This document shows positions 1 to 64,000 of a stretch of 64,000 bases of DNA, piece by piece. The notes beneath the pieces are model-generated. The model was not told where the DNA came from and made no database searches. It saw only the letters and a program-made list of their open reading frames with translations. The number at the start of each line of letters is the position of its first letter. Position 1 is the stretch's first letter. Position numbers and translations under genes: made by a program. The DNA comes from Orbilia blumenaviensis (Eukaryota; Ascomycota; Orbiliomycetes; Orbiliales; Orbiliaceae). The stretch lies in contig JAVHNS010000001.1 in NCBI GenBank assembly GCA_036872755.1, positions 992,001-1,056,000 of the forward strand, read 5' to 3'.

Positions 1-635
1 TCACCAGCCTTCTCAGCAACATTAGCCAAGTTGACCAAAATCTCCCTTGTATCCTCGACACCGGCATCCCACTCCTGTAGCCATCTGTCTAAGCTCTTGA
101 GCTGTGGCTTCAAAGCGTCATAAAGGCCGTTCTTATCGACAATATCGACGATGCTTCTGAAGACTTCAGATCGTAACGACGACTCTGGAGAAAGGATGTT
201 GAAGATTGTGGTAAGGATGGTAAGGGAGAGTGTGGCGCTGTTCTGGGAATTCTTCAGAGGAACAGCAAGGTTGGCGGTAACAGTGTCAAGGAGGGAAGGG
301 AGGAGAGGAGACGTCCGTATTAGGTGGACGAGGAGGTTGTATGCTGGAATATATTCTATATAATATCAAGGTCAGGGTTGTTATAAATATAGATGTTGTA
401 TACTGAATCGATGAAACATACCCTTCTCTGGAGCTTGCGATAGAATGGAGCTAGCTTCAACAAGCTTCTCCATGACATCTTCCTTCTCGCCCTTTTCAAG
501 CATTGGATGCAGCTCCTGCGATAGAGTAGTTTCACCTTCCTTCACACCCTTCAAAGCACCAAAGTAGTCGGCTAATTCAATAACTTGGTCATCGAAAGAT
601 CCCTCGACGAGGAGGGTATTCACGGTAGCGGCCAT
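1..635 (-). CDS. eIF3m: Translation initiation factor eIF3 subunit M, N-terminal part
   Basis: This is the amino-terminal part of the PCI-domain subunit M of the eIF3 complex, which acts in cytoplasmic translation initiation. Exon 1 is 635-422, the intron is 421-356 (GTATGT...TAG), and exon 2 runs from 355 off the window edge, so the carboxy-terminal PCI domain is missing. The start MAATVNTLLVEGSF is the typical fungal eIF3m start, and the spliced join reads APEKEYIPAYNLLVHLIRT, which matches the family. About 190 residues are visible; the usual length is about 450. The first exon is short (71 codons plus one base). I am confident of the identity from the start motif and the helical repeat that follows. 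The upstream region 636-2051 would be shared with the divergently transcribed methyltransferase gene. Confidence 0.9.
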
Positions 636-2051
636 GGTGGGCTGGTGGGGTGAAAGCTTCTTTTTTATGTCGCGAAAATGCCTGAGCGTGTGGTATTAAG
701 CCGGGTTATCTGGTTCGAGCAGTCGGTGGAGCTTCGAGTATCAGATTGGAGGGGGGGGACTTGTGGTCCGGGGTTTGACGTCGGCTTAAGGTTGGCTGAA
801 AAAGATGGGGTGGTGGTGTCTTTGATACTGTCGACTTTTGCTGGTTGGGTCTCTGGGCTATTCCCAATTTCGCAGTCAACTCTTTTTTTTCTTGTGCTTT
901 TTGTGCGCAACACGGTGAGTGCCAAGACATGTGGTTGCCAGAGGTGTTTGTCTGCCTTGGAATTGCCTCTTTTAGCTTTTCTACCTGAGAGAAACCGACC
1001 CCAGACCTTTGTCGCATTGAGAATTGGTAGGCGCATGCACATTCAGATTGGAACCCCGATTGGAACATAATCATGATCTCTTAACTGAGATCTTATTGAA
1101 GGTAGATAAGAGTTATCGGTAAGACGGAAAGGAGTCACCGCTCTGAACTGAGTATAATAATGTTCTATCCAATTATTCAATACTCATCTTTACTAATTTT
1201 GCGTCTGCTTTACTAATTACCTGCAAGTGTTAGTTAATCGTGATCTTGAAAGACACAGACAACCAGCTTCAGTATGGACATCAAGAGGCAACCCAAACAA
1301 AGCTCTCTACATTAACAATCTTTTGACCAAAAGATGCTTCAGAATCTATGACAAATGCCTCGGTACCCCACTACCAAAAAATTAGATAAGGTTACCATGT
1401 TTACGTACCAAAACACTGCCGCCGAAACGGAAAGCCGTTGAAACATGGTGGATGGAGATCTGGTAGTCTGGTTTGTTCTCCGATAATTCCCCTTCCAGGC
1501 AAGCGGCCGACTACCAAATCCAACACGCAGCAAAAAGCGAAGCGAGTTGCCAGTCAACCCACCCCGGCTCGTCCCAAGAAAGCCCTTACACGTTCAGATG
1601 CCCGCCTTCGAAACCCGTTAGCTCAATCGAGTTTGGGGGGGAGGAGGTCCAATGTTGGCAACTGTACAGATGCATGTGTATGGAGTATCTATTAGCAGTC
1701 AATTGTCTGATGAGATATTTATTCTTATTGCTTTTTTTGATATTCTTCTTTGAAAAAAGAATTGATTATAAATACAGAGAGCTTTCGCACCGTCAGAGCC
1801 CATTTCCCTTTCCTTTGAATCTTTCGAGTTTCTCTCTCTCTCTCTCTTTTTTTTTGTTCGCGCGTGCCCTTAGCTAGCTTTAGGTCTGCCCCACGTCTGG
1901 ACGCCCCGCGGCACCCCGCCACAGTAAGGTTTTTTGGTCTTAAGCTTCGATCCGGTAGTCCAATTGATTAAATTTAAAACTTGTTACTCCTAGGATTTCT
2001 ACCTTTGCGATTCTTCATCTTTCAGCTATTGCATAATCTAAAAATTCCAAA
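636..2051. other. Intergenic, divergent promoter region
   Basis: No gene is supported between the divergent eIF3m and methyltransferase genes. The open frames at 665-1074 on both strands overlap each other, have no recognisable family and look like chance frames. A CT-rich tract with a pure T run lies at about 1800-1855, the kind of pyrimidine tract often found just before fungal transcription starts, here ahead of the methyltransferase gene. Confidence 0.5.
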
Positions 2052-3054
2052 ATGACAGTCTTCAGTCAAATCCGAAGTTTATTCTTCGGCTCAGTATTTC
2101 TTACGGCTGGTTTCGCAAGTACGCAGTTTCCACATTCAGTTCTTAAGGTTTCATAAAATTTTGGGAATTTGATTTTTAACAGTAATTCATCATCATCATC
2201 GTCGTCATCTAGGTCTTCCGTTTGCGATCGTGGGTCTTATCCTGAAGGGCAGGCCATTGGACATCTTCAACAAATCCAAACTCTCTGAAGCGAACTTCAC
2301 GTTCCTCTGGGCGATTGTAGGAAAACCTAGCGTCGCCGATGCGAAGATAACCGGCAAGACGATCTCACAGGCGTATGGCGTAGTTCTTGACCTCGGGTAC
2401 GTTATAACCAGGAATTCGATGGTCGTTGTAAAAGAAGCTCGAACTGAAGTGATAATATTCGTAATAGCCCAGGAACCGGCTACACAGTCCACCACTTCGA
2501 TAAATCCAAAACGACAAAAATCTTTGGTATCGAGCCCAACAAGGCTTTCCATCCGGCACTCCAAGCTGCTATTGACGCTGCAGGGCTCACGGATATCTAC
2601 ACCATTGTCGGAACCGGAGTCGAGGATTCTGAAACACTGAAAAAATTCGGAATCGAAGAAGGGTCGATTGATACAATTGTCGCCTGCAAGGTTTTGTGCA
2701 GCGTTCCCGAACCCAAGGCTACCATTGCCGAACTGTACAAGATCCTGGCTCCTGGAGGGCTGTTTTTGGTTTACGAGCACATAAAGGCGAAGGGTGGGGT
2801 GGGACTTATTGCACAAGGTAATTCCTCTGCGTGTGACGAGAGTGGTATCGGAAAATAGACTGACTGATTTCGCGATAGGGCTGGCGAATACCGTCTGGCC
2901 GTTTTTGATGGCTGGGTGCAATCTCTGCCGTCCGACTGAAGCTTATTTGTATGGTGCTGGTGAATGGGAGGTCACAGAGTTGGGGCATCCAGAGGGCACT
3001 GGCGGCCATGAGTTCATCACATTTACCCAGGGACGATTGATCAAGAAGAAATAG
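2052..3054 (+). CDS. METTL7/TMT1-like SAM-dependent methyltransferase
   Basis: Four exons (2052-2118, 2213-2396, 2468-2817, 2879-3054) give 258 residues. The protein starts with a short hydrophobic stretch (about residues 9-35) that may anchor it to a membrane or lipid droplet. The SAM-binding motif I reads VLDLGPGTGYTV and is created by joining exons 2 and 3: the TAG acceptor at 2466-2467 restores it, whereas the nearby CAG at 2471-2472 does not keep frame. The post-motif IV segment EHIKAK and the carboxy-terminal WPFLMAGCNLCRPTE are hallmarks of the METTL7 (TMT1) branch of the Methyltransf_11 family, whose human members methylate small thiols. The fungal substrate is not known. Size is as expected for the family. 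Confidence is high for the family and low for the substrate. Confidence 0.85.
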
Positions 3055-3291
3055 GCTGTTATCGAGTCCTTTTTTGGGGACATTCGTAGAGAGATAGGCT
3101 TGCGAGGACTAGAGAACCTGAATTGCTGGCAGAAAATAACGGATAGAGAGGGGGCCCGGGTACGGTGGGTGACGTGTATCATTATCATTAATATATATAC
3201 CAGGATAGGAAGAGGAGGAAGCCGGAGTTGGAACAATAGTGTAATTCTATATGAAAACGGGATTTCCTTAAAGTACCGGACGCCTCCGAGG

Positions 3292-3901
3292 TTATGATCC
3301 TTCTTGCCCAAATCCACCAGGTATTAACTATAGCAGGCACAAATATTAGTGTTGTACCCATGGGAAAGGCGTGTTAAATTCGGTGACTCTACCATGCAAA
3401 TGTTGTTTCCATTCAGCAGGATTTTCTTCAACTTGACTTGCTCTCCCGCATCACTACATATACACCAATATTAGCATATACCACTCATTCATTGTCGTAC
3501 CCTGCCAGCCGGTGGTAACTAGGTAGGAGCGTACTATTCCGTAACATCCTCTAGGACCATATCTGCAACAGCCCGCCTATTAGCCTAGTGGTTCCTATTT
3601 TCGGTGTGTATCGATGGTAGTTCCGGAGATATCACGTACTGACGTAGTCATCGAAGCCGACTAAAGTGCCACTGAACTCTTTAATTGATGTTAGTTGCGG
3701 ATACTCGTGATGCTCGTGTGGTGTAAGTGGTGGTGGGGGCTTAGGTACCCTTCTCGCTCTTCATGACCACCCATATCTTGGAACCGACACACTTGTCGAC
3801 CAGTTCTGGAAGAAAACCCATGGTGTTAGTTGATTCTTTTGGCCATACTGCCGTGCGAAGTAGTAGTAGAGCTTACCTAGAGGGAGGATTTGAGACGTCA
3901 T
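3292..3901 (-). CDS. LSM5: U6 snRNA-associated Sm-like protein Lsm5
   Basis: Spliced from six exons (3901-3877, 3805-3749, 3678-3640, 3562-3535, 3453-3393, 3327-3292), this encodes 81 residues. Lsm5 is one of the seven subunits of the Lsm1-7 ring (cytoplasmic mRNA decay) and the Lsm2-8 ring (nuclear U6 snRNA). The Sm1 motif region reads ELVDKCVGSKIWVVMKSEKE and continues into GTLVGFDDYVNMVLEDV; the Sm2 motif reads KILLNGNNICMLIPGG, the Lsm5 signature. Five introns in 81 codons, with internal exons of only 28 and 39 nt, explain why no single open frame reveals the gene. The amino-terminal tail is shorter than in animals. All junctions are canonical GT-AG and in frame. It is divergent from the exonuclease gene that starts at 4477. 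Confidence 0.93.
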
Positions 3902-4476
3902 TGTAGCGTATGAGATGGTGAAGATGATTATGGTGGTGGTAGAGTAAGAGTTGGGGTTTCAGAACAAGCTGTGCCAGGCGAACCGAATCGATTGCTTTGC
4001 TCGCCCGCCGCCAAGCAAATTTGCGATGCTGAAAACTCAACAGCAAGAAGACAAACCGACACTTGCGAAGTCCAGTTTCCATTACATTTCACGATATCGA
4101 AAAACAACTGCCTACGAACTAGCCGCTCCCTTCGAAGTCATGATATATTCCTAGAAGCTAGGAATCTAATCGCATACGATACATCCCTCGTTTCTTACGA
4201 AAACCCTTGATTGTCTTTTTTTCTCTCGAAAGTATGAAGCTGGTCTCCCAGTCGCCTCGGCCCATAACATTCCAGTATACCCCCCACAGCCACATTCTAT
4301 GCACGGCCAGACCCAAACGTTAAGCAGTCGCACGGGTACTTCGAGTCACAGGACCGCCCGATATAGAACGATTGACTATCGACGCTAATTTTCAATACTT
4401 AAAACACTTCCCTTCCCGACTTTTATTCCCGACTCTTTCGGTTTCCTCCTTTCTTTCTTTTCTTCTTCTTCCCACA
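3902..4476. promoter_or_regulatory. Divergent promoter between LSM5 and the exonuclease gene
   Basis: The 575-nt interval separates two divergent starts. It contains a CT-rich tract at about 4411-4470 immediately before the start codon at 4477, typical of fungal core promoters and 5' leaders. The short frames at 3873-4210 overlap on both strands and show no family resemblance. Confidence 0.45.
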
Positions 4477-7454
4477 ATGAGCAGACGCCTGCGCACATTC
4501 CAAGTGCGCACTGCTACAACATCAATCGGACGACCAGTAGCTCGCTGCTGCTTTCATAGCATTATTATGGAGGATCAGACATTTTCTGGTAGCGGCAGTG
4601 GTGGGGCCAGCGGCAACAGTAATAATGATGGAAATGGTAGTGGTGGAGTAACTACCACGGCAGCTGGGCAAGCTGGGGCAGCTAATACTACGAATAACCC
4701 GGCGAAAATGGCATCACCCCTCACCACTGCTTATCCGTCATCATCAGCAAGCCCCTCATCTCCGTTTTCAAACCCCAATCCTTCACCGATGACGCCGACT
4801 ACTCCATCAAATGCGCGTAGACTATGGAACCCTGCAAGAGGGATCGTATTCGCTCCTTCACCAATGACACCGGTCTCCCCGTTTACGCCAACTACACCAT
4901 TATCGCGAGGTTTTAAAACCAGAAGTCCGAGAAAACTATCGGTTGATACGCCTGCTGCTGGTGATTCTTCGGGTTCTACGTCGGATATAGTACAGTCTCC
5001 GACTATTACGCACGTTCGACCGAGGAATAATTATGTTCCGAAACCGGATTGGGCTGATTTGATGAATCTTACGTCGGATGGGAAGGAGAAGGAAGTTGTA
5101 CCGGCGGGATTTGATGCTTTGCAGGACGATATATTGGCGGATTCAGCGACAGAGGGGCCGTTAGGCGAAGTTAAGAGTCTACAAGATGCTCTCGAAGCAA
5201 CGGAGGGTGAGACTGGAGCCGATACAAGTGCGTTCGTGGAGGAGGATGAGGGGGACCAATACGAAGACCCTGGGATCCAAAGGGTCAAGACCCCAGAAGG
5301 AGTAGAAATCTTGATGTGGAAAAATGCACCGATAGTTTATACAGAGGAAAACGACCCGTATATTCCGTTGATATACCAGGCAGCCGAAGAGGTACTGAAA
5401 GCTGCCGTGAAGTCAAAATCGAATTTTGATATGAGACATTACGTCAACGCTGAAGGTCAACCGCCAACAATACATTACGTCACAGATGTAAATGATATGG
5501 AAGAGATATCGAAGCTGTTTGAGAACGACAAGGCGATTGGATTTGATATGGAATGGGTCATGAATTCTTTCTTAAAACCTACATCGAGCGATAAGGAAAT
5601 ACGGTAGGTGGTGCATTAGAATCAACCATGTGTTTCAAGTGCTAATGGTTCATAGCACGAGTGCATCTGTCATACAAATCAGCAACCAGGAGAGAGTAGC
5701 TATTTTCCACCTAGCCAAGTTCCCCGCGACTACAAGTATGTAGTCTTCCCAAGCCTCAATTGGTAGACAGGTATTCTAACTTTTGGCTAGAAAAATTCCT
5801 TGCACCAACACTCAAGAAGATAATCGAAGACCCCAACATTCTCAAAACGGGTGTCGCAATCAAAGGTTAGAATATAAAAGCCATGGCTATTTTAAGAAGT
5901 ATTATGCTAACAACGCTCATAGGCGATATGACCCGGTTATCTATGGTGATTAATGTTAGCCCGGCAGGAATCCTGGAGCTTTCGTCATTCCACAGTCTTA
6001 TATTCGCTGCGGAGAGAAACGAACTTCCTACCGGCAAGAAGCTTCCTGTGAGCCTAACGGCCCTCTGCGAAGAACACCTCAAGCTCCCGTTAGATAAAGG
6101 CGATGTGAGAACAAGCAATTGGTCAAGACTATTAAATGACGAGCAAAAAGAATGTAAGGATGACCCCCCTCAAAATTGGCTTAATATAGTAATCTAAACG
6201 ATGACTTTAGATGCTGCGAATGATGCATATGCCAGTTTCAGGATATACGCCGCTCTCGAGGAGAGGCGATGTGCATTAGACCCCCGCCCTGAACTGCCAC
6301 CTCGCCAAGCTGTCAACCATGAAGAAACCATCGAAGCTTATCACAAACGAAAGGCTTTGGCAGCGGCGAAGAAAGACGACACGACACCAAAGAAACCCTC
6401 TATTATCAGAGTTCCGAAGGACGCGGGCCCGCAACTTGTTAAAGCTTATGACTGGGTCAAAGAATATGCTAAGTCAAAGCCAGGTGGGATCTTGGATACC
6501 AGTGCTGCCAATATAAGATGTTATGCTCTGTGGCATCATCAAACACTAGATGTTGATGATACTGCTGCTGCGTGTAGAGACCCACCGCTGGCAGGCACGT
6601 ATGTTGCGCAATGTATTCTGGAGGCTATCCTTGTCGAGAAGCTGCCGTATGACGCTACACGTCTACTGTGGGTCTTGAGGGATCTTAGCAAGGAGGCCTC
6701 ACCGAGGTTCTACCCTCTCAAATTAGAGGCGACTACCAGAGTGAAGGAGGAACAAGTGGCCGCCAAGGAGAAGGCAGCCGCAAACTCGAAAACCGCATGG
6801 AAGCACGTCTCCTTGCAAGGATGGAACTTAGATGGTGTCGAGTCACTGACGGAGAGGCCTGACTCTCGACTTGTGGAACGCGCGAAAGGCCCAGCCGAAG
6901 CTTTCTCGACTCGATTCGAGCGTAAAGCGCGTCCAAAGGTGCCCGAGTCTCCAGAAATATCCTACCATCTCCACGACTCATCCCTTGCGAAGCCTAATCG
7001 AGATTCACTGCGGCACGTTGGGAAGAAAAATGGGGGCTCGAGTAATAATACGGCGTCACAAATAGATGGTGCTAATGAAGAGCTTCCGCTGCAGGGTGGG
7101 CCAGGGAATTCCTTTAAAGCTGGGAAAAAGGGTACACGAACGTTGATAAGAAAAACAGGCGCGCGGAATAACCCGACTGAGTCTAGCGATGAGGCAGGGA
7201 CGCCTATGAAGCGCACTAGGAGCAGTCCGACGCCGACGGTCTACAGACGAGTATCTCTAAGCTCTGAGGAGACTAAAATATCGTTTAGCTCTGGAGAGCT
7301 TGGGGAGGTTCTGGGTGGGCTTAGTGAGACCAAGGTTAGAGTGATTGAAGAAGATGCACTGTCTCTGAGGGAGTCTAAATCTGAACCGAATTTGGTGCCT
7401 AAGAGGCCGGTTTGGATTGGGGTTCCTAGTAGACGGCGCAAGGACGATTCATGA
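4477..7454 (+). CDS. DEDDy 3'-5' exonuclease domain protein (WRN/RNase D type) with long C-terminal extension
   Basis: Five exons (4477-5603, 5656-5735, 5791-5865, 5923-6153, 6211-7454) give 918 residues. The 3'-5' exonuclease domain spans about residues 335-530. Motif I is GFDMEWV (D357, E359), motif II is the D in GVAIKGDMTRL (about D429), and motif III is YAANDAYAS (Y505, D509); the Y is created at the exon 4/5 junction, so all four DEDDy acidic residues and the tyrosine are present. The first 330 residues are Ser/Pro/Thr/Asn-rich and probably disordered. After the nuclease comes a helical region at about 600-690 (KAYDWVKEYAKSKPGG onward) of unknown role, then a Ser/Arg-rich tail. The start chosen is the first ATG in frame; an internal ATG at 4567 is an alternative. 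Likely DNA or RNA end trimming in the nucleus or mitochondria; the exact role is unknown. Confidence 0.85.
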
Positions 7455-9169
7455 GGGTGGCCGTTTCCATTAAAATCTGTGGGTTATCAAGGGACTGTAC
7501 TTTATTGTCGGCCGCGAGGCCGATCTTTGTATAATAGGGAGTTGGATTATAGGCCGGATCGGCCTGGGATGAGATACTGAGCTGGTCAAAAGCTCGACAA
7601 GGTCATCTCCATTCATTACATCAGTACCCCCTTCGTTCCTAATATTCCGACCGATATATGCGCATCAAGTGCATCGCGAGTGAAATAGTTCGGAGTGGTT
7701 TTGATCAACATGTGAAGAGATGAATACCAATGCCCGACGCGCGCAGCTTACGTATAATGCAGTGTAGAGATACGAAAGACGATGACGATGCAATTCCGTT
7801 GGTAGTGCATGGATCCGATGCAAGCCCAATGCCCAGGCCGGGGGACCACTCTGCCAATTGGCGACGGCTGATTAAGAAAAAGAGAAAAAACGAAAAGGGG
7901 ACGTACTTACGTGGACGATGAGGAAGTCCATGGTTGAGCTCAGCTTCCAAGACCGCAGTGCTGGCAAATGCAATGTCCACCGTCAAGGGTATGGGGTACC
8001 CCTTTTTATGTAAGCCTCATGAGATCGATTGAAAGTTTAACCGTTTCATCTTTTAAGATTGCATTTGTGAATTACAATTAACGATTTTTGTATTTTACCG
8101 CGCGGAGGGCTGATCTGATATCAATATTATACAAAATATGGCTTGAAAGATTGCATGTAAGAAGCTAGCTAGCCTAGCTTTGAGAGAGAGCTGGAGAGCT
8201 GGAGAGCTGGATCGGTTGTTTTTACTGCAATGCAACAGGCTTTCGTTTAAGCGGATATTTGGTTGACAGGGTGGTTTTCGTCACAACAAAAAAAAACCGT
8301 AAGCCATTGACGAATCCGATGGATCCAATCCTTTCGCAAGGGACTCCAGAATTCAACCAAGCTTGCAAGGGTATGTGTGGAGGGAGGGGTTTTCATGCAT
8401 GTTCCTACCTTTGAACATCCAGACCAGACCTGGGAGGACCAGGAGAGAGAGGGAGAGCTACATGTGTGTGCAGGATGCATGCAGCTTCCATGGAGCTTGG
8501 ACATTCCACACAGCGCAGTGCTGCCAATGGAGAGCCGGACGTATACAATGTGTGCATGTCTGTCTGAATGGATGCATTAGTTATTTCTGAGGTATTGTAT
8601 GTATGTATGTATGTATGTATGAAGTATGTACGAGGGCCCGCCCTAGGGGTGCCATATACCGTGTCCCTAAGTTAAGGAGTCCGTGGACATCCCCGGACAG
8701 CGCATATATTTTTTTTCTTTTCGGTAGGACGGTGATTTGGGAACCGGACAGGGCCTATACTGGGCATAGCTGGGGACCAAAAGAGCGAGAGAGAGAAATA
8801 GAATGAAAAAGAGAGAGGTTTGATGTTTGTCGTGGTTTACCTAGGTAACTGGGGGGTTTCTCTTATCTCTATCGCAATCTGGTCTCAACCGGCCAGTTTT
8901 GGTAGCTCAGCTCAGCAACAGCAAGCCTAGCTCGGTTGTTGTTGGAGCTGCCTGAATTTTCTATATCAACTCCGCTCCTGCTCGAATCTCCTCTTTGAAA
9001 TTTCCATTTCTTCTTCTCCCACAACTTCCCTTTTATCTTAACCTTCTCCTCCAATTGAGAGAGAAGAGAAAGAAGAAGACCACCCTTTGCTGCTTCCATC
9101 TATTCATTAGTGGACTCGGGGTGCCTGATTTTGTTTTTTCGTTCGTCTGTTGTCCTTGACTCAGTCATC
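7455..9169. other. Intergenic, no supported gene
   Basis: No coding sequence could be supported. A TATG tetranucleotide run lies at about 8596-8622, a repeated GAGAGCTG motif at about 8190-8212, and pyrimidine-rich stretches at 8990-9060 precede the methyltransferase start. A frame at 7986-7705 on the minus strand has a GTAAGT site after its first 25 codons but no family match or convincing second exon. Confidence 0.4.
8596..8622. repeat. (TATG)n microsatellite
   Basis: About six perfect copies of TATG lie in the upstream region of the sphingolipid C9-methyltransferase gene. It is a simple repeat with no evident function. Confidence 0.9.
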
Positions 9170-11177
9170 ATGAGCTCGGAAAAGATCTCTGCGGAGACCT
9201 TCGAGTACATCAAGACTCCGGAGGCTCCTCCACCTCCTCCTGCCGGAGCTGAGTACGGTGTCAAAACCACTGGTGTAAGTTGTTTTTCCCTTTGTTTTTT
9301 TCCATCTTTCAATGTATATACATCTTCAATTGGTAGTTTTTCAATCCACAGTCAACTCAATGGGTGTTTTGTTTCGCTTTTTTTTAAATTTTATTTTAAA
9401 ACTCCCAAACTTGAAACCCCTCCGTTATCGTGTGGAAGGCCAGAAGTAGCTAATCTGTTCTTATCATATCTATCTCTGCCCCGCAAACGATTTTAGTACC
9501 CATCCATCAAAAATGCCCCTCTTCCTGCCGAAGGTCCCGGCAGCGGGTCCTTCAACAACCTCCTTCTCGGTGGTGCTCTCTTCGTCGTACCATGGTACCT
9601 AAAGTACAAGGTTGGCGGTGGGTTCTGGACCTTCCTATTCTTCTTCGCCATCACCACATTCCCAATCCTCGTCACTTTCTGGTACACCCTCTCCCGTATC
9701 GGAGCCCGTATCAATGAGAAGGCCAAGTTCCCCGGTAAGGGCGTTGAACACTACCTCCAATTTAAGGAACCAGAAGATGCCAAGAAGTATACCGGACAGA
9801 ACAAGATTCCAATGGAGACTTTCCACGAGATGTATTTTGAGGGCAAGGTTACATTCAAGATGGACTGCTTGGAGGCTATGGAATACAGACACGACTGGGC
9901 TTCTTGGGGCTTTACTTTCAGCCTTTTCAGGTTCTTCATCCTTGGTTTCATTCCTGAGATTTTGGTCCACAGCCGTTCGCAAGGTATGTATTCTCCACAA
10001 TTACTCGATGGCTGTTGATTGGGGATCACCTAACACGGGAATTGCAGACGAGGAGCAAGTCCGTGACCACTACGACCGAGGTGATGACTTCTACGCCTGG
10101 TTCCTTGGTCCCCGTATGATCTACACCTCTGGTATCATCAGCGACATCAACAAGGCCGAATCCCTCGAGGAAATCCAGGACAACAAGCTCAAGGTCGTTT
10201 GCGAGAAGATTGGCGTCAAGCCAGGCGATCGCATGCTCGATATCGGCTGCGGCTGGGGTACTCTTGCTAAATTCGCTTCCGTCAACTATGGCGCTCATGT
10301 CACTGGTATCACTCTTGGACGCAACCAGACCAAGTGGGGTAACGATGGTCTCCGACGTGCTGGTATCTCCGAGGATCAGAGCAAGATTTTGTGCATGGAT
10401 TACCGTGATATTCCTGTTCCAGAGGGTGGTTACAAGGTTATTACTTGTCTTGAGATGGCTGAGCACGTTGGTGTCAAGTACTTCACCAGCTTTTTGCGAC
10501 AAGTCTATGGCATGCTTGACGATGATGGTTGCTTCTTGCTCCAGATCGCTGGTTTGAGGAAGTCCTGGTAAGTTCGCTTTCTTGATTATGGTTGTGTGGG
10601 AGTTTGGCTAATAATTCATGATAAAAGGCAATTCGAGGATCTCATCTGGGGTCTCTTCATGAACAAGTACATCTTCCCAGGTGCCGATGCTTCTACTCCT
10701 CTTGGTTTCTTCGTCAGCAGCTTGGAAAGCGCCGGTTTCGAGGTTTGGCATATTGATACCCACGGTGTTCACTACTCCAGTATGTTCTACTCTACTCCAC
10801 TCTGAAATGATCTTTAGTGAAAACGGTACTAACTTTATTATTAGCCACTCTTTGGTACTGGTACCGCAACTGGATGGCCAACGCCGAGAAGGTCAAGGCC
10901 AAGTACGGTGAGCGATGGTTCAAGATCTGGGAGTACTTCCTTGCCTACTCCATCATCATCTCCCGACAGGGCGGTGCCACTGTTTACCGTATGTTCAACT
11001 TATCCTTCACATACCCTTGGGATATACACTAATAGAGAAAATGCAGAAATCACCCTCCACAAGAACTTGAACGCCTACCACCGTGTCGAGGATATTCCAC
11101 GACACCATGGATTCCAGGGTGCTTTGGCCGCTCCTGATAACATCTGCCCTACCTGGTCGACCACTGGCCGACAGTAA
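9170..11177 (+). CDS. Sphingolipid C9-methyltransferase
   Basis: Six exons (9170-9274, 9497-9983, 10048-10567, 10628-10779, 10845-10988, 11047-11177) give 512 residues, the usual length. The enzyme adds the C9 methyl branch to the sphingoid base of fungal glucosylceramides, using SAM, in the ER/Golgi membrane. Two hydrophobic segments at about residues 50-95 (LLLGGALFVVPWYLKY and TFLFFFAITTFPILVTFWY) are the family's membrane anchors. The catalytic part resembles cyclopropane-fatty-acid synthase: RDHYDRGDDFYAWFLG, then SAM motif I MLDIGCGWGTLA at about 261-270, ITLGRNQ and EMAEHVG. The amino-terminal Pro-rich stretch and the carboxy-terminal CPTWSTTGRQ also fit. The product supports membrane integrity and defensin sensitivity in other fungi. 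All splice sites are canonical, and the identification is secure. Confidence 0.95.
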
Positions 11178-11785
11178 ATGGTTGATTCCATTTGCATGCA
11201 TTGAGAACTAGTGCTAGAGGTATGGGAGAAGGAGATATGAATGATAGAACGTGAAAAAGGAATTAGAAAAAGGCGGAATTAGATATTTCGTATATATCAA
11301 CAATCAAAAGAATAGGGGAAATTGCCCTGTACATATAGATTTTACAGTACATGTACGATACATCCTGGCTGGTCTAGTGAATGATCCATGAGGACGCAGT
11401 TGCAGCGGGTGTAGCATGACGGGAAAAGGCTTTTTAAAGAGGAGGAACGTTAACTTGATTTTTTTATATATCCATATGCGTTTTACCCAATTGCCATAGG
11501 ATTGCTATGAGAAGGAATTTATTGCTACATGACTTCAGTTTTACCGTATTTTTGTAGTTTCGTGAATGATATTTTTTGGGGACTGGAGACTCCGTTTGCC
11601 ATGTGGTAGATATAAATGGGCGACGAGGTGCGCCAAGACTTTGGTTGCTGGTTGGTGCTTTGCTTTTTTCTTGGCGACTTGTTTGGTCGCGAGCTTTCTT
11701 TCGCATCTTGAAATTTTTCAAGATCCTGTTCTCCACAGAACCATATCTTCAACATCCAACCTACCAACCCCACCAACCAACCATC
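11178..11785. other. Intergenic between C9-methyltransferase and FCF1
   Basis: This 608-nt stretch holds the 3' region of the methyltransferase gene and the 5' leader of FCF1. Overlapping short frames at 11464-11932 on both strands run into the FCF1 start and are not supported as genes. Confidence 0.5.
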
Positions 11786-12538
11786 ATGGGTGTCGCAAAA
11801 CGAACCAGAAAGTTCGGCGCAGTAAAGCGAGTTCTTAGTGCCAGAGATCCAAGATTGTACGATACCCATTGTCTTCCTCATGCTCAATCCCGTTCAAGTT
11901 CTCAGCTAATATGGTCATTCTCTACGACCTAGAAAAAAGAACCAAGAGAAGCAAGCAGCGCTCGTTAAACGACGGAAGGAGAAGCCCGATGAAGACGTTC
12001 AGGAGATGTATGCCTTTTCCTCCCCTTCCTTCTCTCTCGCCATATCTACTCTACGAAACCTATCACTAACAACCATTGTCATTACCAAAATAGTCCTCAA
12101 GTCGCCTCCTCCCTCTTCTTCCAGTACAACGAAGCCCTCAAACCACCCTACTCAATCCTCGTGGACACCAACTTCCTGAACCACACCCTCCAAAACAAAC
12201 TCGACCCCATAACCGCTTTTCTCGACTGTCTCTACGCCAAATGCATACCCATAGTAACCGACTGTGTGATGGCCGAGTTGGAAAAATTGGGCAGTAAATA
12301 CAGACTGGCGTTGAGACTTGCCAGAGATGAGAGGTTTGAAAGGTTGAAGTGTGATCACAAGGGGACTTATGCAGATGATTGTATTGTTAGGAGGTGTATG
12401 GAGAGTAAGATTTATATTGTGGCGACGAACGATAGGGATTTGAAGAGGAGGGTTAGGAAGATTCCGGGTGTGCCGGTTATGAGTTGTGCGAGGGGGAAGT
12501 ATGTGGTTGAGAGGTTGCCGGATGCGCCTGAGAAGTGA
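11786..12538 (+). CDS. FCF1: rRNA-processing PIN-domain nuclease Fcf1/Utp24
   Basis: Three exons (11786-11856, 11933-12007, 12094-12538) give 196 residues, against 189 in yeast. Fcf1/Utp24 is the small-subunit processome endonuclease that cleaves pre-rRNA at A1/A2 in the nucleolus. The amino terminus MGVAKRTRKFGAVKRV is nearly invariant. The PIN active-site acids are visible: D in ILVDTNFLNH, E in MAELEKLG, D in TYADDCIV and D in ATNDRDLKRR. The carboxy terminus PDAPEK is also conserved. The first intron splits a Leu codon and the second an Ile codon, both at GT-AG sites. Identification is secure. Confidence 0.95.
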
Positions 12539-14271
12539 TCATAACTCTGGTGTGGTGGTCGTGGTCGTCTATTTCTTCTTCTTCTTCTTCTTCTTTTTGC
12601 GCATTCTGAATGGTGTCGAGGAATGCAGGTTTGTCCTGATTTGGGCGGAATTTGGGATGCTCACAACAGCATTCCTTGGGCTTGTGGTGATGTTCCCGCG
12701 CATGGACAGATTAAAGGGATTTCCTGCGATGAAGGGGCATTGGTTTTGATCGTTGTCAATTGGCGTTATAGGCGCTTTTTTGAATGGCGTACAGCGAGGA
12801 CTTTTTCTAGAATACAGTATTATGTGTATTTTACTTGTATAATAAAAAAAATAGAACATGATGCATTGACTCGCGATATATTAGACCCGTGAGCTGGCCA
12901 ATCCAGTCCTCGTGTCGTTTCGATAATTGCTATTATCTATGAATTCACTGACTAATCAGACACCTGGCTAACCACTCCCCGCTCCGGCGGTTACCATATA
13001 CCTAGGTATTTAACTACAGCTAGCTAGCAAAATGGCTGTCTTTTTCACATGTTCTAGTTGAAGCCACTAGCGCTGCGTAATAGATGGAGGGTAATTCGAG
13101 GTTCCTAAAAGATCAAAAGTTTTGGAGCTGCAATTGCAATGAAACGCCCGATCCCCGCGCAGACCTGGGTAACCCGAGACTGCTCCATCTTTCTTCTAAA
13201 GTGCCCCCCAGGCTCTATCCGCGCTGTAAAACTGGTTTAGCCGGGGTATTAATAATCTCATAGAGTTAAACTATGCCTTTGCGCACTTCTTTGAATAGAT
13301 GCTAGGGGTTCTATTGAGAGCGTGCATATGATGAGTCCTTAACGTAGCTAACTACTTACGCTGCATATTCATACCATATCCTGATAAATACAGCTTCTGC
13401 CCGAATTGATACTATCCTCAAACCAACAAGTAGACAAGCGGGGAACTATGTGATGGAAACTACGTATCAACTAGTTTTTACAGAATGATTGATTATTTTC
13501 GGGTCCAGGCCTTCTGCTAGAATACTCAATTGGGTGGGCCTAGGCGTCTTGAACCCTTGCAGCTGGTTGATAAACCGGCCCGTCAACGACCTGGTTGATA
13601 TCCAAGATGTACTTAACCGCAAAAGATATATATCTGACGTGCGATATATTAATTACAATTAAGAATACAACTGTAAATTGTGAATTGGTTCGAGACAGGA
13701 ATATATAAGGACTGGTTTGGTCTTAGCTTTCACGGTCTAGGCTCCACGTGCACTCGTTAGAATGCATATGCTGCCTGCCCCGGCCACATGCATCCGTACA
13801 ACAACATACCACGGATCCAGACCCAGCCTCGTCACCACATGTCCACGATCTTGACTAGTGAAAGCAAGGAGTGCTATACCCGTGCACGATCGATCGAAAT
13901 CTGACTTTTCGAGGCCTTTTTCTACTGGGAGGTTATAATTACTAGTTAGGTATACTATACACCAAACTCCTCGGCCGTAAGCTGTGGTATTAACCCAGAT
14001 CGGTTGTGAAGGACTGTGTTGACACCCCCCCAAAATCCAACAATCTGCGTTTGAACCGAGGCAAAACTGACCTGGAAAGCCCCCCCCTGCGCCATTCCCC
14101 CCAAACGCGATCTCCCTTCTCTCCAATTGAGCCAGCGCCAGCCAGTCCAGCCCAGCCCAGCCAACAAACCGCAGATGCTCTTCCTTTACCCTTAACCACT
14201 TTTTCTTCAACCACCCCCCCGATTAAACCACCCCTCTCGTGCCCGAATATATACCCCCTCCCCGATCAACG
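12539..14271. other. Intergenic, no supported gene
   Basis: It contains a TTC run at about 12571-12595 just after FCF1 and, from 13700 on, the C-rich leader of PEX10. Open frames at 13737-14210 (minus) are low-complexity complements of that C-rich leader and are not convincing. Confidence 0.45.
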
Positions 14272-15808
14272 ATGCCCTCCTCGACCGCTGGTTCCTCAGC
14301 ACCCGCTACCGCTACTATAACCGATATACCACAGTCTGAAAACGTAGATGGATATGACTTCCCCTTCGCCGCTGCCCCGGATATTAGTACGTCACACAAA
14401 AACACAAACATACAAACACAAAGAAAAAGAAACAAACAATTGAAAATTATACACAATCAAAAACCAATTTTTCTGACATAAAAAAAAATCCATCGATGTT
14501 ATATAGTCCGATCGAACCAGAAGGACGCGTACTTCCAAGGCGTGATCTTAGAACAACTATCCACGATTCTCCGAAACCTCTATGGCGCTCGAATCCTCCA
14601 CAAGTTCAATACCGAAGCTAAGGTCCTGGCCGATCTGTTGTACCTCGGCATCACGACGCTGGTTGGGAGTAGAACGTTGGGAGAGGAGTATTGCGATATC
14701 ATCCATGTTGATGCGGATAGTAGACGGCTGCCACATTTATTCGTACGGAAAAAAACCTCGAATCCCCATTCGCTTTTTGACAGAATGTTGTCACCGTCAT
14801 CGGTATTGCACGAAACAGAAAGTCAGCTAACGATTTTGATTTTATAAATACTTATGTGTATAGCAACGAGCCGGCTACATAATCTCCGTCGTAATACTGC
14901 CCTACCTAACCTCGAAATTCATCCCAAAGCTCCGAGCCCGAATACGCATGAACCTGGACCGACGAGCCGCCAGAAGAACCCTCATGAAGACCGCCGCCAC
15001 CAAAAACGACGAAAATTCGCTAAAGGAGAAGTTTTTCCGGTTCTTGCATAGGAATCTGGATAGCTTCTCGGGAGTGGAGAGCTTGGTGGCGGTTCATTTG
15101 GCCTTTTTTTATTTCACGGGGGCGTATTATCATGTTTCGAAGAGGATCTGGGGGATGAAATATGTATGTTGTTGTTTTTTTACTGCTTTTCTCTTTGTTG
15201 GTTCCGACTGCGACTGGGGGTTGGTTCTGCCTTAAAGGAAGGGTGGGTGCTGACCGTGCTTTGACTTCCAGATCTTTACGAAGAAGCTACAGCCTCACGA
15301 ACAACGGGTCGGATATGAGGTGCTTGGTGTACTGCTGCTCGTGCAGATCGGTGTCCAAGCCTATAGCAAGATGTCAGATTACATGGGCAACGGCGCCGAA
15401 GATCAGGCTCTCCAAGCCTCGAAGAGCACAACCAGCCCGAACATAGCATCAGGGGACGAAGAGGCCAAGGTCGACCTTGACAATCCCGAGACGATGGCGT
15501 TTGTCAATGGTGAAATGGCGAGGAAGTGTACGCTCTGCTTGGAGAATATGAAGGATCCGACGGTATGTATCACCTTTATTACGGTGGTCTGTTCGCAGGG
15601 ATGGATGCTAATTGTGTAAACGTGTAGTTGACACCTTGCGGTCATATGTTCTGCTGGACTTGTATTACCGAATGGTGTAGGAATAAGGTAAGATTTATCC
15701 AAATCGCACGCATATTGTACCGTACCATATGCTAACCAAACACAGCCTGAATGTCCACTATGCAGATCCTCATCCCTCCCGCAGCACCTACTGGTCCTTC
15801 GCGGTTAG
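14272..15808 (+). CDS. PEX10: Peroxisomal RING E3 ligase Pex10
   Basis: Six exons (14272-14386, 14507-14742, 14864-15163, 15272-15562, 15628-15687, 15746-15808) give 354 residues, normal for Pex10. Pex10 sits in the peroxisomal membrane with Pex2 and Pex12, forming the retrotranslocation channel and ubiquitinating Pex5. The Pex2/Pex10/Pex12 amino-terminal domain spans about residues 38-290, with [19 protein letters not shown] at its start and helices such as [17 protein letters not shown]. The C3HC4 RING near residues 302-345 reads CTLC, then [14 protein letters not shown], then CPLC; it is split over exons 4, 5 and 6. The protein ends a few residues after the RING, as usual. All junctions are canonical. 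A secure identification. Confidence 0.95.
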
Positions 15809-17559
15809 CAGTATACACTTTAAATCTCGGTTTTGTTAAAAGCAGGGTGGGAATGTTCTATACGATAGGATCTGGGAATGGGATAGATAGGCATCTATAA
15901 CTTGGTTTTTTGAGCAAGCATATTAGCAACAGCATTTGAACTCTTTTTTCTTCCTTTTTTTTTCTGAATACTCAGTAGGATAGGACAGGATAGCTTTGAT
16001 AGACTTTTTGGGACACAAAACCATATATACGAGTATGTAATAATAGAATTTTGCATTGAAAAGCAGTTTGAATGAACAATATGAGAGCGCCAGTGCTGGA
16101 TGAACCTGGTCTGGGGCCTTCCTGATCCTGATCTGGTTAGAGCTTCTCGCTTAAGATTCCACTTTTGTCGATAGACCTTGTTGTATTTTGAACAATCCTA
16201 CCTCAGAGAGTATTTGTGTGTTGAGGAGACACTTGAGGTCTAATTGCTGATGGATTTGATGTGTGAGAGAGAACGTGTAGATGTTTAGAATGAATGAAGT
16301 AATGGCGAACAAGAAGATGTAGAGAAGGAAGAGGTGTTGCCGTCGGGAATATACGAGAACCCACGATCCTCCGACCGGTATCAATGAATCGGTGGTTTCT
16401 TACAACGAAACGCTTGAGATATCTATGTGAAAGCACGAACGATATAAAGAAGGCATGGAGGAGGAGGATGAATTCTCGTGACCAACGAATCTTACTAAAG
16501 TAATAGCGAAAAGAGGCCTCGAGACTAGAAGATTTCCTCCACACAACTAGTAAGCTCCGTCCCCTCCAGACTATACCGGTGCGTGCAGCGTCTCTCCCAC
16601 ACAGTTACGACAACGATAGCTATATATAATCCCTTAAATCATAAACTCAACCCCCCTTCAGTTTACCTATCTACTAGTCTCGGTCCCAGCCTACCTACGT
16701 AGCTTCGTAGTCCTTAAGACTACCATATACACACTGTAAAACTGTAATCTGTATAACACCATATATTTTGAAGTTTGAGTCGTTTTAACGCCAACAGTGC
16801 CATGTTTCCAACGAAATCAGACCGTATTCATAAACTATAAAGCTAGACACCCTCCTCCCAAATACAGCCATAAGAGTTTAAGATGCTTTTAGATTTAATA
16901 CGAAACTGCTTTCAGATGCCATAAACATGCCCAGATTTCTTTTCAGGCTCCAATATATATAATCTATAAAAGTGTAATTAGAATAAATACAAAAATAAAT
17001 GAAGAATAGCGCAGGCGCTACCCTAAGGTACATGCACTCCTCGGCAAGACCCCCCCATTCCCTTTGAAAACGTAGATACCCCCATATGCTTTCCCGCAGT
17101 TCCTCCGCTGAGGATGCCCTAAGCCCCGACGAGAGCAGTCCCCACGTCCCAAATCAACCTCGTACCGCCCCGATTTTTCTTTTAGGGTCCCCCGAATCAA
17201 TTGATACGGGGTAACCCATACCCAAGGTGCCTTTCGTATATAAGTAAGGCCCTTTCTCCAACTCTTGAATTCCCACAAACCAGACCAGGCTTTCTCGTTG
17301 CTAAGCATTCACCGAAAAAAGCTGCCCCCATCTCGTCTTTCCATCACAAAACATCATCTACCCCCCTCCTACCATCACCAACCTCGCAGAACACTAAGTC
17401 CGACCAGGAATTGTATCGAACCTTCGTTGCAAAAGGTATGTAACCTCTCTCTTTCGCCCTCCTCTTTGTTCTTTTTAAAACCACGGGGCAATTGCCCCGG
17501 GTTTTGCTTGCTCTTCAGGTGGAGCTCGTTCTAAGGTACGTGTGTACCCGGCCGCGTAG
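15809..17559. other. Intergenic, no supported gene
   Basis: No gene could be supported. Two overlapping minus-strand frames at 16544-16151 each contain a hydrophobic stretch, but I found no clean intron joining them. The stretch 17200-17558 is CT-rich and contains a GTATGT site at about 17434, so the downstream SRA gene may have an intron in its 5' leader. Confidence 0.4.
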
Positions 17560-19207
17560 ATGAATCCCTCCAAGATGGCAGTCGTCCCTTTCCTACCAGC
17601 CAACCAAACCACCACAGCCCCGGGCCAAAGCTACCCATCCACTCGAGCATCAGAGGGGGCGATCGACCTTGTCACAAAGACCTTGTGCCCAGGCCTCATC
17701 GAACAATATGTAAGTTTTCCCCGAAAATTCCCAATCGACGTATACCTTTCCGATCGGTACGTACGTGTTACTGACAGTAAAAATTTTTCTTGCGGAAAGG
17801 GTTGGATTGATCCCGAGCAGCCCGGCCGGACCTTCCAAACATTCATTGTTGAAGAAGTCGCACGTCTGCACGAGTTTGCCGGTGTTCCGGCCTCACATAT
17901 CGAAATCGCGGCCGAACTGGTAAGTCGACCTCCTTGTAGTGTTTTCGCTTTCATAGCCTTCGTAGTATAAGTACTTTTTGTTTGGCACGAACTATCGGCT
18001 AACAAAAAGACATGGCGGGCGTGCAGATCATCGAGCTTACTGGCAGGCAGGACGTCTATGACACTCTTGTCAACGACTTCCGCAACCGCCAAAACGCAAC
18101 CGTCCAGAGACAGATACTCTCTACCTTGAGCGTGCGTCTCGACTTCCTAGAAAGTCTGCCCAAAGTTGCGAATCTCGAGGCAGCGGATCTCAAAGTCGTG
18201 TACTTCGGACGGCCAGCTCTCCAGCAATTGCCGGCAGAGCTAGAGCAACAGGCACAGCAAGCGGCTGCCCCGGCCTCTCAAGCCAAGGGGCGAAAGAGAA
18301 AAGCGGCCACCACCGCCACGGCAGGCTCCGAAGAGCAAACTGCCGCGAAAAAGACCAAGCGTGCGGCCAGAGACCCGAAGCCGAAGGATGATAACGAAAC
18401 CGAGGACGAGTTGGCTCTCTTTGGAGCTGTCGAAGGTATCCAAGTCGTAAGTAATGCAGGATATATCTGGTTGACTTATTGTATCAGTCGTATTGATATT
18501 TGTATTGTATAGGGCAAAGCTTGGAGCGCCCGCAAAGAGATCGTTGACGCCCGGATGCATTGCCGGCCTCAAGGGTCGGTCCACGGAACGAAGAAGCGCG
18601 GCGTGTACTCAATAATAATAGCCGGGGGCTATAGAGAGGACCGCAACCATGGCACAACCATCCATTTCACTGGAGTCGGCGGAACCACCAACGGCGGGAA
18701 CAAAAGGGTAGCCCCGAATTCTCGACTCTCCGTAGAGGATTTGACCGAAGGCCCCAACCCTATAAACACGTAAGTTGTACTGTTCTTTATCTTGGTTACA
18801 TATGAAATCTGTGTGTAGACTAACCTTCAACGGGGTATGGGGCCAGCGAAAATACGGCGATGGGGGCCTCTCTGGCCTCTCAGCGGCCGGTTCGAATTAT
18901 GGCGGGGGCGGGGTCAGGCTTGACCTTTTGCAAGCACAAGCAAGGATTTGTCTACATCGGGGTAAGTTGGCTCTAAGGCCCCTTCCTATTATTCCAAGAT
19001 CTGTTAGAATCTTTCGTTGTTCTGTGGTGGTGGTTGTGTGAAGTTCAAATTGTCACAGTAGGAAAGGAAGATACTAACCCCGAGAAGCTCTGGAAAGTTA
19101 CCGGTTCACATATATATCGGAATGAAAGGGGAATAGACGTCCTTACTTGGGAACTAGACCCATATGACGCGGCGACGATGGAGTTTGTCGGGGGTGAGGG
19201 GGAATGA
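17560..19207 (+). CDS. SRA (SAD/YDG) domain protein
   Basis: Six exons (17560-17709, 17800-17919, 18027-18446, 18513-18769, 18847-18961, 19088-19207) give 393 residues. The SRA domain binds 5-methylcytosine or hemimethylated DNA in UHRF1 and plant SUVH proteins. Here it occupies about residues 231-393: GKAWSARKEIVDARMHCRPQ, then GVYSIIIAGGYREDRNHG, HFTGVGGTTNGGNKR, and after two introns RPVRIMAGAG and FVYIGLWKVTGSHIYRNE. The first 230 residues hold a helical region (exons 1-3) and a Lys/Ala/Gln-rich basic stretch (KGRKRKAA). There is no RING, PHD or SET domain. Exon 3 joins at the CAG before 18027, with a GCTAAC branch site 20-30 nt upstream. Starting at 17575 (second Met) is possible. Probably a nuclear reader of DNA methylation; the substrate is inferred. 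Confidence 0.82.
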
Positions 19208-21060
19208 TTCCATTCTTGGAATCCTTTGCTTGTGTGGGTGGGGTGGGGGGAAAGAAGGTTGATGACCACTGTGGATGTCGGAGAGGCGGAAGAAAAAAAA
19301 GATCGAAGTAGAAGGTTAGTTATTTACCAATCTATTAGGCATCATCCCCAAACATGCACGCATCACCTGCTGATCATGATAATACTTACAGCACTTACGC
19401 GCTCGTCTCCTGTGACTTCACGCTTTCTGCGTCTGTTTCTGGGCACCGGGGCCCCCCCCAGGCCGCGCTCAACCTCTCATTTATCGAACTGCTGCTGGCC
19501 TTATGCCTGTTCACTGTTAGCTGGTTATTAAGTGTCCCTTTTTTTTCCCCTTCCAAAATCCCAACAGATGCTCTGTTGTTCTTTTTCTGTCTTCTGAAGT
19601 TATGTTTTTTGCTTACCTGACAATGGGGACGTCTCCTCCTCCCCTCTTGCCCAGTTAATAGCAGTGAATAATGAGAATTGTTTTTTTTCTTCTTCTCCTC
19701 TGCATTGTCCTGGGACTCTACCTCCCCTTCTTGGGCCCGGGGATTTTACTCCCAAGCGGGCCCGGACGTGTGTGAAGCCCACACGATGTCGAAGCTCACC
19801 TCCAACAAACTCCATCGTCGCCGCGTCATACGGGTCTAGTTCCCAAGTAAGAACGTCTATGCCCCTTTCGTTCCGGTAGAGATGTGAACCGGTCACCTCG
19901 TTCCGGTAACGAGTATTAAAAAAAAAAAAAAGGATTTTGATGATAAGGCTGGGGGAGGCAAGCGTGGATCTAGTCCACGAAGCTTCTCCGCAGGATGTGG
20001 TGTGAGTGGTGTGAAGAGGAAGGAAGGAAGAGAAGAAGAAGAGGGGATGCAGCGGGAGATAGATAAAAGGATGGAGGAAGAAGAAGGGAGGAAGGGAAGG
20101 GGGCTGCGTGCAGGTCTGATTAAATAGAAGGATAACGGAGGGCTGAGGGCTGTGTGAGGGTAGTGCAGTAAACAATGCTTTGTTTACGACGTCACCAACG
20201 GACAAGCCGTTGACAGCAACGTCGACGGAACAACCAACGAAATTCTTAAGGTGGAACATTATTACTCATAGCCACCCCGTGGTCTCCATTGGACACCAGC
20301 AGTGGTCCTGAGTGATATCCTCGATGCCACCTAGACGGATTTATGGACGGAGACATGGCTTTTAAGGAACTATTTTCCGCCATTGGGTACCATTCTTCGA
20401 GGGTGTAGTCTTGTAGGCTGGGGGTTCAATACTACAACGTAAATATGCTGAGGTAAGCTGTAGACACGCAAGCAAGCGCATGGACCTGGTCTTAAATTAG
20501 AAACGCCTGGACTATGTATACGCATGGATGTATATCGTGGTACTAAACCCACGTATATCCATTAGGGTTCACCCCTACTCGTGGAAAAAGGAGAACAATG
20601 TATCCAATAAGCCGAGTAGATAGTTACTATAGTAGATAGATTCACACGTACTTTAGACACACGGATGTCCATAGTTGGGTTTGCTCCGTGGCATAAGTAG
20701 TCATAAACGATCACGACATGTCCAATGGGATAAGTATCTAGATAGGTAGATAGATAAATATATAGGTTCACGCTTATGAATGGGATTAAGATTAATTATA
20801 ATCTGGTCTGACAATTATATGCATAAATCGAATTGATGATTTTATTTCTCCCTCTATTATAGTTTTATTACCACTGAGCATGTATGTACGAGAATCGAAA
20901 CCAAAAGGTTTAATAAAAGAAAGAAAAAAAGGAGAGCAAAAAGGAACCAACGCCCCAAAAGAGGAAGAGAATTTGAGGCCACTAATAACAAGTAATCAAA
21001 ACGTTAAGAAGAGAGGTCTATCAACAGTCCCACCAGCTTCTTAGTAGTAAGAATTGAAGG
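19208..21060. other. Intergenic with an inverted exon fragment and GA-rich tract
   Basis: Apart from the SRA exon fragment at 19795-19893 I see no gene. A GA-rich tract lies at about 20010-20105. A minus-strand open frame of 219 codons covers 20259-19600 and reads through the fragment, but its other parts are low complexity. The rest is AT-rich. Confidence 0.45.
19795..19893 (-). pseudogene. Inverted, diverged copy of the SRA gene's last exon
   Basis: This 99-nt segment is the reverse complement of 19100-19198, the body of the SRA gene's last exon. I count 9 differences (about 91% identity) and no gaps. Eight of the nine fall at third codon positions and only one residue changes (Ile to Leu in GSHIYRNERG). 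The open frame continues past the copied part with ELRHRVGFTHVRARLG. The pattern says the copy descends from a coding sequence under constraint, such as a second SRA paralogue, rather than from recent duplication or C-to-T decay. No other SRA exons were found beside it, so it is called a fragment. Confidence 0.7.
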
Positions 21061-22294
21061 CTACTTCATTCGGTCCTATTTAATTTGGTATCTCTGTTAG
21101 CTCGTGTAACGTATGCAACCCCCCTGCAAAATACCACACGAGTTGGGAGAACTTACTGCAATATATGAAACCACGTCCTTATAGACAGCGTCAATGTTCT
21201 TTCCACCATCAACCTTCACCACCTTCTTCTGCCCTTCGAAGTAATTAACGACAGGCATGCTAGTTTCCTTGAAGGTTCTGAATCTCTTCAAAATGCTCTC
21301 CATGTTATCGTCACTCCTTCCACTAGTCTTCCCACGTTCCAAAAGTCGCTTGGTCATGGTATCCTCATCGCAGTCGAAGAACAAAGTGAACTGGCTAGGA
21401 ACAACCACCTCTTCGAACTTCAATGCCTGGTCCATCTGTCGTGGGAAACCATCGATGAGGAACTTAGACTTCTTGTTTTCCTGGATATTACGCTTCATTG
21501 CGTTTTCGAGTAGAACGATGGTAACTTCCATAGGCACGATCTTGCCTTCGCGGATGTACGTCTCGATTAACTCGCCATAGTCGGTTCCCTCACGGGTGCG
21601 TTCTTCACGAAGCAGGTCACCAGCTGATAGGTGGACGAAGCCGTAGTCTTTAACTAGCTTGGCGCACTGGGTACCTTTCCCGACACCGGGACCACCGAGA
21701 ACGAAGATGACTTTAATATCCTTGGGGTCAAAGATCGGACCGTCGTCTCGGAGCCTAGGGAGGCCCTGAGAATCGGATTTGGCTGCTGCTGGGACAACTG
21801 GCATTTTTTGTCTTTCTGTAAGATGAATTATGACGTTATTTAGTATTTTGGGTTTTTTGAAGTAGCTTGTAGGGAGCTAGAAGCAACAAGGAGCTGAGTG
21901 CTGAGAAACTATTGGGGAGCTTACCCTTTTTATTATCCAAAATTGCTGCAAAAGTTACAGCGCCAATAGCAAATATCAGCACAAAAGGCCAAGCTTTTAG
22001 CTTATCGTCCTTTGGAGGTCGTGGTGCGCCTGGTCCACCGATAGGTCCACTCGCCGAAGTTGGAGGTTTCGATGGTTTTGGTGGCTGCTGTTGTTCCTGG
22101 CCGGTGACGTAGTTCCGCACAAAGCTTCTGGGGGCAGCGGCGGCAGAAAGTTTAACAATGTTACTCGAGAATAAAGGAGCGTCTGGATTTGTTCGCAGTC
22201 TATTCAGCGGTATCTGACGGGTTCTGGAGAGAGAATGTAGGGATTTTGTAGCCCTTTGCAGGGAGCGGGTGGTCGAACGGAACGAGACGTTCAT
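21061..22294 (-). CDS. URA6: UMP/CMP kinase with N-terminal presequence and membrane segment
   Basis: Three exons (22294-21925, 21815-21157, 21075-21061) give 347 residues. The kinase domain (about 155-343) phosphorylates UMP and CMP with ATP in pyrimidine synthesis. It shows the P-loop GGPGVGKGTQ (about 164-173), the NMP-binding HLSAGDLLREE, FLIDGFPRQMDQ and the lid GKTSGRSDDN. The first 123 residues are extra relative to yeast Ura6 (204 residues): a basic, Ser/Arg-rich stretch like a mitochondrial presequence, a Pro-rich linker, and a hydrophobic segment at about 98-118 (WPFVLIFAIGAVTFAAIL). Such extensions occur in other filamentous fungi. The last exon is short: with GTAAGT at 21156, a GCTAAC branch site and TAG at 21078-21076 the protein ends YIADRMK. 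An alternative CAG would make an implausibly short 33-nt intron. Confidence 0.88.
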
Positions 22295-24041
22295 TATCGC
22301 TGGTATATGTAATTTTTTTAATATATATAATATATCCTGTTTTCGCGGGCAGTGTCCGGTGCTCTTGCACGTTTGCGAGGGTCAGTTGGCAGGTTTCGGG
22401 TTTTCTTTTTTGCAGTTGCTGGGTGGTTGTTTTCTCGGGACACACGAAAAACGCGGGTGAACCGTTTGACTTTTCCACGTGGGGCTCGCAGTACGGAGGG
22501 GTGTTCTTTTTCCGGCAACGGACAAGGTAATTGAGGTTCGAGAATGGGCTGATGTCGGTGGAACAGGTTCGGGCTTGAGGATGGGAAGAAGGTGGAGAGG
22601 AAGGGGGAAAAGGGTGATAAGGAGGTTATGACGAGTTCACGTTTTCCACGCTTTCTGCTGCTCAGGAGGTAAGCAAGTCTGTTTGGCGAGACATACGTTT
22701 CGAGAGGTTAGGATATGGTAATTTACAGTACGGGATGCTGAAATGAGAAGTTATTAATAGCAGTTGGCCAATTAAACTGGAGAGAGCTTGGTCAGGACAG
22801 GCTGCCCTTGCCGGGGGAGGAATGGCCATACTATAGCGACATCCAACCGGGTATTAACTGTTTCTCAAGATGAAGCTGCGCGATACTGCCTTTTTGGGTG
22901 TATCGATAGATATCTCCAGAACCTCAGAGCCGATGTAGTACGAAGACCGCCTCTCCACGCAATTTCCACTCCAACGACGGAGGGAAAAAACACTTATGTG
23001 TTGTTTAAAGATAATAGCTAAAAGGGCAAGCAACTAAATTGATAGAAGTTAGCGGAACGAGCTTGAATATTAATAATACACGAATCGGTACTGGATAGTA
23101 GCCAAAGAGGTTTAGTCTCGGCGTCGTTTAAGAAATTGGTTTGTCGGTGCAATGGATTCCCTGGGTGGGCTACCTCGGGCGTTTTATACTCCTGCAAAAC
23201 CAATTCTCTTCTCGCATCATTCAGTCGATACCGGTTCCAATCCGAAGAAAAATATAGTCGGCATCTTATATATCTCAAGTCATCCGGATGTAGATGTAAC
23301 TCTGGCTGCGGGTTCGCCCGGCATTATTTTTTCTCGTGGAAATAATAGTCGACCAGGTTCGTTTTCAATACTGCTTTCAGGTGGATGTGTTAATATACTG
23401 TAACCGACACGAAACTAACTATATTTTTTCCCATCAGAATGCTTACAATGATGATCTTAGAAAGCTATCCTGTCAGGTATGCTTCTCGGGAAGCTCCTTC
23501 TACTAGACATCGCGGAGGCACCTATCAATCTTGAAAGTATCGGTTAGCTTGCTTGCAAAAATCAGGCCCGGTACTAGAACACTTACGATACCCTTGACAG
23601 CCAGTGCCAAATCTCGGAAATGGCTTGACACAATGCAGTACCCTTCCCATAGCGATATCTGGAGAGCATGGATATTGTAGTGGTTTGGTTGGTTGTGATA
23701 AAATACCGTCGGTCTTGCATGCGTGCTGCATATGCAGGACAATCCGAAGCATCCTTTTGTGTTGGGTCTATGTCTGCCTACGTCGACATGTGTTGCTGTT
23801 GGCGTTGGGGAGAACTTGTCTCGGATATAACAGGCATTTTCCTCCGACCGGCTGTTGTCAATTTCCATAGTAGAAGGTCTAAAATCTCCCAATCCCAAAG
23901 GCCCTTTGTTGACAATCTCACACGATCACATTTCACTCTTCGCTCTTCAAACTCTCCAAGTCGCCGGTTTCATCCCAGGTATTCCGTATTCCTCCTCTGA
24001 AATCGTATAATAAACCCTTCTCCGATATCCAATCCGTCAAA
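22295..24041. other. Divergent promoter region between URA6 and MPC1
   Basis: No gene is supported in this 1.7-kb interval. Several short frames overlap on opposite strands at 22788-24000 without any recognisable family. A CT-rich stretch at 23925-24030 leads into the MPC1 start. Confidence 0.45.
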
Positions 24042-24856
24042 ATGCTTGGTGCTATCGCGAGTTTGAACGCTCGTATCCGTTCCAACAAGGTTCTGGACTA
24101 CGTTTGCTCGACCCGTAAGTTTTTCATCAAATCAAAAACACCTCAATTACACGATACTAATCATTGGTGTTCTTTTTATTAATTCTGAAAATACAGACTT
24201 CTGGGGTCCCGTCTCGAACTTCGGTATTCCTCTGGCTGCCATTTCAGATATCAACAAGGACCCGGAAATGTAACCACCCGATCGTGCACCATGATATCAT
24301 CGTCAGCTTCATTGATAGCTGACGTCGCTTCCGGTACACAGTATCTCAGGACAAATGACTGGCGCCTTGGTTGTTTACTCAGCGGTCTTCATGCGATACT
24401 CGTACGTGGTTCCAAAAGCCTCCGGCGCTGTATGGTCTTTACAAGCGTTCAGTCAGTATAACAGAAGGCCCCAGTTGCTAATTTGAGGCTTTTATTCCCA
24501 TCCAGGCTTGCTGTCACGCCTAAGAATTATCTTCTTTTTGGTATGTTGCGCCTCCGTGGAACTTCTAAAAGCTAATAGTCCACTGTGCTGACCGACTGTA
24601 GCCTGCCACTTCATCAATGAGTGCTCGCAGTTAACACAAGGCTACCGTTATCTACAATTCCACCAGTAAATACCCCCCCTCCTACTCGACTCCACGATCC
24701 ATACGTGTTCTAATTGTTCGGTACCTTCATTGTAGCTGGGGAGGCCGTGAAATCGCCCAGAAGGCCAAGGAAGCGGCTGGTCAAGCAGCCAGCAAGGCTG
24801 AGGATTCTGTTAGCAAAGCAGCGAACAAGATTAAGTCCTCGGCGGGAACAAACTAA
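24042..24856 (+). CDS. MPC1: Mitochondrial pyruvate carrier subunit Mpc1
   Basis: Six exons (24042-24114, 24197-24269, 24342-24401, 24506-24540, 24602-24665, 24736-24856) give 141 residues. Mpc1 pairs with Mpc2/Mpc3 in the inner mitochondrial membrane to import pyruvate. The family core is clear once spliced: THFWGPVSNFGIPLAAISDI, then [42 protein letters not shown] broken over four exons, and GYRYLQFHHW. The carboxy tail (about 105-141) is Ala/Lys-rich and amphipathic, longer than in yeast but common in filamentous fungi. Exon 4 is only 35 nt. All sites are GT-AG, and identification is secure. Confidence 0.94.
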
Positions 24857-26651
24857 AGAAAGAAAAAAACGATTTCAGTCTACGGTTTCGTTTTCTCCGT
24901 TAGAGGTTCTTTTAATCTGTCTTGTGTGTATATTAGCATTGCGTCATATATCCCCCGTGGTGGTAGAGGAAAAAATGGAATCGTATTCCTTCACGATATC
25001 TTTTGCGAGCACGACACTGCATAACATGAGTCTTAACCCCAACATGCACCTTGTATGCAAGTTTCTTGGGGCAGGCTTGATTGCTACATATGTGGAGGGC
25101 TAGTAATCTGGGGCCGGGTTCACAAACTATTCCTTTTCGGAACAAGCTCCTTGCTTTTCGGACTGTGATCGAGGAATGTCGGGCCCGAAAGCGACCTCTC
25201 TCTGGCCAAGACTTCGGCTCCCATCTCCCTGCTGCAAACCCATCCTTTGCCATATCGCTGCTATCTTAGACGGCCCGGTAGCTTAGTCTTGCAAGCCTGT
25301 TATATCTCACCCAGCCGACGTCATGAAGTCCAAACCAGGCCGGTTGTCCAAAATACCACATCTACAACACTTTGATCTTCAACCTTACGGAAGAATATGA
25401 CATATACATAGCTATATACGTTGGAATATGAAAACAGCATCGACGAGAGTAGAAGGGCGAATCTATCTGATCTCGTTTACAGCTCGGCTTATTCGAATTA
25501 ATAACAGGAAATTAATGTAGGAAGCTGATAGACCAGTCGCTCAGCGGTAGAGACGTACGGTAGTTTCTATATTCACACTTGGGAAGAGGATAATGAGGTT
25601 TACATTGCGTGGAAGGCTTCTACTTGAATAGGAGTTTTCGGGCGTAAAGGTAGGTATGCATGCATCTCGATGATGCTGACGAATAGTGCAAGTATATTTA
25701 CTATTTTGTATCAGCAAGACAGTCTACAACGTAAACCCGTAATGCAGCTCCCTGTGTTATCACGAAAGGTATTATCTATCCCACCCCGATACCCCTCACT
25801 TATACCGAATGAGCGAGGATACATGGGAACGATTGGGGGGTGCTCGAGGCTCGCAGGATGCCAAATAGCTTGGAGTGGACGAGATCTCGAGAACATGACA
25901 CATCGGATCATATCACAGGTAAATCCAACAAGTCACGCGCAAGGCGCGACGCGATATCTATGCTTTCGATATGATATAATGATATGTAATCATAACCTAA
26001 CATAACCGCCAGTTCGTAACTTGGACGGCGTGGGAGGAACAATCATCAGAGAACCAAAAGTTTTATGCGATATCGCAAAAAATTCATCCCGCGAGGAAAT
26101 ACATTTTGGGAAGCACAAGAAACAAGCCCAACCTGAGTTGAAACGTCGAATATGCAGGACTACGCAGATTTGATTTATGATATTTAGCCGACGGCGACTT
26201 ACCGCTCGTTGTTGGTTGATGTTCATGCATTGTTTGACTCCCCGCTCACCTGGCTTTCTCCAATTTGGGATTTCAACTTTTTTTTCTTGGCGGTATAGCC
26301 ATATCTAGACGAGAGAGACGATAGATGAGTGGTCAAGATTGCCGACAACGGGTTGGAGATATAAAGTGGTGGTGTTGAGATTTTGGGTTATAGCCTGTGT
26401 ATAAATTGGACGTCTTGGAGAACAATTAATTAAAACATCTTTCGACTGATATATCGATACCTCGTTTTTACTTTGAATATTTGCAACTCCACCTTTCTAT
26501 TACCCCTCTGTTTTCCTTATTCCCTATTCTATAAAGGAAGAGCCAGCTTCAAAACTATAGGCATCACCCAGACAGTGAACTTGCTTGTTTGCGGGTCTCG
26601 TAAGGGTTATCCAAATTACCACATCAACAACACACTTTCATTTCTATCAAG
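24857..26651. other. Intergenic, no supported gene
   Basis: No gene or RNA could be supported in these 1.8 kb. The interval marks the change from the housekeeping block to the more loosely packed accessory region. Confidence 0.45.
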
Positions 26652-29252
26652 ATGGCGAGCAGACGAAATAGGTCCACAAATAGAGACCCGTTTAGGGAAT
26701 CTAGCCATGGAGGGGCTAAACGCACCTATTCGAAAGACGAGGATATACCCCAAATAGTGAGAGATATTATCAAGGAAGCGACTTCAAAGCGGACGCGACA
26801 AAAAGAAATTTTAGCACAAATTAAACCATATGTAGACTGGGAGTGAGTCAAAATATCATGATATCACAGCTCTACCTGTGAAGTCTATTATATAGTATAG
26901 TTATAAATTTGAGAGTGCGTTCTAATCAAAATTTATTTATATTATTAGCGAGAATGGTCTAAAGTACTTCCTCCGGAAGCAAAAACTTAGCAAGGTGAAC
27001 CTAAGGCGAGAGGAGCAGGAATATATCAAGAGACATAGTAGGCGTGCTCTACAAGAAGGGCGACCAATTCCAGGATTTGAACTTGTGAGGTCTGGAAAGG
27101 TTGAAAAGGTAAAAAAGTCAGTAGTAGACAGGCTGCTTAAAGATGGCGACGAATACTACGCGCAAGACTTAGGTATGATCTTTATTTTGATTAGGATAAT
27201 TGTTGGCTAAACCTAGATTTCATATACATAACTATAATTCATATTACTAACAGATAATCTTCATATATAGAGGAACAAGACGATGACGATTCGTGCGACA
27301 TCCGTATCGTGGGATCCGATGACCAGTCCTTTGAAAGGCATCTTCAAGATCTCGAGAGTATCGATATGGGGAATTATGGGAATCTTGGTGGGGGTTATAA
27401 TTTCGGCGAGGCCGGGATGTATGATACAGCATTAGACATTGATGCGCTCGGGGAACCCGGAATTGAGATACCAGATTTTGAGCCTCCAGGTATGCCCAGA
27501 TTATGTAATGGCTGCCCGGACTTCGACTGGGGCTTTCTGGAGCTAGCTTGTCAGTCGCCTTTCGATGACGATGCCTTGCCAAACCCAAACCATTCGACAG
27601 CAGCAGGACAGTCTGGCTCGTTTCATAGTCCTCCGGACTCTGGATGTTTCAATCTAAGGGCTCGGCACCAAGAAAACGGAGTTGGTCATGGCGTCGATCC
27701 GAAATGCCACTACAATCCATTCGGTGATTTTATTCTCCAATTACAGCCGGCTAGGGATCTAATCCAAGCGCTGACGGAAGGTGAATATGAACAGGAGTCG
27801 GCAAATATTGGGCGTAAACCATTGCGCGACCAAAGGTCAGGTCTTGGACCGACTGACCCCCCCGAGCTCTGGTCTCAAGCCTTTGTTTCTGAGAGAAATA
27901 AATGGATCGGATTAATCGAGGCATTGTCCCTCGAAACGCTCACGAGAATCGTCATGGAACAAAAGTCTTCGGGGATCAACGACATATACACCTGCTATAA
28001 GCGTGTTGCAACCACATGGAGGGCGTCAGAGTTATACTTCCACTTCATGGACTGGGATACGGTCCGCCTTCCTCCTCCGCATATTCTTTACTCCCTTTTC
28101 AAAGATCCAAAATCGCTCCCGTCAGAAATTCGGGAGGCCTTAGCCGGCAACCTTGTGGAAGTCGACGTTCTCCCACCTGACGAACGAGAGCGCGAATCAA
28201 GATTACTCCACAAAATCTACGAAGACAATCTCCCTCAAGTCATAGAAATTTCACTGGCCCACAAGAAAGACAAGCATTGGAACTTTGGCTTCAAGGCAAT
28301 TACCGTTCACCTAAAAACGCTTGAGGAAATATATGGCCCAGACCATTACCTGGTAACCCGAGTGATACATCGATTTGCCACTGTCATGGAGCGGGCCGAT
28401 TTACAAAATATCAACGACAAAGATCTTATCCCGCTACTCTGGATACTGATCAAAAAGCTTTTTCGACTTAAGCTCGAGGACAGTTATACAGCGGATATAC
28501 CACATGCCATTTTACATCTATACCGGTCTCTCGTGCGAGTTAGGGACTTTCAGGGAGCGAAACAAATGTGCAAACATTATGAGACCTATTGTCGTAGAAT
28601 CGGAAGAAAGAGTGACGAGCTTCTGAATATGAACCTCGTGATGGTAACTGGAATGGAACTTATGGAGACTGAAAGGACTAAAGCCCTAAGATATCTCCAA
28701 AGATCTTTAAAGTTTTTCGAAGAGAAAAGCCCGACAGTAAGGAATTTTATCCATACTATGGGACACTCCGTTATTTCCTTCAACTTCTTGCAAATCGGCC
28801 GTTTCCTACGAGGCGCTGGCCGTGTCAGAGACGCTACATCCAGTATTCGCAGTTCGATTAGACACTCCACACGGACAGTTTACGAAATGTCACCGCGAGT
28901 ATATGAAGGGGTCTTTGAGCTGGCTGTGTGCTATGAGGTTTTGGGAAAGCCCTTTATGGCGTTGACTTTCTTCCATGACGACCTTGAATATAGAGAAAAA
29001 GCCGGGATTTTTCATACTGCTCTCCCAAGTTTAGAGGCTATGAGTCGTATTTTGGCAAAGTGCGGTCTATCACAGCGGGTACAGCCAACGAATCGGTTAA
29101 ATCCTGTTTGGATGCTCCATCAAGTTGACCTCGAGAAATACTATGCTATCTATGACAAAATGAAAGCTAGTGAGGAGGTAAATGTTGACTCTGAAGACAA
29201 TAGTGCCACCGTTTCTATCGTGGATCTAGGGGTTGGGACTATACCAGAATAG
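26652..29252 (+). CDS. Large protein of unknown function with basic N-terminus and helical-repeat C-terminus
   Basis: Three exons (26652-26842, 26949-27172, 27271-29252) give 798 residues. I do not recognise a named family. Residues 1-115 are highly basic and helical (TSKRTRQKEILAQIKPYV, NLRREEQEYIKRHSRRAL), which suits DNA or RNA binding. Residues 140-250 are acidic and Gly/Asp-rich. From about residue 290 the protein is a run of amphipathic helices (LKTLEEIYGPDHYLVTRVIH, FQGAKQMCKHYETYCRRIG, ALRYLQRSLKFFEEKSP) like the TPR-type regions of fungal Clr5-domain proteins, though I cannot see a clear Clr5 motif. A nuclear regulator is a guess. It lies tail to tail with the divergent TyrRS gene, 443 nt apart. 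Confidence 0.7.
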
Positions 29253-29695
29253 GAATGAAATTTGGATTTATAATTCTTTATCAGAGCGGCCATTAACTTT
29301 GAGTTTACATGTTAGTACGTTAACTTTCATACCTTTGCCTTTTTGGCCCAGTTTTGCTATTTGAATGTATATGATAGTATTCACTGAAGAATCTATGCAA
29401 TCTTAGCCTCAAATAACGGCTAAAATTTATCTACGTAATTTTTATCCGAACAGGAATGTTTAAGTTGAATAGCATGATCTAGGTCTATAAACTAGATATG
29501 ATGGGATTGCAAATAATAACAAGGATAACTGTAATGAAGATACAAAGACCCACGTCCTCGGGGACATGCAAAACAGTTTTTAATCCACAATCTGACTTCC
29601 CCCGTATAAATTACACCATTTACACCGTAAATATAAATAAAAGATTTTGTCTCGCATAACCAGCCGCCACCCCCCCATAAAATAGACACACTGGG
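29253..29695. other. Shared 3' region of two convergent genes
   Basis: This AT-rich 443-nt stretch separates the stops of two convergent genes. Nothing else is seen in it. Confidence 0.5.
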
Positions 29696-31308
29696 TTAAT
29701 AAACACCCCCAGGGTATGCCAACTCATCAACTAATTGCCAGTCCTCACTTTCGTTGTATATTTTCCTGATCCCCGCAAGCAGCTCATTCAGAACATCGAT
29801 AACAAGACTTTTAAGATCATCTGGGGAAATAAAACCATCCGCATAATCCCTTTCCATATCTTCATACAAACTATAGTACCGGTCTTCGCCCGTGATTGAA
29901 TCGCGCACGTTTAGGATACTCCCATCAGGCGCAGAAGGCAAGGCAAGCGGCCCTAGCCGCCGGGACTTCGCGTCGACTATTTCATGAAGGTTATAACCTA
30001 CGGCTCCCTTTGACCGTTCAAACCTCATTTCAGCAATGGGCCATATGATATCGCGCAGGATACCGAGGACACCATTGTTTGGTGTGATGTCTCCGGGAGT
30101 GCATTCTGCTTCTGAAATCTTCTGATGTACAGTTGCAGGACTGTCTAAGAATTCAATTTTTGTGTCTGGAGAATGGGAAGAGGACATCTTGGAAGGTGAT
30201 GTAGGAGAGGAAGCGGCAGAATTTAAGGGAGAGGGAAATGGGGAGGAATATTTAAGGGATGGGACCATGTTATTCATAATATGTTCTCGGGGCTGATGGT
30301 TGATTTTTGGTAGAAATGTTGCGGAGTGTGTGAATAGGTCGTACTAAATACTTGATTAGAAATCAACTATATAAAAAATGAATTGTCGATTTAAGTAGCA
30401 AAAGGGTCAAAATAAAACTGTACCTGATCAAGTCCACCAAACTGGATATCCATACCCGTAAAGACTTCTCCGAGGGTCTGGTGAATACAACATAAAAGCG
30501 GACTCAACATCTCAGTTTCTGCAACCTCACTGGTACAATGAGCATCTGTGCGTCGCATCATAACAATGAGTTTGTGAAACTCTTGAATGAATGCTTCGGT
30601 ATATGCATATGAAGACTCATCAATATGAGAAATTTGCTCGGGTGAGACACCCAGTGAACTTAAGACCGCGGTCATAAGATGACGATAGTAAGATAGACGG
30701 TGTTTAACGAGGGGCAGGGGATGAACATAGTTCACGAGTAGTGCATATATGTCTACATAGAGGATCATCGGCTAGAATTCCCAGCGTTAACTAAAAATTC
30801 TATATTTATATGCGGGATAAAACTCAATTTAGACAGGATTACCTGAAGTCCTGCACGCAGAAAATCCACCATTTTTGTGAGAGGAACTAAATACCCAATG
30901 TGGGCTGTGTATATAGACATTAGTAGACACTCGCTTACTATATGCACGCTGAAACCTGGTGCTCGGTATGCATATGCAGGGCCTATAGACGCTCGGGCAT
31001 AGATACGGCATAGCATGCGTTTATACTTGGTTCAAGATAGATCAACCGGGGACCTACGCTTTCCAGTTGGAGCAGTAACTATGCATATGAGACAATTAGC
31101 ACACCAATATCATCCGGATATCGCTATCACACCAAGGGCTATTCCTACCCCATGCTATAGAGGGATGTGGTTTCCTCGCTAGTAGATGTTTGAGTGAGTC
31201 TTCCGAAGTGAAGGGGTCGAAGAGCGTTTGACGCCTTGTGATCAATGTGTAGCGCTCGCTAACATTCAAAGTAGGTGTGTTCGTGAGCTCCATGTTTGAT
31301 AATGCCAT
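29696..31308 (-). CDS. Divergent tyrosyl-tRNA synthetase paralogue
   Basis: Five exons (31308-31149, 31078-31058, 30904-30843, 30771-30424, 30343-29696) give an intact 412-residue frame aligning end to end with cytosolic (archaeal/eukaryotic-type) TyrRS. The class I ATP motifs are intact: TAPTGKPHIGY at about 55-65 (HIGH region) and KMSSS at 249-253. The pocket differs. By alignment from memory with human TyrRS, Tyr39 is Ala52, Gly41 is Val54, Tyr166 is Cys175 and Asp173 is Gly182, whereas Gln170 and the Gln of GGLDQ (Gln188) are kept. A Ser/Pro-rich insert of about 20 residues (228-247) precedes KMSSS. The 21-nt exon 2 encodes TAPTGK. This is unlikely to be the essential TyrRS; it may charge another amino acid, make aminoacyl-AMP, or have lost activity. 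Introns and frame show no decay. Confidence 0.85.
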
Positions 31309-32978
31309 CGATCAAAGTAAATGGAGAAAAATGAGATGATTAGATACACTTCAGGTAGCTGCACATTGTGGGGCGTGTTCGGCTTTAATCGTGGCCTCGC
31401 ATGTCAAGCCTGTATTTTAATCACTTCGAATATAGTGTTAAATCCGTCGTACAGATCTATGAGCTCCTCCAGTGGGCAATACATATACATAAAGCAGGCT
31501 CAATCAACCCAGTGGCTCTCGTAGCTACGTATACGTAGGACTTTTCATGATACTCTGAATATGACCTTGCTACTCCTAACCAGCTATTTGGGCTCTTTAC
31601 GTAATTTTATGCCGGGTTTTATTTTTTGAAAAATATGATGGATCACAACCTAAGTGCCAGAGAGTACTAAAGTATCCACCCCGTATATGAAGTTAGGCTT
31701 TATCGGACTAGTTTTCGGAGCTCCAGCGGGTACATACTGGCAACCTCGGGTGTAAGGCCGCGAATCGATCTAGCTCCCGTGCGGCCGTGCAATTTATTTA
31801 GTTTTCGGACTACGGATTGGTGTCCGTTCGGTATTTTGGTACACAGCATGAGTCCCAACTTTGGGACCGCCCATGCAGCAGCAGGCATATGGCCATGGAA
31901 TCCCCTAAAGGTGATATTAGACCTACCCGCTCGTACGGTACAGGCTCGGTTAGATGACAGGAGCAGCTTCAACTAATGTTATAACGGGGCGGAAGGGTTT
32001 CAGAAACCCGTGGCCAGGGATCAAGCTGGGATGAACCTGATTGAAGATCGGGATGTCAATAGGGGGTTCACCGGACCAGCTGATAAGAAAGCTTAAGGGA
32101 GCCCGAGAGCTCAATTGCACAATACAATAAATAGGCTTAGATAGAAGTTATGTGAATTTGATGTTATACTTAATTATGATGTTACCGGATGCTTTGTGTA
32201 ACAAGTTCAACTACACTAAACTTCTCTGTGTTTTTCTTGCATTAGTTAATCGGCTGGATCTCAGGGCTCGCCTTACCGAAAACTAGATCATATACCTCTT
32301 GCTATACAAGCTAAGTCGAGCCGACCCGTCAGATCGCTCAGCCAGCCTGGGATTGACATGCATATGTTGGCCTCCGTATATATGCACCTGTCAGATCGAC
32401 CAATTCGTCCGATACTTGACTAAACCATGAACAGTGTAGTCTGTTCAAAATTAGGGGGGCTGCTGGGTATATCTATTATCTATGCTATTCCCAGGTTTCC
32501 ATGAACGTGCCAACCTGTACTGCATGCATATGTCTCAAGTTCTACGTTACAACTTGGGGCAGAAGAAAGATGTATATATGTTGTGTAACACAAGTATATG
32601 TACCGCGGTACCTCGATCACTATTGAAAAACCTGTAGCTTTTGTTGGTTCTTCACCAGTTATATTACAAAGCGCATGTAATAATATGTCTGGATAAGGCG
32701 CAGTATGCAGCCTCACCCTCGCGGTCTCGGCCTCGAAGAACATTGGGCAGCCGTATGGCACGGCTCAGCATCCAAAAAGTAATCTCAAAAGAGGGGTTCA
32801 AAAAAAGAAGAGTTCCTTCATTATCTCGCCTCCACTAGGATAAACTGAATGCCTTCAAAAAGGCTCGAGGATGCAGCGCAGCTCTGGAATGAACATCCTG
32901 CAGCTTCTCACTTTACCATCCAAATCCTTAAGCTGGGCGCATGTACATCAACGCATATTCAGGCACGCAAAATACAAC
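31309..32978. other. Intergenic, no supported gene
   Basis: Divergent upstream region of the TyrRS paralogue and the 2OG oxygenase gene. It is AT-rich with many stops, and no conserved coding signal was recognised. Confidence 0.4.
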
Positions 32979-33962
32979 ATGGTAGTCTCTAGCACCATCC
33001 TCCCGAACGGGACAGTGATTGATGTCGCCCACCTTGACAAGATCAATCTCGCGAGGCTTGAAGCCGGAAATTCCGAAGAGAATGAGAAGTTACGTTCAGC
33101 TGCTGAGTCTCAGGGTATATTCTATCTCGACTTTCATGGGAGCAAAATGGGGAGTCTGCTCTTCGAACAACTCGGGGAGGTGTACTACCTATCCCAGCAG
33201 TATTTCGATCAAGAAGAGGGATTGAAGATGAGGGACGTGCGAAATGATCAAAAGCCTTCACAGGATAAAGGGTAATCTATTAGTTTCCGGTTTCCCTTGG
33301 TATCGAAAAAAAAAAAAAAAAGTTGCTCATTAAGATGGATTATAGTTACAAGTTCTGCGAAACGGACGAAACTTTTGAAGTGAGTAGCGGTGTATCAACC
33401 TTCCAGCCCAAGACTAATTTTATTGCAGATGGCATACGATGAACTCGTTAAAGGGGACCTTTGCCTGCCCCAAAGCCTCCAGCCGAATAGGCACACGCTC
33501 AAATACTTCTCAGAAATATGCCACAACGCCGCGCTGACGATGCTCCGCTCTCTCTCGGCCTCCATCTCCCCAGACGAGTTGTTCGAAAACTATCACCAGA
33601 AGTCCAAACAAAGCGACAGCGGACTCAAGCTTGTCTACGAGCCCTGTATCCCGAAAAAAGCAGAAGTGCTTGAAAACAAACACACCGACAGTGGCACTCT
33701 AACTATCCTCTTTGCTGAGGAGCTGGGCTTGCACGTCCAACTTCTGGACGGGAGCTGGGGGTATACCCCTTCCATTTCCGGGTGCGCTGTAGTCCATGTT
33801 GCAGATTCATTGCAGTTTATGAGCGGTGGAAGACTCAGATCTCCAGTCCATCGTGTTACCCAACCAGTCGACGGGTTTATGAAGAGATATTTCCTATCAT
33901 ATTTCTTGCGTCCTGAAGATGCCTTTGGAGATAAATATCGTCTTCGAGGCCAGCCTCTTTAA
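32979..33962 (+). CDS. 2-oxoglutarate/Fe(II) oxygenase, isopenicillin N synthase-like
   Basis: Three exons (32979-33271, 33346-33379, 33429-33962) give 286 residues, slightly short for the family (about 300-350). The amino-terminal DIOX_N part is followed by the double-stranded beta helix. The iron ligands are visible: His194 and Asp196 in KHTDSGTLTILF and His250 in RSPVHRVTQP; the oxoglutarate Arg is probably Arg262 in KRYFLSYFLRP, where the usual RxS is altered to RYF with Ser265 further on. Substrates of this family in fungi are mostly secondary metabolites. Exon 2 is 34 nt. The start at 32979 is chosen because family members begin about here; the frame extends up to an ATG at 32871, which would add 36 basic residues, possibly a targeting sequence. 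Confidence 0.82.
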
Positions 33963-36948
33963 TTACTGATTGGGGTGCCTAACCAATGGTGAGAGAGTAG
34001 ATACTTGGGTACGGCCGCTAGAAAGCAACTTTAAAATTTTTGTCTATTCTTCTGTTTTGCATTATTGTATACTTAAACCGTGTACCCTACCTTTTTCGCA
34101 GATTACAGGGAACCCTGAACTATGGCCGCACGCAGTAATCACAATGGGTAATACGAATAAGAAAACGATGTAGTACCCTGAACTACCTCCCAAGATATCG
34201 CTATTACCATCAATTTGACATAATTACACTGCTAAGCTAGAACCTTGGGATATTTGGGCCGCTAGATGACCAACTTTGCCCCAATGACAGCATACGGAAG
34301 CTTGAAGGAGTTTAAACTTAATAACAAGAATTGACCTCTATGGCTATCAAAAAATCTACGTAAAACAAAGTTCGCAAAATACCACGCGGATAGGAACACA
34401 CGTCGGTACGACCTTGTATTCCTGGCCGGTTCCGGATAACTCTTGTCTATTGTTCTTGCTGGTTGACACATAATGCTCGTTACCCTCTCCTAGATGATCG
34501 AGATCGTCTATAGTTCCCGGCACCTTGCTCGTGTAGGGATCAACGGTGGAAGTCTGGGTCGCGGAAGTTTCCGGGACATTTCTCCATGGACAGTTGATCA
34601 GCCGAACTAAAATTAGTTCTCATGCCATATCTAGATGAATTGAGGTTGTTACACAAAATAGTTTGATCTGGGAACCGAGCTCGGGAGCATTTTCATTCTC
34701 TTACTTAATTAGTTTAAGATGCTAACATTCTCCGGTTATAGTTTGGGATTACCCGGCGGGTGACAAGGTCGTGACATCGTTTCATTCCCCGTGCCGCCAT
34801 GTGGTAATTGTAGTACTTTCAAAATTCTCGGGCCGGTCGATCTTCTCATCTAACAGACTACAGGTATCATATTAGTTAGTCTTTTAATATTTGCAGCGGA
34901 GTCATATTAGCCGGTTTTGGGAGAGCTCAGTGAACTCAAAAAAAATAGGAGTACTCTGAAATATAACGTCCTAGACCAGTTGACCGAAGAATCTAAGTAT
35001 AGAGTATCTATTGGTGTCTAGAGTATACATTGAGACGTTCATGAGCAATTCTTAGCTTGTAATTGATGTTCAAAAACCGCACCATCAAGCTTATAATCAA
35101 GCAGTTATATATTTACTATTATAAATACTTATAAAATGGAGATCTCCCACCCATTTGTCTATATATGCCACCGATGCATCCCATTAATACAATACAACAC
35201 CTAGCTAGCTGTAGCTATAGAAATCTATAGAATCCAAAGAGAACAGAATACTACATAACTAGGTACACGCCTAGGTAATTAAGTAGGTACGGTACCTAAG
35301 TGCCCCGAATCCCCCAATATTACAATATCCAATCAATTAGTATCAACCAATATCAAAACGTCTCGATCCCCGCCCTTCAGTTCAGATGATACGTATGACA
35401 TATATTTCGTCAATGCACTTACAATCGACCCGGGTAGCGATCGACATGAGAACGACGAGGCCTGGTCTCGATGCCACTCCGAAGCCAGATATTCGGTTTG
35501 AATACAACGCCAAGTCACTGCATATCACATTCTCCGAGGTGCTGGCGGACTTGATCATGATATCACAAAAAGCACGACGACCTCTAATCCTAAGCTAAGG
35601 GTTTTGGTTTTTACACGAAAATAGTTAGCACTAGATGGTGGAACGTTAACATCGCTTACTGTTTAAGCCAACCGAAGCCGTTGCCTAGGATGACTTTTAC
35701 TAACACAACCAATAAGAGCTGTAACCCCGTAGCTGAAACTATATAGAGCTCTTCCAAGCGGAAAATTACTGGCATTATTGGAACATTGTATTATTTATGT
35801 CTCCTAGCCAGACAAAAACGGCTAGAAATGCACATAGCCGAACGTCGAACGTACACAAAAGAAGTTAATTTGGATCACCATAGCGGACTACACCATGCAT
35901 CATAGGCCAGCCGCCAACAGTTTAAATTACAAGATCGCACCCGCATATCCGTCCCTTGCTTCGTTTCCAGACTTTCCGATAGCAAAGTCCCGGGAGATAG
36001 GTTCTTCCCTAGCTCTCATAAAAACTTTTTTAAAAAAAAGGCACCTGCTTCTATTCGACACGGAACTTCCACCCGTACAGTTGTATAGCGTATGGCAGTG
36101 CACCCTAAAACTTATTCTCGCGATACATACCGTTTCCGTTCTAAACCACTAACAAGAGCGGTACCTAGCCTTACTTCCCGAATCTAATCATTCATTGTGC
36201 TCCCATACAAACTATGCTCGCGAACAAGCACCTCTAAATTCGGTGGAGCTTTGCCTCATAGAATACAAGTAGAGCTCCTCTAGAAATCGAATCTACACCG
36301 GATTAGAAGTCGAAGTTCAAGGCCTCCATGTATCAAGACTGCATGCCCTTCGGACCTTGCTCTCCAAGCAATGCAACTGCAGAGTCCCGTCTGTAGCTCT
36401 GCAGCTCTGGTGATCTAATTTAAATTTATTGAATGAATATAAAAAAAAAAATAATGAGAAAAAGTTGGCGTCATTGACCAATTGGTCGATTGAACCATGG
36501 ATACAAACTGAGCTTCATGATGCATATCCTGCCGCAAACTCTACATCTGAGCAGTATTATACTGTATCTACTTCGGGACCACTTCCTGGAGGCTGGTTAA
36601 CGGGGCGCATGTTCGTCCGAAGTTCAATATTTCCGTACCTTATAACTAGGTATCTACCAAGTCGCTTTGGCATCAAGAATATCTATTTTCAAAAGGAAAG
36701 GTGTTCTGGATCCTCTAATTCTTTTTATTTTAAATTTTTTTTTTTTTAAAGAACTTCATGATTTCATAGACGCCAAGTTAAAAACCTTCCCAATGCCCGA
36801 CTTGACTTCCGTTGAAGTATCTACGCGGCATCAATACTCCGTATTTTCTGAACATACAATTATCATCATAGTTTTTATCATATTTATCATTAATCTATTC
36901 CATTCCCATCACCCTACCCCAGAAGGAAACCGTTCGCTTTCCGTATGT
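33963..36948. other. Long intergenic region, no supported gene
   Basis: About 3 kb of AT-rich sequence. Short frames occur (for example 35386-35598 +) but overlap frames on the other strand and match nothing I know. The frame of the downstream oxidase extends open to 36667, with an alternative ATG at 36793; this extension includes a strongly hydrophobic stretch at about 36856-36900. Confidence 0.4.
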
Positions 36949-38916
36949 ATGCCAATGGATAGTCCGGGTGCAAATAGCCCTATAGGATCTCCAAAGAACG
37001 CATCATCCACATCATACCGCCAACTATACCACAAACTCCAAAACCCAGAAGCCCACCCCAGCGCTAAGCCAGATGCCTGGCTCCACCTCCACAAACTCCT
37101 GGACCTAGCCGTTTCCAAAGCTTTAGTCTCTCCCACATCTACAATCTTATCTATCCCCAAATACAACCGTATAGATCTTATAAACTTCCTTTCCACCAGC
37201 GAAAGAGCCACTTTAAACCAGTGGACGGAATATCTTTCTCGTCGCTCTTCTGGTGGGAAGCCGGAGCTACTCCTTAATCGCTCACATGCATCACATTTCC
37301 TTCGCCTCGCTGCTCCTGCGAAGTATGTGGATGGGATATGGTTGAGCGGTATACACCGCTCGAATACTCCACTCCACCTTCGTCCGATAACTCGTATTGC
37401 ATGGCAAACCTTGTCCGAAGAACTCGGTGATGGAGATCTCGCCAGAAATCATGTATACATCTACTCCGAGCTTCTCAAGTCGATGAACATAAACATCGGC
37501 GACGGTGATTCATTAGCCTTCATCGACGAGTCTCAAAACCCTGGACAAGACCCACAAGTATGGATCGCGGCAATCGCGCAGCTTGCGTTGGGAATGTTCC
37601 CGGAAACACTTCTTCCTGAAATCCTAGGGTTCAATCTGGCTTACGAAGCTGTTACGCTGGATACTTTAATCTGTGCGCATGAGCTACGAGAGTTGAGACT
37701 TAACCCTACATATTTCAATCTACATATCACCATTGATAATGCAGATTCCGGACATACCGCGATGGCCCTATGCGCTGTCGTCGAGTTGATGAAGACTTGC
37801 AAGTCCATTGACGAGGAAGATAAGGTTTGGAAAAGAATCCAAGCCGGGTACATCCTCGCGCAGGAATACTCCGTCAACCCTCGCCCGCTGTCACAAGCGG
37901 AACGTGACGTTTTGGAAATATTCTCGAATAAATGCGGAGCTGCTACCTCTGCACATCTAAGATGCAAAGCACACATTGGAGGGCTTAAGGGTATGAAACT
38001 CGGGGAGTGGATGGATCCTGAGAAGTGGGAGGAGAGGAAATATACCTTTTTGGAGGTACTGGGTTCCTCATCATGGGTTGTACCTGGAAAACCGGATCAA
38101 AGTCGGTTGATACAGGAAATATCCTGGAAAGGAAGGATGTTTGGAGCGTTCACTATCGCGGAGACTACGGTCCTTACGAATTGGATATCTGGTATGTCGA
38201 CGGCTACGACAACAGAAAATCTTGAAAAAGAATTCGAACGGGCGAAAGGCACTTATGCTCGCCTTGTTGAGAATCAATCGGTTTTTGAAAGTTGCGATAT
38301 TGATCCAATGCATCATACCACAATTGAAATGGACTCAGAAAGCCTCCAAGAGATTCCAGAAATGCCATCAGAGCTCCCGATCGATGTTGTCCCCAAAAAC
38401 TTCAAGCCCTCTAAATTACTACTGATGGCAGCAATGCCTTTACAACACTACCTTTCAAGCTCTACAAAGTCTGCAACTCACCATGGCATGGCCGTGCTAA
38501 AGGTATTAAGGGTGCTAAACGGCCTCGCGGACGTTGGCAATCTGATCGCGGGCATGGACGAGGTAAGTAATCCCTCCGGTCTCAGCGTCATAGACCTCGC
38601 AACAAAACTTCATAATCATCTGGACCAAAACCAAACTATGCAGTTAGATCTAGACCCTGAATGGATTTGGTTAAAATCCATATCACTGGTCCCAGGATCA
38701 AACTTTTGGTTCCTAATCGGCGTCCAATACGCCCTCATATTCTTAATGCACAGTCCAGAAGCATTTAGCGTCCTCGACGAGGAGGCTTCGACAAAGATGC
38801 AAGAGATAAGTATAAAAGTCAAAGAAGAGCTAGAAACGCTGGGCTTCCGTGAAAACGAAGACAGTAAACGTGGCTTCTGGATGACTATTAATACGGTCGC
38901 TCGTAAGGCGCCATAA
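36949..38916 (+). CDS. Heme-oxygenase-like iron redox enzyme (HDO superfamily)
   Basis: A single exon gives 655 residues from the ATG chosen here; an upstream in-frame ATG at 36793 would add 52 residues including a hydrophobic segment. The HDO fold is recognised from LPEILGFNLAYEAVTLDTLI (Glu224, Glu233) and the ligand helix LHITIDNADSGHTAMA (His259, Asp263, His269), the pattern of the 'iron-containing redox enzyme' family (PF14518). Relatives such as UndA, SznF and BesC are di-iron or mono-iron oxidases acting on amino acids or fatty acids. The protein is more than twice the size of bacterial enzymes: residues about 330-655 form a second helical region (GSNFWFLIGVQYALIFLM near the end). The substrate is unknown. 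The absence of introns sets it apart from most genes here. Confidence 0.75.
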   Translation: MPMDSPGANSPIGSPKNASSTSYRQLYHKLQNPEAHPSAKPDAWLHLHKLLDLAVSKALVSPTSTILSIPKYNRIDLINFLSTSERATLNQWTEYLSRRSSGGKPELLLNRSHASHFLRLAAPAKYVDGIWLSGIHRSNTPLHLRPITRIAWQTLSEELGDGDLARNHVYIYSELLKSMNINIGDGDSLAFIDESQNPGQDPQVWIAAIAQLALGMFPETLLPEILGFNLAYEAVTLDTLICAHELRELRLNPTYFNLHITIDNADSGHTAMALCAVVELMKTCKSIDEEDKVWKRIQAGYILAQEYSVNPRPLSQAERDVLEIFSNKCGAATSAHLRCKAHIGGLKGMKLGEWMDPEKWEERKYTFLEVLGSSSWVVPGKPDQSRLIQEISWKGRMFGAFTIAETTVLTNWISGMSTATTTENLEKEFERAKGTYARLVENQSVFESCDIDPMHHTTIEMDSESLQEIPEMPSELPIDVVPKNFKPSKLLLMAAMPLQHYLSSSTKSATHHGMAVLKVLRVLNGLADVGNLIAGMDEVSNPSGLSVIDLATKLHNHLDQNQTMQLDLDPEWIWLKSISLVPGSNFWFLIGVQYALIFLMHSPEAFSVLDEEASTKMQEISIKVKEELETLGFRENEDSKRGFWMTINTVARKAP

Positions 38917-39458
38917 GTCAGAACGGCACACAGCGACGTCTGGTGTACGAGATAATGGCCCTCGTTCCCACCAGCTTGGAATTACGGCTGCCCACTATTC
39001 ATTCCACCCTCATTACTTTTAACTTGATTTTGACCTCATCCTTATCTTCTCGATTTCCAAAAGTTATTCTTCCTTTGCTTGAACGTTTTTATCTTTTTTT
39101 TTGTCCTAATCACATCGAGCCTATTCTAATAGATGGTGCTCGCATGTACTATATCACTATATAGATTTGTAAATCATAGAATGCAAATAATAGTAGTACG
39201 TATAGTTGCATATTTCGTATCTACACTCGACGTTAAAAACTCCATATCGAGTAACCCCAATGTTCAAGGATTAAGTTAAGAACGACAATCGCCCAACCTT
39301 CTCTAATCTAATGACAAAAAAAAAAAAAAAGCCACCTATCTACCAAACTATACAAGCAACGCCCAGTTGGTGAGGTACATGCCCTCCACTGACGCCTACA
39401 CCAGCTACTGACCCGGGTTCCCCCAGTCCCCAGCCTAAATCTTAGATCAAAGATCAAC
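38917..39458. other. Shared 3' region of convergent genes
   Basis: A 542-nt AT-rich interval between the stops of the HDO gene and the amidotransferase gene, with a poly-A run at about 39315-39330. No gene is seen. Confidence 0.5.
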
Positions 39459-40309
39459 CTAAGCCGTAACCCCCAAAAACTTCAAAAAGGCCACCGTAAC
39501 AACCCCGCCATCATGCGGCAACCCACCCCTCCCAATCCCATCATTCCCAACATCCTCCGAAATAACCCCACTCTTGATCCTCAAATTCAGTAGTTCCTTA
39601 ATAATCTCCTCGTCGAATTCAGGATGTCCCTGGACGGTGAATACCTCCCCGGGTCGGTATAGTGAATGAATCCGTGTTTTGGAACTTGACGCCAGTATTT
39701 CCATGTTTGAAGGGCAGGTTTGGACGATGTCGCGGTTCATCAGGTGGAGGGTCTTTTCGATCCCACATGCATGTTAGCACTATTACCCCAAGAAGAAAAA
39801 AACCCGGACATAAAAGCTTGAATATATATATATATATAATATAGAGAAAGACTTACAATACCATCCTTCCCAAAAACCTCCCTCCCCTTCTCCCCCAACA
39901 CCAACTCCGTCGGCGCAACCTCCCACCCATTCTCATTCCTCCCAACCTCCGCCCCCAAAGCCCTCCCCACGATCTGATGCCCAAAACATATCCCAATAAC
40001 CTTCTTCCCCCTCGCAACACACTCCCTCACAAACCCCACCAGATCAACGATCCACTTATCATCACCCCACGCATTATATCTCGACCCGGAGATCAAGATC
40101 CCATCGAAGTCATCATTTTCTATAGATGGTAATCGTTCCTCGGCGTTGTAGCCTACTATCTTGATCGAGCTGCGTGGGATGTTTTGGGAGTCCGCGGCGG
40201 TGGCGAAGAGGGTTTTCCAGACGCCGGTGTGCCCGCCGCGGGTTATGCGGGCTTCGTCGAGGGGTTGGTCGCATTCGAGGACGGCGAGGGTGAAGGGTTT
40301 TGATGCCAT
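39459..40309 (-). CDS. Class I glutamine amidotransferase-like protein
   Basis: Two exons (40309-39857 and 39752-39459) give 248 residues. The protein resembles the free-standing GATase1 proteins of fungi (yeast YLR126C type) and gamma-glutamyl-peptide hydrolases of plant GGP type. The nucleophile elbow is GICFGHQ, and the His/Glu of the triad are in VQGHPEFDEE. FDGILISGSRYNAW is the oxyanion strand region. The intron sits between the nucleophile half and the His half; GTAAGT to AAG|ACC keeps frame. The intron contains a TA microsatellite. Its function may be hydrolysis of gamma-glutamyl bonds or detoxification; the specific substrate is unknown. Confidence 0.85.
39821..39840. repeat. (TA)n microsatellite in an intron
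   Basis: An uninterrupted TA run lies inside the intron of the amidotransferase gene. Confidence 0.85.
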
Positions 40310-41607
40310 TTTTCTTTTTCTTCTTCCTCTTATTCTTCTTCTTTAATTCCTTAATTATTTCTTTCCTTTGTTTCTTAATTATTTTTGTGAAGTATACGTA
40401 AGTACCTAGGTATGTAGGTAGGTACTTGCCCGCGCAGATTTAATATTTTTTATAAACGATGTCGCAACGTCATGGTATTAATTTAGAAGCTTCGGTTCCA
40501 TGGTTTTTTCTTGACAACCCTGAAACGGTATAAACCTAGTTAAGCTGCAACCGTGGATAGCCGAAAAGGGAAGCTGACAATCAGCGACAGGGGGAAGGAA
40601 GCTCGGTTGAATCGACGAAAGTTTATAGCGTCTAAGTTACCTAGGCACTCGATACAACGATTAAATATGTATAAATACGCTTATCTAAAGCTCAATTGCC
40701 AATATTATATTCATATTATTTTATTCCCAGTTAGGTACCTATAATCAGCCACAATTTAAAAAAAAAAAAAAAAAAAAAACCGCAACAAAAACAACATACA
40801 ACGCAGTTCTACGTTGCATTTTTCTCCCTCTCTCTTAAATACGAACTTCCACCCCTCGCAGACTTCCAAAAAAAAAAGGGCCGGAACCCTTAATTAAGTT
40901 CCTCGTTTGGTAAAAAATGTATACATAATGTCTTTTCCTCAAATGCACGAAATTGTATTCTTTAAATGAAGAAAGGTAATAATAGCTTATGAATGTCAAC
41001 AGTTAAATGAATTAATCTTAAATCATAATAACCAGTAGGTATCTATCTATCCAATACCCCAAAAATGAACCCATTCTACCCTCTAAGCCCATCTCATATA
41101 CATATAACCCAAAAACAAACAAACAAAAAATTAAAAAAAAATAAGAAAGTAAAAAAAGACAAAAAGCGATTATACATTAAAAGACCCCATCCCCAACCTG
41201 GAGGACGTGTCCGGAAATACATCCTTTTTTTGTACAAACCCAACAAAAGCCCTCAAAAGACCAAAATATCAACTCGTCTAGCAAGTCAAATATCCAATCC
41301 CAAAGACCCTGCTAGTAAGTAAGTATAAAAACAAAAAAAAAAACTATTATACATTAAAAGACCCCAAAAATTAATTCTCAAACCTGGAGATTTTGTGTCC
41401 GGAAATACATCCTTTTTGAAAATATATATCTATATATCAAAATGATAGAAAGCTGATCAAACAGCCCCGAGCTAGCGGGTTATGATCGCTTTTATCATTG
41501 ATATATGATGTAAAAGAAAAAAAAAAAAACAAAGGAAATTCGTAAAGATATCATAACCATCCATCGATCCATTAGCAACCATCCTTCTGCTCATAAAGAG
41601 AGAAGCA
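40310..41607. other. Intergenic, with poly-A and a two-copy direct repeat
   Basis: No gene is supported. A poly-A run of about 22 lies at 40758-40779. A direct repeat occurs at 41169-41229 and 41346-41416 (separate entry). The stretch lies downstream of the hairpin array relative to the - strand. Confidence 0.5.
41169..41416. repeat. Two-copy direct repeat, 61 and 71 nt
   Basis: Copy 1 is 41169-41229 and copy 2 is 41346-41416. Both begin with ATTATACATTAAAAGACCCC, share AACCTGGAG in the middle and end GTGTCCGGAAATACATCC plus T run; the internal spacers differ in length and sequence. Conservation in separated blocks rather than overall similarity suggests a constrained element. It lies 0.2-0.4 kb beyond the hairpin array on the - strand and could belong to the same transcript or its 3' end. 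Confidence 0.8.
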
Positions 41608-43020
41608 TAGAAGAAGATGAACTCTCGCCTCGAGCGGGTAAACATCTCTTCTATCTCCCTCCCTTAAGGCCTTGCAAATAAGCAAGAAAGAGTAGAAGAA
41701 AAGGAAAAAAAAGGCCAACTCATCGCATCGAGCGGGTAAAAGCCCTTTTCTCATTATCTACTTCTCCCAGGAGGTATACACTAAAACCACTATAATACTA
41801 GCAGAGAGCCAACTCATCGCATCAAGCGGGTAAAAGCCTTCTGTATAGCAGGTTGTGTATATATTAAGGTTTGCCATATAAAAATGGATTATAGGAGGTT
41901 TTTTTTTTGGATAGATAGACGCGCGGGGATGTATAACAGATGAACTCATCGCCTCGAGCGGGTAAACACCTGTTGCCATCCGGCGTACTATCCTTTTTTG
42001 TTTTTTTGGAGATTTTTTTTTAACCTTTTTTAAAGAAGGGAGGTTCGTAAACGGTCGTTATTCATTAAGAATGGTGCGGATGATGGAAATGGTTTGGTCA
42101 ACTCGTCGCATCAAGCGGGTAAAAACCTCCCATGTTGGTAATATAATTGCGGTGGTGGTGATGGGGTTCGTAAAAAATCGTAAGAAGTCGTAAATTTCGT
42201 TATATCGGACAGAATTTTTAAGAATAAAGTAGACTAGTCGCATCAAGCAGACAAGCACTACTTCCTCCCCATCTTCCAGAAAAATTCCTTGCAAAAAGCC
42301 CATTCAAAGACAAGAGATCAACTCATCGCATCGAGCGGGTAAAAACCTCAGGTCCTTAAATAAAAGCCATACAAGAAAAAGAAAATCCGGAAGATATAAG
42401 AATCTCAAGTCGAGAGAAGTCCGTAGACGAAAGCTCACCAGCCGAAATATATAATATGATATATATATATAGTGAACTCAGATCGCATCTAGCGGGTAAA
42501 CACCATACAATATAATATATATGTATAAACCACCCCGGCGGCTCCATCATCGAATACAGTCAATCGACTAAAGAATAGAGAGAGAGAGAAGGAAAGAAAC
42601 GAGATAATCCCCGGAACTCCTACTGGAAGGCTCCCAAGACAGGACATCTCGAAAGAAAGCTAGGGGAGTATAAGTATAACTGATCAACTCATCGCATCAA
42701 GCGGGTAAAAACCAGTCATTCCATCCATAGCGATCGACGGTATAGATGTCTATATCCCCTTCCCTCTTCCCCCAATCCCTTGGAGTAAAAGAAGAAGAAA
42801 AAGGTTTATCGGAAGAAGAATGGAGATGAACTCATCGCATCAAGCGGGTAAACATCCACCATGTAGGGGCCAAAAGGACCGGGAAATGATCAACTCGTCG
42901 CATCAAGCGGGTAAAAACCATTCCCAAATCCCGTCGGAGTAGTAGAAAAATAGGGAGAAATGGATGAGAAGAAGAAGAAATAGTGAACTCATCGCATCAA
43001 GCGGGTAAACACCATCTTCA
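41608..43020 (-). repeat. Array of 12 irregularly spaced hairpin elements with a conserved core
   Basis: Units lie at 41608-41653, 41703-41750, 41801-41844, 41933-41974, 42089-42133, 42227-42263 (degenerate), 42309-42354, 42465-42512, 42676-42719, 42819-42862, 42881-42925 and 42971-43020. The core on the + strand includes CTCATCGCATCAAGCGGG followed by TAAA; within it CGC and GCG can pair around a 5-nt loop. The flanks are not conserved in sequence but are complementary in each unit (for example the last unit has TAGTG before the core and CACCATC after it). Read on the - strand, flanks form stems of up to 10 contiguous pairs (units 2, 9, 11) because + strand A.C oppositions become G.U. Spacers (about 63-211 nt core to core) are unrelated. 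The core falls in different reading frames, so it is not coding. It begins 48 nt after the stop of the secreted-protein gene at 43068, so it probably lies in that gene's 3' UTR or a - strand non-coding RNA. Confidence 0.85.
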
Positions 43021-43067
43021 TCCACCAAACCTAGACCCCATAATTATCATTATAATATTATAGTTTT

Positions 43068-43667
43068 TTATGGCGCAGCAGCCAACAACGGCACCAAAAC
43101 CCCAGGCATCCGACTCTCAAAGACCAACTGATCCAGCTGTCTCTCAAAAGTCCCCGGCGGCTGAAGCGTAATCCGATCCCAAATGGTATCAGGCACTTCC
43201 TCCAAAAACTTCCTCTTCTGAGCACTGAGTTGAAGAGTAGGATCAGTCAAGACCTCCTCTTTCAACTGCTGTCCCTGAGTACCCGTTCTCCCCGGTTTAA
43301 AAGCAAGCGGTGATCTTGCTCCGGGGGGGATTCCACCGGGTCTTGATGGTCCCATGTTGTTGTTATTATCATTATTGTTATTTGTTGACGGTAGTGGTGA
43401 TGATGATTGTGCCGGGAAGGCTATAGGAACGACGACTGGCGTCGGTGCTATAGTTGGAAACCCGACGTCCTCGTGCTTAACCGCACCGGGACCGTTATCA
43501 TCAGATGCAACCGTCCCAGGTGAAACCAGCGCAGTACCAGACGTTATAGGAACCACGATCTCGCTTGTCTGGCGCTTGTCCAGAGAAGCGCCATTGGCGA
43601 TTGGCAGTGCAGAGGAAGATGCGGAGGCGTATGCAATTGCGATCAGAACTGCGGTTGAGACCTTCAT
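43068..43667 (-). CDS. Small secreted protein with possible Kex2 sites
   Basis: A single exon gives 199 residues; no family is recognised. Residues 1-20 are a clear signal peptide (MKVSTAVLIAIAYASASSSA). Dibasic sites follow at DKR (about 30-32) and QKR (about 151), the kind cut by Kex2 in the Golgi, which would release a middle segment of about 120 residues and a carboxy-terminal segment of about 48. The middle contains a low-complexity Asn/Asp run and Pro/Gly-rich PSRPGGIPPGARSPLAF. No cysteines are present, which is unusual for a secreted effector. No internal peptide repeats are seen, so it does not look like a repeat-type RiPP precursor. A TA microsatellite lies 50-70 nt upstream of the start, and the hairpin array begins 48 nt past the stop. 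Confidence 0.7.
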   Translation of the reverse strand: MKVSTAVLIAIAYASASSSALPIANGASLDKRQTSEIVVPITSGTALVSPGTVASDDNGPGAVKHEDVGFPTIAPTPVVVPIAFPAQSSSPLPSTNNNNDNNNNMGPSRPGGIPPGARSPLAFKPGRTGTQGQQLKEEVLTDPTLQLSAQKRKFLEEVPDTIWDRITLQPPGTFERQLDQLVFESRMPGVLVPLLAAAP

Positions 43668-46640
43668 CTCTTTTGGAGACTGTTAGAATAAGGTAATTGA
43701 CTGAAAATGGTAATAATATATATATATATATATATATTTTCCGGGTATTCGTAGATTGGATGGTTAGAGAGTTTTTGAAAAAGAGACCTGCCTTATATGT
43801 ATAAATCTTCCTTCACAGAGGTATTAAACAGATATAGGAAGATGAAGAAGAAGGAAAAGAGAAGAGTTAAAAGACAAAGGGAAGCAGTCGTTGTGATCCA
43901 TTCCCAGTGAGCTGAACCGATGTCTCCAGCGAATGAACTGATGATGATACTAAAAAGTTATTCTAGAGCAGGAAGGAACACTCCAATATATATAACATTC
44001 ACAACTACCCAAAACTGACATCTCAGAAAGAAAGAAAAAAGAAGCTCGCGATACCTAACACATTCTCAAGCCACCACCACGCATGAAAAAAAAAAAAGGA
44101 AGAAGCTGTCAGAGACAACCTGCCGCACATGCATTCCCCATCAATTGTGGAGGCGTAACATTCAGGGTCCTTTCAAAAAAGAACAAAAAAGCAATGCGAC
44201 AGACGCGACAAAATGCCCAGCCAAAAAGTAATTGGGCCAGTATGCAGTGAGCTCTATGGGGGGGGAAGAAAAGTTGATCTTGGCCATGTTTGGCATTTTT
44301 CCTTTCACGTCCCGACGTCTCGCGCGCACGTCTGCAGTTGCATAAATCCCATATCTTTTTCGAGGGCAAGCTTCGGCTAGTTCGGGTGGACCAGGGTATA
44401 ATTTCCAAACCTTAGCGGAAGGGGGGAGGGGGTTAGAATACTAACCTACTATTAACCCATTTTTTTTCCTTCTCGAAGCCTACCCACAAGGGTTTGTTTA
44501 CAATTCCAGTTAAGAAAAATAGAGAGAGCTAACTACTATACTCACTAGCGGGCGTTGAAAGACTGTTATTTTTTTTCGAGGGTGGTTGAACAATTGAATT
44601 TCAATTGGGTCCTGCATTAGTGTCAGGGCGAAACCGCAGCAAGTACAACCAACCCCCGTCGCATCACGGTTCACCCTCTAACACCACCATATAGTGCCAC
44701 TAGAAGACCATTAGGTCTAGGCTCTCTCCCCCATAAAACAACCCTGCGCCTCTTCCCCTCAAAAAAAAAATACGGCATACCGGCGCCTCTAGAGGCACCA
44801 AGAGGCACCAAGAGGCCACAGTGAAAGTAAAAAAAAAAAGTGTCAAAAACGGGCAGGAAGTAACGCCACAAGCTTGTTTCCTTGTATCGTATCGTATCGA
44901 TTATGTCTTTTGATATTATTCAGATTTAATAATTTTTCTGAAATAGGCATTAGACTAGGCTGAGGAAGGTATCGTGCGTGTTTGATCATATTTTACTCCC
45001 AGACTGCTGCTACTGCGATAGTGAAATACCGTTAGATGTTCATTTGAACACTAAGTAAATTATAATTAACCTCTCCCCTTCATACGAGGAGGCTCTTTTG
45101 GTTAGCTGGACTAAGGCAGGGCAAGGCAAGGTAAGGTAAGGTACCTTGCATCACTGCAAAGCTTTGAGGGAGGGTTTTGTATCGTCAGGAAACGTATGCG
45201 GGAGACAGCCATATCTAGCTAGATACATGCATATACGTATATACACGGCGCTTAAAAAAAAAAAAACGATCAAATCAATCAAATCCCTTTAAAAAAAAAA
45301 AAAAAAAAAATTACCAGACGATAGCCAAAGCTAAATGTCTCTACCAAACCTCATCTCAAACCCTCATCCCAAAACCCATGAACCCCCCAAGACCAGAGGT
45401 CGACTTCCAGAGCTCTCTCGATATCAACGGTGTAAGATCTTCGGATTCCAAACCCAAACTAAAAGAGAGACCCCACACTCAAACCAGACAAGATCTTAGC
45501 TAGTAGCTAGTAACACCTGCAGCATGTCTTAACTACGGGACGATCTTAATATACCATCATATGTAAGTACTTAAACGCCCCCCCCGTTACCAATAATACT
45601 AATTCTAGCTCTAACACTAAAACACCACCATGTCGCCGGTATCTGTTCAGCTGACAATCACATCACATTATATCATGATATCATCCCATTACATTAACTC
45701 AAACCCCAAAATCCTCATATCATATTTAGAAGCTTCAAAAAGAGGCAGTTGGGTAGGACTTAAACATAATAAGAATTGAGTCAAATGGATCCATTATTAC
45801 AGGATCGAATCGAATCGAATCGATTGATTTTACATAGCCATACTTGGACGTATCGTAGTATAATTTAAATTAGAATGATACCGCAGCAGATGTAATGTGA
45901 TGGTAATATCATGTCAAATTTTAGGTATATAAACAAGCAATGAGTAAGTAATAATAATAATAAAAAAAGAGGTATAACTCAAAAAAGAAGAATTTTAAAA
46001 AAAGGGGGCTATAAAAGTAATAGACAAGAAGGTTAATAAGCGGCGGTCGAAATAAAATAAAAAGGGTAGTAGAAGAAATAGAAAAACAGCAAAGTATAGC
46101 ATCATCCCGGCCAGCTAGCTTAATAATAAGACTAAACACTAAAATAAAATACTCCTTTGTTCGATGCGCAAATACCAGGAGAGAGGAGAAAACCCCCAGA
46201 TACATATGAATAAATGGATGGATGGAAGGTACTTTAGTTAGCGGCAGCAAGCAGTGTCTTTTGAATAGCAGAAAAAAATGTGAGTTTTGGTTATGCAAAG
46301 GGGACATGTCGTTGACTTCTAAATCACGAAAGAACAACCTCTTTCTTTATTTTCAATTCATGGTTTCGTGAATGCTTTGGATGGGAAAACAAAGAGACAA
46401 AAGTAGGGAGATAAACCCCTCCTTCTCTTCTTTCATCTCATCGATGCAAAAAAAAAGAGAAATCCCGTGGGGGAAGCGGGAGGGGCCGTTTTCTTTTCGG
46501 ACAGAAAGGAGATTAAAAGAAAGGTAAAGGAAAAAGAAAAAAAAAAGACAATTAACACCTTTGAAGAAGAATACCCATTAAAGAAAAAAAGATGATCAAG
46601 ACAAAAAAAGAGGAATACGCCACAAACACGCATCACGCAA
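43668..46640. other. Long intergenic region with simple repeats
   Basis: No gene is supported in about 3 kb. Visible features are a TA run at 43716-43737, a short tandem AGAGGCACCA duplication at about 44790-44815, a run of GGCAAGGTAAGGTAAGGTA type at 45117-45145, a poly-A run at about 45290-45310, and a tandem GAATC run at about 45804-45822. Minus-strand frames at 46337-45921 and 46690-46433 are poly-F/poly-L translations of A/T-rich sequence and are rejected. Confidence 0.45.
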
Positions 46641-47852
46641 TCACCTCCTGCTACCACTGCCAGGCGGAGGCGGTCCATAAGAATGTCCACTCTTCCGTCT
46701 GCTGCTTCTCCTATTCTGATCCGCGGTCATACCCGGCTCCTCTGGGAATGGGTTATCGAGCATGTCCTCAAGGTAAGTACTCGGCGTCCTTCCGCCAGCA
46801 GGTACACCGAGAGTGGAGCTGATACTAGGAGCCTGAGCATGTCCTTGACCCGGCGAAGGTCTTCTAGCAGCCGGGGTCAACAACGGAGACGCAGGTGGTG
46901 TTCCGACAACATGCGAATCACGGGTCGCAGGACGAGGTCTCGGCAGCGAATCACGGGATTGGTTAAACGGGAGATTTGTAGAAGCAGCTGGAGCGTAGTA
47001 CCCTGCAGGGAGATACTGGGATTGTCGTTGATGGGAGTTTCCATTATTAGCGGTTGGCGAGAAGAACAAGGATGTGTTCGGGGTAGTTCCGAGACCTGTG
47101 GTTCGGGACGCGGTTCCCAAATGGTCGAGCGAAAGGGAGGACCCTGCACCGGCGCTGTAGAAGGATTTCTTGGTCGCAGCCGGGTTATGGTAGCGACCGA
47201 GAAGTCCAGCTTTGGAATCCGTAGTCACCGAATTGGCCTTTCTAATAGAACGACGGAGCTGCCAAGCTACAACCATCCTCCAGGCGAAGGCGATGAGACC
47301 GATGAGGCCGAGAGCAGCACCAACGGCGATAAAAACGGTACCTTCGGGGAGATCAGACCTTTGCATGTAAGGAGCGTTCTTGGTATTAGGAACAGCGGGT
47401 GGTGGATAATCCGGGATCTTGTATCTGCTGTTGTCCGGAGGGGTATATTTTGGAGGTGGTGGATCATCAGAATTGTCCGACGAACTGCTCGTTCCAGTAG
47501 CCCTGACAGTCGCAGTAGTCTTTGTCTCAGAACTCAACGACGGAGCATCCTCAGTCTGTTCCGGGACGGGAGTGGTCCTAGCTGGTGGTTCTTCTTCCTT
47601 CGACGATGCTTTAGTGTTGGACGGCTTGCTTTCGCTTTCGGTCTGAGAAGGCGTATTTTCTTCTTCGGTATTTGATTCCCTGGCAGGTGGATTCGTCGCA
47701 GAAGGAGTTTCTTCATTGTTGGTAGCTGCGGGTCTGTTGGTCACGCCGGTACTCTGAGCGCCGCCGTTGTTATTGTTATTGCCCTGAGCGACGACATTGC
47801 CCGACAAGCTGGCCAGGAGGACGAATATGGAAAGTGCAGATGACGGTCGCAT
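46641..47852 (-). CDS. CSI2-like single-pass membrane protein
   Basis: A single exon gives 403 residues. A signal peptide (MRPSSALSIFVLLASLSGNVVA) is followed by a long Ser/Thr/Pro/Asn/Glu-rich stretch to about 165, probably extracellular and O-glycosylated. One transmembrane helix at about 173-193 (TVFIAVGAALGLIGLIAFAWR) follows the conserved RSDLPEG motif, and then comes a basic cytoplasmic start (WQLRRSIRKA). The tail is Pro/Ser/Gly-rich with a conserved-looking TYLEDMLDNPFPE segment at about 355-368. This architecture, with RSDLPEGTVFIAVGA, is that of fungal Csi2 proteins, linked in yeast to chitin and septum formation. A large open frame on the opposite strand (46683-47675) is a shadow of this gene. 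Confidence 0.75.
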   Translation of the reverse strand: MRPSSALSIFVLLASLSGNVVAQGNNNNNGGAQSTGVTNRPAATNNEETPSATNPPARESNTEEENTPSQTESESKPSNTKASSKEEEPPARTTPVPEQTEDAPSLSSETKTTATVRATGTSSSSDNSDDPPPPKYTPPDNSRYKIPDYPPPAVPNTKNAPYMQRSDLPEGTVFIAVGAALGLIGLIAFAWRMVVAWQLRRSIRKANSVTTDSKAGLLGRYHNPAATKKSFYSAGAGSSLSLDHLGTASRTTGLGTTPNTSLFFSPTANNGNSHQRQSQYLPAGYYAPAASTNLPFNQSRDSLPRPRPATRDSHVVGTPPASPLLTPAARRPSPGQGHAQAPSISSTLGVPAGGRTPSTYLEDMLDNPFPEEPGMTADQNRRSSRRKSGHSYGPPPPGSGSRR

Positions 47853-50395
47853 GATTGCTAGCCGTTATTTTATTTTAAATAATAAAAAAATTAAAAAAAG
47901 GAGAGAAGAGAAGGCAGGTAGTTTTGATCCGGAGCCTGCACGGGAAGGGGAAGGGAGGAAGGGACCGGTTGTCGAAGGTGCGTATGTGTAGATGGATGGA
48001 CGAAGAAGTTATTGGATTTGATTGGGAGATGTTTCCGTTCTGCTCTTTTGAAATTGCGAAAGATTTCGAGAAGGAAAAAAAAAACAGCCTCGTCGCTAAA
48101 ATATCGATCCTGTCGCAATGAAAACACAAAACGTCGAATCCCAATTCAAACAGACGAAATCGAATCGAAGGTAGTCGGACTTTTTTTTTAAAAAAAAAAA
48201 AAAACCTGGAATCGAATCGAATTGTAGCAGTCGTAATAATAGTCGTAGTGTTGCAATAAAGAAGTTGTGGTAGCAGTAGTAGTAGCAGTAATATAAGAAA
48301 TAAGTGCAGGCTGTATCACGTAGCACGGCGGGAAGAAAGAAAAAAAAAAGGTCAGCCTTTGGTTCAATTCAAGCTGTCAAAAATATGTATGTGATGTGAT
48401 GTATATTCCAAGCCTCTTCCTTCTCTCTTCTTCTTTTTTTCAAGTTCAAGTTCAAGTTCAAGTTCAAGTTCTCTCTCCCTGCCATTCGCTATTCTACTCG
48501 AGGTGAAAAAGGTATCAAAAGAGCGGGGGGTTAGAGTAGAGGAGAGGAGAGGAGCAAGTATGGAGTACCGGGGAGAACAGGGAAGCGGAAGGGAAAGGCA
48601 AAAAAAAAAAAAGGGAAAAAACGCCGGATTCGGTCGAATTATTGACAGGTCGTTGTAGCGGTTTCTATTTGGGGGGTGGGATGGGGACACAGCATTCCAT
48701 TCCGAGGGGCCGGGTTGACAAGAGATTGATCAAGATCCAAGATCCAATATCGAAGAAGAGGCTTTTTAAGGGGGTGTTACATGAAGAAGATCAAGATCAA
48801 GATCAAGAAGAAGAAGAACAAGCCGGTCGGGTAGAAAATATGCTCGTCCTCGTGTATGCACTCAGAAAAAGAGAGAGAGGGAGAGGCAGAGAGAGAGAGA
48901 GAGAGGAAAATAGCCAAAAGGGCCGACTGGACAAACAGCCTACTAACTACCTAACTACCCGGCGCCCCCCCTTCGAAGGGAAAAAAAAAAAAAAAACAGA
49001 ACAGAACAGGCGAGAAGAAGAAGAGGAAGTAAAGAGGTAAAGAGGTAGGTATGTTGGAAACTATGCACCTACCAAAAATGCAACTGACGGACAGACCGGG
49101 GTATCTCTTCAGCTAAAAGTGGAATATCGAACGGTTCGTATACGGTATCGATTAAATTGTACGTATGTATGGATATATATGTAAAGCGAGCGTGGGTGTT
49201 ATGGAGTTTCTGCGATCCCGAAAGATCCAGATCCAGATCCAGGTAGATAGATTCGAAGATATAACGAGCGACGACTTTGAAAAAAAGAAGAAGAAGAAGA
49301 AGAAAGGGAGGAGGAGAGAAGAGACGAAAGAATACGAAAGAGAGACACACAGAGAGAGAGAGGATTAGAATAGAAAAAGAGACAGCCCTACTCCTTGCCT
49401 GACCTGACCCTGCTTCTACTGCTTTACTTTTTTCCTTTTGGAAAGACTTGGCGGGTACCAGAGAAATACGACGGTACCTTGACTACCTTTAGTTGGAAGT
49501 ACCCTCTTGACATACCAAACAAAAAAAGCGAGAGTGTGTGTGTGTGGGTATAATATGTGTATATGTGTATATACGTGTATGCTAGGTATGTATGTAGTAT
49601 GTAAACGAGAGGATGGGAAAAAAAGAAGGTACCTGACCAAAACGATGCAATGAGAGAAGAGAAAAGAGAGAGAAAGAGGGGGGATTGCGTCGATGCAGGG
49701 CGAAATGACAGGTCCCTTTCAGTACGGCTTGGTTACTTCAACTCCAGAAGGCCAAGCTCAGCCAAAGGGAAGCCCCTGATGGCGAAATACCCAATACAAT
49801 GCCGCTGAACTGACAGTGTGTACCTGCAAGTAACTCCTTTAGCGAAGGTAACTAACAAATGCGCAGGACGGGCAAAGGAAGGAAAGAGAAAGGGAAAAAA
49901 AGGAGAGTTTTGCGCCGCCCGCCCTTGTCATCGCCCTAGTCCTGGAAGAGAATAGTGGCCTGTGCGGACGTAACCATTCCAGAAAGTTACCCCCCTCCTC
50001 TTCTTAGCCTTTTTCCTTTCCACCCCGAGTTCGAGCCTTTTTTCTATTTCAGGAACACACAGCTAATTAGCTAGCTCAATCTCGTCTGATGGTCCAGCTA
50101 TTGTGTGCTCGCAGCGCAGCTTAGAAGCTTGTTTTCTCTCTCTCTCTCTTTACGCCTCCCGATGATGACATCGCTCCCGTTCTACCTATCGATATACACA
50201 CTATCTTGTCTATCTATATGGATAATATTACTGAGATGATACCTGCCTCGTGATACCTTTCCTTCCCATCCTATAGGCCTATCGATAGGATTTCCATAAA
50301 AAGGGGGGGTTCCAGCACAGTACCCAATCGTCGAAGAGCTGGAGGTGATTGCTTTATACTAACCACCTAGCGATCCAACGTTACAATCACACTCT

Positions 50396-50420
50396 TATAT
50401 ATATATATATATATATATAA
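50396..50420. repeat. (TA)n microsatellite
   Basis: An uninterrupted TA run of about 12 units, followed within 40 nt by an ATT trinucleotide run. Confidence 0.9.
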
Positions 50421-51125
50421 GTTAAGCTAAGTTTTGAATGATGGGCACATTATTATTATTATTATTATTATACACCCCATGACCAGGCCTCCACTGTTAC
50501 ACCCGAGATCATATCAGATCACAAATGAGATATATACATACATACACACTTACACATACATCAAGTATACACTTACTTACATATCCAGGATGCTTTCATG
50601 CCTCGTACTCTCCTGCACTGCAGTGCAGTACCGCATACCTAACGTCGTCTCTCTCGTCTGGTACAGGCCAGTTAGCTTAAAAGCATTGGCTTAGCGTATA
50701 TATAGTTTAGTGTAGTTAATGCAATCAGAGTAGCACAAATCACAATCCCTTTTTCTACATCACATTAATTACCTAGGCATATTAAAAAAAAAAAAAAAAA
50801 GCTACAGTCAACGGGTGCGAATTAAGGTTGTCAAGCCCCACTTAAATTAAAATTTATTTTTTTATGTTAAAAGAGAAAAAAAAAGAAACTTTCCACAAAA
50901 GAACATTTTATTCCCTCGAGCTCTCACGCATCATGATCACGTCGAAAGCTAAGCTAGTAGATAGAGTTCCGAGTAAGGAAAATATTGAAGTCGGTCGATG
51001 TGTTTATAGCAGTTATACACACACGACACTGCTATGTAGGGGGATAGGGCATGTATCATATCATCACCACCCTAAGAACGAAAAAGAAAGACACGTCCGT
51101 CTATAGTAGGAAAGAAAAAAACACA

Positions 51126-51149
51126 AATCGATCGATCGATCGATCGATC
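51126..51149. repeat. (ATCG)n microsatellite
   Basis: About six perfect ATCG units. The unit is self-complementary, so the run is palindromic. Confidence 0.9.
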
Positions 51150-51379
51150 CTTCGTCATTCCTCTTCGTCGTTATCAATAGAACACGTAGTAGCCAGTAGC
51201 AGCCCCCGTCAATCATTTTGTTTTTTTTGTAAAAAAGTAAAGAAATAAGAGAGAAAGAAGTAGTAGTGGTGGTGATGATGCCACAGAATAGGAGTTGTAG
51301 TTGCAGTTAGGGCAGTGGCAGTCAGTCAGAGAGATAGAGAGATAAAGTATGTATCATGAAAAAAAAACAAGGTGAAAAT

Positions 51380-52245
51380 TTATCTCCAGTTTCCACCATC
51401 GTTGCCGCCATATCCACCACCGCTGCCGCCACCGTATCCACCACCGCCGTATCCTCGACCACCACCGCCGCCGTAGCCTATTCGTTGTCATGATTGTAAT
51501 TAGCCTCTGTAAATTATATAGTATATATATATATATATATATATATATTATGATATAGATGTATGAGACTTACCACCACGACGTCCACCGCCGCCGCCGC
51601 CGCTCTGTCTCTCAGCAGCCCTATCGACACGGATTCTTCGTCCATCGAAGCTATATAGAGCACATTATCACCGTGTTGTAAGCCAAAGTGGTTCTCCCGG
51701 ATAAATATACATGTATATAAAAAAACGTCATGCTCGCATAACGTGGGAGGGGAAAAGAGGGGAAGAAGAACAGAGAGGAGGGGAAAGAATCAGAAAGATG
51801 GAAGAGGGAGGATGGACATACTCCTGATCGTTCATAGCTTCTTGGGCAGCAGTAGCCTCATCTTCACTTGAGAATGTAACGAACCCGAAGCCTCTGGATC
51901 GGCCGGTATCACGGTCCTTGACGATGACCTATCACGGTTTGGCGGGGAATGGATCAGTATGAGCGATATATATAAAAGATAAACCACACACACAAAAAAA
52001 AAGACGAAAAAAGAGGAGGAGGAAGAGGAGGAGGAGGAGAATAGAGGATAGGATAGGTACTTACAGCATCTTCAACGGTGCCAAACTCTCCAAACTTCGC
52101 ACGAAGAGAATTCTCATCGGTCCCAAAGGACAGACCTCTATTTCACATCAACATCCCAACGATGGCAGACGCGCGTAGGTTTTTCAAACGTTAGAGAAAT
52201 GCGCCTTTTTCCCCCCACATCCCCTCCAAGACGAACCATCGCCAT

Positions 52246-52276
<31 letters not shown>

Positions 52277-52386
52277 GAACGAAACACACACAACTTTTCT
52301 TTTCGGTGGTGATGAAAAAAAAAAAAAAAACGGAACTATGAAAGGAGAGACTAGCAGAAGACATACCCGATAAAAAGCTTCGACAT
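51380..52386 (-). CDS. Glycine-rich RRM RNA-binding protein
   Basis: Five exons (52386-52367, 52137-52065, 51928-51822, 51650-51574, 51477-51380) give 124 residues. One RRM (about 1-80) shows RNP2 KLFIGGLSF and RNP1 RGFGFVTF. The tail is [10 protein letters not shown] followed by repeated GYGGGG units ending GGNWR, as in cold-inducible CIRBP/RBM3 and plant GRP proteins; fungal homologues bind and chaperone RNA in nucleus and cytoplasm and respond to cold or stress. The RRM is encoded by four exons, so no long open frame exists. One intron (51573-51478) contains a TA microsatellite, and the first intron (52366-52138) contains a T run of about 29. The fourth exon joins to read [15 protein letters not shown]. 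All junctions are GT-AG and in frame. Confidence 0.93.
51521..51549. repeat. (TA)n microsatellite in an intron
   Basis: A TA run inside the last intron of the glycine-rich RNA-binding protein gene. Confidence 0.9.
52248..52276. repeat. Poly-T run in the first intron of the RRM gene
   Basis: About 29 consecutive T on the + strand, read as A in the transcript, followed by a second A-rich run at about 52316-52330. Its length is likely to vary between strains or assemblies. Confidence 0.85.
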
Positions 52387-53102
52387 GATGGAATAGATGT
52401 GGGATTTTTCTTTTCAGAAGAAAAGAAAAAGAAAAAAGAAGGGGGAATTGAGGATTATGTATCGGAAAGGGTGGGAAGTGGGAGGGAAGAGGATGAGATG
52501 GAATGGAATGGAGGGGGGGAAAGAAGAGATATCGGGTTTACTTTCTTTGGTGCGAGAAAATATCGTTCGTTTCGTTGGCGGGGTGGGCAAACCATACACC
52601 AACACCACCAACACCACCAACACGCAGAACGAGAGGGAGAAAAAAAAAAAAAAAAAAAAAAAAAGTTAGCGTGAGTGTTGTTACCTACCTACATAGTATG
52701 CAACTGCCGTCTACCTTCAGTCACCATGAGTCTACACACCTATAGCTCTTAGTCAGCAGCTGGCCGGTGGCGTGGGAAAGCGGTCTAACCCCAACCAGCC
52801 TGTTCCCTCCCAAAAGCGTCTACAACACATTTGAACATCCCGCCTGCCTATGATATCATCCCATCCTCTTTAGCTACCTTTCCCCACAGTCTCTCAGCAT
52901 TCCATCCTCAACCTCCCCCCTTCACCACTCCACCTAAAACCTCCCCCAAACACCCATCCATTCCATCTCCAAAACACCTTCAACCTCCTCCATAAAAAAA
53001 ATAAAAAAACTCACCAGTCCAATATATCAGTGTTACTTCATACCAAAGCAACGTACTATAAACTATAAACTTTTGTAAAAAAAAAAAACCTTTGCAGAAA
53101 AA
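52387..53102. other. Divergent promoter between the RRM gene and the SRPBCC gene
   Basis: The interval has an A run of about 25 at 52640-52664 and a short ACACCACCA tandem at about 52598-52620. The + strand stretch from 52397 is purine-rich and gives only Lys/Glu-rich chance frames. No gene is seen. Confidence 0.5.
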
Positions 53103-53751
53103 ATGTCGACTATCGTAATCCCAACCAGCACCAGCGTCACCGAATCCGCCGTCATCAAGGCTCCCCTCTCCGCCGTCTGGCACCTCATCAAGCTCAATTC
53201 GTTCTCACAATGGTGGTCCGCCCTCCAGAGCAGTGAAGTCGTCAGCGGTGTTTCTGATGAAACCGATGTGCGTCCCTTCTTTTTCCCCTCATATATTTTA
53301 TATTTTATATTCCCAGTAGTAGTTTTAATATATATAAAGTTATACTTTAAGTATCTATATCCTGACTGACTGACTAACTTTTGTGACCATAACAGGTCTT
53401 CAAATGGACCTTCAAAGACGGCACCGTCGTCGAAATCAAGCAGGAAGCTCACTCCGGTATCTACTTATCTCCTTCCTCCAACCATATATAACACCATCAC
53501 TAATATAAAAAACAAAAGCAATCGACCACTACATAACCTACTCCGCCATCTCCTCCAACCCAGCCACAACCTATTCCTCAGTCATCTCCACCGTCCGTCT
53601 CTTCCCCATCACCTCGGGCGAGCACTCAAACAGCACCTTTGTCCAATGGAGCGCCAACTTCAGCGGTGATGCCGATGCTGGCGTCATTCAGGATGCGAGG
53701 TATAAGCGTCAGGAAGGGTTGGCTGATTTGGCTAAGAAGGTTGGGAAGTAA
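53103..53751 (+). CDS. Small SRPBCC (START/polyketide-cyclase-like) domain protein
   Basis: Three exons (53103-53267, 53396-53456, 53519-53751) give 152 residues, the length of a single-domain Bet v1/SRPBCC protein. It begins with a beta strand and the typical first-helix motif SAVIKAPLSAVWHLIKLNSFSQWW, continues VFKWTFKDGTVVEIKQEAHS, and ends in the long carboxy-terminal helix DARYKRQEGLADLAKKVGK that lids the hydrophobic pocket. Members of this superfamily bind lipids, hormones or aromatic polyketides; the fungal proteins of this size are uncharacterised. No catalytic residue can be named. The gene is divergent from the RRM protein gene. The junctions GAT|GTC and G|CA are supported by frame and GT-AG sites. 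Confidence 0.78.
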
Positions 53752-54327
53752 AAAAATAAAAAAGTTTTTTGTTATTAGACATTACATTGAGGTTCGGGGA
53801 GGAATGGTTTTTATTCATACTCATTATTCATACTCACCCCGTTTGGCAGGCATTGCATTGGAAAAAAATGTCTTATGAGCATATGAATCCTTTTTTCTTT
53901 TTCTCTAGGGAATGTAGAGAAATGATAATTAACCGTCCGTTTTGCAAAAAAAATAAAGTAAAATTCTTTCGGTTGGTGGGGGATCATCATAGCCTCCATT
54001 CCTCTCCTGATAGGGAGAGCTACATACCAGGGACATACAGAGCCATAGCGCATTCTATAACTTTAAAAGAACAAGCAGAAGAAAAAGCAAATGGAAACGT
54101 TAGACAATTAATTACTTGCTACCCGTTTCTAACGAGGAATGAGAACCGGTTGGTAAAAGAAAAAAGGCCGTTGATTATAACGTCGGTGTCGTGTAAGTCT
54201 ATATAAATACAAAATCTTCAATTCCGTGTATTCCTCCAAGGCCTTTCTTTACAAAGGCCCCACAATTGGTAATTATACTATATCAAAAAAAACATATAAA
54301 CAAGGAAGAAGTTAGATAGTACTATCA
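53752..54327. other. Shared 3' region of convergent genes
   Basis: A 576-nt AT-rich interval between the stops of the SRPBCC gene and INSIG. Frames here overlap on both strands and match nothing. Confidence 0.5.
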
Positions 54328-55601
54328 TCACAACCTCCTCCTCCCCCAAACCCTCCTCCCGATATTCCCAAAACACAGACAGCTAACGTAAAGCACGCTA
54401 GCAATCCACGTCGTCGCTCCCCAGAACTGCATCTGCAGCTCTGCGCCTCCGTGACCTGTAACCGCCATACCTCTCAGCTTCTCAATGATACCGACTCCGT
54501 CATCGCTGGGGATCGCTACAAAGTCAGGGTTTACGCCGATCAAGAACATGGAACCGAATACGGCTACGAAGGTGGAGAGCCAGAAGCCGGTACGTGTGCG
54601 GTCGAGGAGATACCATAGGACGGGGTTTGCAGAGGCGAGGGTTAGGGATGCTTGCGAGGTTGATTGCCAGGGTAGTTTTCTCTGTATCACAAAAAAAAAA
54701 TATCATATCAATTAGTATCGTATTCATTTTATTTATTTTGTTTTTTGGAAATGTGTATATTGGGAGATATAAAACTTACGATAGCATACGCGATACCAAC
54801 AAAGGCACCAATGCTCCTAACTGCTGGATTCCAACCTGGCATGATAGCCTCCGCTCGCTCCTCACCAACAATGACACCCGCACCACCACCACCGCCACTA
54901 CTTCCATTCTCCTTCCCAGAAGCCTTCTTATTATCATCATCATCAGTCCCACTCTCCCAAACATACTCCTCCCAAACGCCATCCACCCACGGCAGCAAAC
55001 TCCCCAGTACCACAGCCGCAAGTCCCCAAAATGCCAGATACCCCGGTGTATCCCTCTCCACCGGCACCTTCACAGGCGCAATATGACTCTGATCGTGTAA
55101 CCTCGAGATTATAAACCCATAACTCGCGCCAGCCGAGAACAGTAGCGTTAACTGTCCAATCCGGCGAATGACTCCGTCTTTCCTTTCACCAGGTCTTAAA
55201 GAATGATGCCGTGATAGATTCGATAATGGTCTTGACCGTTTCGAAGGAAGTTCACTGCCATCTTCTCCTGATAATTCAGTCGGAGAGGTGGGGATGCTGC
55301 TACCGCCGTTGGCTAGTAGATTTGCACTGCTAGAATGTCGTGTTGCGCCTGGTGTTCCGGGGACGCTGTCGTAGGCTGAGGGACCGTAGATGCCGAATAA
55401 AGCGCTCGTGGTGAGGTTTCGGATCGATTGGGAACGTTTGGAGAGCGGGCCCGAGGGGGTTATGGTGCCGCCGTTGCTGGTTTCTGTGGGAGGTTGGAGT
55501 TCGTTTGTGGGTGTGTCGGTTGGGGAGGGGTCGAAGTTGTCGCCGAGGATGAAGCCGCGACGGGGGGTGGGTTTGTGGATTGGAGGGGAGGCTTCTGTCA
55601 T
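54328..55601 (-). CDS. INSIG-domain ER membrane protein
   Basis: Two exons (55601-54780, 54681-54328) give 391 residues. Insig proteins hold SCAP/SREBP or HMG-CoA reductase in the ER membrane and regulate sterol synthesis; fungal versions (yeast Nsg1/2, Aspergillus InsA, fission yeast Ins1) act on HMG-CoA reductase. Residues 1-145 are Ser/Pro/Thr-rich and cytosolic. Membrane segments follow: LTLLFSAGASYGFIISRLHDQ (about 150-170), GYLAFWGLAAVVLGSLLPWVD (about 188-208), SIGAFVGIAYAIRKLPW across the intron, PVLWYLLDRTRTGFWLSTFVAVFGSMFLI, and a last one near WGATTWIASVLYVSCLCFG. A Gly/Asp/Lys-rich loop (about 215-245) separates segments 2 and 3. The order and the SYGFIISRLHDQ and RKLPWQSTSQASL motifs support the family. 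Confidence 0.85.
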
Positions 55602-58600
55602 CTTTTATTATATATATGCTGGAGCTGATTTTTCCAAATCTACTATGTTGTGTTTGAGGGTGGTGAGGTTTTGGTTTTATTTGTAGAGTTAACGTGGTTT
55701 GGATTTTGGGGAAAGCGGCGAGAGTTTTGGTGGGTTTTCCCGCTAATTTAGGCCGAAGCTATTTTTTTCTCTTTTCGTTTCGAGTCAGCGCCCAATTACA
55801 ATGCAGCAGTTCAACTGGAAGCCAGAACACGAGCAATTGCATGCAGAGCAGAGCAGGAAGGAGAGATCCAGCCCCAGCTTTTAAATACTCACTCTAGTTA
55901 CCTAGCTATAGCTATCACAGTGTAATGAATGAGGTTTGAGTATGATGACACTTCGAGGAACTCCCCGAAGATAAAATAAAGAATCACGTAAAACTCGTCC
56001 GGCGTGACCAATTGACCTCGATACGAGTTGGAACTTTCGAAAAGAAGGAACTGTCAGGTGCTTTTGAACGGTTTTTTTTTTTTTTTTTTTTCGTTTCTGT
56101 TTGGGTGAAAATGTAAAGTACCCCAGCTTTTTTTTTCTTTTCTCTTGCTGAGTTTTGGTAAAGGACCCTGGCTACCTGTTCCCCAATGCAATCAATGCCG
56201 GACTTTTTTCGGCCGGAGAACTTTTGAAAACACCGGATGCTCAGGATGGACGTGTAGTACGTACGTATTGGACCTTTTTTTTTTGTTGTTTTAGGGGAAG
56301 GGGATCGCGAGGACAGGCGGAGATGGCGTTTTCTTTGAAAAGGTAGGAGTCAAAATGGACGGCTGTACCTGTCAAGAAGAGAGGTCGTATGGCGTTCGCA
56401 AAGAAGGAAATCAGGATTCTGTAGTAGAGCTAAATAGGTACTGTTGCTCGTGATATATATATACTTCTGCTTCAACCTCCACTGCTTTTTATATGTAAAA
56501 CCTCGAGAAGGCCAATGCAAATGCACAATGTAATGGAGAGAAGGGGGATCTGAGAGTAAAAAACGCTCAGCTTTTAAATTCTTTATTTTGTCCCCAACGA
56601 AACAAATAGACCAGGTAGTTACAGCTCAGCTACACATAAGTATCTTCTAAACTAGCCGTCAAAGGCCCTTGCAAACGGTTGTGTCTTGTTACAAGATTGA
56701 GCCAAAGCTTTTTTTTATACATACTATATAGTAAAGTTGTGTAGGTAGCTCACCAGGTACCGGACCAGGGGTGGGTCGGTGGGTGCTGTTTTCGAAGCAT
56801 GTGAAAATGAAGGAAATAGCGAGCAAAACGGAACATGGCGGATGAATATAATACAATCCTATGGGTGCGCAGCCCGCAGATTCGATTCTGGTCTAGTGGT
56901 CACTCTGATTGGATTCGATTCGATATTTGCTGGCCCGGTCTGGACGGGATATCCCCTTCCTACGCAGGACCGGTCTTCCCCAACATTGCAGCAGCATTGC
57001 CGCGCTGACACCAGGGTTCGGTTCTGACTTTTTTTTTGGAATGCTATGATGCCCAACAGGTCGCCTGGAATTGGCTGGCGGGAAAGGTACCTTTTTTAGT
57101 GGATAATGGGAAAGTTAAATACTCGTTTGGTGTTCTATCTATCTCGAAAAAGATGATGATGGTATATAATGCGATGCGGTGCGTGAGCTTGCGAGGTCTA
57201 GGGAATGATCGAAGTGGCAACGCAGAAAATACCACAGCTCACATTCCTGCGAACTTCTAGACTAGACCTTGGTTATGATGCTGCCTGTTGATATTACGGC
57301 GGGTAAAGCTAGTAGCACGGGAGATGGAAGCTATACTGAAATTTTTACCACTACTCCAAGAAGATACTAATTGCTCGGACTGTACTTATCTGTGGAAGTA
57401 CCTAAACCTGAGTACTCGGGGCTCGCCTGTCAGCTCTACCCTGTATTCGCGAATCATGCCACTGCGCTGCTTACATGTATAATATTGAACATCCTCAACT
57501 TGCAAAATACGACGTCGTTTGGTCATCAATATCAACATTTCCGACTCCCAAGGGTCGTATAACTATATCGAATCATGTCATCGCGCGAACCCGTGCCCGA
57601 GATTTACCACCCGAGCGGGATTATGTCTTATTCAACGGCCACTAGCGCGTGTAGACCTTCAGTGGCTGAGTTGACCCTTCCTGACGTATTTTTCTTCCTT
57701 CTTTCGTTTGACTTTTTTCCTTCCTTTTCCTTTGACTGAACTGGCTACAGAAGCAATAATACTTTTAGCCTCCAAACGAAGGATGAGATGATGCTTTTGT
57801 TTCATCGTGGAGAGTTCGTATGATCATGTGTGAAACCATTTTCAATTTTAGCATCTATATGTCCTGAAACAAGTCTGTAAACAAAATCTTTGGTATCGCG
57901 AGATATATCGAGCTAATCGACGTTTTGTGCCCCTCTACATAGATATACGCACGTCCGCTCTGACTACAGTTTTTTTTTTCTTTCTTAAGGTACCATATTA
58001 ATATCCCCAGATTTACTACAGCTGGCTCAACCTTCCTCAGTAAAAAAAAAAAAAAAAATGGTAATTCCTCCAGGTCTTAACAACCTCACTAAGATAGTTT
58101 AAGACTCTAGAGAACTTCTGCCTCTCCCAAGACTTCAAAACTTGATAAAGGTGCTTAAGCTTCTTAAGCTTGTAATAGTTTATTAAGATGACGTTGCATT
58201 ATTAAGGGTCGTATTCCCTTAATAAGACAGTATCATCTTAACAAAAGTCGCAATCTTAAACAGACTCTTTGTATCTTAAGAAGAGTCGAAATCTTAAGCA
58301 AATTCTTACATCTTATGAAGGGGCACCGATCTTAAGCAGATTATTTGGATCTTAAGAAAGAGTGTGTCATCTTAAAAAAGTGTCTCATGTCTTATAAGTG
58401 TCGTTTGCTTCGTTGGGTCCACACTCCGATTGTTGGCATTGGATTGGGACGTCTTTACTTAGCAGAGATTAAGACTTCAGATTCTGCGGCAGGCTCACCT
58501 GCAGACGCAATCTCTCTCAATATTATACTGTGATTCCGGTGATACGGTTGTTAATAGAGGTTTTGCAAGCTGCTTTTTTTTCCCATTTCAGACGACGGAG

Positions 58601-59057
58601 TATAGATAGTTATATCGACCTTTACGGGGTAGGAGTTTTTTTTGGACATTATTGTAGTGCGGATATGTTCTGATACATACCGTCGATGTGTTTTCCAGGA
58701 TGTGAAATTAGATCTGAGCGTGCAGCACTAGTCGATGCGGCATTGAGTCGTTTCCCTTAAATTCGAGATGTGAAGTTTCGAAACCATATTCCGAATTTCA
58801 TCAAGAACGGAGAAGGTTTAATCTGTAACACGAGAGGTCAAGTCACGTTTCCTATATATTTATACTAGGCTTCTAGGTCCGAGACTAATATTTATATCAG
58901 TCACTTCACAAATAATTCCAAAAAAAAGCATCACCGCTAGGGATGTCTTAAGAAATTCATGATACCCTTATATTCGATATCCCCGCCTAAGGCCCCCTCC
59001 AATGTTTATATCTACCAAGTATAACTAGCCAGCTAAAAAATAAAATAAACCGACCTC
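55602..59057. other. Long intergenic region with one tandem repeat
   Basis: No gene is supported in about 3.5 kb. Present are a T run at about 56072-56090, an A run at about 58040-58057, and the ATCTTAAG repeat at 58234-58400. Frames at 56155-57562 are short, without introns that extend them, and match no family. Confidence 0.45.
58234..58400. repeat. About nine degenerate 19-20-nt repeats around ATCTTAAG
   Basis: The heptamer ATCTTAA or a one-base variant recurs about every 19-20 nt at roughly 58234, 58253, 58273, 58291, 58309, 58329, 58349, 58369 and 58388. Alternate units carry complementary flanks (GACTCTT before and AAGAGTC after the copy at 58273), so pairs of units can form a hairpin. 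Further CTTAAG copies just upstream (58155-58170) may belong to it. Confidence 0.75.
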
Positions 59058-60116
59058 TCACGCCGACTTAACAGGACTAGCATAATCCTCATCCGGCAAA
59101 AACAAATGCCTCTCAGGCTTCTCTCCTTTCCTCAAAATACACATCCTAATAACACCACCAGAGCTTCCATCCCACTTAATAGCCTCCCTCAACGCCTCCT
59201 TTACAAAATTCATCCCTTCTTCCTTAGTCATCCCATCTTTCCAATAACTATCGCAAAAACCGTAGATGTAAGAACTACCGCTGCCTGCGATTGTGTATTT
59301 TGATTTGTGGAGGGATCCGCCGAGGGGGATGTTCCAGACTTGACCGCCGTGGTGACGGTCGACGCCGGCGACGATGATGCCGGCTGTTAGGGCGTCTTTG
59401 TTTGTGTAGCAGATTTCTTGGAAGATGGAGGCGGCGGTTTTGACGGATGGGGGGTGGCCGTTTTGGGTCCTGTAGCCTCTGTTAATATGGGAGGGGGGGA
59501 GGTCTTTAAAGGTATAGAAGAATTGGGAAGGGGGGGGAGGGGGGTGAGGTACTCGTAGAGATTGAGGTGGTAGCGGACGATATCGGCGACAGCCTGGGTG
59601 TCTGCAGCAGATCCGGATCTAAAAAGGGCCCACTAGGTTTAGCTACGGAGATATATATATATCCAATCGTGATGACGTACCGACAGCACCACACCGAATC
59701 AGTGATCTGTGTCAGCTTATCGGTGACACGGTTTGCAATATACGCTCCTGTTGTAGTCCTGCTGTCTGCGCCTAATATGACTCCACCGTCGAATTCGATG
59801 GCCATACTAAATATCCCCCCCTCTAGTTAGCAGCTGGCGATGGATATGGCGACGACGACGGAGGAGGAGGAGACGTACATTGAGGTTCCTAGACTGTGGA
59901 GTTAACTATGTTAGCCGGATGTTATAGATATAGATATGGATGTGGATAGATGTCGCAACGTACTTTACTTCTCCCTTCTTGAGGTGCTCCATGTCGACGT
60001 GGATGCCATCTATAGACCGATCCGGTCGTTAGCTATATAACTGTTTGGGCAGCTTCTGCTTTGGACGGGTTGGAATATGGCCGACCTTCGGTTAGATTCC
60101 CGGTTCTGGAGACCAT
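59058..60116 (-). CDS. PRE3: 20S proteasome subunit beta-1 (caspase-like)
   Basis: Six exons (60116-60086, 60009-59964, 59893-59879, 59806-59681, 59618-59553, 59478-59058) give 234 residues. Beta-1 is the subunit with peptidylglutamyl (caspase-like) activity. The propeptide of about 28 residues ends at Gly, and the mature catalytic Thr lies in [13 protein letters not shown]. Family blocks follow: [86 protein letters not shown] and [12 protein letters not shown]. The catalytic LGTS is on a 15-nt exon (59893-59879). All junctions keep frame with GT-AG sites. The carboxy tail is [16 protein letters not shown], slightly longer than in yeast. A secure identification. Confidence 0.94.
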
Positions 60117-63100
60117 GGTGGGTGGGGTTCTGCGAGGTAAATGGTTGTTATAGGATGACGGGAGGGGTTGAGCTGGAGCTGGAGCTGGAGCTGGAGTCTA
60201 TGGATGGGGTTGGTGATTGGGGGTTTGTGGAGGTTTGAAGGGTGGGATTGCGTGGAGAGGGAAGCTTGGAGCTGTTGGTGGTGGTGGAGTGTTGGGTGAG
60301 GTTTGAACGCGTGTGCGAGTTACCGGGGAGGGCTCTGGGGTGGGTTTGGTGTGTGCCCCGGGGATGAATGGGCAGTGACAACGCGGGTTTTTCACAGAAT
60401 CCAACGTTTGAGCTTTGAATGACGCGGTCTTATGCTCGAGCTCTACTATTAATATTGAAAACTGGGAGAAGGTCTCTCTTTGTGAGTATTGGTTGCAAAT
60501 TTGGATATTCTTGCGCAAAAGCGTCAAGCTTTTTCAAAATACATTGAATTTGAATCAGGCTAGTACTAACTAGATTCGCGAATTATAATAAATTTCATCA
60601 ATTGTCTGAGAGCGCCCAGTAAAATCACAAGGCTACCGTGAATCCATTCTCAAGCGGTGTGTTTGATCGTAAATTCAGTTTCTTAAAATTCTTTTTAAAC
60701 TGTTCGAAGTGTCGGGCTTGCAGAGTTTTGTCCTCGAAGTTTTGAAAGCGGCGACCTGACTACGTTATCAGATACTCTGGAGACGATAGCTGAACTAGAC
60801 ACGAATGCGTCAATCTTCAAGACTTTTAACTATGCTACCAGTTGTAATTCAAGATATGTATCTGTTATACTATGCTATTATCATGGCGAGTTTTGATCAA
60901 TTGAATGAGAATTACATTTCTTTCTTTTTTTGAGCTTAGTTGCATGTTTTCATAGAGTATTCTAGACTTTACTAAGGACTTCCCCAGACACTAACCATGA
61001 TCACGCTGTCTATTCCCTGATTCGGCACTGCCTGCGAACGCGATTCCAGCCATTTCGTAGCCACCGCCACTTTATAGCCGCTCCGGCTAAGGTAGCCTAA
61101 ATAGGTTCTGCACCCCTTGGTATCATGCATAATTTGAATCTTAGAATTGATAATGCCATAGCTCCCATAGCCGCTGTAGCTCCCACAGCCAGCTATTACA
61201 AGTGGACCTGTTGGCATTTTGTACTCCCATAAGCAAGCTTTAAAGTATTAGTTGGAATATTAAATGCTAGCGCCCGGGTGCGCTGCATGCTTCTGGTTTT
61301 CCTTCCGACCAGCAGCTGGATGCGATTTATGAGAACAAATAGTAAGGAGCGCGGTATTTTTGGCAGGCCAAACGAAGATCGAGATATCTTTTTGGGGGTA
61401 TATGGGCGGTTAGGAGTGGAAGTCTGCTGCAATCCGGGTGATTAATTTGCCCATTATTATAACATTCTTGATCTATAGCCTAGAACCTTAAACCCTTTCA
61501 CAAATCTGGGGTTTATTTCTTGTGCCTGACCGACGCCGCGTCCATATCCCGTACCAAACATAATATTAATGGCCGTCCTAGATATTAGTTGAATACAGTC
61601 CGGAAAGTTCGTTGACATCAAATCCAGTCCTCTTTAGTATCGAGATTTGGATGACAATGGGAGCTCTATTAAGAAAAGCCCAACTGTATATCTGCTTTTT
61701 TTTAGGCTTGTAATTGTGATTGTATTGACCTTCCTATTTCATGGCCGCAGCTTTGGTAATCTCGATTTAAAAACACTCATTTCCGCTAAATAGTCCAGAC
61801 CTCGGGTTCTATTAAATCCGAAATATTTAGGAGCATCTCCTCGGTATGCTGGCTGACTGTTGCACGTATACTGTGAGCGATTCGCCTGTGTTATAATATT
61901 GGTTGTTGACTTAGGGCCTGAGATGTAGCTCGTTAATGGGCATCCTTACAGCACGCTTGTGGTTTTTCGACAGACACTGATTTAAAAATGACCTGTCTGA
62001 CTAAACTCCAAATCGAGGCGCGTGCTCTTAAGTTCATGTACATACAGGAGCTAGCTAACTAGCTAGCTAGCTATATCATGATTCCAAAGATACGCAGGGC
62101 TATCTTCAGTGCATATTAGGCACCCGCTCAGTTTACATGCCTAATCGAACTATCCAAAGGGATGCTCCACAACTGCATTGAAGGTGGTTGGGGGGGGAGG
62201 TTTTTTTTTGTGCCCAAAAATCCAACATGCATCTGCGTTGGCCAATGATTCCGATCTGAGGCTCCCGAAAATAGTAAACGGATCCATTAGCTTCGGAACG
62301 GGTTCATCAGTGGCGACAGATGCACGACACGATGGCACATAAGTGAGTATTTGATCGACATAACACTCAACAATGCGGTCGATGGGTCTTACATAGAACA
62401 GCTTAAACAGCTAGCTCATCGCGCATGAACCGCGTGGTAAGTAAATCTACGACATCTTTTTTTTGTAAGATGGGCGAAATGACGCATTTTACGCAATTGC
62501 CGGGTGGGATCCTGATTGTTTAAGGGAATGATATGATCACTTGATTGAAAAATGAAAAGTAAGAAGAAGGGCAAAGTGCATCCGAGCTCCAAGGCAGTTT
62601 TGGAACAGAAATGTCTGTGCTATTAATATGGGAGGGACGAGACTGCAATTTCGCAGAGCGTTATTGTTAAGGAAGGACCCTGTCAATTGTGGAGAAAGGC
62701 AGCAGGGGCAGTCGCGATAGAACCCTGTTGATAGTTGAACGAGATAATATGACATGTTCGCCCCCCGTCGTGATAATGAGCCCCCCCTCACCCTGGTTAA
62801 TTGCGACGTTCGAGGTTGAAGGGAATTGTGGATTTTTGGCGATGTCGCTTCCGTGGGATAGCTGCGTGTTCCTAAACCTTCGTTCTGACTAGCAGTACTT
62901 GCATAGAATGTTCTTAGAATGAATATTTCTTATTTCTTTTTTCTTCTTTCTTTTCGTTCTTTGAAAAAATCTCTATCTTCACGATTTTAAATTTTTATTT
63001 TATTTTATTTTTTTAATTCTGACGCTGGTTCAATTAATTCTCCACTCACTCACTCATTTTCTTCATCTCATCGGAAACATCACGACCATCTTCAATCACC

Positions 63101-63314
63101 CTTCCTGTCCATCTTGAGTATCCGTTGCCGTTCTATTGAACTGTCTGCCTGCCTGCCTGCCTGTCTGTCTGTCTACCTGTCCGTCGGTCGTATTGAGTAG
63201 ACAAACAGACAAGCCAGAGTTTCCTTCCTCCTTTTCCTTCTCCCAGTGCCTTTTGTTTGTCCTGGAAACTGGCTTGTCTTGTTGGCGAGCCGACCGGGTT
63301 GCCGGTCTACCTCG
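60117..63314. other. Long intergenic region, no supported gene
   Basis: About 3.2 kb. A GAGCTG tandem run lies at 60170-60195 just upstream of the proteasome gene. From about 60530 to 62900 the sequence is AT-rich with scattered frames (for example 61217-60972 and 61432-61196 on the minus strand) that match nothing I know. A CT-rich leader with a CTGCCTGCCTGTCTGTCTG run occurs at 62940-63180, fitting the 5' leader of the last gene. Confidence 0.4.
63141..63175. repeat. (TGCC)n/(TGTC)n microsatellite in a 5' leader
   Basis: Tetranucleotide units switch from TGCC to TGTC. The run lies about 140-175 nt before the ATG of the last gene. Confidence 0.85.
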
Positions 63315-63998
63315 ATGCCACCTCAACTACCGCCATCACCGTCAGCACCAACACCTTCAACGTCTTCGCCCTCCTCCTCGCTGACTCCCACTCTCACTCC
63401 AACTTCCATTAGCAGTCCTCCTCCTCCCCCACCACAACATACGTCTAGGAAACCGAAGCTCCTATACATCTTTTCTTCCCGTCCGCTGTCCGTTTCCAAC
63501 GAGATCGACACGGATCCTATCACCGGCTTCAATACTCCCGTCAGCCCGACTGCAAAACCTGTCCAAATCTCGCTTGAATCGCTCCACACCGCTATTCTAA
63601 ACACAAGCCCGGAGTCACCTCCCGCCCAGCCATCGGCCCAACAGCCACCCCAACCGCCAGAACCAGTACCAATACAGACACCAGCACCAGCACCGGCACC
63701 GGCACCGGCACCAACATCGGCACCATCGTCACTGGCACCTCCACCGGCCGAATCCACCCAACAGCCGAACCCACTGCCTACTAGCTCGTCACAGCACTCC
63801 AGGCGTTCGTTCACAAAATCACGAAAACGATTCTCCACACTTACCAACCAAAGCCGACGGTCAACTGCCAGCACGATGTCGAACTTCTGGACCGACGTGG
63901 TTAATACTACTGCTTTTTCATACGTCAAGTTTTCAATCGCGGCGAGTACAGGCATTGCTGCTTTGTTATCTACTGCGCTATATTTCAAGCAAAAGTAA
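63315..63998 (+). CDS. N-terminal part of a proline-rich membrane protein, function unknown
   Basis: The first exon runs from the ATG at 63315 to about 63994, where AA|GTAAGT gives a canonical donor 6 nt before the window ends, so the gene continues outside. The frame is also open upstream to an ATG at 63246, but 63315 starts the Pro-rich protein after the pyrimidine-rich leader. About 226 residues are seen: Pro/Ser/Thr-rich with an AP(AP)n run (about 135-150), a basic stretch KSRKRFSTLTNQSRRST, then FWTDVVNTTAFSYVKFSIAA and a hydrophobic helix at about 205-223 ending ALYFKQK. A short membrane anchor ending in Y-F-K-Q-K before an intron is seen in ABHD12/13 or Bem46-type alpha/beta hydrolases, but nothing catalytic is in view, so this is only a guess. 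Confidence 0.6.
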   Translation: MPPQLPPSPSAPTPSTSSPSSSLTPTLTPTSISSPPPPPPQHTSRKPKLLYIFSSRPLSVSNEIDTDPITGFNTPVSPTAKPVQISLESLHTAILNTSPESPPAQPSAQQPPQPPEPVPIQTPAPAPAPAPAPTSAPSSLAPPPAESTQQPNPLPTSSSQHSRRSFTKSRKRFSTLTNQSRRSTASTMSNFWTDVVNTTAFSYVKFSIAASTGIAALLSTALYFKQK

Positions 63999-64000
63999 GT

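Follow-up and report, generated by a model that had tools for sequence, protein, structure and literature searches.

A twelve-copy array of hairpins with a near-invariant core and covarying stems in Orbilia blumenaviensis

Known hairpin arrays and the Orbilia locus

The iron-responsive elements (IREs) of transferrin receptor 1 are several hairpins within one 3′ UTR that combine a constant loop region with differing stems and are read by one protein family, the IRE itself being marked by a CAGUGN apical loop and a C bulge. The Xist A-repeat places many copies of a core of about 26 nt in one RNA, separated by variable spacers, and the bacterial CsrB/RsmZ sponge RNAs offer a short constant GGA loop motif to one protein on an array of hairpins. 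Five IREs are carried by the human transferrin receptor 1 mRNA (PMC6365501), and the two-dimensional structure of the Xist A-repeat is treated in PMC2796953. In a screen that started from five fungi, Gao, Jones and Rivas (2021; PMC8216456) described covariation-based RNA structures in the 3′ UTRs of little-known fungal genes and proposed RNA-binding proteins as their readers.

Here we analyze an array of twelve hairpin units at positions 41608–43021 of a 64,000-nucleotide stretch (the window) of nuclear DNA from the nematode-trapping ascomycete Orbilia blumenaviensis. The window lies within a 4.46-Mb contig of the 42.5-Mb assembly (23 contigs) that served as the genome searched. Like the transferrin receptor IREs, the array consists of many hairpins with a constant part on differing stems, in what would be a 3′ UTR; unlike them, it has a UNGAK loop, an internal loop of 6 × 7 nt, twelve copies, a fungal host and a partner that is putative. 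Its layout of many short-core copies with variable spacers recalls the Xist A-repeat, from which it differs in that every core is flanked by a covarying stem of its own, the sequence is unrelated and the array lies behind a protein gene. With CsrB/RsmZ it shares a series of hairpins with a common motif and, presumably, a protein that binds them, but the constant part is a 24-nt core in a fungus rather than a bacterial GGA loop motif. The structures of PMC8216456, compared by description, are not presented as an array, and the five fungi from which that screen started are all others. Among the matches listed from open-licence literature on the organism, on such arrays or on small RNAs, the array was not described. 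The element is new by sequence and fold; the way of working that we propose for it is already known.

The stop codon of an uninterrupted ORF of 199 residues (43068..43667, minus strand) ends 46 nt before unit 12, and gene and array both lie on the minus strand. In a protein search all 199 residues were identical to TWF730_000308 of O. blumenaviensis, whose deposited model has 5 extra N-terminal residues. A signal-like start and a KR dibasic site, both judged by eye, make the product a secreted-protein candidate, and it is probably a small, secreted protein. It matched no Pfam family, and no second copy of the gene was found in its own genome. The search returned seven matches including the window's own, the six named ones all being from Orbilia or Arthrobotrys; among named protein matches the gene therefore appears to be known only from Orbiliaceae. 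On the far side of the array the next gene is TWF730_000307 (39459..40309, minus strand), which is class-I glutamine amidotransferase-like. The two genes are separated by 2.7 kb, in which the longest ORFs listed (at a listing limit of 80 residues) have 85 and 81 residues. With ORFs of this length and core-to-core distances that hold no single frame, a coding repeat was rejected.

Fold, covariation and strand of the units

All units were scored with R1, a covariance model built from these twelve. Read on the minus strand from the stop codon onwards, they are unit 12 (42974..43021, the first past the stop codon, 63.7 bits), unit 11 (42880..42927, 62.1 bits), unit 10 (42817..42864, 58.9 bits), unit 9 (42674..42721, 65.2 bits), unit 8 (42463..42512, 55.7 bits), unit 7 (42308..42355, 60.6 bits), unit 6 (42220..42267, 44.8 bits), unit 5 (42088..42135, 56.0 bits), unit 4 (41931..41978, 59.1 bits), unit 3 (41799..41846, 62.7 bits), unit 2 (41705..41752, 65.8 bits) and unit 1 (41608..41654, 54.2 bits). 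An unfiltered R1 search of the window returned exactly these twelve, at 44.8–65.8 bits, with the next best at 13.0; because the model was built from the same units, this search shows only the absence of a thirteenth. The core measures 24 nt in ten units, 23 nt in unit 1 and 26 nt in unit 8, in agreement with an earlier note on this DNA that had read twelve units with a core of 23–26 nt. That note had also put the spacing at about 63–211 nt. The distances from core to core (98, 94, 132, 157, 132, 88, 157, 209, 143, 63 and 94 nt) are indeed uneven and share its lower end, the measured maximum being 209. The sequence AGCGGGTAAA, with at most one mismatch, occurs at 15 places in the window against 3.9 expected: 11 exact copies, all within the array, and 4 with one mismatch, all outside it. 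Two of the array spacers contain GGTTCGTAAA (42042–42058 and 42165–42181), which resembles the start of a B-box, a likeness that is probably due to chance.

On the minus strand the units take the form 5′-(stem)-UUUACC-CGC-UNGAK-GCG-AYGAGUU-(stem)-3′, with a variable stem of 9 bp, a conserved asymmetric internal loop, a stem of 3 bp and a loop of 5 nt. Both sides of the 6 × 7-nt internal loop (5′ UUUACC and 5′ AYGAGUU) are exact in nine of the twelve units. The others are unit 1, where one base is missing on the 3′ side, unit 8, where 2 nt (CT) are inserted on the 3′ side, and unit 6, whose core has diverged and whose own fold pairs most of the internal loop. The apical loop is UUGAU in seven units, UCGAU in two, UCGAG in two and UAGAU in one.

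Pairing and covariation were tested on the named structure of 9 + 3 pairs across the twelve units. Standard pairs fill 129 of 144 cells (89.6%), compared with 74.7% in shuffles, none of 500 shuffles being as high. All nine lower-stem pairs show double-sided changes. The covariation score is 0.558 as against 0.287 in shuffles (0/500 as high); sliding the partners by 1–3 columns gives no more than 0.260. The null here is these shuffles and slid partners and not a phylogenetic one. RNAalifold, run with no structure given, recovers the same pairs and one further outer pair. The second stem pair, for which the earlier note had reported a change from T-A to C-G in units 2 and 3, is T-A in ten units and C-G in those two. 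In the upper CGC/GCG stem a single change from C-G to U-G is the only variation, so that its support is folding and not covariation.

That the flanks of a unit belong to each other, as the same note had held, is borne out by exchanging 3′ arms among units: 93 of 108 lower-stem cells are paired on the minus strand, whereas swapped sets average 71.6 and none of 20,000 reaches that number. Restricted to the five outer positions, the count is 45 paired cells of 60, versus 32.9 after swapping (5 of 20,000 swaps as high). By duplex energy, eight of the twelve units have a better partner in their own 3′ arm than in any of the 11 foreign ones; as good as the own arm are four foreign arms in unit 6, three in unit 5 and one each in units 3 and 12. 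These data support the twelve units as one selected RNA structure in which a near-invariant core is carried on covarying stems, which upholds the central claim of the earlier note, that of a conserved core on covarying stems, as measured against shuffles and slid partners.

The same architecture bears on whether the array is a cluster of small-RNA (milRNA) precursors. Twelve hairpins in series on one strand would suit such a cluster, but the arms, from which the products would come, vary from unit to unit around a constant loop region, and beneath the large internal loop they pair over about 9 bp, so that we give this reading very little credence. The earlier note had offered a multivalent protein platform, a processing signal and a small-RNA precursor as functions; of these the platform is the likeliest, and the precursor fits poorly because it is the loop region that is constant and the arms that vary.

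The earlier note had read the core on the plus strand. The RNA structure likely reads from the minus strand instead, as the non-Watson-Crick pairs and the folding both indicate. On the minus strand the inner four pairs comprise 34 Watson-Crick pairs, 14 G·U and no A·C, and the nine lower-stem pairs comprise 69 Watson-Crick pairs, 24 G·U, 4 A·C and 11 other mismatches. Since G·U pairs of the minus strand would become A·C mismatches on the plus strand, an excess of G·U favors the minus strand. Arm-swapped sets equal the difference between G·U and A·C in 3,235 of 20,000 cases for the nine pairs, so that the nine-pair excess is partly composition, and in 25 of 20,000 for the inner four. Eleven of the 12 units, all except unit 5, fold with lower energy on the minus strand. 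The mean folding z is −2.07 on the minus and −1.31 on the plus strand, with the minus strand better by z in only nine of the twelve. In a context of 2.1 kb, the four inner stem pairs reach a probability of at least 0.9 in eight of twelve units on the minus strand and in one of twelve on the plus strand; in units 5, 6, 8 and 10 the hairpin is not dominant in this long-range minus-strand fold.

Strand asymmetry also bears on a reading at the level of DNA, according to which each unit is a protein-binding DNA core enclosed by an inverted repeat, as in a cruciform, an origin or an enhancer. Any inverted repeat pairs in DNA as well, and transcription of the array is presumed. Non-Watson-Crick pairs that are strand-asymmetric, even if partly through composition, argue against this reading, and an asymmetric internal loop with compensated stems lacks an obvious reason in duplex DNA; we consider a DNA-level element highly improbable.

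Occurrence in the genome and in relatives

No Rfam family matched the window at gathering thresholds, in keeping with the earlier view that the core belongs to no known RNA family. At E values up to 5, the interval 40500–43700 gave four matches, to three miRNA families and one sRNA family, all far under thresholds. An iron-responsive element was rejected, as no Rfam family reached its gathering threshold in the window, no IRE was among these four matches and the loops are UNGAK and not CAGUGN, and the self-cleaving ribozyme families were rejected on the same searches. The latter result concerns a further reading, in which the hairpins are processing or decay signals, cut by an endonuclease (of RNase III type or other) or self-cleaving, with many cuts per transcript. 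Small ribozymes and hairpins at nuclease sites also show a constant internal loop with variable stems. Nevertheless, the four Rfam matches of 40500–43700 at E up to 5 include no ribozyme family, and a single short hairpin with neither a third stem nor a pseudoknot is simpler than the known self-cleaving folds, which leaves such a signal improbable.

Three other identities were rejected. For an rRNA guide RNA, the minus-strand core was compared with 3 kb of the organism's own rDNA around the 28S start, 18S and most of 28S lying outside this stretch, and 90 of 100 shuffles paired as well; the plus-strand core in the same 3 kb was matched by 8 of 100 shuffles, which is not convincing. Pairing of the minus-strand core with its own coding region was equalled by 91 of 100 shuffles. 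As to telomerase RNA, no exact CCCTAA or TTAGGG occurs on the minus strand between 43100 and 40300.

Within the genome, an 18-letter core with at most two mismatches matched 2 places beyond the array, where a control pattern matched none, and a 22-place pattern with at most three mismatches matched 4 places outside, compared with 5 control matches. The latter pattern recovers 11 of the 12 units, so that copies elsewhere as diverged as unit 6, which has more than three mismatches, would escape it as that unit did. None of its 4 outside loci reaches E 10 with R1. A DNA search with 41000–43060 gave no second array, the matches listed being the query itself and an A-rich stretch of 41 nt, and R1 on 200 kb of samples from the genome gave a best score of 16.0 bits (E 0.45). 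An array detector (12-mers in at least 4 copies within 2.5 kb), applied to twenty 10-kb samples from two contigs, fired only in L066 (G000:C1:1-10000). That sample lies at the end of a contig and contains a field of diverged repeats, among them CCGACGCTTATT at 12 places; it may be subtelomeric.

As far as the pattern and DNA searches reach, the best candidates include no further copy of the core above chance in this genome. The earlier note had named copies at other genomic sites as evidence of mobility, and one core repeated twelve times might indeed be taken for mobile or satellite repeats. However, the units are not homogenized and their spacing is uneven, as that note had also argued in setting the array apart from a simple satellite; there are no further copies above chance, and none of the 19 other 10-kb samples holds a similar array. 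We find an origin as mobile or satellite copies scarcely credible.

In other genomes, a 17-letter core pattern matched 30 stretches in prokaryotes and 3 in viruses, with one copy each, and the chance expectation for prokaryote genomes is also 30 (257 Gb × 2 / 4^17). Among 41 preselected loci, R1 gave 30.6 bits to L017, 25.1 to L026 and 22.1 to L039 (E 7e-5, 0.002 and 0.014). We rejected these three as true relatives and take them as chance, because the loci had been preselected for 17 core letters; their scores lie below the 44.8–65.8 bits of the array.

Two orthologues of the secreted-protein gene gave another view of the relatives. The O. javanica model TWF718_001846 ends in ...CSVYPLDAI and the A. 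conoides model TWF506_006230 in ...MFTRLMR. VYPLDAI is the exact translation of the minus-strand core of unit 8 (GTT TAC CCG CTA GAT GCG ATC TGA) and MFTRLMR that of unit 10 (ATG TTT ACC CGC TTG ATG CGA TGA), in two different frames, with each protein ending at the stop of the matching unit. When both proteins were shuffled 1,000 times against the six array frames, a 7-residue match was obtained in 1 and a 6-residue best match in 11, anywhere in the sequence. A 6-mer in common with the six frames of 41100–43064 was found in 6 of 118 fetched proteins, including these two models. In the other four (P0037, P0042, P0080 and P0090) the common 6-mers are internal and unrelated, that of P0080 (ESSSSS) being of low complexity and overlapping the core end and arm of unit 1. 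A core-type C-terminal tail occurs in none of the other 116 of the 118, and a search with residues 181–220 of the O. javanica protein, which contain the tail, matched only itself. The five other models of the gene (seven in all with the window's own) hold no core translation, but their ends lie at the usual stop codon or close to it, so that they are no test of a core downstream. The two models with core-derived tails may be ab initio predictions, and so show the position of the core in the DNA and not transcripts. At least two further species most likely carry the core downstream of this gene and in the gene's orientation.

The setting is shared more widely. In all five species for which both tags come from one genome, the locus tags of the amidotransferase and secreted-protein genes are consecutive (blumenaviensis 307/308, megalospora 287/288, javanica 1847/1846, conoides 6229/6230 and musiformis 3801/3802); O. 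oligospora was left out because its listed tags come from different strains. Core-derived tails in two relatives and a consecutive flanking pair in five suggest that the element is probably conserved in place. Amidotransferase homologues are also present in Drechslerella, Dactylellina, O. brochopaga and A. flagrans, from which a shared-word search of annotated models matched no homologue of the secreted protein; as such a search needs shared words and annotated models, real absence in these four is not established.

Proposed function of the array

The array appears to be an undescribed RNA element that may be a docking platform for a protein. A constant core on stems that are free to change yet remain paired, in many copies on one strand directly behind a stop codon, fits a 3′ UTR that provides multivalent recognition. 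We therefore propose, at about even odds, that it is a 3′-UTR hairpin array that docks an RNA-binding protein, comparable with the IRE array of the transferrin receptor and unrelated to it. From the sequence we infer transcription through the array, its 3′-UTR status, a protein partner and an effect on the mRNA. A minus-strand transcript would contain the array as, or continuous with, a long 3′ UTR of the secreted-protein gene. The constant core of internal loop and apical loop would be read by one RNA-binding protein, with the stems merely presenting it, and twelve sites would allow binding of high avidity that is graded. Such binding might set the stability, translation or localization of the mRNA. 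A 3′ UTR of about 2 kb would be unusually long for a fungus, which counts against this proposal.

Further structured elements lie behind the array on the same strand. A very long AT-rich hairpin of about 25 bp folds at 41410..41530 (minus strand), and its GC-rich tip resembles the core by eye (UAACCCGCUAG). It is possibly a relic unit, one to which R1 lends no support: a thirteenth unit at 41447–41497, alike by eye, was rejected, since R1 gives just 5.5 bits to 41447–41470. Element E1 (41340..41424, minus strand) has constant ends GGATGTATTTCCGGACAC and GGGGTCTTTTAATGTATAAT, a CTCCAGGTT loop and its own inner stem, followed by a T-run; E2 (41160..41236, minus strand) is a second copy of this type with a different inner stem, also followed by a T-run. 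The 18-letter end of these elements has two exact copies in the genome (E1 and E2) and three places with 2 mismatches (control, 2).

These neighbors enter into the main rival to the 3′-UTR reading, a separate long non-coding RNA gene of about 2 kb on the minus strand, running from 43.05 to about 41.1 kb and comprising the twelve hairpins, the long terminal hairpin and the two E-type hairpins, which, acting in trans, would serve an RNA-binding protein as scaffold or sponge. The position of E1 and E2, the only two exact copies in the genome, on the same strand behind the array speaks somewhat for it; so does the 2.7 kb between the two genes, and it would suit a self-contained RNA that the units are tightly clustered, with no single copy above chance at other sites. 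Against this, the 46 nt from the stop codon to unit 12 leave scant room for a promoter of its own, and in two relatives this gene is most likely followed by the core as well. We regard a separate gene as possible, with less confidence than the 3′-UTR array.

More speculatively, and with considerable doubt, the 2-kb interval could be an architectural non-coding RNA specific to Orbiliaceae, with twelve near-identical docking hairpins and two of a second kind, made together with the gene or independently of it. The loops are palindrome-like, containing UUGA or UCGA in 11 of the 12 units, and pairing from loop to loop could condense such an RNA into a granule.

Returning to the 3′-UTR array as the favored reading, twelve copies at one locus amount to a built-in alignment, through which stem covariation can be demonstrated from a single genome; to our knowledge this is rare for eukaryotic 3′ UTRs or long non-coding RNAs. 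If it is a platform, it would rank with the densest arrays of hairpins known from any eukaryotic transcript, and the hairpin could be used directly as bait for the RNA-binding protein. The literature on carnivorous fungi, among the matches listed, holds no such RNA element. If the proposal is true, a lineage-specific, probably secreted protein of these fungi would be under post-transcriptional control by way of a multiplied RNA site.
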